Of a stretch of 35,530 nucleotides of DNA, positions 1 through 35,530 are shown piece after piece. The first letter of the stretch is position 1; the number at the start of each line of letters is the position of its first letter. Below the pieces are notes generated by a model, which worked only from the letters and a program-made list of their open reading frames with translations, was not told the origin of the DNA and did no database searches. Both the position numbers and the translations under genes were made by a program. The DNA comes from Gammaproteobacteria bacterium (GTDB lineage Bacteria > Pseudomonadota > Gammaproteobacteria > BMS3Bbin11): assembly GCA_013150915.1 (NCBI GenBank), contig JAADJE010000094.1, forward strand, positions 18,489 to 54,018. Reading direction: 5' to 3'.

Positions 1-538
<538 letters not shown>

Positions 539-547
539 CTAATACAT

Positions 548-586
548 GCCGGAAAGTCCGGCGGGAAAAAACAATTAATTTAATTG
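548..586 (-). promoter_or_regulatory. Stem-loop and AT-rich palindrome in the ilvN-ilvC spacer
   Basis: Two perfect dyads lie in the ilvN-ilvC spacer. GCCGGA/TCCGGC (548-553 and 557-562) has a 3-base loop. CAATTAA-T-TTAATTG (572-586) is a 15-bp palindrome. On the transcribed strand the run of T residues comes before the GC stem rather than after it, so this is not a standard intrinsic terminator. It may be an mRNA processing or stability hairpin, or a binding site for separate control of ilvC. Function is inferred only. Confidence 0.3.
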
Positions 587-595
587 AATGTGCCG

Positions 596-1087
596 CTAAA
601 GTCGCAGCCCCTTTTCGCCCCGGGCAATACCCAACACACCGGAGCGCACAACTTCAATTATGCTGTCATTCGGGACTGCCTTCAAAAAGGCATCGATTTT
701 ACCATAGCTACCCGTCAACTCGATGGTATAACTGGTATCTGTGACATCCAGTATTCGAGCCCGAAAAACCTCAACCAGACGGGTGATTTCATCCCGGCCG
801 CTACCGGTTGCGCGAACCTTGATCAGACTGATCTCACGTTCGATATGCTCGTTCTCAACGAGATCGATCAACTTCACGACATCAATCAGTTTATTTAGCT
901 GTTTGGTGATTTGCTCAACCACCCTGTCGGAACCACTCGTCACCAGGGTCATACGCGATAAACTGGCATCTTCTGTCGGGGCAACGGTCAATGACTCGAT
1001 GTTATAACCACGAGCTGAAAACAGGCCGGCTACCCGGGACAGTGCACCCGATTCATTTTCCATCAATATTGAGATGATGTGTCGCAT
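596..1087 (-). CDS. ilvN: Acetolactate synthase small (regulatory) subunit
   Basis: Regulatory subunit of acetohydroxyacid synthase, which binds the large subunit and gives valine feedback control. The 163 residues match the length of the E. coli IlvH type; the gene is called ilvN or ilvH depending on the annotation. The N-terminal ACT domain is clear: ISILMENESGALSRVAGLF and GYNIESLTV lie at about residues 5-36. The C-terminal ACT-like half follows, with VEVFRARILDVTDTSYTIEL. The start codon overlaps the 4-bp duplication of an inserted MITE-like element (1086-1249). The end of that element supplies an AGAGG ribosome site six bases upstream of the ATG. The element also separates the gene from ilvB by 161 bp, whereas the inferred original junction had only one base between stop and start. 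Confidence 0.95.
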   Translation of the reverse strand: MRHIISILMENESGALSRVAGLFSARGYNIESLTVAPTEDASLSRMTLVTSGSDRVVEQITKQLNKLIDVVKLIDLVENEHIEREISLIKVRATGSGRDEITRLVEVFRARILDVTDTSYTIELTGSYGKIDAFLKAVPNDSIIEVVRSGVLGIARGEKGLRL

Positions 1088-1249
1088 ATGGAACCTCTGA
1101 CTAAGTTGATTAGAGACAGGCGCAGGAGAAACCGTTCATATTTTTCAGGAAGTGAGTCGTAATAATCATTCTATTACGGCGATCTTCGGGGGAAATATGG
1201 GCGATTTTTACAAGCCTGGAATAATTGTTCTTGATCAGAGGCTCCATAT
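1086..1249. mobile_element. MITE-like element A with 4-bp target duplication ATAT
   Basis: A 156-bp non-coding segment (1090-1245) begins GGAACCTCTGACTAAG and ends CTTGATCAGAGGCTCC, which are imperfect terminal inverted repeats. It is flanked on both sides by ATAT (1086-1089 and 1246-1249), an exact 4-bp direct repeat. No transposase is encoded. A second element with the same ends lies at 4576-4710. The GGAA start, inverted ends and 4-bp duplication resemble non-autonomous relatives of IS5-type elements; that family assignment is inference. The insertion lies exactly in the ilvB/ilvN junction. Confidence 0.8.
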
Positions 1250-2982
1250 TAGGCGAGTTCCCTCTCTTCATCACCACCCGCACTCCGGGGTGAAAGATGC
1301 ATTTCATGATGTCCCTTTCCTGCCCCGATCATTGGATAGACATTCTCAGTTTGGTCGGTAATAAAATCGAGGAAATACAATCTTGATTTATCAGACAGTG
1401 CTTCCTTTAAGGCCCCTTCCACATCAGAGGGTTCCTCAATCTTGATCCCGATATGGCCATATCCCTCAGCCAGTTTAACCAGATCAGGAAGGGCGTCCAT
1501 GTAGGAATTAGAGTAACGTCGATCATAGAAAAATTCCTGCCATTGACGCACCATACCAAGGTATCTGTTATTCAGATTGACAATGGTCAACGGTAAATCG
1601 TACTGTTTACAGGTTGAGAGCTCCTGCAGACACATCTGAATACTTCCCTCGCCTGTCACGCAGGCCACAGTCGCATCGGGATGTGCAAATTGCACGCCCA
1701 TCGCAGCAGGCAGGCCAAAACCCATCGTTCCCAGTCCACCGGAATTTATCCAACGTCGTGGCTTGTCGAATTTGTAGTGTTGGGCGGCAAACATCTGGTG
1801 CTGGCCAACATCGGAGCTTACAAAGGCATCACCCTGTGTGACTTCGTACAATTTTTCAATGACAAATTGTGGTTTAATAATTTCGCTGTTACGGTCATAA
1901 GCCATACAATCAATCTTACGCCAGCCATCAATCTGTACCCACCACTTCTGTAGCGCCTCGGTATCCGGCTTACGGTCTGATTTCTTGATCTGACGGATCA
2001 TTTCGTCAAGGATGACATCAACTGAACCGACGACAGGAATATCCACGGATATTGTTTTACTGATAGACGAAGGATCTATATCAACGTGTATGATCTTTGC
2101 GTAAGGGCTAAATTTATTTGTATCACCGGTTACTCGATCATCAAAACGTGCACCCAGGCAGAGCATGACATCACACTCATGCATGGTCAGGTTTGCCTCA
2201 TAGGTTCCGTGCATGCCCAACATGCCGATAAACAATGGGTCAGTAGCCGGATAAGCGCCCAGCCCCATTAAAGTATTAGTACACGGGTAGCCGAGCAAGC
2301 GAACCAACTCCCTTAGCTTGTCACTGCAATTCGATGCGATTATTCCGCCACCTGAATAAATGACAGGTCGTTTTGCAGAAAGCAATACTTGAATCGCCTT
2401 GCGTATCTGCCCCGGGTGGCCCTCAATAACCGGTTGGTAGGAGCGCATGTTGATACTTTTTGGATAAATGTATTCTGCCTTGTCAGCCGTAATATCCTTT
2501 GGTATATCGATTACAACTGGACCTGGCCTGCCTGATGTCGCAACATAGAAGGCCTTTTTGATCGTCGTGGCAAGATCACGGACATCTTTAACAAGGAAAT
2601 TATGCTTCACGCAGGGCCGCGTGATACCAATGGAATCAACCTCCTGAAAGGCATCATCACCTATCAGGTGTGAAGAAACCTGGGCGGTAATAATGACCAT
2701 TGGAATAGAATCCATATGTGCCGTAGCCACTGGCGTAACGACATTTGTAACACCAGGACCTGATGTCACCAGAACCACGCCTGGTTTGCCGCTAGAACGA
2801 GCAAAACCATCCGCGGCATGGCCTGCACCCTGTTCATGCCGTGCCAGAATATGTTTCACCTTATCCTGTCGATAAAGTGCATCATAGATATGCAGCGCTG
2901 CGCCACCCGGGTAGCCGAAAAGAAATTCTACACCCTCATCCGCCAACGCCTTCACCAGAATATCCGCACCGGATAACTCCAC
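1249..2982 (-). CDS. ilvB: Acetolactate synthase large (catalytic) subunit, biosynthetic type
   Basis: ThDP-dependent enzyme that condenses pyruvate with pyruvate or 2-oxobutyrate, the first common step of branched-chain amino-acid synthesis. It has 577 residues, the usual length. Visible motifs are FGYPGGAALHIYDAL near the N-terminus, the ARHEQGAGHAADGFAR segment with the catalytic glutamate, the central domain with GARFDDRVTG, and the ThDP/Mg site GEGSIQMCLQELSTC...NLNN near residues 440-470. The metal motif has Glu in place of the common Asp (GEGS rather than GDGS). The start is GTG, supported by a GAGGGA ribosome site at about 2989-2994. It is followed by ilvN after an inserted element. 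The symbol ilvI is also used for this type. Confidence 0.96.
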   Translation of the reverse strand: MELSGADILVKALADEGVEFLFGYPGGAALHIYDALYRQDKVKHILARHEQGAGHAADGFARSSGKPGVVLVTSGPGVTNVVTPVATAHMDSIPMVIITAQVSSHLIGDDAFQEVDSIGITRPCVKHNFLVKDVRDLATTIKKAFYVATSGRPGPVVIDIPKDITADKAEYIYPKSINMRSYQPVIEGHPGQIRKAIQVLLSAKRPVIYSGGGIIASNCSDKLRELVRLLGYPCTNTLMGLGAYPATDPLFIGMLGMHGTYEANLTMHECDVMLCLGARFDDRVTGDTNKFSPYAKIIHVDIDPSSISKTISVDIPVVGSVDVILDEMIRQIKKSDRKPDTEALQKWWVQIDGWRKIDCMAYDRNSEIIKPQFVIEKLYEVTQGDAFVSSDVGQHQMFAAQHYKFDKPRRWINSGGLGTMGFGLPAAMGVQFAHPDATVACVTGEGSIQMCLQELSTCKQYDLPLTIVNLNNRYLGMVRQWQEFFYDRRYSNSYMDALPDLVKLAEGYGHIGIKIEEPSDVEGALKEALSDKSRLYFLDFITDQTENVYPMIGAGKGHHEMHLSPRSAGGDEERELA

Positions 2983-3171
2983 TTATTTTCCCTCAAATAA
3001 TTAATATGCCGCTGATAAGTGATCAGCTTCCCAATGATGGCGAAAAGCTGATTCTGCTTAGCTCTGCCAAATATTAGAACTTACTAATAAGACCGTGTGC
3101 GGTCAATAGATAAAACGGGCTTTTTGAAATTATTTTTTCTATTATGGCAAAATAACACGGGAAAAACCCTG
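2983..3171 (-). promoter_or_regulatory. Leader region upstream of ilvB
   Basis: This 189-bp spacer between cysS and ilvB probably holds the ilvB promoter. A dyad GCTGAT-AAGTG-ATCAGC lies at 3011-3027, about 30 bases ahead of the GTG start, with a further AGCTGATT at 3046. Another small dyad, GACCG/CGGTC, is at 3091-3104. No leader peptide with branched-chain codons is visible on the minus strand, so classic ribosome-mediated attenuation is not supported. The operator role is a guess. Confidence 0.3.
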
Positions 3172-4569
3172 TCATTCCCTGCGCCAGCGAGTACCGCTAG
3201 CTGAATCATCAAGTACGATACCCGCCTGTTTGAGCACGTCCCGAATCTCATCACCCCTTGCCCATTTTTTATCAGCACGTGCACGGGTTCTCTCTTCAAC
3301 CAGCGTATCCACTTCGGCGTCAGCCAACCCGCCGGAATCGTTGTCCCCAGAAATACCTCGCAGAAACTCGATCGGTCGCAGTTGAAATAAACCAATAATC
3401 GCACCCATCGCCTTAAGTTGGCCACCCAGAAATCGGGCCTTATTCACTTTACCTGACTGACGTGCTGTATTGATATCACGACGCAAAACTGAAAGGACGG
3501 ACAATGCCCCCGGTGTATTAAAATCGTCATCCATAGCGGTAATAAACGGTGCCGATATTTCAGTATCAAGTACGGCATCTTTTTCTAAATCCAGACCATC
3601 AAGCGTAAGATAATAACTCTCCAGCGATGCTTTTGACTGATCCAGAGTTTCATCACTGTAATTCAAAGGACTACGGTAGTGGCTGTTAATGATGAAATAG
3701 CGGAGAATTTCCGGGTGATAAGCATCCAGCACATCACGAATAGTGAAAAAGTTGTTCAGTGATTTCGACATTTTTTCATCATCAATACGGACAAAACCAT
3801 TATGCATCCAGAGATTTACAAAGTGATGGCCCGTGGCACACTCTGATTGGGCAATCTCATTTTCATGATGCGGGAAGCGAAGATCCTGGCCTCCACCATG
3901 AATATCGAAGTGCTCACCCAGCGTCTCCATGGACATGGCCGAACACTCTATATGCCAACCGGGACGTCCATCGCCCCACTCTGATGGCCAACTCGGCTCA
4001 CCGGGCTTGGCCTGCTTCCACAGGACAAAATCCAATGGATCGTCCTTACTGGTTTCCACGTCTACACGTGCGCCAACCTGCAGATTATCCAGTGATTCAC
4101 CGGATAATTGCCCATACTGCTCAAACTTCCGTACACGAAAACAGATATCACCCGATTTTGTCTGATAGGCATAACCATTTTCTATCAGCTTACCAATCAG
4201 AGAGAGGATCCCATCCATGTGTCGAGTGGCACGGGGCTCATGATCAGGACGCAAAACGCCTAGTCGGTCTATGTCCTCATGCATGGCTTCAATAAAACGC
4301 CCGGTCAGTTTTTTAATGCTCTCGCCATTTTCTTTTGCTCTGGCGATTATCTTGTCATCAATGTCAGTGATATTCCGTACATAGTTAACGTCAAACCCTC
4401 GGTCGCGCAGGTAGCGGGTTACCAGATCAAAGACGACCATGACTCTGGCGTGGCCAATGTGACATAGATCATATACCGTCATCCCACAGACATAGATACC
4501 CACTTTACCGGGAACGATCGGTTTAAATTTCTCTTTTTTACGGGTAAGGCTGTTATAGATTTGAAGCAT
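3172..4569 (-). CDS. cysS: Cysteinyl-tRNA synthetase
   Basis: Class I aminoacyl-tRNA synthetase that charges tRNA-Cys in the cytoplasm. The 465 residues match the family. The first zinc-ligand and ATP motifs are together in CGMTVYDLCHIGHARV (HIGH at about residues 37-40). The second zinc segment includes WHIECSAMSMETLG and FPHHENEIAQSE. The KMSKSLNNF loop is at about residue 266. The ATG at 4569 lies only about 10 bases from the end of a MITE-like insertion (4576-4710), so the native promoter or leader has been displaced. It may be co-transcribed with ilvB downstream, across a 189-bp spacer. Confidence 0.97.
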   Translation of the reverse strand: MLQIYNSLTRKKEKFKPIVPGKVGIYVCGMTVYDLCHIGHARVMVVFDLVTRYLRDRGFDVNYVRNITDIDDKIIARAKENGESIKKLTGRFIEAMHEDIDRLGVLRPDHEPRATRHMDGILSLIGKLIENGYAYQTKSGDICFRVRKFEQYGQLSGESLDNLQVGARVDVETSKDDPLDFVLWKQAKPGEPSWPSEWGDGRPGWHIECSAMSMETLGEHFDIHGGGQDLRFPHHENEIAQSECATGHHFVNLWMHNGFVRIDDEKMSKSLNNFFTIRDVLDAYHPEILRYFIINSHYRSPLNYSDETLDQSKASLESYYLTLDGLDLEKDAVLDTEISAPFITAMDDDFNTPGALSVLSVLRRDINTARQSGKVNKARFLGGQLKAMGAIIGLFQLRPIEFLRGISGDNDSGGLADAEVDTLVEERTRARADKKWARGDEIRDVLKQAGIVLDDSASGTRWRRE

Positions 4570-4575
4570 AATAAT

Positions 4576-4710
4576 TTAGGGAACCTCTGATGTGTCTGGA
4601 CGAAGTGGATTGCGATCTAAAATATTCAGGTTTGAGGCGTAAACCACACGTAATAGCTGGATATTTTAGACATAAGATACGCGTTCATGAATTGATCAGA
4701 GGTTCCTTAG
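4576..4710. mobile_element. MITE-like element B with 4-bp target duplication TTAG
   Basis: A 127-bp non-coding element (4580-4706) starts GGAACCTCTGATGTG and ends TTGATCAGAGGTTCC; the terminal 11 bases are perfect inverted repeats. Exact TTAG copies flank it at 4576-4579 and 4707-4710. Inside, TCTAAAATAT...ATATTTTAGA gives a strong internal stem. The ends match element A at 1086-1249, while the interiors differ. TTAG fits the YTAR target typical of IS5-group insertions (family knowledge); the parent transposase is not in the window. Confidence 0.82.
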
Positions 4711-4792
4711 TATATCCGGCAGATATAAAACTCTGATTTTACCGGAAAAGGAAAATCATGGACACCGTAGACATCAAAACCCTTTTTACCCT

Positions 4793-4920
4793 GGACACAG
4801 AGAGCACCGAGGAAACCCTTCTTGTGTAAAAAGACTTAAAACCTTTAACTGAATTTTGTCTGTTGCTTTCTTGAGTTTTTACACATCTTATGATTTTACT
4901 TTTCTCTGTGTCCTCTGTGG
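4793..4920. repeat. Imperfect inverted repeat of the CACAGAGGACACAGAG type
   Basis: The left arm (4793-4815, containing GGACACAGAGAGCACCGAGG) and the right arm (4901-4920, TTTCTCTGTGTCCTCTGTGG) are imperfect inverted repeats. An inner perfect pair lies at 4823-4832 (TGTGTAAAAA) and 4876-4885 (TTTTTACACA). The unit could fold as a nested hairpin. Such CACAGAG-rich dispersed repeats occur in many environmental genomes and often give spurious TEDTEK-type reading frames, as here on the minus strand. Together with element B it accounts for most of the 425-bp cysS-ppiB spacer. Confidence 0.55.
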
Positions 4921-4937
4921 CAAATAAGAACATCATT

Positions 4938-4966
4938 TTATCGCATCCAATTTCTCATGTTATACT
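4938..4966 (+). promoter_or_regulatory. Candidate sigma70 promoter for ppiB
   Basis: A TATACT -10 element (4961-4966) is preceded 17 bases upstream by TTATCG (4938-4943), a poor -35 match. The start of ppiB is about 30 bases downstream. Only the -10 box is convincing. Confidence 0.35.
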
Positions 4967-4994
4967 TTTTATTTTATGACGGGTTGAATACAAA

Positions 4995-5492
4995 ATGATC
5001 AAAATGGAAACAAGCCACGGCACTATCACCATTGATTTGGACGCCGATAAGGCCCCGATAACTGTAGAAAATTTCAAAAAATACATAGAAGATAAGTTCT
5101 ACGACAATACAATTTTTCATCGTGTTATTTCAAACTTCATGATTCAGGGTGGTGGCTTTAGCCCCGGCATGGTGCCGAAGCAGACCCTCGACACGATTGA
5201 AAATGAAGCCGATAATGGCTTGGGAAACGACCGTGGTACCATCGCTATGGCCCGTACCAACGACCCCCATTCTGCCTCTGCCCAGTTTTTCATCAACCTG
5301 AAAGACAATGCCTTTCTTAATCACAGCGGGAAGAACTCGCAGGGTTGGGGTTATTGTGTATTTGCCAAAGTTACAGACGGCATGGATGTGGTCGATAAGA
5401 TTGCAGCTATCGCTACCAGCAACTCCGGCGGCCATGGTGATGTACCTGTAGAGGATATACTCATTCTCAAAGTCGAAGAAACGGATGACTGA
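4995..5492 (+). CDS. ppiB: Cyclophilin-type peptidyl-prolyl cis-trans isomerase (cytoplasmic)
   Basis: Catalyses proline cis-trans isomerisation during protein folding. The 165 residues make a single cyclophilin domain with the family landmarks [13 protein letters not shown] (catalytic Arg, about residues 36-48), [18 protein letters not shown] and WGYCVFAKV. No signal peptide is present, so it is the cytoplasmic PpiB type rather than periplasmic PpiA. It starts at the ATG at 4995. lpxH follows 26 bp downstream on the same strand, an arrangement common in gammaproteobacteria near cysS, so the two are probably co-transcribed. Confidence 0.95.
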
Positions 5493-5518
5493 GACATGCT
5501 TTTTCGTATGACCAACAC

Positions 5519-6313
5519 ATGACCACCAGCTTATTTATATCAGACCTTCATCTTGATCCAGGCCGCCCCGAGGGTATTCAGCTATTTGATGATTTTATCC
5601 GCAAAAAAGCGCTTTATGCAGATCAGCTTATTATCCTCGGTGACCTTTTTGAGTATTGGCTGGGAGATGACGCCTGCGAATACTCTGGTTACCAGGCCAT
5701 TGCGGGAAGCCTGGCAATACTCGCCAGCCATAATACAAAGGTTTTTTTCATGCACGGCAACCGCGATTTCCTGGTTGGCAAAGATTTCGCCTTATCTATT
5801 TGCTGCCAGCTATTACCCGACCCAACGGTATTCAGGCTGAATGATCAGAATGTCCTTTTAATGCATGGCGACAGCTTATGTACGGATGATGTGGTACATC
5901 AACAGTTCCGCGCAGTGTCCCGTAGCAGTGAATGGCAACGTAACACACTGGCCAAAACCATTCATGAACGAGAGGAATTTGCCCGCCAGTTGCGTATGAA
6001 TAGTCAAAAAGGCAATGCAGAAAAAATCGAGTCAATAATGGATGTTAACCAGACTGCAGTAGAAGATGCATTGCTGGAACATAATGTCAGACTACTGATC
6101 CATGGGCACACTCATCGTGCGGCTATTCATAAATTTCAACTAGCCGGTAAGACAGCACATCGAATTGTTCTCGGTGACTGGTATCAACAAGGTAATTACC
6201 TTGTTCATGATCAAACCAAATTCAGCCTGTTAAGCTATCCCGATGAGAGGGTGCTTGCGACGGTCAATATCTCTAAAGCAAGTGCGGCTACTTTGAAAAA
6301 ACACCTGGCATGA
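5519..6313 (+). CDS. lpxH: UDP-2,3-diacylglucosamine diphosphatase
   Basis: Calcineurin-like metallophosphoesterase that hydrolyses UDP-2,3-diacylglucosamine to lipid X in lipid A synthesis, at the inner face of the cytoplasmic membrane. All metal-ligand motifs are visible in order: SDLHLD at the N-terminus, GDLFEYWLGDD near residue 41, HGNRDFLVG near residue 79, LLMHGDSLC near residue 113, and HGHTHRAAIH near residue 195. At 264 residues it is slightly longer than the usual 240 or so, with the excess at the C-terminus. Its 3' end overlaps by 26 bp the convergent gene on the minus strand (6288-7004). The ribosome site is weak, so coupling to ppiB is likely. Confidence 0.95.
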   Translation: MTTSLFISDLHLDPGRPEGIQLFDDFIRKKALYADQLIILGDLFEYWLGDDACEYSGYQAIAGSLAILASHNTKVFFMHGNRDFLVGKDFALSICCQLLPDPTVFRLNDQNVLLMHGDSLCTDDVVHQQFRAVSRSSEWQRNTLAKTIHEREEFARQLRMNSQKGNAEKIESIMDVNQTAVEDALLEHNVRLLIHGHTHRAAIHKFQLAGKTAHRIVLGDWYQQGNYLVHDQTKFSLLSYPDERVLATVNISKASAATLKKHLA

Positions 6314-7004
6314 ATCTTTCATAGCCTTCTGGCAACTCAAACACACTTGAATCAATGACAACTTTTTCTTTGACACTGATCAGAGAACGGGTTCGTCCCG
6401 CATAATCCTTCTGCTTGACGGGAAAACCTTTGCTCAGGTAGCGGTCAGGCTCGAAAACATTATTAGCCAGATCACAATCGGAATTTTTAAGATCCGGCAT
6501 GGCCACTACCGTTTTTGCGTGCTGACCAGCCAGTGTTCTTGCAAAGGCAGCAAGTGCCTGGGTTACATCATCATGAAAACCGGGCGCAGCAGAAACTTCC
6601 ATACAGCGAGTACCGTTTGTAAACATGTAGTATCTCGATACCTTCTTGCCATCCACATCGGGGGCTCCTCCCGCATCAAGTTTTTCGATATCATGCCTTA
6701 AGGGGCTTGGTGGGGTCACCGATACGGGCTGCAGAGGGATAACCAGGGTACGCTGCTCCTCATTATTAACGCTATAGATAGACCCTGTCTTTCTATCAAA
6801 TAATGCGAAATCTCCATGGTTTTCCCCATCATCCATGCGTAAGAAGTCCTTTGTAAGCAATATCCGCGTAATATAGGACGGCTCATTTTGTGAATCCTGT
6901 TCATTGAACATCAGGACAGTCACTTCAGTCTCAACAGCAAGAGCCTTTGTCAACGACAGGGCTAAAATGGTAAACAGTACTCCTCTTACAAACATGAACG
7001 GCAT
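6288..7004 (-). CDS. Exported protein of unknown function
   Basis: A 238-residue protein with a clear Sec signal peptide (VRGVLFTILALSLTKALA, about residues 6-23). The rest is soluble and probably periplasmic. The segment ITRILLTKDFLRMDDGENHG followed by FDRKTGSIYSVNNEEQRTLV resembles the beta-rich, LolA/DUF4412-like exported proteins that bind or carry hydrophobic material, but I cannot assign a family. Two cysteines (in TRCMEVS and NSDCDLA) could form a disulfide. The ATG at 7004 has a strong GAGGAAA ribosome site seven bases upstream. The gene is convergent with lpxH and overlaps its end by 26 bp, and it is divergent from hemN. Confidence 0.8.
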   Translation of the reverse strand: MPFMFVRGVLFTILALSLTKALAVETEVTVLMFNEQDSQNEPSYITRILLTKDFLRMDDGENHGDFALFDRKTGSIYSVNNEEQRTLVIPLQPVSVTPPSPLRHDIEKLDAGGAPDVDGKKVSRYYMFTNGTRCMEVSAAPGFHDDVTQALAAFARTLAGQHAKTVVAMPDLKNSDCDLANNVFEPDRYLSKGFPVKQKDYAGRTRSLISVKEKVVIDSSVFELPEGYERFMPGVFSK

Positions 7005-7049
7005 TTTATACTTTCCTCAATGGTTGGCGGGGTGACAAGTTTATCTGTT

Positions 7050-7077
7050 TTTACTAAATATTTCCGAGTGATATAAT
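7050..7077 (+). promoter_or_regulatory. Candidate sigma70 promoter for hemN
   Basis: TATAAT (7072-7077) is a perfect -10 box. TTTACT (7050-7055) sits 16 bases upstream as a 4/6 -35 box. Transcription would start near 7084, leaving a leader of about 55 bases. A TTATCATCAA stretch just after it resembles half of an FNR site, but a full TTGAT-N4-ATCAA dyad is absent. Confidence 0.4.
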
Positions 7078-7137
7078 CTCTCTTCTTTGTTTTATCATCA
7101 ACCAGAAAATGACATTCCGGGGCAGAACCCTTAAAAA

Positions 7138-8526
7138 ATGCAACAGAAAATCGAATTCAAACCAGAGTTGATCAAGCGCTACGATAAGGCAGGGCCTCGT
7201 TACACCTCCTATCCCACAGCCAATCTTTTTAATGCGCATTTCTCGCCCGAGGATTACTGTGCTGCAGCGGCCCGAAGCAATAAAGAGGTAAAGCCAAAAC
7301 CGCTCTCCCTCTATTTCCATATTCCGTTTTGCAACACCGTCTGTTTTTACTGTGCCTGTAATAAGATTGTGACCAAACGCCGAGACCGAGCCACGCCCTA
7401 TCTGGATCATTTATTCCGTGAAATAAAAATGCAGGGAGCGCTGTACGAAAATTCCCGCCCTGTAGATCAATTGCACTGGGGCGGCGGTACGCCTACCTTT
7501 CTAAATCACGACCAGATGCGTACCTTGATGGAAAAAACTGGCCAGTATTTTTCTCTGATGAATAATGATAAGGGTGAGTACTCAATAGAGATAGATCCCA
7601 GAGAAGTCACTGCTGACGGGGTACATTTCCTGCGTGATATCGGCTTTAATCGTCTCAGCCTCGGCGTCCAGGATTTTGATGCCAAAGTACAAAAGGCTGT
7701 CAACCGTATACAAAGCGAAGAAATTACCTTCACAGCGATTAATGCCGCCCGTGAAGCCAAATTTAAATCTGTCAGTGTAGACCTTATTTATGGTCTGCCA
7801 TTTCAAAGCGTAGCCAGCTTTCTTACCACACTGGATAAAATCATGCAGGTTGATCCTGACAGACTCTCCGTGTTCAATTATGCCCATCTACCTACCCTGT
7901 TTATGCCTCAACGGCGCATCAATGAGGAAGATTTACCCTCCGCAGCTGAAAAGCTGGAGATACTACAGGCTGTTATTCAGTACCTGACCGATAAGGGTTA
8001 CGTCTACGTCGGCATGGATCACTTTGCTAAACCGGATGATGAGCTGGTCATTGCCCAGAACAAGGGACAGTTATACAGAAACTTCCAGGGCTACTCCACT
8101 CACGCCGATTGCGACATGGTAGCAATGGGTATCACAGCCATCTCACAGGTCAATAATATCTACAGCCAGAATGTCCGAGATGAAGAATCCTACTATCAGA
8201 TGATTGATGAAGGAAAACTACCGCTATTGCGAGGGTTTGTGCTGACAGATGATGATTTATTACGCCGGGATCTGATAAGCCAGCTTATCTGTAACTTCAG
8301 GCTGGATATGGATCATTTTATGACAAAATACACTCTAGATTTTGCACGCTATTTTAAAAAGGAATTATCACTACTCAAAACCATGCAGGATGATGGGTTA
8401 TTACAGATAGATGATAAAACCATCACTGTTCTACCCCCGGGCAGATTACTGATTAGAAACATCTGCATGACCTTCGATGCCCACCTGAATGACAATCAAA
8501 AAATCCGTTTTTCAAAAGTCATTTGA
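7138..8526 (+). CDS. hemN: Oxygen-independent coproporphyrinogen III oxidase (radical SAM)
   Basis: Converts coproporphyrinogen III to protoporphyrinogen IX without oxygen, using SAM and a [4Fe-4S] cluster. The cluster motif HIPFCNTVCFYCACNK (Cx3Cx2C plus the extra Cys typical of true HemN) is at about residues 61-76. GGGTPTFL, SIEIDPREV, RLSLGVQDFD and DLIYGLPFQ follow in the usual order. FNYAHLPTLFMPQRRI and the C-terminal HemN domain are present. The 462 residues are full length (family about 457), which separates it from the shorter HemW-like proteins. It stands alone with its own candidate promoter and suggests that the organism makes heme at low oxygen. Confidence 0.95.
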   Translation: MQQKIEFKPELIKRYDKAGPRYTSYPTANLFNAHFSPEDYCAAAARSNKEVKPKPLSLYFHIPFCNTVCFYCACNKIVTKRRDRATPYLDHLFREIKMQGALYENSRPVDQLHWGGGTPTFLNHDQMRTLMEKTGQYFSLMNNDKGEYSIEIDPREVTADGVHFLRDIGFNRLSLGVQDFDAKVQKAVNRIQSEEITFTAINAAREAKFKSVSVDLIYGLPFQSVASFLTTLDKIMQVDPDRLSVFNYAHLPTLFMPQRRINEEDLPSAAEKLEILQAVIQYLTDKGYVYVGMDHFAKPDDELVIAQNKGQLYRNFQGYSTHADCDMVAMGITAISQVNNIYSQNVRDEESYYQMIDEGKLPLLRGFVLTDDDLLRRDLISQLICNFRLDMDHFMTKYTLDFARYFKKELSLLKTMQDDGLLQIDDKTITVLPPGRLLIRNICMTFDAHLNDNQKIRFSKVI

Positions 8527-8576
8527 TGATTGTCACATTTCCATATAATGGGGTGAAAATCTGCCAGGGCAAGGAG

Positions 8577-8610
8577 GGAGAAGGCCTGAGTTTGTCCTGT
8601 AACCTTCTCT
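8577..8610. terminator. Possible hairpin between convergent hemN and metZ
   Basis: GGAGAAGG (8577-8584) and CCTTCTCT (8603-8610) can pair over seven to eight bases around an 18-base loop, in the 94-bp gap between the two convergent stop codons. There is only a short T stretch after it on the plus strand, so it is a weak terminator candidate. Confidence 0.3.
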
Positions 8611-8620
8611 TTAATCCTGA

Positions 8621-9820
8621 CTAGTTGATTCGGTCAAGTCCACGTTTAAGATCTTTTTTCAGATCATCAACATCTTCCAGACCAATAGAGAGTCTCAGCA
8701 GATTCTCAAACACCCCCATCTCCTGCCTTTGATCGACAGTCAGACGCCCGTGTGTCGTTGTTGCAGGGTGGGTGATGGTTGATTTCGTATCACCCAGATT
8801 GGCAGTAATTGAAAATAACTTCGTACTATCAATTACTGTCCAGGCCTCATTGCGCCCACCTTTAACCTGAAAGGCAAGGACACCTGCCGCCGCACTTTGT
8901 TGACGCTGTGCAAGGGCATGCTGAGGATGCGATGAAAGATCGGGGTAAAAGACGCGCTCAACCGATGGCTGTGCCTCCAGCCAGCTTGCCACCTTTAGGG
9001 CGTACTGGCTATGTGCCTGCATTCTAATCGACAGTGTTTCCAGACCCTTCAATTGTACCCAGGCATTGAATGGACTAAGTGACGGGCCGGCACTGCGAAG
9101 AAAACTATAGACGCTTTCACCCACCTGCTCTTTATTACCAACTACAGCCCCACCCATGGTTCTGCCCTGGCCATCAATATATTTTGTTGAAGAATGGACA
9201 ACCACATCAGCACCCAGTTTTAGTGGCTGCTGAAGTACCGGCGTACAGAATGTGTTATCGACCACCAATAAGGCCTTATTATCATGGGCTATTTTCGCTA
9301 CTGCACTGATATCAGATACATTACAAAGTGGATTGGACGGGGTTTCCAAAAATAGCATTTTAGTTTTGACCTGGATCGCATCTTCCCATTGAGAGAGATC
9401 TGTCGAATCCACATAAGTGAAACTGAGATCAAACCGCGCCAGAATATTGTTGAACAGGATAACAGTTGAACCAAACAGGTCGCGACCAGCAACCACATGA
9501 TCACCGGCATTCAGAAGACCCATACAAACAGCAACGATAGCACTCATACCCGTTGCTGTTGCAACGCAGCACTCCCCCCCTTCCATCGCAGCCAGCCTTT
9601 CTTCAAAGGTACGTACTGTTGGATTGGTGAAGCGGGAATATATATTACCTTTCGCTTCACCTGAGAACGTTGCCGCGGCCTCAGCGGCATTTTTGAACAC
9701 GTAGCTTGATGTCAGGAATATAGGATCAGAATGTTCTCCTTCCTGAGAACGAACCTGGCCTGTACGAACCGCACGGGTCGCTATCTTATAATCAGAATTG
9801 TCATCATCATTAACAGACAT
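8621..9820 (-). CDS. metZ: O-succinylhomoserine sulfhydrylase
   Basis: PLP enzyme of the Cys/Met metabolism family that makes homocysteine directly from O-succinylhomoserine and sulfide. The 399 residues begin with the MetZ-type pattern YKIATRAVRTGQVRSQEGEH and SDPIFLTSSYVF. PLP contacts are visible in ATATGMSAI, ETPSNPLCNVSDI, VVDNTFCTPVLQQP and the Schiff-base lysine segment SSTKYIDGQGR (about residue 210). The assignment over cystathionine gamma-synthase rests on this sequence style and on the position directly after purF, where metZ is usual in gammaproteobacteria. The ATG is preceded by AAGGGG at good spacing. Confidence 0.93.
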   Translation of the reverse strand: MSVNDDDNSDYKIATRAVRTGQVRSQEGEHSDPIFLTSSYVFKNAAEAAATFSGEAKGNIYSRFTNPTVRTFEERLAAMEGGECCVATATGMSAIVAVCMGLLNAGDHVVAGRDLFGSTVILFNNILARFDLSFTYVDSTDLSQWEDAIQVKTKMLFLETPSNPLCNVSDISAVAKIAHDNKALLVVDNTFCTPVLQQPLKLGADVVVHSSTKYIDGQGRTMGGAVVGNKEQVGESVYSFLRSAGPSLSPFNAWVQLKGLETLSIRMQAHSQYALKVASWLEAQPSVERVFYPDLSSHPQHALAQRQQSAAAGVLAFQVKGGRNEAWTVIDSTKLFSITANLGDTKSTITHPATTTHGRLTVDQRQEMGVFENLLRLSIGLEDVDDLKKDLKRGLDRIN

Positions 9821-9901
9821 CAGGGCCCCTTTACTAATTCTGGGTAGATCAGGACGATTTGGGATGTAAGGTGAATATTCATAGATTAACAGAGTTGTCC
9901 C

Positions 9902-11407
9902 TCAGTCGGTAAAACTCAGTTCCGTTTGTCTGGCATTATTTTCCTTTTTACGGGCCTTATCATTACGTAGCTGGTTAATCATCTCAAGATAATTATTATC
10001 GATATCACCGGTGATATACTCACCACTGAAACACGATGTATCAAACTGCGTAATTTCTTTGTTGCCTTTATGCGCGGCCTTGATCAGATCATTCAGGTCA
10101 AGGTAGATAAGTTTGTCTGCGCCAATCTTATTACAGATTTCCTGTGAATCACGATTATGTGCAACCAGTTCTGAAGGTGATGGCATATCTATGCCGTAAA
10201 CATTCGGGTACCTGACAGGCGGCGCAGCGGAAGCAAAATAAACACGTTTAGCACCGGCATCTCTTGCCATTTTTATAATCTGACTGGAAGTGGTGCCTCG
10301 TACAATCGAGTCATCAACCAGCAGGACATTCTTGCCCTTAAATTCAAGATTAATCGGGTTAAGTTTTCTTTTAACAGAACGTTTGCGCTCTTCCTGGCCT
10401 GGCATGATAAAAGTCCTGCCTATATAACGGTTTTTGATAAACCCCTCGCGATAAGTCACCTTTAATTGTTTGGCCAACTGGATGGCTGATGTCCGGCTGG
10501 TATCTGGAATTGGAATTACCACATCAATCTTTGTATCTATCCATTCACGTTTGATTTTTTTCCCCAGATAGACACCCGTACGCAAACGGGTTTTGTGGAC
10601 TGAGATTCCATCGATTAGTGAATCAGGGCGCGCCATATAGACGAATTCAAAGATACAGGGGGATGTCTGAGTTTTCTCGGCACACTGTTGTGTATGGATA
10701 GTCCCCCGCATATCAATAAAAATAGCTTCCCCCGGTGCGACATCACTTACGACATCATACGCTAGCACGTCCAGTGCTACACTTTCTGAAGCGACTATAT
10801 GTTCTGGTCCTTTCGGCGTGTTACGGCTGCCGTAGATCAGTGGGCGAATTCCGTGTGGGTCGCGAAAGGCAAGTATACCCTGCCCCACAATCAAAGCCAC
10901 CACAGCATAGGCGCCCCTGACACGTTTGTGTACGGCAGAAACTGCCTTAAAAATATCTTGCGGCCCGAACTGAAGACTGGAAGATTGATACAGTTCATGC
11001 GCAAAAATATTCAGCAGTACTTCAGAGTCAGAATTAGTATTGAGGTGGCGCAGATCATCCCGAAACAGTTCCTTCTGCAACTCCATGGCATTGGTCAGGT
11101 TCCCGTTATGGCCTAGCGCCACACCGAATGGAGAATTGACATAAAAGGGTTGTGCTTCTGAACGTGAATCACATCCAGCAGTAGGATATCTGACATGCCC
11201 GATTCCCATGTTTCCTTCCAGACCCAACATATGTCGAGTATGAAAAACATCACGAACCAGCCCATTATCCTTGCGCATACACAAACGATCGCCATCACTG
11301 GTCACAATACCTGCGGCATCCTGACCACGGTGTTGTAATACAGTTAACCCGTCATAGAGGGACTGATTAACACTCTCCTGGGCAAAAATCCCGATTATCC
11401 CACACAT
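9902..11407 (-). CDS. purF: Amidophosphoribosyltransferase
   Basis: First committed enzyme of purine synthesis, transferring glutamine amide nitrogen to PRPP. The N-terminal nucleophile cysteine is residue 2 ([11 protein letters not shown]), so there is no propeptide, as in the E. coli type. The glutaminase domain includes [11 protein letters not shown] and GHNGNLTNA. The PRPP-binding loop [14 protein letters not shown] is at about residues 363-376. The 501 residues are full length. It lies between cvpA and metZ on the same strand, the standard cvpA-purF-metZ order. Confidence 0.97.
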
Positions 11408-11469
11408 CTCACATCACTCTCGGCTAGGCTGAAACATGAACGAAGAACAAGGCTGCTGAACAGGGTATA

Positions 11470-11967
11470 TCATACCTTCTGTCCAAAAAATCGCGAAACT
11501 TCAGACGGCATTGTTGACATGCCATAGGCGGCAAGCAATAGAAAATACTCCTTCAATGTAGAGCCAAGCCACCAACTCTCTTTGGCAAACTGCGTGGATT
11601 GGATCAGTATTACCAAAATAGCAACAATGATAACACCGCGTAGCAAACCAAAGATCATACCCAGTGTCCTGTCCATGCCTTTCAAAGGGGATTGGTTCAT
11701 GACTTTACTTATAAAAAATGAAATCAGGGCAAACAAAAGCAGAGACAGGAGGAATATTAGGATAAAAGCAGCCGCTTTGCGTACGTCAGCAGACTGAATG
11801 ACCGAGTCAAATACAGAAGCGAATACATTGGCAAATCGCCATGCAAGCCATGCAGATACTATCCAACCGACCAGAGACATTATTTCGCGCACAAGGCCAC
11901 GGAATACACCGATAAGGCCAGATGTAATGATTATAGCAATGATAATAATGTCAAGAATATTTAACAC
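11470..11967 (-). CDS. cvpA: CvpA family membrane protein (colicin V production)
   Basis: Small integral inner-membrane protein of 165 residues with about four hydrophobic segments: ILDIIIIAIIITSGLIGVF, VGWIVSAWLAWRFANVF, AAAFILIFLLSLLLFALISF and GLLRGVIIVAILVILIQ. The conserved pattern GLVREIMSLVGWI and the RTLGMIFGLLRGVI segment fit CvpA. The start must be GTG at 11967, because no in-frame ATG is available there; the ribosome site is weak and it may be coupled to dedD 15 bp upstream. In E. coli it is needed for colicin V export; its cellular role remains poorly defined. Confidence 0.92.
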   Translation of the reverse strand: MLNILDIIIIAIIITSGLIGVFRGLVREIMSLVGWIVSAWLAWRFANVFASVFDSVIQSADVRKAAAFILIFLLSLLLFALISFFISKVMNQSPLKGMDRTLGMIFGLLRGVIIVAILVILIQSTQFAKESWWLGSTLKEYFLLLAAYGMSTMPSEVSRFFGQKV

Positions 11968-11982
11968 ATTCGTTATTGTCTG

Positions 11983-12663
11983 TTAGGATTTATTTTTAAC
12001 AATGATTCCACGCTGCCGTATTTTATGCTGTAGTCTGTCCTGCATTTTCTCAGCAGATTCACGGTTCTTAAATGGCCCTATCCAGACCTTTGTCACTGTT
12101 CCCCTACTGGTTTTCACTTTAACTGACTTTGCAGCAAATCCTTTCTTTTTCAGTGTAGAAACCTTTTTATTTGCATTTGCAGATTGTGAAAATACCCCAA
12201 CCTGAAGTATCCAGCCACCGACAGGCACGTTTTTAGAAGATTTTTTTGTTGTTGAGCGCCGGGGTTCAGACTGTGTCGCTGCTGATTTTTTTGCAGGGGC
12301 CTTTACTGTTCTTTTAGGCGGCACAACAGGGCTGACAACTGGCTTGGCCGTAGGCTTAAGCCGTGCTGAAGACTTTTTGCTATTATTTTTTGTGCCAGAG
12401 CCTTTTGCCTCAGCACCCCTGGCCTTATGTTGTACCACGGCAGAATCTGTTGGTGTAATCGACGAAATACGGGAAACGAAGACCTTCTTTCCCTGATTTG
12501 TTATCTCCATGACTACGTGGTCTTCTGCAGGCACCTCCGTGTCTGGCTTCTTGCTCAGCAACATCGGCAGCAGGACGATGGCAAGCAATATCAACACAAC
12601 CGCCCCTGTCAGGCGATGGCGAGGGTCATAATTCTGGAAATTGTTTTTCGCGGCAACGGACAT
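11983..12663 (-). CDS. dedD: SPOR-domain cell-division protein (DedD-like)
   Basis: Bitopic inner-membrane protein of 226 residues. One membrane segment (LTGAVVLILLAIVLLPMLL, about residues 18-36) follows a short cytoplasmic tail. A lysine-, proline- and alanine-rich linker (about 75-145) comes next, and then a C-terminal SPOR domain (about 147-225: GGWILQVGVFSQSANANKK, KVWIGPFKNRESAEKM). SPOR domains bind denuded peptidoglycan glycans at the division septum. The position between folC and cvpA is the usual one for dedD. Confidence 0.9.
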   Translation of the reverse strand: MSVAAKNNFQNYDPRHRLTGAVVLILLAIVLLPMLLSKKPDTEVPAEDHVVMEITNQGKKVFVSRISSITPTDSAVVQHKARGAEAKGSGTKNNSKKSSARLKPTAKPVVSPVVPPKRTVKAPAKKSAATQSEPRRSTTKKSSKNVPVGGWILQVGVFSQSANANKKVSTLKKKGFAAKSVKVKTSRGTVTKVWIGPFKNRESAEKMQDRLQHKIRQRGIIVKNKS

Positions 12664-12722
12664 ATAATGCCTGGTATCTACGATGTATTAGGGCCTGCTG
12701 TACAAATAGGAAAAAACAGCAG

Positions 12723-14003
12723 TTAGCAACTCGATGACAAGCCGCCAATTATACCACCTACCGTATGAAAAGAGCCAAAAACTACCACCCGATCTTTCTC
12801 TTCAGCTAGCCAACAGGCTTGCTTCCAGGCCTGTTCAACAGTTTCAAATGAGCTGATTGGAGTATTTGCCCCCAGTTTCTTTAACACTGCTTTCAGATAT
12901 TCTGCAGATTCACCTCTGGAAACAGTTAGTCCCGCGACATACCAGTAATCAATAGATGGATATATCCTGGACAGTGATTCATAAATATCTTTATCTTTCA
13001 GCATCGCCACCACAGCATGTGTTTTGCCTGAAACCGGCTGTCCTTTGAGGTTCTCAGTCAACAATTCCATCGAATCGGGATTATGCGCGACATCAAGTAT
13101 TAGCAGTGGTTTTGCAACAACCACTTGAAATCGACCCTTTACCTTAATTGTGGGTAAGACATTCCGTATAGTTTCATCATACACCGGCAGTTGTTTTTGC
13201 AGAGCGGCGAGACACATCAATACTCCTGCAAGATTATTGAATTGTGCCATGCCAAATAAACCCGGTAATGGAAGGGCTGACAGGACAGCCTTCTCCCCTT
13301 GCTGCCAGCACCAGTCAGTCGCCTTAATTTCGTATCGATAATCCTGATGAAGTGAAAAAATTTTGCTTCCCTTTTCATGAGCAATGCGCAACAAAGACTG
13401 CGGTGGCTCCGGGTCAGAAATCACAACAATTTTACCTTCGTGAATTATCCCTGCTTTCTCTGCTCCGATTGCTTCTCGATTATTCCCCAGCCAGGCCGTA
13501 TGATCGATGCCAATACTGGTAATCAGTGCAACATCTGCAGGAAATAGATTTGTTGCATCAAGCCGTCCACCGAGACCGACTTCAAGCAGTATGACATCCA
13601 GCTCATGCTGGAGAAAAATCACAAATGCGGCCAGGGTGGCAAACTCAAAATATGTCAGGGGAATATTAGCACGAGCAGAATTAACGTCTGCAAAAGCTGC
13701 ACACAACTCCTTATCGGCAACAAAAATACCGTCTATGCGAATTCGCTCATTGAAAACAATAAGGTGGGGGGAGGTATAACAGGCCGTGTGGTAGCCGGCA
13801 TGGGTGTAGAAACTTTCCAGTGCAGTAATACTGGAGCCTTTACCGTTGGTTCCAGCGACTGTTATAAGTGGACAGTTAAAAGGCCTGAGTCCAAGCAGAA
13901 TTGCGACCTGTCTTAGCCGATCGAGCCCCAACTCAATCTCGCTAATGTGCTGCACTGAGATAAAATCGAGCCAGCCGGCAAGGTCTCCGGGTGTTTCTGT
14001 CAT
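12723..14003 (-). CDS. folC: Dihydrofolate synthase / folylpolyglutamate synthase
   Basis: Bifunctional ATP-dependent ligase that adds glutamate to dihydropteroate and to folates. It belongs to the Mur ligase fold: the P-loop TVAGTNGKGSSITAL is at about residues 48-62. FATLAAFVIFL, LEVGLGGRLDATN, ITSIGIDHTAWLG and LDVAHNPDSM follow in the correct order. The 426 residues are full length. It is transcribed between accD and dedD, with 33 bp to accD, as in many gammaproteobacteria. Confidence 0.95.
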   Translation of the reverse strand: MTETPGDLAGWLDFISVQHISEIELGLDRLRQVAILLGLRPFNCPLITVAGTNGKGSSITALESFYTHAGYHTACYTSPHLIVFNERIRIDGIFVADKELCAAFADVNSARANIPLTYFEFATLAAFVIFLQHELDVILLEVGLGGRLDATNLFPADVALITSIGIDHTAWLGNNREAIGAEKAGIIHEGKIVVISDPEPPQSLLRIAHEKGSKIFSLHQDYRYEIKATDWCWQQGEKAVLSALPLPGLFGMAQFNNLAGVLMCLAALQKQLPVYDETIRNVLPTIKVKGRFQVVVAKPLLILDVAHNPDSMELLTENLKGQPVSGKTHAVVAMLKDKDIYESLSRIYPSIDYWYVAGLTVSRGESAEYLKAVLKKLGANTPISSFETVEQAWKQACWLAEEKDRVVVFGSFHTVGGIIGGLSSSC

Positions 14004-14036
14004 CAGTATCCGTAACGTGTAACGAAAAACCTGCCG

Positions 14037-14906
14037 TCAGGATACGGCAGCCTTCTTCCCGCTCAGGATACCCAGAATCGAGGCGATTGCTTCGCGTAAA
14101 TCCCGGCGATCCGCAATCAGGTCTATAGCCCCTGTTTCGACTAGAAATTCAGAGCGCTGAAATCCCTCCGGCAAGGTTTCACGTACAGTCTGCTCAATGA
14201 CGCGAGGGCCGGCAAAACCGATCAAGGCCATGGGCTCAGCGATAATCACGTCGCCGAGCATAGCCAGGCTAGCCGAAACACCGCCCATGGTAGGATCAGT
14301 CAATACCGAAATAAAAGGGATACCCCGATGAGACATTCTTCGCAGCACTGCGCTAGTCTTAGCCATCTGCATCAACGAAAACAGGGCCTCCTGCATACGC
14401 GCACCGCCACTGGCAGAGATGCAGATCAGTGGAATATCCTGTTCCATGCAAAGGTCTGCTGCGCGGAGAAACTTTTCACCGACAACCGTACCCATGGACC
14501 CACCCATAAACTCGAATTCAAAGGCTGCAGCAACAATGGGATCACCTTTAAGCTCGCCCTTTATAACGACCAACGCATCGAGTTCATTGGTTCTTTTCTG
14601 TGCTTCAGAAAGGCGATCCCGATATTTTTTCAGATCCCTGAATTTTAGCGGGTCAGTGGCTTTAAGTGAGCTGGCAATTTCCTCCCGGGGGGATTCATCG
14701 AGAAGAATATCCAGACGACGTCTAGCACCTATCCGTAAGTGGTGACCGCATTTTGGGCAGACATCAAGATTTCGTTCCAGTTCCGCCCGATAAAGGACGG
14801 CGCTGCAGGCAGGGCATTTTTTCCACAAACCTTCTGGAATATCTTTTTTGCCAAAGCTGCCGCTGGTTTTAATCTTGGGCGGCAACAGCATTTCAAACCA
14901 GCTCAT
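14037..14906 (-). CDS. accD: Acetyl-CoA carboxylase carboxyltransferase subunit beta
   Basis: Beta subunit of the carboxyltransferase half of acetyl-CoA carboxylase, which makes malonyl-CoA for fatty-acid synthesis with AccA. The N-terminal four-cysteine zinc finger is complete ([14 protein letters not shown], then DVCPKCGHH; about residues 31-55). The crotonase-like core has [44 protein letters not shown] and [12 protein letters not shown]. The 289 residues are full length. A short tandem repeat of TATCCTGAT lies just upstream (about 14917-14934) and, on the coding strand, supplies the AGGATAAG ribosome-site region. Confidence 0.96.
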
Positions 14907-14963
14907 CTATCTTATCCTGATTATCCTGATTATTTACCAATCTGAACGTTTTTTAGCCACTAT

Positions 14964-15774
14964 TCAGCTTGTCTGTGCGTCAAGTGCATCGCGAACAGTA
15001 CGCAGAAAATCACTGACTGCCTTGATCACGGATTGTCTATCGCCATCAAAGTCTTCCATCATCCTGACAACAGCACTGCCGATTACGACGGCATCCGCAA
15101 ATTCAGCAATCTTGACGGCGCGTTCAGGGCTGTTTATGCCAAATCCTACAGCAACTGGCAAGTTTGTATGTTGCCGTATTTCTTTGATCCTTGTCTATCT
15201 CACCATAATCCAGTGCTGCCGACCCAGTGACACCGCGTATAGACACATAGTAGACGAAACCACGCGCCTCCAGTGAGACAATTTCCATACGCTGGGGCGT
15301 TGATGTGGGTGCCAGTAAATAAACGGGATCTATGTCTCTCTGGTAAAGTAACTCATTGAATTCACAGGCTTCTTCGGGTGGTAGATCAACAAGCAGCAGA
15401 CCATCGAGTCCTGAAAGCTTTGCAGCATCTGCAAACTCCCCATAACCCATGGCTTCAACAGGATTCAGGTACCCCATAAAGATGATAGGCGTCGTTTCGT
15501 CTACCTGACGAAATTGTTTCACCGTATCCAGCACATCATGCAAACTCGTATTATGCGCCAATGCACGTTGATTTGCCTTCTGAATGACCGGACCATCGGC
15601 CATCGGATCCGAGAACGGAATGCCCAGTTCAATCAGATCAGCACCTGCATCGACCATCGCATGCATTAAGGGAAGCGTAATATCTGAAACCGGATCACCA
15701 GCGGTAACAAAGGGAATCAGACCTTTTCTACCTTTTTCTCTGAGTGCTTCAAAACACCTTTCTATCCGCGACAT
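14964..15774 (-). pseudogene. trpA: Tryptophan synthase alpha subunit, broken by a +1 frameshift
   Basis: TrpA cleaves indole-3-glycerol phosphate and passes indole to TrpB. The 5' part (from ATG 15774) carries [19 protein letters not shown] with the catalytic Glu and Asp, and [27 protein letters not shown] and [17 protein letters not shown]. It then runs out of frame and stops at 15124. The conserved C-terminal part continues in another frame as [27 protein letters not shown] and so on, down to 14964. Removing one base near 15186-15192 (for example one of the two C at 15189-15190) restores a protein of about 269 residues, the normal TrpA length. Everything else looks intact, so a sequencing or assembly error is as likely as a real mutation. 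ATG overlaps the trpB stop by one base. Confidence 0.9.
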
Positions 15775-16970
15775 CAGATTTCCACTCCATCAATCTTCGC
15801 TATGGTCTGGATATCCTTGTCGCCACGTCCGGATAAATTGATTATCATAATCCCGTCTTTCCCCAGTTCCGGCGCCAGTTTTCGTGCATAGGCAATGGCA
15901 TGACTGGACTCCAATGCAGGAATAATTCCTTCCAGGCCTGTGATGTCATGAAATCCAGCCATCGCGTCGTCATCGGATGCGGCAACGTAGTTGACTCGCC
16001 CTATCTCTTTTAACCAGGCGTGTTCGGGACCAACACCCGGATAATCGAGACCAGCACTGATAGAATGAGTCTCGATAATCTGTCCGTTAACATCTCCCAT
16101 TAAATAGGTTCTATTGCCGTGCAGAACACCGACCCTGCCTTTGCATAAAGGTGCAGCATGGTGCCCCGTCTCTAAACCATCGCCAGCAGCTTCGACGCCA
16201 ACCATAGCGACGGCTTCATCATCGATAAAGGGATAGAACAGTCCGATCGCATTGGATCCACCGCCAACACAGGCAACGAGTGCGTCCGGTAAACGACCGG
16301 CCTGTTCCAGTATCTGCTGACGCGCCTCCCTGCCGATGATGGACTGAAAATCACGTACCATGACTGGATAGGGATGCGGACCTGCAACAGTACCAATGAT
16401 ATAGAAAGTATCCTCGACATTAGTCACCCAGTCGCGCATGGCCTCGTTGAGTGCATCTTTTAATGTACGAGACCCGGATTCCACCGTAACAACAGATGCA
16501 CCGAGCAACTTCATCCGGTAAACATTGGGAGCCTGGCGCTCGATATCATCAGCCCCCATATAGACCACACACTCAAGTCCCAGACGCGCCGCGACTGTAG
16601 CCGTTGCTACCCCGTGCTGCCCCGCGCCCGTTTCAGCAATGATGCGGGTCTTGCCCAGCTTTTGTGCCAACAGCGCCTGGCCGATAGTATTATTTATTTT
16701 ATGTGCGCCCGTATGGTTCAGATCTTCTCTTTTTAGATAGATCTGAGCACCGTATTCTCTACTCAAACCTGCGGCATAATAGAGCGGAGAGGGCCGGCCG
16801 ACATAATGTTTCAGATCCTTATCAAGCTCCTGCAGAAAATCAGGATCCTGCATATATTTCTCATAGGCCTGTGTTAATTCCTGTAGCGGACGCATCAATG
16901 TTTCGGCGACAAAAATACCCCCATAGCGGCCAAAGTGACCATTTTTATCCGGCATGGAATAGGCTGTCAT
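15774..16970 (-). CDS. trpB: Tryptophan synthase beta subunit
   Basis: PLP enzyme that joins indole and serine to make tryptophan, in an alpha2beta2 complex with TrpA. The 398 residues are full length. The Schiff-base lysine lies in [17 protein letters not shown] (about residue 90). [12 protein letters not shown], the phosphate loop [28 protein letters not shown] and the C-terminal [11 protein letters not shown] are all present. The stop codon shares one base with the trpA start (TGATG), so translation is coupled. A 202-bp spacer separates it from trpF and may hold a separate promoter, but I see no convincing -35/-10 pair there. Confidence 0.97.
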
Positions 16971-17172
16971 GTAAAAACCTGTCGTTTGTTACGAACTGAG
17001 TAGTGTATCCAGACAACAAACCAGGGTGAGCAGATACACGGGACTATGCGAACGGCTGATTTTACCGATCTTTTGAGTTTATTGCATCCACATGGCTTTT
17101 AAAATACACGGCCGCAGAATTAAATACAAAAAGTCAAAACCTGCTTATCGCAGTGACTCTGTGGTGAATATT

Positions 17173-17799
17173 TTATTTTTCAGCACACTTAACCGCACGC
17201 ACGAACTGTTCGATTTTGTAGGCATCTTTTTTACCAGGAGACTCTTCCACGCCACTACTGACATCAACGGCCCAGGGTTGCACCCTGGATATCGCTATTG
17301 CAACATTTTTCGGATTCAGGCCCCCTGCCAGAATGACGGGTAATGGTAAGTTATCAGGGATCAACCCCCAGTCAAAAACTTCCCCCGTTCCACCGCTTGT
17401 GCCTTTTTTGTAGCTGTCCAGCAATATCCCCCTGGCTGATGCGTACTGCTGGCATAAACTGGCCAGGTCCGTCTCCCTCTTCACCCTGACCACTTTGATA
17501 TAGGGACGGTCAAAGCGGCTACAAAAGGCCTCATCTTCTTCACCATGAAACTGTAGCAAATCCAGCTGTACACGGGACAGCACCTGATTGACTTCCTGCT
17601 CACTGCTGTTCACAAATAAACCCACTGTGCTGATAAAAGGGGGCAAACTGGAAACAATTTCCATGGCGGAGTCTGGTGTCACAATACGTGGACTTTTGGC
17701 GTAGAACAGCATCCCAATAGCATCCACACCGGCATTACAGGCTTTATTTGCATCGGCAACGCTGCATATCCCACATACTTTTATGCGTGTTTTAGTCAT
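17173..17799 (-). CDS. trpF: Phosphoribosylanthranilate isomerase
   Basis: Carries out the Amadori rearrangement of N-(5-phosphoribosyl)anthranilate in tryptophan synthesis. The 208-residue TIM barrel starts with RIKVCGICSVADA, holding the catalytic cysteine. It also has AIGMLFYAKSPRIV, VGLFVNSSEQEV, LLQFHGEEDEAFC, the catalytic Asp in ILLDSYKKGTSGGTGEVFDW, and LAGGLNPKNV, PWAVDVSSGVEESPGKKD for phosphate binding. Its ATG overlaps the truA stop by four bases (ATGA), implying coupled translation. The rest of the pathway (trpEGDC) is not in the window. Confidence 0.96.
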   Translation of the reverse strand: MTKTRIKVCGICSVADANKACNAGVDAIGMLFYAKSPRIVTPDSAMEIVSSLPPFISTVGLFVNSSEQEVNQVLSRVQLDLLQFHGEEDEAFCSRFDRPYIKVVRVKRETDLASLCQQYASARGILLDSYKKGTSGGTGEVFDWGLIPDNLPLPVILAGGLNPKNVAIAISRVQPWAVDVSSGVEESPGKKDAYKIEQFVRAVKCAEK

Positions 17800-18581
17800 A
17801 AACCAAACAGTCCCATCGTATTTTTTACAGAGGGTATGTGGAATTCCTCAGGATATATAATTGCGTTCAAATACAGACCATCGGGTGATGCCGTCACGCC
17901 ACCGTAGGTTCTATCTTCTGATGCGAGCACTTCTGCTGACCAGTCAGGATCTTTTTCACCGGCCCCTATACTACACAATACCCCTGCAATATTTCTAATC
18001 ATATGATGAAGGAATCCATCGGCTCTTGCATTAATAACGACAAACTGACCTGCACGTTCAATAGATAATTCACGCAAATCACGAATCGGAGATTTAGCCT
18101 GGCAAGCAAGTGCGCGATAGGCGTTAAAATTATGGCAGCCTAATAAATGTCTTGCAGCCTCTTTCATCCGTCCTACGTCGAGTGGTCTATATTCCCAGCT
18201 CACCTTGCTATGAAGGATTGCTGGACGCTCGTGGCGATTAAGTATGATATATCGATAACGACGCTCAATTGCTGAAAAACGTGCATGAAAATCATCCCTG
18301 ACATGCTTTGCCCATAATATTGTCACATTATCAGCCAGGTAACGTGACGTGCCTCTCACCCATGAAAAATCGCTTCGTATAACATCCGTTTCAAAATGGA
18401 CTACTTGCCCGGTAGCATGTACACCCGTATCAGTTCTTCCCGCCGTAATGACACGAATCGGACTGTTGGCAATTTTTGACAAAGCCACTTCGACAGCATT
18501 CTGCACTGTTTCTACACCTTGCTGATATTGCCAGCCGCAGTAGGATGAGCCATCGTATTCAATACCCAGTGCAATTCTCAT
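17796..18581 (-). CDS. truA: tRNA pseudouridine(38-40) synthase
   Basis: Isomerises uridines 38, 39 and 40 in the anticodon stem of many tRNAs. The 261 residues contain the catalytic aspartate in AGRTDTGVHATGQVVHF (about residues 47-63), the N-terminal RIALGIEYDGSSYCGWQYQQ, and HNFNAYRALACQAKSPIRDL. The HHMIRNIAGVLCSIGAGE segment completes the active-site fold. It lies between the EcfT-like gene and trpF, consistent with the common fimV-truA-trpF order. Confidence 0.96.
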   Translation of the reverse strand: MRIALGIEYDGSSYCGWQYQQGVETVQNAVEVALSKIANSPIRVITAGRTDTGVHATGQVVHFETDVIRSDFSWVRGTSRYLADNVTILWAKHVRDDFHARFSAIERRYRYIILNRHERPAILHSKVSWEYRPLDVGRMKEAARHLLGCHNFNAYRALACQAKSPIRDLRELSIERAGQFVVINARADGFLHHMIRNIAGVLCSIGAGEKDPDWSAEVLASEDRTYGGVTASPDGLYLNAIIYPEEFHIPSVKNTMGLFGL

Positions 18582-18635
18582 TATTAATTTGCCTCGATGC
18601 CAGGCCTTTCTATATCACAGTCGGACATATCCAGA

Positions 18636-18660
18636 ATTCATAGGAGGCCCCCCTATGAAT
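18636..18660 (-). other. Nine-bp stem-loop over the end of the EcfT-like gene
   Basis: ATTCATAGG (18636-18644) and CCTATGAAT (18652-18660) form a perfect nine-bp stem with a seven-base loop. The stem spans the stop codon of the upstream gene (18653-18655). No T-run follows on the transcribed strand, so it is not a standard terminator. It may affect mRNA stability or the level of truA downstream. Confidence 0.45.
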
Positions 18661-19324
18661 AGAGTAACCAGATAAAGAGAAACAAAGGAATAAGGATATC
18701 TAGAATTCCCGGGGGTGAGCGTTTCTCAATATTGACGGCATCATTCAATTCAAAATCATTTGCCTGCTCTGACGCTGATTTCATCATATCCGCGGCTCTA
18801 TCAATCAATGCTGAGATATTCTTAATTTTTTTCTTTTCACCTGGCCGCACTGACATTTGTGGCACTATGGACAACACCATTCCCAGACGCAGTGCAAAAT
18901 GCTCGCCATCGATACCAATGAATTTAAGTGGAAACAAAAGAAATCGTATTCCAGAAACTAAACTATCTCGTGGGGTTAACAGTAATAGAAAACAACTGTA
19001 TGAAATGACGACAAGTAGTGATGAGATTCGTAGTGCAGCCTGATTAACCCCTTCTAGCGAAGGTGAAAACCTGCCCATTAATGGCAGAATATCCCTCCCC
19101 GGGTAAAACCAGAAATACAGAATCACAATGGATAAAAAGAACCAGCGTAATTTCCTGGCCAGCAAAAAAATGTGCCAGCCATGGTGAGGAAACCGAAAAT
19201 ACAGGATACCCAAAGGGATCAGAAAAAATAGCAGCCCTGCCCAATCCTGAGTGTTAACAATAAGTGTCAGCAACGCCAGTGATAAAATTCGTGAAGCTGA
19301 ATTTGCAAAGACCGGCACAGACAA
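18653..19324 (-). CDS. EcfT/CbiQ-like transmembrane protein
   Basis: A 223-residue membrane protein with about four to five hydrophobic segments, including ILSLALLTLIVN, GLLFFLIPLGILYF, WFFLSIVILYFWFYPG, LLVVISYSCFLLLLTP and a final ILIPLFLFIWLLYS. The pattern LLTPRDSLVSGIRFLLFPLK plus FALRLGMVLSIVPQM resembles the T-component (EcfT/CbiQ) of energy-coupling-factor transporters. No ATPase or substrate-binding partner is encoded nearby, so it is an orphan here. The open frame begins with TTG at 19324; a GTG two codons later is an alternative, and neither has a strong ribosome site. It lies between fimV and truA. Confidence 0.65.
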   Translation of the reverse strand: MSVPVFANSASRILSLALLTLIVNTQDWAGLLFFLIPLGILYFRFPHHGWHIFLLARKLRWFFLSIVILYFWFYPGRDILPLMGRFSPSLEGVNQAALRISSLLVVISYSCFLLLLTPRDSLVSGIRFLLFPLKFIGIDGEHFALRLGMVLSIVPQMSVRPGEKKKIKNISALIDRAADMMKSASEQANDFELNDAVNIEKRSPPGILDILIPLFLFIWLLYS

Positions 19325-19358
19325 GCGAAATACCCGTTAAACAATTTTCGGGTTAGTG

Positions 19359-22343
19359 TTACTCCGCATCAATCTGATTCATCAGGTCTCTGGCTTCATT
19401 TTTCTGACTATCTGTGCCTTCCTTAACGACTTCTTCAAGTATACTTTTAGCACTTTTTTTATCATCCATTTCTACATATGCCCTGGCAAGATCAAGCTTG
19501 GTTCCAGCTTCATCCCAGGTTTCATTTGCACCTGCTGGCATCTCAGCTGATTCTTCATCAGGACTTGTGCCGGCTTCATCTACACTTGACCCCTCTTCCT
19601 GGTCATCCAGCGTAAGATCACCAAGATCTGCGAATTCGAGTGTTTCATCCTGTATGGGTACTTCTGAAGCAGCACTGTCTTCACTGGCGGAATTGTCTTC
19701 AGATTCCAGATCAAGATTTAAATCTAACTCCTCAATAACCTCCAGGCCTGACGTATCTATTGAAGACTCTTCTGAATCGGTTGCTTCTGCTTCCGTCTCT
19801 GATGTCTCACCCAGATCCAGATCCAGATCTATGCCATCGAGATTGAAATCAATATTCTTTTCTCCGCCAGGCTCATCGGGTTCTTCTGTGTTGCCCTCGA
19901 GTTCTGCCAGGTTTAATTCAAGACTGTCCAGATCAAATGAGTCCGTTTCGTGTTCTACATCCGGCGTAAAATCTCCAAGATCAAGATCCAGCACCTCTTC
20001 GTCCGGGACCGGAAAGTCATCTGCCCTTGCCTCAGAACTTTCCATACCCTCTTCAGCCACATCTCCCTGATCAGGCACTTCTGTATCCTCAGGTACCTCA
20101 AAACCCTCCCTTATTTCCTCATCATCCGTATCTGATAGCGAGTCTTCAGTAATATCCTCTGATACACCATCTATCTTGTTTAGAGCATCCATCAAATCAG
20201 CTTCTTCCGTATCTACCGTCTCAGTATCCAGAAGATCACTTAACTGCATATCCTCTTTTCTGTCTTTATCACCAAATAATGTTTCTTCCTGAAGTTTCAG
20301 CTCACCCTGAAATAATGGATTGTCAGGACTCACAATTTTCCCCATTTCAGCCACTTTTGCCCATATATCCATCGGGATGTTGCCGTCTGCCGGATAGAGT
20401 TCTTCAGCCAGGGTTTCAAATGAGGAAATATCCTTTCTACCCTGATAAATCTCAAGCAATTTCAACTTAAGTTCGTGACGGTCAGGATTTTTTTCTGCGG
20501 CTTCTTTAAGAACTTCTTCTGCCTGCTCATCACGACCGTATGCCATATAGACTTCTGCTTCTGCCAGCGGGTCTACCTCATCCGCCTGCATATTACCCAT
20601 ACCCGGCACAAAATCACTCAGGAAAGAGGTTTCGGACCCTGAGTCAGAAGGTTCTGACGATTCTGCAGTTGAGATGTCCAAAACAGCTGTACCCGAAATA
20701 ATACTGTCTTCAAATTCAGCGATAGAACGCCTGCGCCTCAGTACAACAAAGATACCGACCAGAATCAACAATAGCGCAAGACCCGTACCCAGCATAGTAA
20801 TCCAGCTGCTGAATATGATTTCTTTAGCCTTATCAAACATCCCTTTCTCTTCGACTGGCTTCGGTTGAGTTCGACCTTTGGCTTCTTTCTTTTTAACGAC
20901 AACTACCGGTGGTTTTTTAGCAACTTCTGGTTTCTTTATTTCAGGTGCAACGGGTGTGATATCCGGCGCCGATAAAAGGCCACTTTCAGCGACAGGTTCT
21001 ACAGGTGAAATGGGGGATGCTTGTACTGCCTGTGCCTGTTCCTGTGCCTGGCTCTGTAATCTGGCAAGATCAGAATTCTGCATATCAATGAGCTTATTTG
21101 CTTTATCAATTTGCTCCTCCAGTAATGAAACTCTTTCTGCGAGCTCCTTCTTTTCCAGCTCGGACGATGCAAGCGTCTCCTCCAGCTGGCCAACATTTTC
21201 TTTATACGTTTTAATTGCCGACTCATATTTTTCCCTGTCATTAGTGCGGGTACCTGTACCGGAAGGCTTGGCACCCTCCACTTTGGCACGCACAATTTCC
21301 AGGACATCACCTTTCCCGGTACTCGTATTCTTTTTAGCGGACGTCAAGGGTCCTTTGCCTGCCTTCCTGGCAGTAGAAGAAGTTTCTTTTTCAGCTTTTC
21401 CAGCACTTGCAGGACTAATTATTCCCGTTTCTGTACTGGCAGCTATTCTGCGTCCAGTTGAAAGATTATTTTTGTAGTCCTGCCATTCTTCCATTTGTAC
21501 ACGCAGTTCATCCTGTGCAAGGTGAGGGCTTACGGAAGATATTTCTTCATCAGATGGAATCCCCAATGTCTTCCCGACACGAATCAAATTAATGTTGTTA
21601 CGCATGAATGCATTCGGGTTTTGTTTGTAAATTGCCATAATCACCTGAGCAATCCCCAAGCCTGTACCTGCCCTAACTTCTTCGGCTATATTCCACAGGG
21701 CATCACCTTTTCTTACCGGGCCATAAGTACTTCCGGGACGTAAATCAGAATAGTTACCCCCCACACTGACATTTATACCGGTCGGACCGAGCTTCGAATC
21801 GTCAGCATCTGCGGGTGAAATAGGTGTATCACCGACCGGGCTGGCAAGCGTAGTTTTTTTCGTTGCAGGAATTGTTGTTGCCGGTTTCACCGCAACCGGC
21901 TTGGCTACGGTAGGGGCCTGAATACGGGCGGGTGTCCCCGTGAGATAAGACGGTGGATCAAGCAGTGCGGTATATTCACGCAACATGGAACCATTTGCCC
22001 AGTTGGCTCTAACGATAAAATGCAAGAAGGGATCACGAAATGGCTGCACGGTGTCTAATTTAATGACATCCTTACCGTTCTCTTTCACGAGTGAAAAACG
22101 AATGACTTTAAGCTGCTCACTTCGGTCAATACCTGCCATATTAAAGACGCCGGCGGATCCGAGAGTAACCTTAAGAGTTTGCAATTCCGTTGTCGTCGCA
22201 GAAGTCAGCTCAATCGTCGCACTCAATGGCTCATCGAGTGCAGAATGTATCGTGAGCTTGCCAACGCCAAGTGCGTAGGCCTGTACTGGTAATATGGCAA
22301 AAGCTGCCAAACACGCTGATTTAATCCCTTTTACCTTCTGCAT
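19359..22343 (-). CDS. fimV: FimV/HubP-family pole-organising protein
   Basis: A large inner-membrane protein that binds peptidoglycan and organises the cell pole and type IV pili in relatives. The 994 residues have a clear domain order. A signal peptide (cleavage after about A24) is followed by the FimV N-domain (LGVGKLTIHSALDEPLSATI, about 25-130). A LysM domain comes next (YGPVRKGDALWNIAEEV to GKTLGIPSDEEI, about 205-262), then a coiled coil (ETLASSELEKKELAERVSLL) and one membrane segment (about 517-538, LGTGLALLLILVGIFVVL followed by RRRR). A very acidic cytoplasmic region with D/E-L-D repeats leads to a C-terminal FimV/TPR motif (WDEAGTKLDLARAYVEMDD, about 943-994). It is long but normal for the family. 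Confidence 0.93.
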   Translation of the reverse strand: MQKVKGIKSACLAAFAILPVQAYALGVGKLTIHSALDEPLSATIELTSATTTELQTLKVTLGSAGVFNMAGIDRSEQLKVIRFSLVKENGKDVIKLDTVQPFRDPFLHFIVRANWANGSMLREYTALLDPPSYLTGTPARIQAPTVAKPVAVKPATTIPATKKTTLASPVGDTPISPADADDSKLGPTGINVSVGGNYSDLRPGSTYGPVRKGDALWNIAEEVRAGTGLGIAQVIMAIYKQNPNAFMRNNINLIRVGKTLGIPSDEEISSVSPHLAQDELRVQMEEWQDYKNNLSTGRRIAASTETGIISPASAGKAEKETSSTARKAGKGPLTSAKKNTSTGKGDVLEIVRAKVEGAKPSGTGTRTNDREKYESAIKTYKENVGQLEETLASSELEKKELAERVSLLEEQIDKANKLIDMQNSDLARLQSQAQEQAQAVQASPISPVEPVAESGLLSAPDITPVAPEIKKPEVAKKPPVVVVKKKEAKGRTQPKPVEEKGMFDKAKEIIFSSWITMLGTGLALLLILVGIFVVLRRRRSIAEFEDSIISGTAVLDISTAESSEPSDSGSETSFLSDFVPGMGNMQADEVDPLAEAEVYMAYGRDEQAEEVLKEAAEKNPDRHELKLKLLEIYQGRKDISSFETLAEELYPADGNIPMDIWAKVAEMGKIVSPDNPLFQGELKLQEETLFGDKDRKEDMQLSDLLDTETVDTEEADLMDALNKIDGVSEDITEDSLSDTDDEEIREGFEVPEDTEVPDQGDVAEEGMESSEARADDFPVPDEEVLDLDLGDFTPDVEHETDSFDLDSLELNLAELEGNTEEPDEPGGEKNIDFNLDGIDLDLDLGETSETEAEATDSEESSIDTSGLEVIEELDLNLDLESEDNSASEDSAASEVPIQDETLEFADLGDLTLDDQEEGSSVDEAGTSPDEESAEMPAGANETWDEAGTKLDLARAYVEMDDKKSAKSILEEVVKEGTDSQKNEARDLMNQIDAE

Positions 22344-22459
22344 GATCTTCTCTTTTTTTAGTGGCTGTGCCTAGTTAAAGAAACGTATTTTTCCTTATTT
22401 CGCTTATAGTTATAGTCCAATACTACGAAAGTTCTTTATGTTTCGCAACTAACAATCGC

Positions 22460-23482
22460 TCACAAATAACTTTTTACCAATATTTCAGCTATTTGGACAC
22501 TATTTGTAGCGGCTCCTTTTCGCACATTATCGGCCACCACCCACATATCCAGCCCCATAGGATGCGAAATATCCTCTCTGATTCGACCGACATAGACCGG
22601 GTCTGTGTCAACACCTTCAGTAACAGCCGTCGGGTAACCCCCATCGACGTGTTCATCAACGACAATAACGCTTTCGGCGCTATTAAGTAGCTCCCGTGCC
22701 CGCACCACACTGATCTTTTCACGTGTTTCTATGTGTATCGCTTCAGAATGGCCATAAAAAACAGGCACCCGTACCGCCGTAGGATTGACCATAATACTGT
22801 CATCAGAAAATATTTTCCGGGTCTCCCAAACCATTTTCATCTCTTCGCGGGTATAGCCATTCTCCTCAAAACTATCAATATGGGGCAATACATTGAAGGC
22901 AATCTGCTTTGGGTACACCTTTACTTCGATACTTTTACCTCCCAGTAGTGCCTCGGACTGGGACGCCAGCTCACTGATAGCCGCTTTGCCCGTACCGGAA
23001 ACAGCCTGGTACGTGCAAACATTAATGCGGCTAATGCCGACTTCATCATAAATTGGCTTTAGTGCCACAAGCATTTGAATGGTTGAACAATTGGGGTTGG
23101 CTATAATGCCACGCACTTTATAGTCCGCAATTGCCTGCGGGTTTACTTCTGGAACCACAAGAGGAATATCGTCGTCGTAGCGGTAGTGCGAGGTATTGTC
23201 CACAACCACACAACCGGCTTCAGCCGCCCTGGGTGCATATTTTTCAGAAATATTGGCACCGGCTGAAAACAGACCAATCTGCACCTTTGAAAAATCAAAA
23301 CCGTCGAGGTCTTCAACTGGCAGCATTTTACCGCCGAAATCAACCCGCTTACCGACTGAGCGGCTGGATGCCAGCGGATACACTTTACCGACCGGGAAAT
23401 TCCTTTCGTGTAACACACGCAACATGGTTTCACCCACCACACCGGTGGCACCCACTACTGCAATATCAAAGACTTTTGTCAT
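22460..23482 (-). CDS. asd: Aspartate-semialdehyde dehydrogenase
   Basis: Reduces aspartyl phosphate to the semialdehyde, a precursor of lysine, threonine, methionine and diaminopimelate. The 340 residues have the NADP-binding [16 protein letters not shown] at the N-terminus, the catalytic cysteine in [10 protein letters not shown] (about residue 131), and [16 protein letters not shown]. The length and motifs match the usd-like type found next to leuB in pseudomonads rather than the longer enterobacterial enzyme. Its ATG overlaps the leuB stop by four bases, so it is translationally coupled. fimV follows after 116 bp. Confidence 0.96.
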
Positions 23483-24570
23483 TTATCTATTCCATATTCT
23501 ATCAATTTTTCCAGCACTGCATCACCCATGACAACAGTCCCAATTGAGTCACCTTTAGCACTGATATCCGGGGTACGCAGACCGTCGTTCAGCACGGCTT
23601 CTACCGCTCTTTCAATCTGATCAGCAAATTCGGATTCCCCCAGTGTATAGCGTAGCAACATAGCAACAGACAGAATCATCGCCAATGGGTTTGCAATACC
23701 CTGCCCGGCAATATCCGGCGCAGAACCATGTATCGGCTCGTACAGGCCTTTGCCCTGTGCATCCAGTGATGCGGATGGCAGCATACCAATCGACCCCGTC
23801 AACATCGCCGCTGCATCTGACAATATGTCACCGAACATGTTCTCGGTCACCATGACATCAAATTGCTTCGGCTCACGAACCAGCTGCATGGCGGCATTAT
23901 CGACGTACATATGCGAAAGCTCAACGTCAGGATATTCGTTACCTACCCGGCTGACCACCTCACGCCAGAGCTCAGACACTTCCAACACATTTGCCTTGTC
24001 CACGGAACAAAGCCGTTTATCACGCTTCATAGCGATATCGAAGGCAGAGTGTGCAATACGTTCAATCTCGGCCTCATTATAGACCAGTGTATTGAACCCT
24101 TCCCGTTGTCCATTGTCCAGCGTGCGGATACCCCGTGGGGAACCAAAATAGATACCGCCCGTCAGTTCACGAACAATCATGATATCCAGTCCTGAAACAA
24201 TTTCAGGTTTCAAGCTGGATGCCCCGGTTAATGCCGGGTACATCAATGCCGGTCGCAGATTAGAAAACAACTCAAGTTCCGAGCGCAATCCCAGCAATGC
24301 CCTTTCGGGGCGTAAATCCCGCTCCAGAGACTCATATTGAGGCCCACCTACCGCTCCCAGTAGAATTGCATCTGCCTCCCGGGCCATCGCTAGCGTGGCC
24401 TCAGGCAGAGGGTGGCCTGTCTCATCACAGGCTGCACCCCCAACCGGCGCCTGAGAAATCGTAATATCAAGCCCGGATCTGTCACGCAGCAACGCCAGCA
24501 CTCGCACTGCCTGCTCAACAATTTCAGGCCCTATGCCATCACCTGGCAGGATCAGTATTTTTTTACTCAT
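23479..24570 (-). CDS. leuB: 3-Isopropylmalate dehydrogenase
   Basis: NAD-dependent oxidative decarboxylation of 3-isopropylmalate in leucine synthesis. The 363 residues carry [16 protein letters not shown] at the N-terminus, [11 protein letters not shown], the substrate arginines in [20 protein letters not shown], and [14 protein letters not shown]. The [13 protein letters not shown] and [16 protein letters not shown] segments with the metal-binding aspartates follow, and then [18 protein letters not shown]. It lies 48 bp downstream of leuD and overlaps asd by four bases. Confidence 0.97.
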
Positions 24571-24618
24571 TTAATCTAAACCTCATCATAAATAACCAGC
24601 GCAGAAAGATACCCTGCA

Positions 24619-25266
24619 CTAGTCTATATCCGTAAACAACCATGGCGTGATCTTGCGACGACGTTGCTCATAGGCACGAACATCTTCCACATGCTGCAAA
24701 GTTAAAGCGATGTCATCAAGGCCTTCCAACAGGCAATGCCTGCGAAAACTATCGACATCAAACCTGATATTTTCGCCATCGGGTGTCGCTATCACCTGAT
24801 CATGCAGATCGACAACAAGTTTGTATGCTGGCCTTTGTTCAACGGCCTTAAATAATCTATCAACTATTTCTACATTAAGAACAATCGGTAAGATACCGTT
24901 TTTAAAGCAGTTATTATAAAATATATCTGCAAAACTCGGTGCAATAATCACCCTGAAACCATAGTCCTCCAGCGCCCAGGGAGCATGCTCCCGCGATGAG
25001 CCACAACCAAAATTTTCCCGCGCCAATAATATCCGGGCACCCTGATAACGGGCCTGATTGAGCACGAAGTTCTCATTCAAGGGGCGTTTGCTATTGTCCT
25101 GCCCTGGCTCACCAATATCCAGGTAACGCCACTCATCGAACAGATTAGGGCCGAAACCACTGCGTTTGATTGATTTCAGAAACTGCTTGGGGATGATTGC
25201 ATCAGTATCGACGTTCGGGCGATCCATGGGTGCAACAATGGCGTCTACCACCGTAAATTTTTGCAT
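24619..25266 (-). CDS. leuD: 3-Isopropylmalate dehydratase small subunit
   Basis: Small subunit of isopropylmalate isomerase, which works with LeuC. I chose the ATG at 25266 ([20 protein letters not shown]), giving 215 residues, the usual length. The open frame extends 14 codons upstream to 25308, but that would overlap leuC. The swivelling-domain signature [20 protein letters not shown] is at about residues 75-94, followed by [17 protein letters not shown]. The leuC stop is only one base upstream, so the two subunits are coupled. Confidence 0.96.
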
Positions 25267-25267
25267 G

Positions 25268-26674
25268 TCAGCTCTCCAGTTTTGCCGGATCAATAAAATG
25301 CCCGGCAATAGCCGCTGCAGCGGCTATTGCCGGTGAAACAAGATGCGTCCTGCCACCACGGCCCTGACGACCCTCAAAATTTCTGTTTGAGGTAGAGGCA
25401 CACCGCTCACCTGCTTCAAGTCGATCTGCATTCATCGCCAGACACATGGAACAACCGGGATCTCGCCATTCAAAGCCAGCTTCAGTAAACACCCTGTCCA
25501 GCCCCTCTTGTTCAGCCTGTGCCTTAACCAAACCCGAGCCGGGCACCACCATTGCCAACTTAATGGTACTGGCAACATTACGGCCTCGGATGACATCAGC
25601 GGCGGCACGAATATCCTCAATACGGGAATTGGTACATGAACCAATAAATATCTTATCCAGTGAAATATCCGAAATTGTCACGCCTGGCTCCAGCCCCATA
25701 TAGGCAAGGGCGTTGATCATACCTTCACGTTTCACAGGATCTGCCTCCTGTTGCGGATCAGGCACCCTGTCATCTATCGACACGACCATCTCTGGTGATG
25801 TTCCCCAACTAACCTTTGGCCTGATGTCGGCTGCATTGAGCATGACCTCCTTATCAAATACAGCGTCCGTATCTGAATGCAACCCTTGCCAGTACGCCTC
25901 TGTCTGTTCCCTGTATTCTTCAGCGGGTGAATAAGGACGCCCACGCACATAATCAATAGTCGCGTCATCAACGGCGACCAGACCTGCTCGGGCGCCAGCT
26001 TCAATGGCCATATTGCACACGGTCATACGGCCTTCCATACTCAATGCACGAATAGCTGATCCGGTAAACTCAATGGTATGCCCTGTGCCACCTGCCGTCC
26101 CTGTCTTCTCAATAATGCTCAATACGATGTCTTTCGCTGTTACACCTGCGGGTAACTCACCCTCTACCGACACACGCATATTTTTTGCCTTGTTCTGGAT
26201 CAGGCATTGTGTCGCCAGCACGTGCTCAACCTCTGATGTGCCAATGCCCATGGCCAAAGCAGCAAAGGCACCGTGTGTAGAAGTGTGTGAATCACCACAG
26301 ACAACCGTCATACCCGGCAAAGTGGCCCCCTGCTCCGGCCCGATAACATGGACTATGCCCTGACGCAGATCATTCATGGCAAACTCGGTTATAGAGAAAT
26401 CCGCACAATTTTGATCAAGTGTCTCCACCTGTAAGCGAGACACCGGGTCAACTATCCCTTTCTGCCGATCGGTAGTCGGGACATTATGGTCCGGAGTCGC
26501 CAGGTTTGTAGCGGGACGCCAAACCCTGCGGCCCGCTATGCGTAAACCTTCAAAGGCCTGCGGGGATGTCACTTCATGAAGCAGATGACGATCGATATAT
26601 ATTAAAGCCGTGTCATCTTCCTCGCGAACCACATGACTATCCCACAACTTGTCATACAAGGTTTTGCCAGCCAT
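25268..26674 (-). CDS. leuC: 3-Isopropylmalate dehydratase large subunit
   Basis: Aconitase-family subunit carrying the [4Fe-4S] cluster that isomerises 2- to 3-isopropylmalate. The 468 residues include [12 protein letters not shown] at the N-terminus, [16 protein letters not shown], and the cluster ligands in [16 protein letters not shown] and [34 protein letters not shown] closes the domain. It is the first gene of the leuC-leuD-leuB-asd run. It is divergent from a LysR-type regulator, with a 147-bp intergenic region that holds a perfect dyad. Confidence 0.97.
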
Positions 26675-26753
26675 CTGAATCTCTCCTACTTTCTACCGTT
26701 TAACTTGCAAGAAAGTATGTCACAGGTTATAAATTACATAAATTCATCATTTC

Positions 26754-26779
26754 TATAATATCCATTCCATTTTGGAATG
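26754..26779. promoter_or_regulatory. Candidate LysR operator in the leuC/LysR divergent promoter
   Basis: CATTCCA-TTT-TGGAATG (26763-26779) is a perfect seven-bp inverted repeat with a three-base spacer. It contains the T-N11-A pattern (TTCCATTTTGGAA) typical of LysR-family sites. A TATAAT box (26754-26759, readable on plus for the regulator gene) touches it, and TATTAT on the minus strand could serve leuC. The position suggests autoregulation and control of leuC. No start site is proven. Confidence 0.6.
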
Positions 26780-26821
26780 AATAAGTTGCCATGTCCAGCC
26801 ATAAACCATTGAGGAAATAAT

Positions 26822-27688
26822 ATGGATGAATCACAACTCAAGGCCTTCGTTGCCATAAATAAGCATGGTTCCTTTACCGCGGCGGCAAACAGCCTGCATC
26901 TTACCCAACCGGCTATCAGCAAACGTATTGCCACACTGGAATTACAACTTGGCAGCCCATTATTCGACCGCATAGGAAGAACTGCTCGGCTGACGGATAC
27001 AGGAGATAAATTGCTGCCATTAGCAGAGAACATGCTTACTTCTTTCAGTAATTTACGTAAAACTGCTGACAACATGAAACTACAAGTAAGTGGTAAACTG
27101 AGCCTGGGCACGTCACACCATATAGGTCTGCACCGTCTACCGCCAGTATTACGCCAGTACACGAATCAATACCCGGAAGTCGAGCTGGCCCTGCATTTTG
27201 TGGACTCGGAAGACGGTGTCCAGGGGGTTGAGCGTGGCCTGCTGGAGATGGCCATCATCACATTACCCGCCAACACACCTAAATCACTCTCTGCAACCCA
27301 GATCTGGGATGACCCGCTGGCCCTTGTCGTCGGTAAAATGCATAAGCTGGCGCGGAAAGATTCCATCACTGTAGAAGAACTTGCAAAACACGAGGCGATA
27401 CTGCCCGGTGCCAACACCTACACACGGGCATTACTGGAGGAAAAACTGGCGTTAACGGGTTACAAACTACGTATCGGCCTGTCGACAAACTTCCTCGAAA
27501 CCAACAAAATGATGGCCAGCATCGGCCTCGGCTGGACCATCATACCGGAATCCATGCTTGATGAAACAGTCGTCAAAATAGGCATTAAAAACATCGATCT
27601 TCGTCGAAAACTAGGTTATGTGACACATAACGACATGACTTTGTCTAATGCCACGAAGGCTATGATTGAGCTGTTGGAGAGTATTTAA
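26822..27688 (+). CDS. LysR-family transcriptional regulator, divergent from leuC
   Basis: A 288-residue regulator. The N-terminal winged helix-turn-helix is typical: MDESQLKAFVAINKHGSF, AANSLHLTQPAISKRIATLE and LFDRIGRTARLTDTGDKLLP (residues 1-65). The C-terminal half (about 90-285) is a periplasmic-binding-like effector domain with LSLGTSHHIGLHRLPPVLR, and NFLETNKMMASIGLGWTIIPE near the end. The ATG has a GAGGAAA ribosome site. Divergent pairing with leuC suggests control of leucine genes, possibly by a pathway intermediate, but this is inference. It is not obviously LeuO or CysB-like. Confidence 0.92.
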   Translation: MDESQLKAFVAINKHGSFTAAANSLHLTQPAISKRIATLELQLGSPLFDRIGRTARLTDTGDKLLPLAENMLTSFSNLRKTADNMKLQVSGKLSLGTSHHIGLHRLPPVLRQYTNQYPEVELALHFVDSEDGVQGVERGLLEMAIITLPANTPKSLSATQIWDDPLALVVGKMHKLARKDSITVEELAKHEAILPGANTYTRALLEEKLALTGYKLRIGLSTNFLETNKMMASIGLGWTIIPESMLDETVVKIGIKNIDLRRKLGYVTHNDMTLSNATKAMIELLESI

Positions 27689-27696
27689 GGTTATTT

Positions 27697-27845
27697 GTGC
27701 TGGTGCTCGGTTGGTGCGCCTTCTATACTTTTTTATTCTTTACTTGAATTGATTCGTGTTTTTCGCCCTCAGACAACACATCCCGAAACCCCAGCTTACC
27801 CTGTGCTTCTCGGCAAGCCTGAACGGGATACAAGGTCAATACCAG
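27697..27845 (+). repeat. Dispersed repeat, left copy (inverted relative to 29764-29940)
   Basis: This segment starts GTGCTGGTGCTCGG eight bases after the LysR stop codon. It contains ACTTGAATTGATTCGTG, TTTTTCGCCCT, CCCGAAACCCCAGCTTA and CGGCAAGCCTGAACGGGAT. The same blocks occur in the same order on the opposite strand at 29764-29940, also just after a stop codon. Identity is near complete in the central blocks, with indels between. The short reading frames across it look spurious. The unit resembles the dispersed 3'-flanking repeats seen in gammaproteobacterial genomes. Confidence 0.75.
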
Positions 27846-27860
27846 AATCAAAAGCACATT

Positions 27861-27884
27861 GTAGGAGCGCCGTCTCGGCGCGAT
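27861..27884 (+). repeat. REP-like unit (single copy)
   Basis: GTAGGAGCGCCG followed by TCTCGGCGCGAT forms a GCGCCG/CGGCGC hairpin with a three-base loop. It differs by a single base (T for C in the loop) from both arms of the inverted pair at 35419-35487, so it belongs to the same REP family. No REP-associated tyrosine transposase is present in the window. Confidence 0.7.
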
Positions 27885-27921
27885 TCTCTTTCACCAAAAA
27901 GATTGTGAGTCAAAATAGATA

Positions 27922-28161
27922 TTGAAACCTTTCCAGCGCTTGTGGCGGGAGAAACAAGGCAACTATCTGCTTAGCCATAAAGCCCTGGCCAAGGTCTTCG
28001 GCTTCTTACACCCTGTCTTGATTGTCTCTAAAGATCTTCCGTCGCTCTATTCCTCGGGTAATTACATGATAGATACAGCCGGGATAATTAAGTCTTTCGT
28101 GTCTGGGCATGAAAGCAGGTTACTTCTGTTTAGCTGGATGGTCTATTATTTTATTATTTAA
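27922..28161 (+). pseudogene. Possible remnant of a transposase (IS91-like) reading frame
   Basis: The translated segment FQRLWREKQGNYLLSHKALA followed by KVF resembles the stretch before the catalytic region in IS91/Y2-type transposases, where a phrase like LL..KALAKVFR is common. After about 30 codons the similarity ends; the remaining GFLHPVLIVSKDLPSLY is not recognisable. There is no ribosome site or good start, and the frame lies among repeats. It is most likely a decayed fragment. Between it and the NYN gene (28162-28191) I see nothing else. Confidence 0.3.
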
Positions 28162-28191
28162 ACTCCGTCCCCCTTTTCGTTCACAAGCTAA

Positions 28192-29019
28192 TCAGTCTTC
28201 AGAACTGAAACTCCGGATGATATAGCCACCAGACTTCTCGTCATGCTCGAGGTCGAGTAGCTTTCGTGATTGCGCCTCCTCAAGCAGCTTGCCGAAGGTT
28301 TTGAAGCCGTGATATGCCTCGTTAAACCCCGGTTTGCGGCGTTTGAGGGCTTGCTTGACCATAGAGCCCCAGACCTTGTCTTGTTCACCGCGCTCCTGGA
28401 ATAGGTCTTCGACCATCTCCATGACTAAATCGATGGCTTCCTGCTGTTTTTCCTCGTCTGACTGCTCAGCCGCTTTTGGTGATTTCCCTGATGCTGTTGT
28501 CTTCTTGGCCTTTTTCTGAGTTTTACGATGCTGTTTCTTTGTGCCTCGCACGAGGTCGTCGTAGAAAATAAATTCATCGCAGTTCGCAATTAGCAAATCC
28601 GATGTCGCATTCTTAACACCTACGCCAATCACAACTTTATTGTTTTCACGCAGTTTGCTTACTAACGGCGAGAAGTCAGAGTCACCGCTAATAATGACGA
28701 ATGTATCGACATGTTCCTTTGTGTAACAGAGGTCTAGAGCATCAACAACCATACGGATGTCGGCTGAGTTTTTACCTGATTGTCGGACGTGCGGAATCTC
28801 GATCAGTTCGAAGGCTGCCTCATGCATTGGCTTCTTAAACTCCTTGTACCGATCCCAATCGCAATAGGCTTTCTTGACTACGATATTGCCCTTGAGCAAC
28901 AGACGCTCAAGGACTTTCTGTATATCAAACGCAGCGTATTTGGCATCACGCACTCCCAGTGCGACATTCTCAAAGTCGCAGAATAGAGCCAGGTTTTTAG
29001 TGTTGAGATTTAAACTCAT
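28192..29019 (-). CDS. NYN-domain (LabA-like) protein with C-terminal LOTUS/OST-HTH-like domain
   Basis: The N-terminal NYN domain (about residues 5-155) belongs to the PIN-like ribonuclease fold. It shows LALFCDFENVALG, the acidic SADIRMVVDALDLCY and the ISGDSDFSPLVSKLR motif, with the metal-binding aspartates conserved. A lysine-rich linker (GTKKQHRKTQKKAKKTT) follows. The C-terminal segment of about 75 residues (VWGSMVKQALKRRKPGFNEA, YHGFKTFGKLLEEA) resembles an OST-HTH/LOTUS RNA-binding domain. I chose the ATG at 29019 (MSLNLNTKN, 275 residues); a GTG at 29046 would add nine residues. Such proteins probably cut or bind RNA; the target is unknown. It lies inside the inverted-repeat-bounded island, downstream of the cold-shock gene on the same strand. 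Confidence 0.85.
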   Translation of the reverse strand: MSLNLNTKNLALFCDFENVALGVRDAKYAAFDIQKVLERLLLKGNIVVKKAYCDWDRYKEFKKPMHEAAFELIEIPHVRQSGKNSADIRMVVDALDLCYTKEHVDTFVIISGDSDFSPLVSKLRENNKVVIGVGVKNATSDLLIANCDEFIFYDDLVRGTKKQHRKTQKKAKKTTASGKSPKAAEQSDEEKQQEAIDLVMEMVEDLFQERGEQDKVWGSMVKQALKRRKPGFNEAYHGFKTFGKLLEEAQSRKLLDLEHDEKSGGYIIRSFSSED

Positions 29020-29159
29020 GCTAGACCATACCTTATGATTTATCACATAGTATCAGCTAATGTAGGAACGGAGGATAAAAATACCCCACCAATAATATTT
29101 GTAAGCTCAAGAAACAATCTAAGCGGCTACTTCCGGCCATGACCCGACCTTCGGTAAAC

Positions 29160-29186
29160 AAAGAAAAACCGCCCCATCAGGCGGTT
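29160..29186 (-). terminator. Intrinsic terminator downstream of the cold-shock gene
   Basis: On the minus strand AACCGCC pairs with GGCGGTT (29167-29173 and 29180-29186) around a six-base loop, followed by TTTTTCTTT. This is a good rho-independent terminator about 110 bases after the cold-shock stop codon. It should isolate that gene from the NYN gene. The nearby text 29190-29222 (CTGCTTACGGCCAGGAGCGG) resembles another dispersed repeat. Confidence 0.7.
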
Positions 29187-29224
29187 AATCGAGTTTCTGC
29201 TTACGGCCAGGAGCGGAGATTCAA

Positions 29225-29288
29225 AGTTAACGCATCTAGAAGTGCCGCGCGTTTTTTTGCGCGTCCTTCCTGCTTGAATTGTTATGTT
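29225..29288 (-). repeat. attC-like recombination-site fold after the cold-shock gene (tentative)
   Basis: Read on the minus strand, the region just after the cold-shock stop runs ACATAACAATTCAAGC, then GGACGCGC, a seven-A loop, CGCGCGGCACTT and ATGCGTTAAC. The order TAACAA - TCAAGC - GACGC hairpin - GCGTTA, the imperfect symmetry, the roughly 64-bp length and the position right after a stop codon resemble integron attC sites. The core boxes deviate from the RYYYAAC/GTTRRRY consensus by one base each, and no integrase or second attC is visible. It may instead be an unrelated 3' UTR hairpin. Confidence 0.35.
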
Positions 29289-29293
29289 ACAAC

Positions 29294-29500
29294 TTAAAGA
29301 GGAACAACTTTATTTGCACAGGGTCCTTTTTGCCCTTGGCCAACTTCAAATTCTACTGCTTGTCCATCATTGAGTGTTGCGTAACTGCCTCCACTTTGAA
29401 TCTCTGAATGATGAACAAAAAGATCTTTCCCGCCATCTTCAGGTGTAATGAAACCAAATCCTTTATCGGAATTGAACCACTTAACTGTACCTTTACTCAT
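29294..29500 (-). CDS. Cold-shock protein (CspA family)
   Basis: A 68-residue single cold-shock domain that binds single-stranded RNA or DNA and melts mRNA structure. RNP1 (KGFGFI, about residues 14-19) and RNP2 (LFVHH, about 27-31) are intact, and the N-terminus [17 protein letters not shown] is canonical. The start has only a weak GAG ribosome site. The long upstream region (29501-29700) could form the structured leader typical of temperature-controlled csp genes. An attC-like fold and a strong terminator follow. Confidence 0.93.
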
Positions 29501-29763
29501 TTTATTTACTCATAATTGTTGGTGAAAAATAAAAACTATATCCGAATTCACCGGTTCGAATATAAAGTGATAGGTTTCTACTGCGATTTAGACTGAATTG
29601 GTAATTTGCGGTAATAGGTCGAATCGGCCTAGTACCTTAAAATCAATATTTCAGTATACATAGATTCAGAAAGGGGTGGAATAGTGGATAACCTTTATTG
29701 TCCGGTGTGGGTTGCGGTTTCAATCGGTCGAAAGCAGCCAATTCAGCCTGTTGGTTTTAGACC
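29501..29763 (-). other. Leader/upstream region of the cold-shock gene
   Basis: This 263-bp stretch has no gene. It is AT-rich near the gene, with short dyads such as the ACCGGT palindrome at about 29548 and TAGG...CCTA around 29617-29633, which could fold in a 5' leader. A TATACT hexamer on the minus strand (about 29656) may be a -10 box. Toward 29730-29760, GGTCGAAAGCAGCCAATTC resembles part of a common dispersed repeat. No promoter can be fixed with confidence. Confidence 0.35.
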
Positions 29764-29940
29764 TGGTATTTTGACCTACCCATCCCGTTCAGGCTTGCCG
29801 AAGCACAGGATAAGCTGGGGTTTCGGGGTGCGATTTCTTCTGGTCACTCGCCCATAAAGGGCGAAAAACACGAATCAATTCAAGTAAAAAGATAAAAAGA
29901 ATACCACAACTAAAAGGTAACACCCACCGTGCGCCAGCAC
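29764..29940 (-). repeat. Dispersed repeat, right copy (inverted relative to 27697-27845)
   Basis: Read on the minus strand it starts GTGCTGGCGCACGGTGGGTG nine bases-scale after the stop of the propeller gene. It continues with ACTTGAATTGATTCGTG, TTTTTCGCCCT, CCCGAAACCCCAGCTTA and CGGCAAGCCTGAACGGGAT, then AGGTCAAAATACCA. It therefore matches the left copy block by block, in the opposite orientation, about 1.9 kb away. This copy has extra sequence between the CGCCC and CCCGAAA blocks. Both copies occupy the same place relative to an upstream stop codon. Confidence 0.75.
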
Positions 29941-29946
29941 AAAAAC

Positions 29947-30960
29947 TCAAAACAAATACACATCCGGCCAGTTGTCATTACCGGTATGAAAAGTCAGGCG
30001 AACTGCCGATTCTGCAGGTGCACCCACCTGCCACAGGAATATCTCATAATCGCCACTGTCATGCTCATGCCCATCTTTCCCACCCTTGCTGGCACCAAAT
30101 ACCAGGTATTTCTCATTATTTGAAAGTTTAGGAAAATATTCGTGGCTGAATTCTCCCGGTATATCCAGCCATTTAGTTGATTTTTCTGTCTTCGGATCAT
30201 ACAGGTAGAATGCATTTTTCATCTTGCCACCATAACCCACATAGTAAAGGTAACTCCCGTCCTTGCTCCAGGTAAGCTGACAACCGTCTGAAATTTCTTT
30301 GAGCTTGCCATACATGTCAACAGTAGCTGCCATGCGCTGACCATAGCGCAGCGTCACGGCCATTTTATTGCTATACGTATTGAACCCCGGTGTGGTCAAC
30401 GCTGCGTTCTTTTTGACGTCACCGTTGCCGCTGGTGAAAAGAATGCGCTCTTCACCTGTCTCAATATCAATTTCAGCCAGGTTCATGACATTGCGCTGAA
30501 AATACACCTTTTTTCCATCGATAGACCAGGTAGGGGTATTGGCATTTTTGGCCAACACCCTTTCTTTCCCCGTTTTGAGATCGAGCAGAATAGTGTCCCA
30601 CAGCTCCATGTTACGTTGTGACACCCAGGGTTTTTGTGATCGGGAAAAAACAATGTATCGTCCATTCGGAGAGATCCGAGGAAAATACTCGGTATAAGGA
30701 TTCGTGGTCAAACGTGTAATTTTTCTTCCCGGCAAGTCCATCTTAAGTATGTCGTGATTACCAAAGCGATTTGAACTCCAGACAATAAACCCAGCCGGCA
30801 ATTCCGCCGCCTCAGCCACCTTTTGCATCATGACAGAAACACCCGCAGGCGGCGGAGTAAGACGACCTTGCTTAAGCTGCCAACGCATATAACCCGCGAT
30901 TGCCACAGCAACAACCAAAAGACCTGAAATAACGACAAATACAGTACGCTTCCTAATCAT
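29947..30960 (-). CDS. Membrane-anchored TolB-like beta-propeller protein
   Basis: A 337-residue protein with an uncleaved-looking N-terminal anchor (VFVVISGLLVVAVAIAGYM, about residues 7-25); the rest is probably periplasmic. It is made of PD40/WD40-like beta-propeller repeats: IVWSSNRFGNHDILKMDL, RISPNGRYIVFSRSQ, PTWSIDGKKVYFQRN, LTWSKDGSYLYYVGYGG and KLSNNEKYLVFGASKGG. TolB has the same repeat style, but this is not TolB itself, since the tol context and the N-domain are lacking. It starts 12 bp after the flippase-like gene and so is probably in the same operon. A role in an envelope process is likely, but its ligand is unknown. Confidence 0.75.
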   Translation of the reverse strand: MIRKRTVFVVISGLLVVAVAIAGYMRWQLKQGRLTPPPAGVSVMMQKVAEAAELPAGFIVWSSNRFGNHDILKMDLPGRKITRLTTNPYTEYFPRISPNGRYIVFSRSQKPWVSQRNMELWDTILLDLKTGKERVLAKNANTPTWSIDGKKVYFQRNVMNLAEIDIETGEERILFTSGNGDVKKNAALTTPGFNTYSNKMAVTLRYGQRMAATVDMYGKLKEISDGCQLTWSKDGSYLYYVGYGGKMKNAFYLYDPKTEKSTKWLDIPGEFSHEYFPKLSNNEKYLVFGASKGGKDGHEHDSGDYEIFLWQVGAPAESAVRLTFHTGNDNWPDVYLF

Positions 30961-30972
30961 AATCAGTCACCT

Positions 30973-32052
30973 TCATCCTTCCTCTTTCCCCTTATTTTTA
31001 CCCGTAACCAGAAAGAATCCCATCAACCCAAGCCCCCCCAGTGTATAATCAACCACCTGGCTGATCAGATGGATAACAAACATCACCATTAAAATATCTG
31101 CCGCGGCAAAACCCAATACAGAAAAGGCCAGCATCCCGCCTCCTTCATAGGTACCGAAACTCATAAATGTGGGCAAGGGTAAACTGGCTGCCGCCTCGGC
31201 AGTGATAAATGCCGGCAATATCTGCCACCATGGTAGCGAAGCGAATTCATGAAAACTGGCCAGGGTGACCGCAATAAATAAAATATACAGCCCACCGTAT
31301 TTCAATACACGGATACCAAGTGATTGAGAAAGCGTAAGCGATAATATCTCACGCTGTTGCACGCGTCGGATAGACATACCCACTTCCAGCAAAAATTCAC
31401 CAAAACGCTGCAATATCCTTATTTGGGTAAAATCCATAAGACGTGAGAAGCCCCGGCTAAGGGGTACAGCAGCAAAAATTATAAGCCCTGATATAAGCAC
31501 GATGAGTGATGTTGCCACCAGGGCGTTACCAACAGAAATTTCGAATTGAGTGGCGGAAAACATAGCCCCCAGCACAATGGCAATCAGAATGACTGCCAGC
31601 GCCAGCATGTCCAGTACAATACTAATAAACAGTGTTGACAGACATGCTGATACCGGCACGTGGTAACCCCGATTCAGCATCAGGATATAACTGGCTTCAC
31701 CAATACGTGCTGGCACCATATCAACGAACATATTTCGGGCCAGCGTTATCAGGAACATATAGGGTGTGCCAGGGATAGCCTTAATTCCATCAGCCCTTAG
31801 CAAGGATTGATACCGCACCGCTCTGAGTAAGGTTTGTAGAATAGCTGTAATAATGTATATGGAGGCCAACCACCATACGGTGTTACGTAAAACTCTTTTA
31901 AACAAGGCCACATCTTCAGACTGGTTTCCCGAAGAAACCAGCCACCATAGAAAGAATAGAATAAAAGCAGAGGCACCCATCGAGAACAGAATACGCCACC
32001 TCCATGAGTGGCTGCTGAGCCCCGCTGCATTGCTATGATTTGAATTCAGCAA
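30973..32052 (-). CDS. Flippase-like integral membrane protein (LPG synthase TM / UPF0104 family)
   Basis: A 359-residue protein with about eight hydrophobic segments, for example ILFSMGASAFILFFLWWLV, WWLASIYIITAILQTLLRAV, DMLALAVILIAIVLGAMF and LVATSLIVLISGLIIFAAVP. The sequence FVDMVPARIGEASYILMLNR is the signature of the family that includes the membrane part of lysyl-phosphatidylglycerol synthase (MprF) and other lipid flippase-like proteins. There is no soluble aminoacyl-transferase domain. The apparent start is TTG at 32052, close to an AGGGGG ribosome site; ATG at about codon 25 is an alternative. It heads the two-gene unit with the propeller protein. Confidence 0.8.
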   Translation of the reverse strand: MLNSNHSNAAGLSSHSWRWRILFSMGASAFILFFLWWLVSSGNQSEDVALFKRVLRNTVWWLASIYIITAILQTLLRAVRYQSLLRADGIKAIPGTPYMFLITLARNMFVDMVPARIGEASYILMLNRGYHVPVSACLSTLFISIVLDMLALAVILIAIVLGAMFSATQFEISVGNALVATSLIVLISGLIIFAAVPLSRGFSRLMDFTQIRILQRFGEFLLEVGMSIRRVQQREILSLTLSQSLGIRVLKYGGLYILFIAVTLASFHEFASLPWWQILPAFITAEAAASLPLPTFMSFGTYEGGGMLAFSVLGFAAADILMVMFVIHLISQVVDYTLGGLGLMGFFLVTGKNKGKEEG

Positions 32053-32099
32053 ATAACCCCCTTTTCCTGATTCTGAACTTGTGTGAAATCCTCCCCCAA

Positions 32100-32157
32100 T
32101 TTGATTTTAGAAAAACCGTAAATCAAACCTTGATAAAGGCATATATAGGTTTAGACT
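32100..32157. promoter_or_regulatory. Dyad and candidate promoter between divergent genes
   Basis: TTTGATTT (32100-32107) and AAATCAAA (32120-32127) form a perfect eight-bp inverted repeat with a 12-base spacer. TTGATA (32130-32135) and TAGACT (32152-32157), 16 bases apart, form a plausible sigma70 promoter for the rightward gene. If used, transcription would begin after the ATG at 32160, which favours the start at 32239. Confidence 0.35.
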
Positions 32158-32238
32158 TAATGCCAGAAGCCACTGATACACAATCACCTTCGTACAGACT
32201 CGTCAGAGACACCTTAAACCACCAGGCACAGGCAAAAA

Positions 32239-32619
32239 ATGACTTTCAGGCAATATATCCATCATCTGGCGAAGAAAATCGGACTGCATCAGGTACCCGT
32301 TGTCCTGGATGCCACCGAAATCCGATATTTTCTTGCAGAGGATGCGGTGCATCATGAATTTGTGACGACGCTGGTGCGTGATATCTATAAAAAAAGTTTG
32401 TGTGGTCACCTTGACGCGGTTATCGATAACAAAAAGACCATGAGCCTGTTGGGAATGGTTCGTGCTGACCTGCTGGCGGAAAACAACACAGACATCTGCA
32501 AAATACGATTAATGAATCAGTTTTGTGAAATTTCGAGTGAAATCCTCGCCCCCGAATATCAGCGAGAGCCTGTTGCCGACGCCGCACAGGAAGAACTGCC
32601 GGAAAGAGTGAAAATATAG
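32239..32619 (+). CDS. Hypothetical protein, 126 residues
   Basis: No family is recognised. The protein is soluble, with no signal peptide. It starts MTFRQYIHHLAKKIGLHQVP and contains EIRYFLAEDAVHHEFVTTLV, DNKKTMSLLGMVRADLL and an acidic C-terminus. An AGG sits seven bases ahead of the ATG. A second open frame from ATG 32160 (MPEATDTQSPSYRLVRDTL) runs into this gene in another frame. Deleting one A of the six-A run at about 32233-32239 would join them into a protein of about 152 residues. It ends three bases from the convergent gene 32622-33149. Confidence 0.6.
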   Translation: MTFRQYIHHLAKKIGLHQVPVVLDATEIRYFLAEDAVHHEFVTTLVRDIYKKSLCGHLDAVIDNKKTMSLLGMVRADLLAENNTDICKIRLMNQFCEISSEILAPEYQREPVADAAQEELPERVKI

Positions 32620-32621
32620 CA

Positions 32622-33149
32622 TTAATTCAGCAGCACGGGTTTTTCTGTCTCCTGCATGGCGGGATTCGTCTGGGAAAAGCTGAAATCCACGCCCCATTCC
32701 GAGGCCTGCAAAGCATCCGCGAATAACTTGCTTACTGAATGCAGTAACTGCTGCTGTAAGGCAAGGTCAATCCCCTGCCCCTGCTCAGGATACATACACA
32801 GCATCGGATTACCATCAGCCGATTGCTTAACCGTTAATTTACTCAGTAAAACCGGGGTATTCCCCAATGGTAGATTCTTCGGCTGCGCTTGAAAGGTCTT
32901 GGCAAAATCGGCTTTTGTAAGGGCTTCCTCATGCTGAAATGACATAACAGCCTTCTGCACTTCCTCTTCTTTATGCTCCTGGATATCCTCAGTAGAGTTC
33001 AGTAGCTTGATCAAGGATGCGGAAAGTATTTTTGCGTAACGCCGCGTAATCCAGAAACGAAATTCTGATGAGTCTTCGGTATTCAACCGCAGCACAATAC
33101 GGTCCTCAATGGGCGCATAACGTATTTGTATTTGATTAATGCGTGACAT
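32622..33149 (-). CDS. Hypothetical protein, 175 residues
   Basis: No family is recognised. The N-terminus MSRINQIQIRYAPIEDRIVL, with RLNTEDSSEFRFWITRRYAK, looks like a conserved structural block of beta strands. It is followed by a helical segment (LSASLIKLLNSTEDIQEHKE) and a C-terminal part (LLSKLTVKQSADGNPMLCMY, LHSVSKLFADALQASEWGVD). No signal peptide or membrane segment is present, so it is cytoplasmic. It converges tightly with the preceding hypothetical gene (two bases between stops). It diverges from the TTL-like gene across a 141-bp region containing a heptamer repeat. Confidence 0.7.
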   Translation of the reverse strand: MSRINQIQIRYAPIEDRIVLRLNTEDSSEFRFWITRRYAKILSASLIKLLNSTEDIQEHKEEEVQKAVMSFQHEEALTKADFAKTFQAQPKNLPLGNTPVLLSKLTVKQSADGNPMLCMYPEQGQGIDLALQQQLLHSVSKLFADALQASEWGVDFSFSQTNPAMQETEKPVLLN

Positions 33150-33208
33150 GGCATTTCCTTCGCATTGATTATGCCGTTACTGGTGTTTCTTCGCCAGTTC
33201 TAATTTCA

Positions 33209-33250
33209 GGTTTACGGTTTACGGTTCACGGTTTATGATTTACGGTTTAC
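33209..33250. repeat. Six tandem heptamers of GGTTTAC type
   Basis: The 42 bases read GGTTTAC, GGTTTAC, GGTTCAC, GGTTTAT, GATTTAC, GGTTTAC: three perfect and three single-mismatch units. It lies between the divergent 175-residue gene and the TTL-like gene, about 40 bases before the latter's ATG. Similar short tandem arrays are common in intergenic DNA; no function can be read from it. Confidence 0.85.
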
Positions 33251-33290
33251 ATAATACATTCCTCTATTATTGGAAGCTGACGATACACAA

Positions 33291-34373
33291 ATGTTCAAAT
33301 ACGGCCTGGCTGATTTCAACGACAGCAATGAAATCAAAGCACTTATTGATTCTTTTACCAAGCTTGGTGGGCAACGCACCGACAGTCCGGACTGGGACCT
33401 ACTCTGGTATTTCAGACACGAGCCCCCGACCGAATTGTATAAAAACATCTCGGAGTTACGGCGCATCAACCATATACCCGGTATTCATGTCCTCACGAAT
33501 AAGTGGAATTTATTTACCCATCTGAGTCACCATTGGGAAACAGGTGGATTGGATAATAAAACAAACCCCATCCGTCGCTATTTCCCCAATAGCTGGAAAT
33601 ACCCCGAGGAGAAGGAAGAAATTAGACGCCGATTGCAACACCAGCCAGAAAAACCACTCATTCTGAAGCTGATGAATACTGCAAATGGCGTAGCGATGGA
33701 ACTGCTACAGCACGAAAATGAGCTGCCTGACCATGGCCAGTGGCTTGCTCAAGAGTATCTCGATGACCCGCACCTGATTAATGACCGAAAATATATCCTG
33801 CAAGTTTTCCTGCTGATCACCAGCAGCAACCCGCTAACGGCTTATCTTTACCAGGATGGAGAGGCAGACCTCGCTGTTCAACCCTATTCCACAGATCCCG
33901 AGCAAAGGAAAAATCCAGGCATTCATATTGCCACCACAGTTCTACAGACCCACCAGGCCGATTTCGATTTAGCAAAACACTGTCTGACATTAAAACAATG
34001 GCGTGAACATGTCACTGAAACCACAAATGCAACCCATGTATGGACAGAAATCGAAACCATCCTCAAAGAAACGCTGCGCGCAGTAGCCGAACCCTTACGT
34101 GAGACTGCAAATAAACAGCTTGCGCACCCCGAACAATGCTTTGAACTCCTGGCTGTTGATATTATGCTCGACAGCACACTAAAACCCTGGTTGATAGAGT
34201 GCAATCGCTCTGCAAGCATGCAGACGCAATACAGTGGTTATTTAAAGTCTACTCTACTGAAAGATGCGCTAGCCCTCATCCTTGAACGTCGACAGACGCT
34301 ATCTGATACACCCGCCGGCCAGGCTGCCCCACAGTCAACTTCTGAGTTTGGCGGTTTTAAACGAATCACCTAG
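33291..34373 (+). CDS. Tubulin-tyrosine-ligase-like (TTL) ATP-grasp family protein
   Basis: The protein has 360 residues from the ATG at 33291 (MFKYGLADF). A TTG at 33270 would add seven residues but has no ribosome site. The C-terminal two-thirds match the TTL ATP-grasp domain: PLILKLMNTANGVAM, then WLAQEYLDDPHLINDRKY near residues 152-169, and ILQVFLLITSSNPLTAYLY. The metal-binding block CFELLAVDIMLD...KPWLIECNRSAS comes near 282-306. Eukaryotic TTL enzymes ligate amino acids to protein tails; bacterial members are known but mostly uncharacterised. Probable activity is ATP-dependent amino-acid or peptide ligation, substrate unknown. No tubulin-like or ribosomal-peptide substrate is visible nearby, unless it is one of the unrecognised neighbours. 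Confidence 0.75.
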   Translation: MFKYGLADFNDSNEIKALIDSFTKLGGQRTDSPDWDLLWYFRHEPPTELYKNISELRRINHIPGIHVLTNKWNLFTHLSHHWETGGLDNKTNPIRRYFPNSWKYPEEKEEIRRRLQHQPEKPLILKLMNTANGVAMELLQHENELPDHGQWLAQEYLDDPHLINDRKYILQVFLLITSSNPLTAYLYQDGEADLAVQPYSTDPEQRKNPGIHIATTVLQTHQADFDLAKHCLTLKQWREHVTETTNATHVWTEIETILKETLRAVAEPLRETANKQLAHPEQCFELLAVDIMLDSTLKPWLIECNRSASMQTQYSGYLKSTLLKDALALILERRQTLSDTPAGQAAPQSTSEFGGFKRIT

Positions 34374-34432
34374 CCTCAAATACCATTCGCCACCAGGGCG
34401 CGCCAGGACTTAAACATGTCCAAGAATATAGC

Positions 34433-34460
34433 TGTGGGCGGCACGCCCTCGCGGCGAAGA
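34433..34460 (+). repeat. REP-like hairpin after the TTL-like gene
   Basis: TGTGGGCGGCACGCCCTCGC continues into GGCGAAGA. GGGCG (34436-34440) and CGCCC (34444-34448) pair around a three-base loop, giving the shape of REP units in pseudomonads. Its sequence differs from the REP family at 27861 and 35419. The remaining spacer to 34568 is AT-rich and may hold the promoter of the next gene, but no clear box pair is visible. Confidence 0.5.
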
Positions 34461-34568
34461 TTTTGAATTTACTGATAGCATAACAATCTCTAATCCGATA
34501 TATTTGAGGTACATGTAAATAAAATAAAAATAAAAAAAATATTACTTCGCTCGCTAGGGGAGAATCAA

Positions 34569-35315
34569 ATGAACAAAAAAATCAATGATAAAGGTGTAGC
34601 AACCGACGTTGCCGCTGAAACAGAACTGAAAACCCGCCGCAAGGCCCTCAAATCAATAATTGCCGCCAGCGGCGTAGTGGCCGGCAGCCAGGCATTATCC
34701 AGTGAATGGACGCGCCCACTGGTTGAGTCAGTCGTGCTGCCTGCCCATGCGCAGACAAGTTTGGTCGCAACGGGCACATTTACCACTGGTAGAGTGGGGG
34801 CAAAACTGGACTCAATCCAGCCCTGGTATGCAAGGACTAATTTACTGGACTCGTTGATTTCACCTGCACATGCAGCTGCCGGCTATGAAGATGGTGTACG
34901 TGATTCTGTCTGTGGAGGGAATAATGGCGACCTTGCTGGCGCCGATGGCGGTGGATATCAGATTATGTTGGATATAGAGGGTAGCAATGTTGACGTTTGC
35001 GTTAGCAGTCTAGGTAACGGCACCGGTAATCCACAGATGTGCACTCGAGAAATAACAACAACCATTGATGGTCAAAACATTGCCGATGTAGACATCCCGA
35101 TGGATAACCTTTACGATCTGACTAGTGATCGGGAAGTTGTTCAACTTCGAAACATTATCGTCGATGACGCATTAAATTCCATCACCGGTAGATTAGACGT
35201 GGTAAATGGAGGTAGCAATAGTTCAACAAGGACATGTGGTGGCGAATTCACCTGTAATCAAACTGCAACTGCTTATTCCTGTAACGCTAGTTGTAGTGCA
35301 GGTTCAGACGAGTAA
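34569..35315 (+). CDS. Predicted Tat-exported cysteine-containing protein with duplicated PAHA motif
   Basis: A 248-residue protein of no recognised family. A twin-arginine-like signal (TRRKALKSIIAASGVVAG, RR at residues 23-24) precedes a moderately hydrophobic stretch. Then comes EWTRPLVESVVLPAHAQTS (46-64), and a second, diverged copy at 86-104 (W...R..LLDSLISPAHAAAG). Both copies share W, R, L, S and PAHA. The mature part is acidic and glycine/serine/threonine rich, with seven cysteines (115, 144, 158, 223, 229, 238, 242), the last four in a tight C-terminal cluster. An AGGGGAG ribosome site supports the start at 34569. The W..P....LPAHAQTS pattern occurs, to my knowledge, in other proteobacterial twin-arginine proteins; its role is unknown. 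Confidence 0.7.
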   Translation: MNKKINDKGVATDVAAETELKTRRKALKSIIAASGVVAGSQALSSEWTRPLVESVVLPAHAQTSLVATGTFTTGRVGAKLDSIQPWYARTNLLDSLISPAHAAAGYEDGVRDSVCGGNNGDLAGADGGGYQIMLDIEGSNVDVCVSSLGNGTGNPQMCTREITTTIDGQNIADVDIPMDNLYDLTSDREVVQLRNIIVDDALNSITGRLDVVNGGSNSSTRTCGGEFTCNQTATAYSCNASCSAGSDE

Positions 35316-35327
35316 GTCTGAGTGTTT

Positions 35328-35354
35328 GTAAGCCCTGGTCGCATCCAGGCTTAC
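35328..35354 (+). terminator. Strong hairpin after the Tat-type gene
   Basis: GTAAGCCCTGG (35328-35338) pairs with CCAGGCTTAC (35345-35354) around TCGCAT, with one bulged C. It lies 12 bases after the stop codon. No T-run follows, so it is either a rho-type or processed end, or part of a repeat. Confidence 0.5.
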
Positions 35355-35418
35355 CGTCGAAGACAATGCCCTCTTCTCTCTCGCGGGGATCACAGAAGGC
35401 TGCAAAGCCAAAGACAAC

Positions 35419-35487
35419 AGAGTAGGAGCGCCGCCTCGGCGCGATTTCTTGATGAAGCACATCGCGCCGAGGCGGCGCTCCTACTCT
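35419..35487. repeat. Inverted REP pair (BIME-like), 27-bp perfect arms
   Basis: The left arm at 35419-35445 (AGAGTAGGAGCGCCGCCTCG and onward) is the exact reverse complement of 35461-35487, with a 15-base centre (35446-35460). Each arm itself contains a GCGCCG/CGGCGC mini-hairpin. The unit at 27861-27884 belongs to the same family. The pair could act as a transcript end or stabiliser; the remaining bases to 35530 show nothing further. Confidence 0.85.
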
Positions 35488-35530
35488 ATTCTGTTTAGGT
35501 TTTGACTTTCCTTCCCCCCTTGAATCTTAA

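Follow-up and report, generated by a model that had tools for sequence, protein, structure and literature searches.

Gene Organization of the Locus

The window, i.e., the whole 35,530-nt stretch of gammaproteobacterial DNA analyzed here, holds a gene that is the last one on contig C74, with 215 nt between its stop codon and the contig end; the genome measures 2.65 Mb. The open reading frame (ORF) singled out by an earlier note on this DNA proved to be real, and its product carries EWTRPLVESVVLPAHAQTS at residues 46–64 behind K-T-RR-KALK, exactly as had been read there. The C-terminal cysteine cluster was also borne out (Table 1); further cysteines are C115, C144, and C158. The mature part had been called novel, and indeed the window protein gave no match in Pfam, NCBIfam (none at E ≤ 1), or PDB, while a plasmid search returned no homologues of it. 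Two paralogues were found in the same genome, for which the likeness is confined to the first ~55 residues.

The same-strand gene ending 195 bp upstream encodes a TTL-family ATP-grasp ligase, whose match to PF03133 scored 150.7 bits against a gathering score of 20.1 and covered positions 8–281 of 292 of the profile. Its closest solved relatives are the tubulin polyglutamylases TTLL7 (E = 5.6e-27) and TTLL6, with which it shares the TTL-family ATP-grasp and an E-x-N motif (IECN) near the C-terminus; unlike them, the ligase is bacterial, with no tubulin. The window genome has the only full-length TTL found in a search of 11 related genomes, the other ten giving weak C-terminal ATP-grasp matches or none. 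The ligase showed no PqqD match. No promoter-like or terminator-like site was detected on the + strand between the ligase and the window gene, which is weak evidence for their co-transcription. Adjacency alone suggests that the ligase may modify the window protein.

Just 3′ of the window gene lies an inverted repeat of 42 nt (15-nt loop, 88% complementarity) with the core GTAGGAGCGCCGCCTCGGCGCGAT. This core was seen again at position 27861 with one mismatch (0 expected), and the structure is hence regarded as a dispersed palindromic repeat. A TolB-like β-propeller protein adjoins a lysylphosphatidylglycerol-synthase-type membrane protein in the same window.

Table 1. Features of the window and of related loci (G, genome; C, contig; L, locus).
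Feature	Position or location	Strand	Basis
TolB-like β-propeller protein	29947–30960	−	
Lysylphosphatidylglycerol-synthase-type membrane protein	30973–32052	−	
TTL-family ATP-grasp amino-acid ligase, candidate modifying enzyme	33270..34373	+	PF03133, 6.5e-44
Leader-bearing secreted protein (predicted), 248 aa	34569..35315	+	ORF; AGGGGAG at 34556–34562, 6 nt before ATG
Twin-arginine motif T-R-R-K-A-L-K, residues 22–28 (RR = 23–24)	34632..34652	+	RR upstream of W in 68/73 members, other K/R pair in the rest
h-region, weakly hydrophobic, Ala/Gly/Ser-rich, residues 29–46	34653..34706	+	RR-to-W length 4 to 24 residues across the family
W-x-x-P (W47-T-R-P50), proposed RRE recognition site	34707..34718	+	W and P in 73/73 members; W/Y/LxxP reported for PqqD-type RREs
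LVESVVLPAHA-QTS, residues 51–64, signal-peptidase-like site AHA/QTS	34719..34760	+	Cut predicted between residues 61/62 (nt 34751/34752)
Second motif M2, LLDSLISPAHA, residues 92–102, possible second A-x-A processing/junction site	34842..34874	+	Recurrence in mature parts and DUF1318 lipoproteins
Mature domain, predicted all-β, residues 129–242	34953..35294	+	Low-confidence AlphaFold2 model (mean pLDDT 53.6, pTM 0.37)
C-terminal cysteine cluster C223, C229, C238, C242	35235..35294	+	Sequence
Inverted repeat	35404–35502		
PqqD domains near members	G000:C79, G004:C260, G129:C423 (two), G261:C1, G261:C2		
Small YxxP Tat peptides at 7 other PqqD loci	G000:C93, G164, G246, G345, G365, G367, G369		
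Loci of the small YxxP Tat peptides	L203, L204, L205, L206, L209, L198, L114		
~500-aa members with three M2 copies	L083:2055–3566, L120:7066–8643		

A Leader Common to Mostly Unrelated Proteins

Scanning 84,980 species genomes, together with class-wide searches, gave, in the loci fetched, at least 73 distinct proteins sharing the leader W-x-x-P…LPAHA-QTS. In 73/73 members, the spacing is fixed and W, the P three residues on, P(−4), H(−2), and A(−1) do not vary; position −3 holds only A, V, S, or T, and Q-T-S follows at +1 to +3 in nearly every case. The selection patterns contained part of the conserved motif, but all ORFs picked by LP.HA alone (67/67) also have W-x-x-P in register. G272 and one G356 match, which have the RR half only, were left out of the member count. 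At the sequence level, this common leader with its invariant W-x-x-P and its A-x-A stands before mostly unrelated mature parts, of which 70 fell into 45 clusters. This agrees with the suggestion of the earlier note that the first motif lies outside the mature fold and may be a processing signal, here as part of a leader; lack of conservation among homologues had been named there as one refutation, and the motif is conserved in 73 proteins. By eye, the mature parts include fasciclin-like (L063) and S74-chaperone-like (L006, L061) sequences and Thr/Pro-rich linkers. A mature Cys-rich family of ~60 aa has 13 members (L021, L028, L032, L033, L035, L037, L043, L060, L069, L073, L075, L080, and L085), and all of their genes except L037 (12/13) lie directly behind a same-strand ORF, mostly that of a giant, repetitive surface protein.

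The taxonomy labels of all confirmed scan records were Gammaproteobacteria, Arenicella, Arenicellales, or Proteobacteria, and within the genomes scanned the leader was found only in such Gammaproteobacteria-type records, its proteins belonging to a few uncultured gammaproteobacteria. One same-genus genome (G004) carries twelve leader proteins, and three others of that genus with completeness of at least 91% gave none. A phylum-wide search for the leader returned only the window genome itself, plus a weak partial match with stops in a same-class genome. Within the set of papers searched, we found none containing PAHAQTS and none combining twin-arginine, PqqD, precursor peptide, and glycosyltransferase; related queries likewise gave nothing on point.

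The first motif follows a Tat-type RR region, as had been noted, and ends in an A-x-A site. The Tat-type features comprise RR before W (68/73), A at −1 (73/73), and a small residue at −3 (73/73), and TatC was found in every genome checked, including the window genome. The window protein did not match the TAT-signal model TIGR01409; one member, L018, passes it (21.7 against a cut-off of 16.7). The leader shares RR, an Ala/Gly-rich h-region, and A-x-A with Tat signal peptides of the TIGR01409 kind, whereas its invariant W-x-x-P and P-x-HA and the QTS conserved past the site set it apart from them.

Neighborhoods Containing PqqD and Modifying Enzymes

In terms of gene order, some leader genes cluster with genes for RiPP recognition elements (RREs) and modifying enzymes. 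W/Y/LxxP is reported as a recognition sequence of RREs of the PqqD, FusE, and McjB groups (PMC12710340). Of 18 PqqD domains, six have a member no more than 4 kb away, where 0.27 would be expected (P about 1e-7); the radius was picked after the data were seen, and two of the six, both in G129, form one cluster. PqqD is present in 5 of the 6 genomes with the leader family versus 99 of 363 others (Fisher 0.008). Fusions of RREs with PF00535 glycosyltransferases have been reported (PMC12710340), and two PqqD domains beside members (G000:C79 and G129:C423) are joined to glycosyltransferase-like sequence. The G129 cluster also holds an aKG-HExxH peptide β-hydroxylase, the only one in 11 genomes, and its two leader genes are further surrounded by an HprK-like/glycosyltransferase fusion and an NTP_transf_5-like gene. 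Elsewhere, members have O-FucT, GlcNAc, and GT2 transferases and a kinase as neighbors. When immediate neighbors were compared with distant ORFs, GT2 occurred 5 times versus 0, and kinases and NTP_transf_5 were also enriched.

No PqqD gene adjoins the window gene up to the contig end. Most members likewise lack a PqqD within 4 kb (e.g., 8 of 10 in G261, all in G149 and G356, and nearly all in G004), which means that for them RREs would need to act in trans. G085 (81% complete) contains a member and gave no PqqD match. About a dozen members sit behind giant surface proteins rather than enzymes.

An independent parallel was observed in the same class, where small Tat peptides, in which YxxP immediately precedes A-x-A, lie beside PqqD-HprK fusion genes. 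A regular expression for such peptides recovered 6 of the 7 in 212 kb of PqqD loci, with one spurious match in 695 kb of control loci. They match no NCBIfam model above cut-off and are probably RRE-guided precursors.

A close analogy is given by those RiPP precursors whose leader carries YxxP (lasso peptides, PqqA) and their RRE/PqqD proteins, which share with the present family an aromatic-x-x-P in a conserved leader, a variable downstream part, and nearby PqqD/RRE and modifying enzymes including the aKG-HExxH hydroxylase. Unlike them, the leader described here doubles as a predicted Tat signal, many members are far from any RRE gene, and the putative substrates are mostly 100–500 aa, some of them fasciclin- or S74-chaperone-like. 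Sets of PqqD, HprK-like kinase, and NTP_transf_5 beside L083, L120, and L121 resemble the HPr-rel-A system (TIGR04352 kinase, TIGR04353 PqqD), and, in the same genome, such a set also adjoins a Tat peptide of 71 aa with YTPP (L114). The cut-offs of that system were missed, however (HprK_rel_A 91–100 bits at best against 200; PqqD_rel_X 20.7 against 35), and, unlike in HPr-rel-A, G149 and G356 have the set with no leader protein beside it. DUF2282 precursors with DUF2063 RREs have a Sec signal and no recognizable recognition motif (PMC12710340); what they share with the leader family is an export signal on an RRE-associated precursor.

The Second Motif

A second W..R..LLDSLISPAHA copy had been claimed downstream of the first. 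An 11-residue repeat was confirmed between LVESVVLPAHA (51–61) and LLDSLISPAHA (92–102, hereafter M2), which scored 36 with BLOSUM62, above the best self-match in 100 shuffles (mean 24.2, maximum 34). The first half of the claim does not hold, as the repeat leaves out W: W47 stands 4 residues before LV, W86 stands 6 before LL, and the P of W-x-x-P is missing at W86. W86 was accordingly rejected as part of a second copy, being out of register and having no in-register counterpart before the second motif of other members. A duplicated signal is not supported either, since M2 corresponds only to the last 11 residues before the site, lacking W-x-x-P and a signal-like hydrophobic stretch, and recurs as a junction motif in its own right.

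This recurrence was examined with the pattern Φ-Φ-D-x-Φ-Φ-x-x-A-x-A, loosened at some positions. It was detected in 14 of 70 mature parts, 13–55 residues past QTS, whereas shuffling gave a mean of 0.18 and a maximum of 2 in 1000, and all three members of the window genome carry it. At the DNA level, 22 sites were found in 11 genomes versus 6 with a codon-reversed control. L039 and L083 have three copies each, one before each all-β-looking domain (L083 model of low confidence, mean pLDDT 37.1). Two ~500-aa members, L083 and L120, with three copies before three domains, are bacterial-polyprotein-like. Outside the leader family, M2 occurs in an RHS protein of the window genome and in a DUF1318 lipoprotein of G085. 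DUF1318 (YdbL-like) lipoproteins have it at the tether–domain junction, e.g., VLDFFIPAAQA and LLDLLVPAALA, and differ in having a lipoprotein tether without RR or W-x-x-P. The loosened pattern lies between tether and domain in 13 of 19 DUF1318 loci with a script-found ORF, and in two more by eye. DUF1318 lipoproteins of many Gammaproteobacteria (L160–L189) show [L/V]D-Φ-Φ-Φ-P-x-A-x-A at this place, which suggests a second processing site there.

M2 is best read as a short A-x-A junction motif rather than a second leader, and would probably serve as a further processing site freeing the β domain from its N-terminal tether. A serious rival, to which we give less than even weight, is that M2 is a vestige of fusion, namely the old signal-peptide end, no longer cut, of modules that became fused downstream of a Tat leader or a lipoprotein tether. 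Its position at domain junctions, its A-x-A ending, its presence before each of the three domains in L039 and L083, and its occurrence in tether-fused DUF1318 lipoproteins would all fit such an origin. In most copies, however, the residue 8 positions ahead of the final A is D, N, or E; such residues are uncommon in the hydrophobic core of a signal peptide, and their recurrence suggests that selection is still acting.

Proposed Role of the Leader

The N-terminus is best explained as a bifunctional Tat signal and RRE leader through which protein-sized substrates would undergo RiPP-style modification ahead of export, a reading that we favor by a modest degree and that is the best available one given the PqqD clustering, the enzyme neighbors, and the parallel YxxP Tat peptides. 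The Tat signal peptide would be made up of the RR pair, the weakly hydrophobic h-region, and AHA/QTS, and the invariant W-x-x-P-(V/I/L)2 would be a docking site for PqqD-type RREs. In the cytoplasm, RREs fused to or working with glycosyltransferases, hydroxylases, and HprK-like kinases would modify the protein-sized substrate; for the window protein, the modifying enzyme is probably the adjacent TTLL-like ligase. The modified, folded substrate would then be exported by Tat and cut by signal peptidase I after AHA, and M2 would probably be cleaved as a further site, releasing the β domain from its N-terminal tether. What we infer from the sequences is binding by RREs, modification of the substrate, export through Tat, and cleavage at the two sites. 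W-x-x-P is short, and its role could be something else.

The leader might instead be a lineage-specific Tat signal and nothing more, whose W-x-x-P…LPAHA-QTS would be a conserved c-region recognized by Tat and signal peptidase I and spread by duplication and domain shuffling, the neighboring genes reflecting surface-protein and glycan islands. The RR pair, the variable h-region length, an A-x-A with −3 residues permitted to signal peptidase, the passing of TIGR01409 by L018, and the many members adjoining giant DUF7933/TSP_3/DUF11 surface proteins instead of enzymes all accord with it. Signal peptides, however, do not need an invariant W, P, and H or a conserved TS at +2/+3, and this reading explains neither why PqqD domains cluster with members nor why YxxP Tat peptides occur in parallel at further PqqD loci, so that we regard it as rather unlikely. 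Still more improbable is a sorting or anchoring signal read by a sortase- or exosortase-like factor that fixes proteins to the surface, similar to PEP-CTERM but N-terminal. Such a role would account for the occurrence of one signal before many mature domains, its many copies per genome (12 in G004), the conservation that continues beyond A-x-A, and the frequent tandem with giant surface-protein genes, but no recurring transpeptidase-like gene was seen among the immediate neighbors. Moreover, the known tags of the PEP-CTERM kind are C-terminal.

The bifunctional Tat/RRE leader may be one instance of a general export-coupled modification pathway, in which W/Y-x-x-P Tat signals let RRE–enzyme fusions glycosylate, hydroxylate, phosphorylate, or, as here, polyglutamylate folded, protein-sized substrates before export, and a second A-x-A frees domains, polyprotein-like in two members. 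We advance this extension tentatively and think it somewhat doubtful. If true, RiPP-style leader recognition would reach beyond small peptides, with the same code marking whole secreted proteins before Tat export, and this would offer one rationale for choosing an export route that carries proteins in folded form. It would also provide substrates for orphan PqqD–glycosyltransferase fusions and for a bacterial relative of tubulin polyglutamylases, together with a motif by which such substrates can be found.
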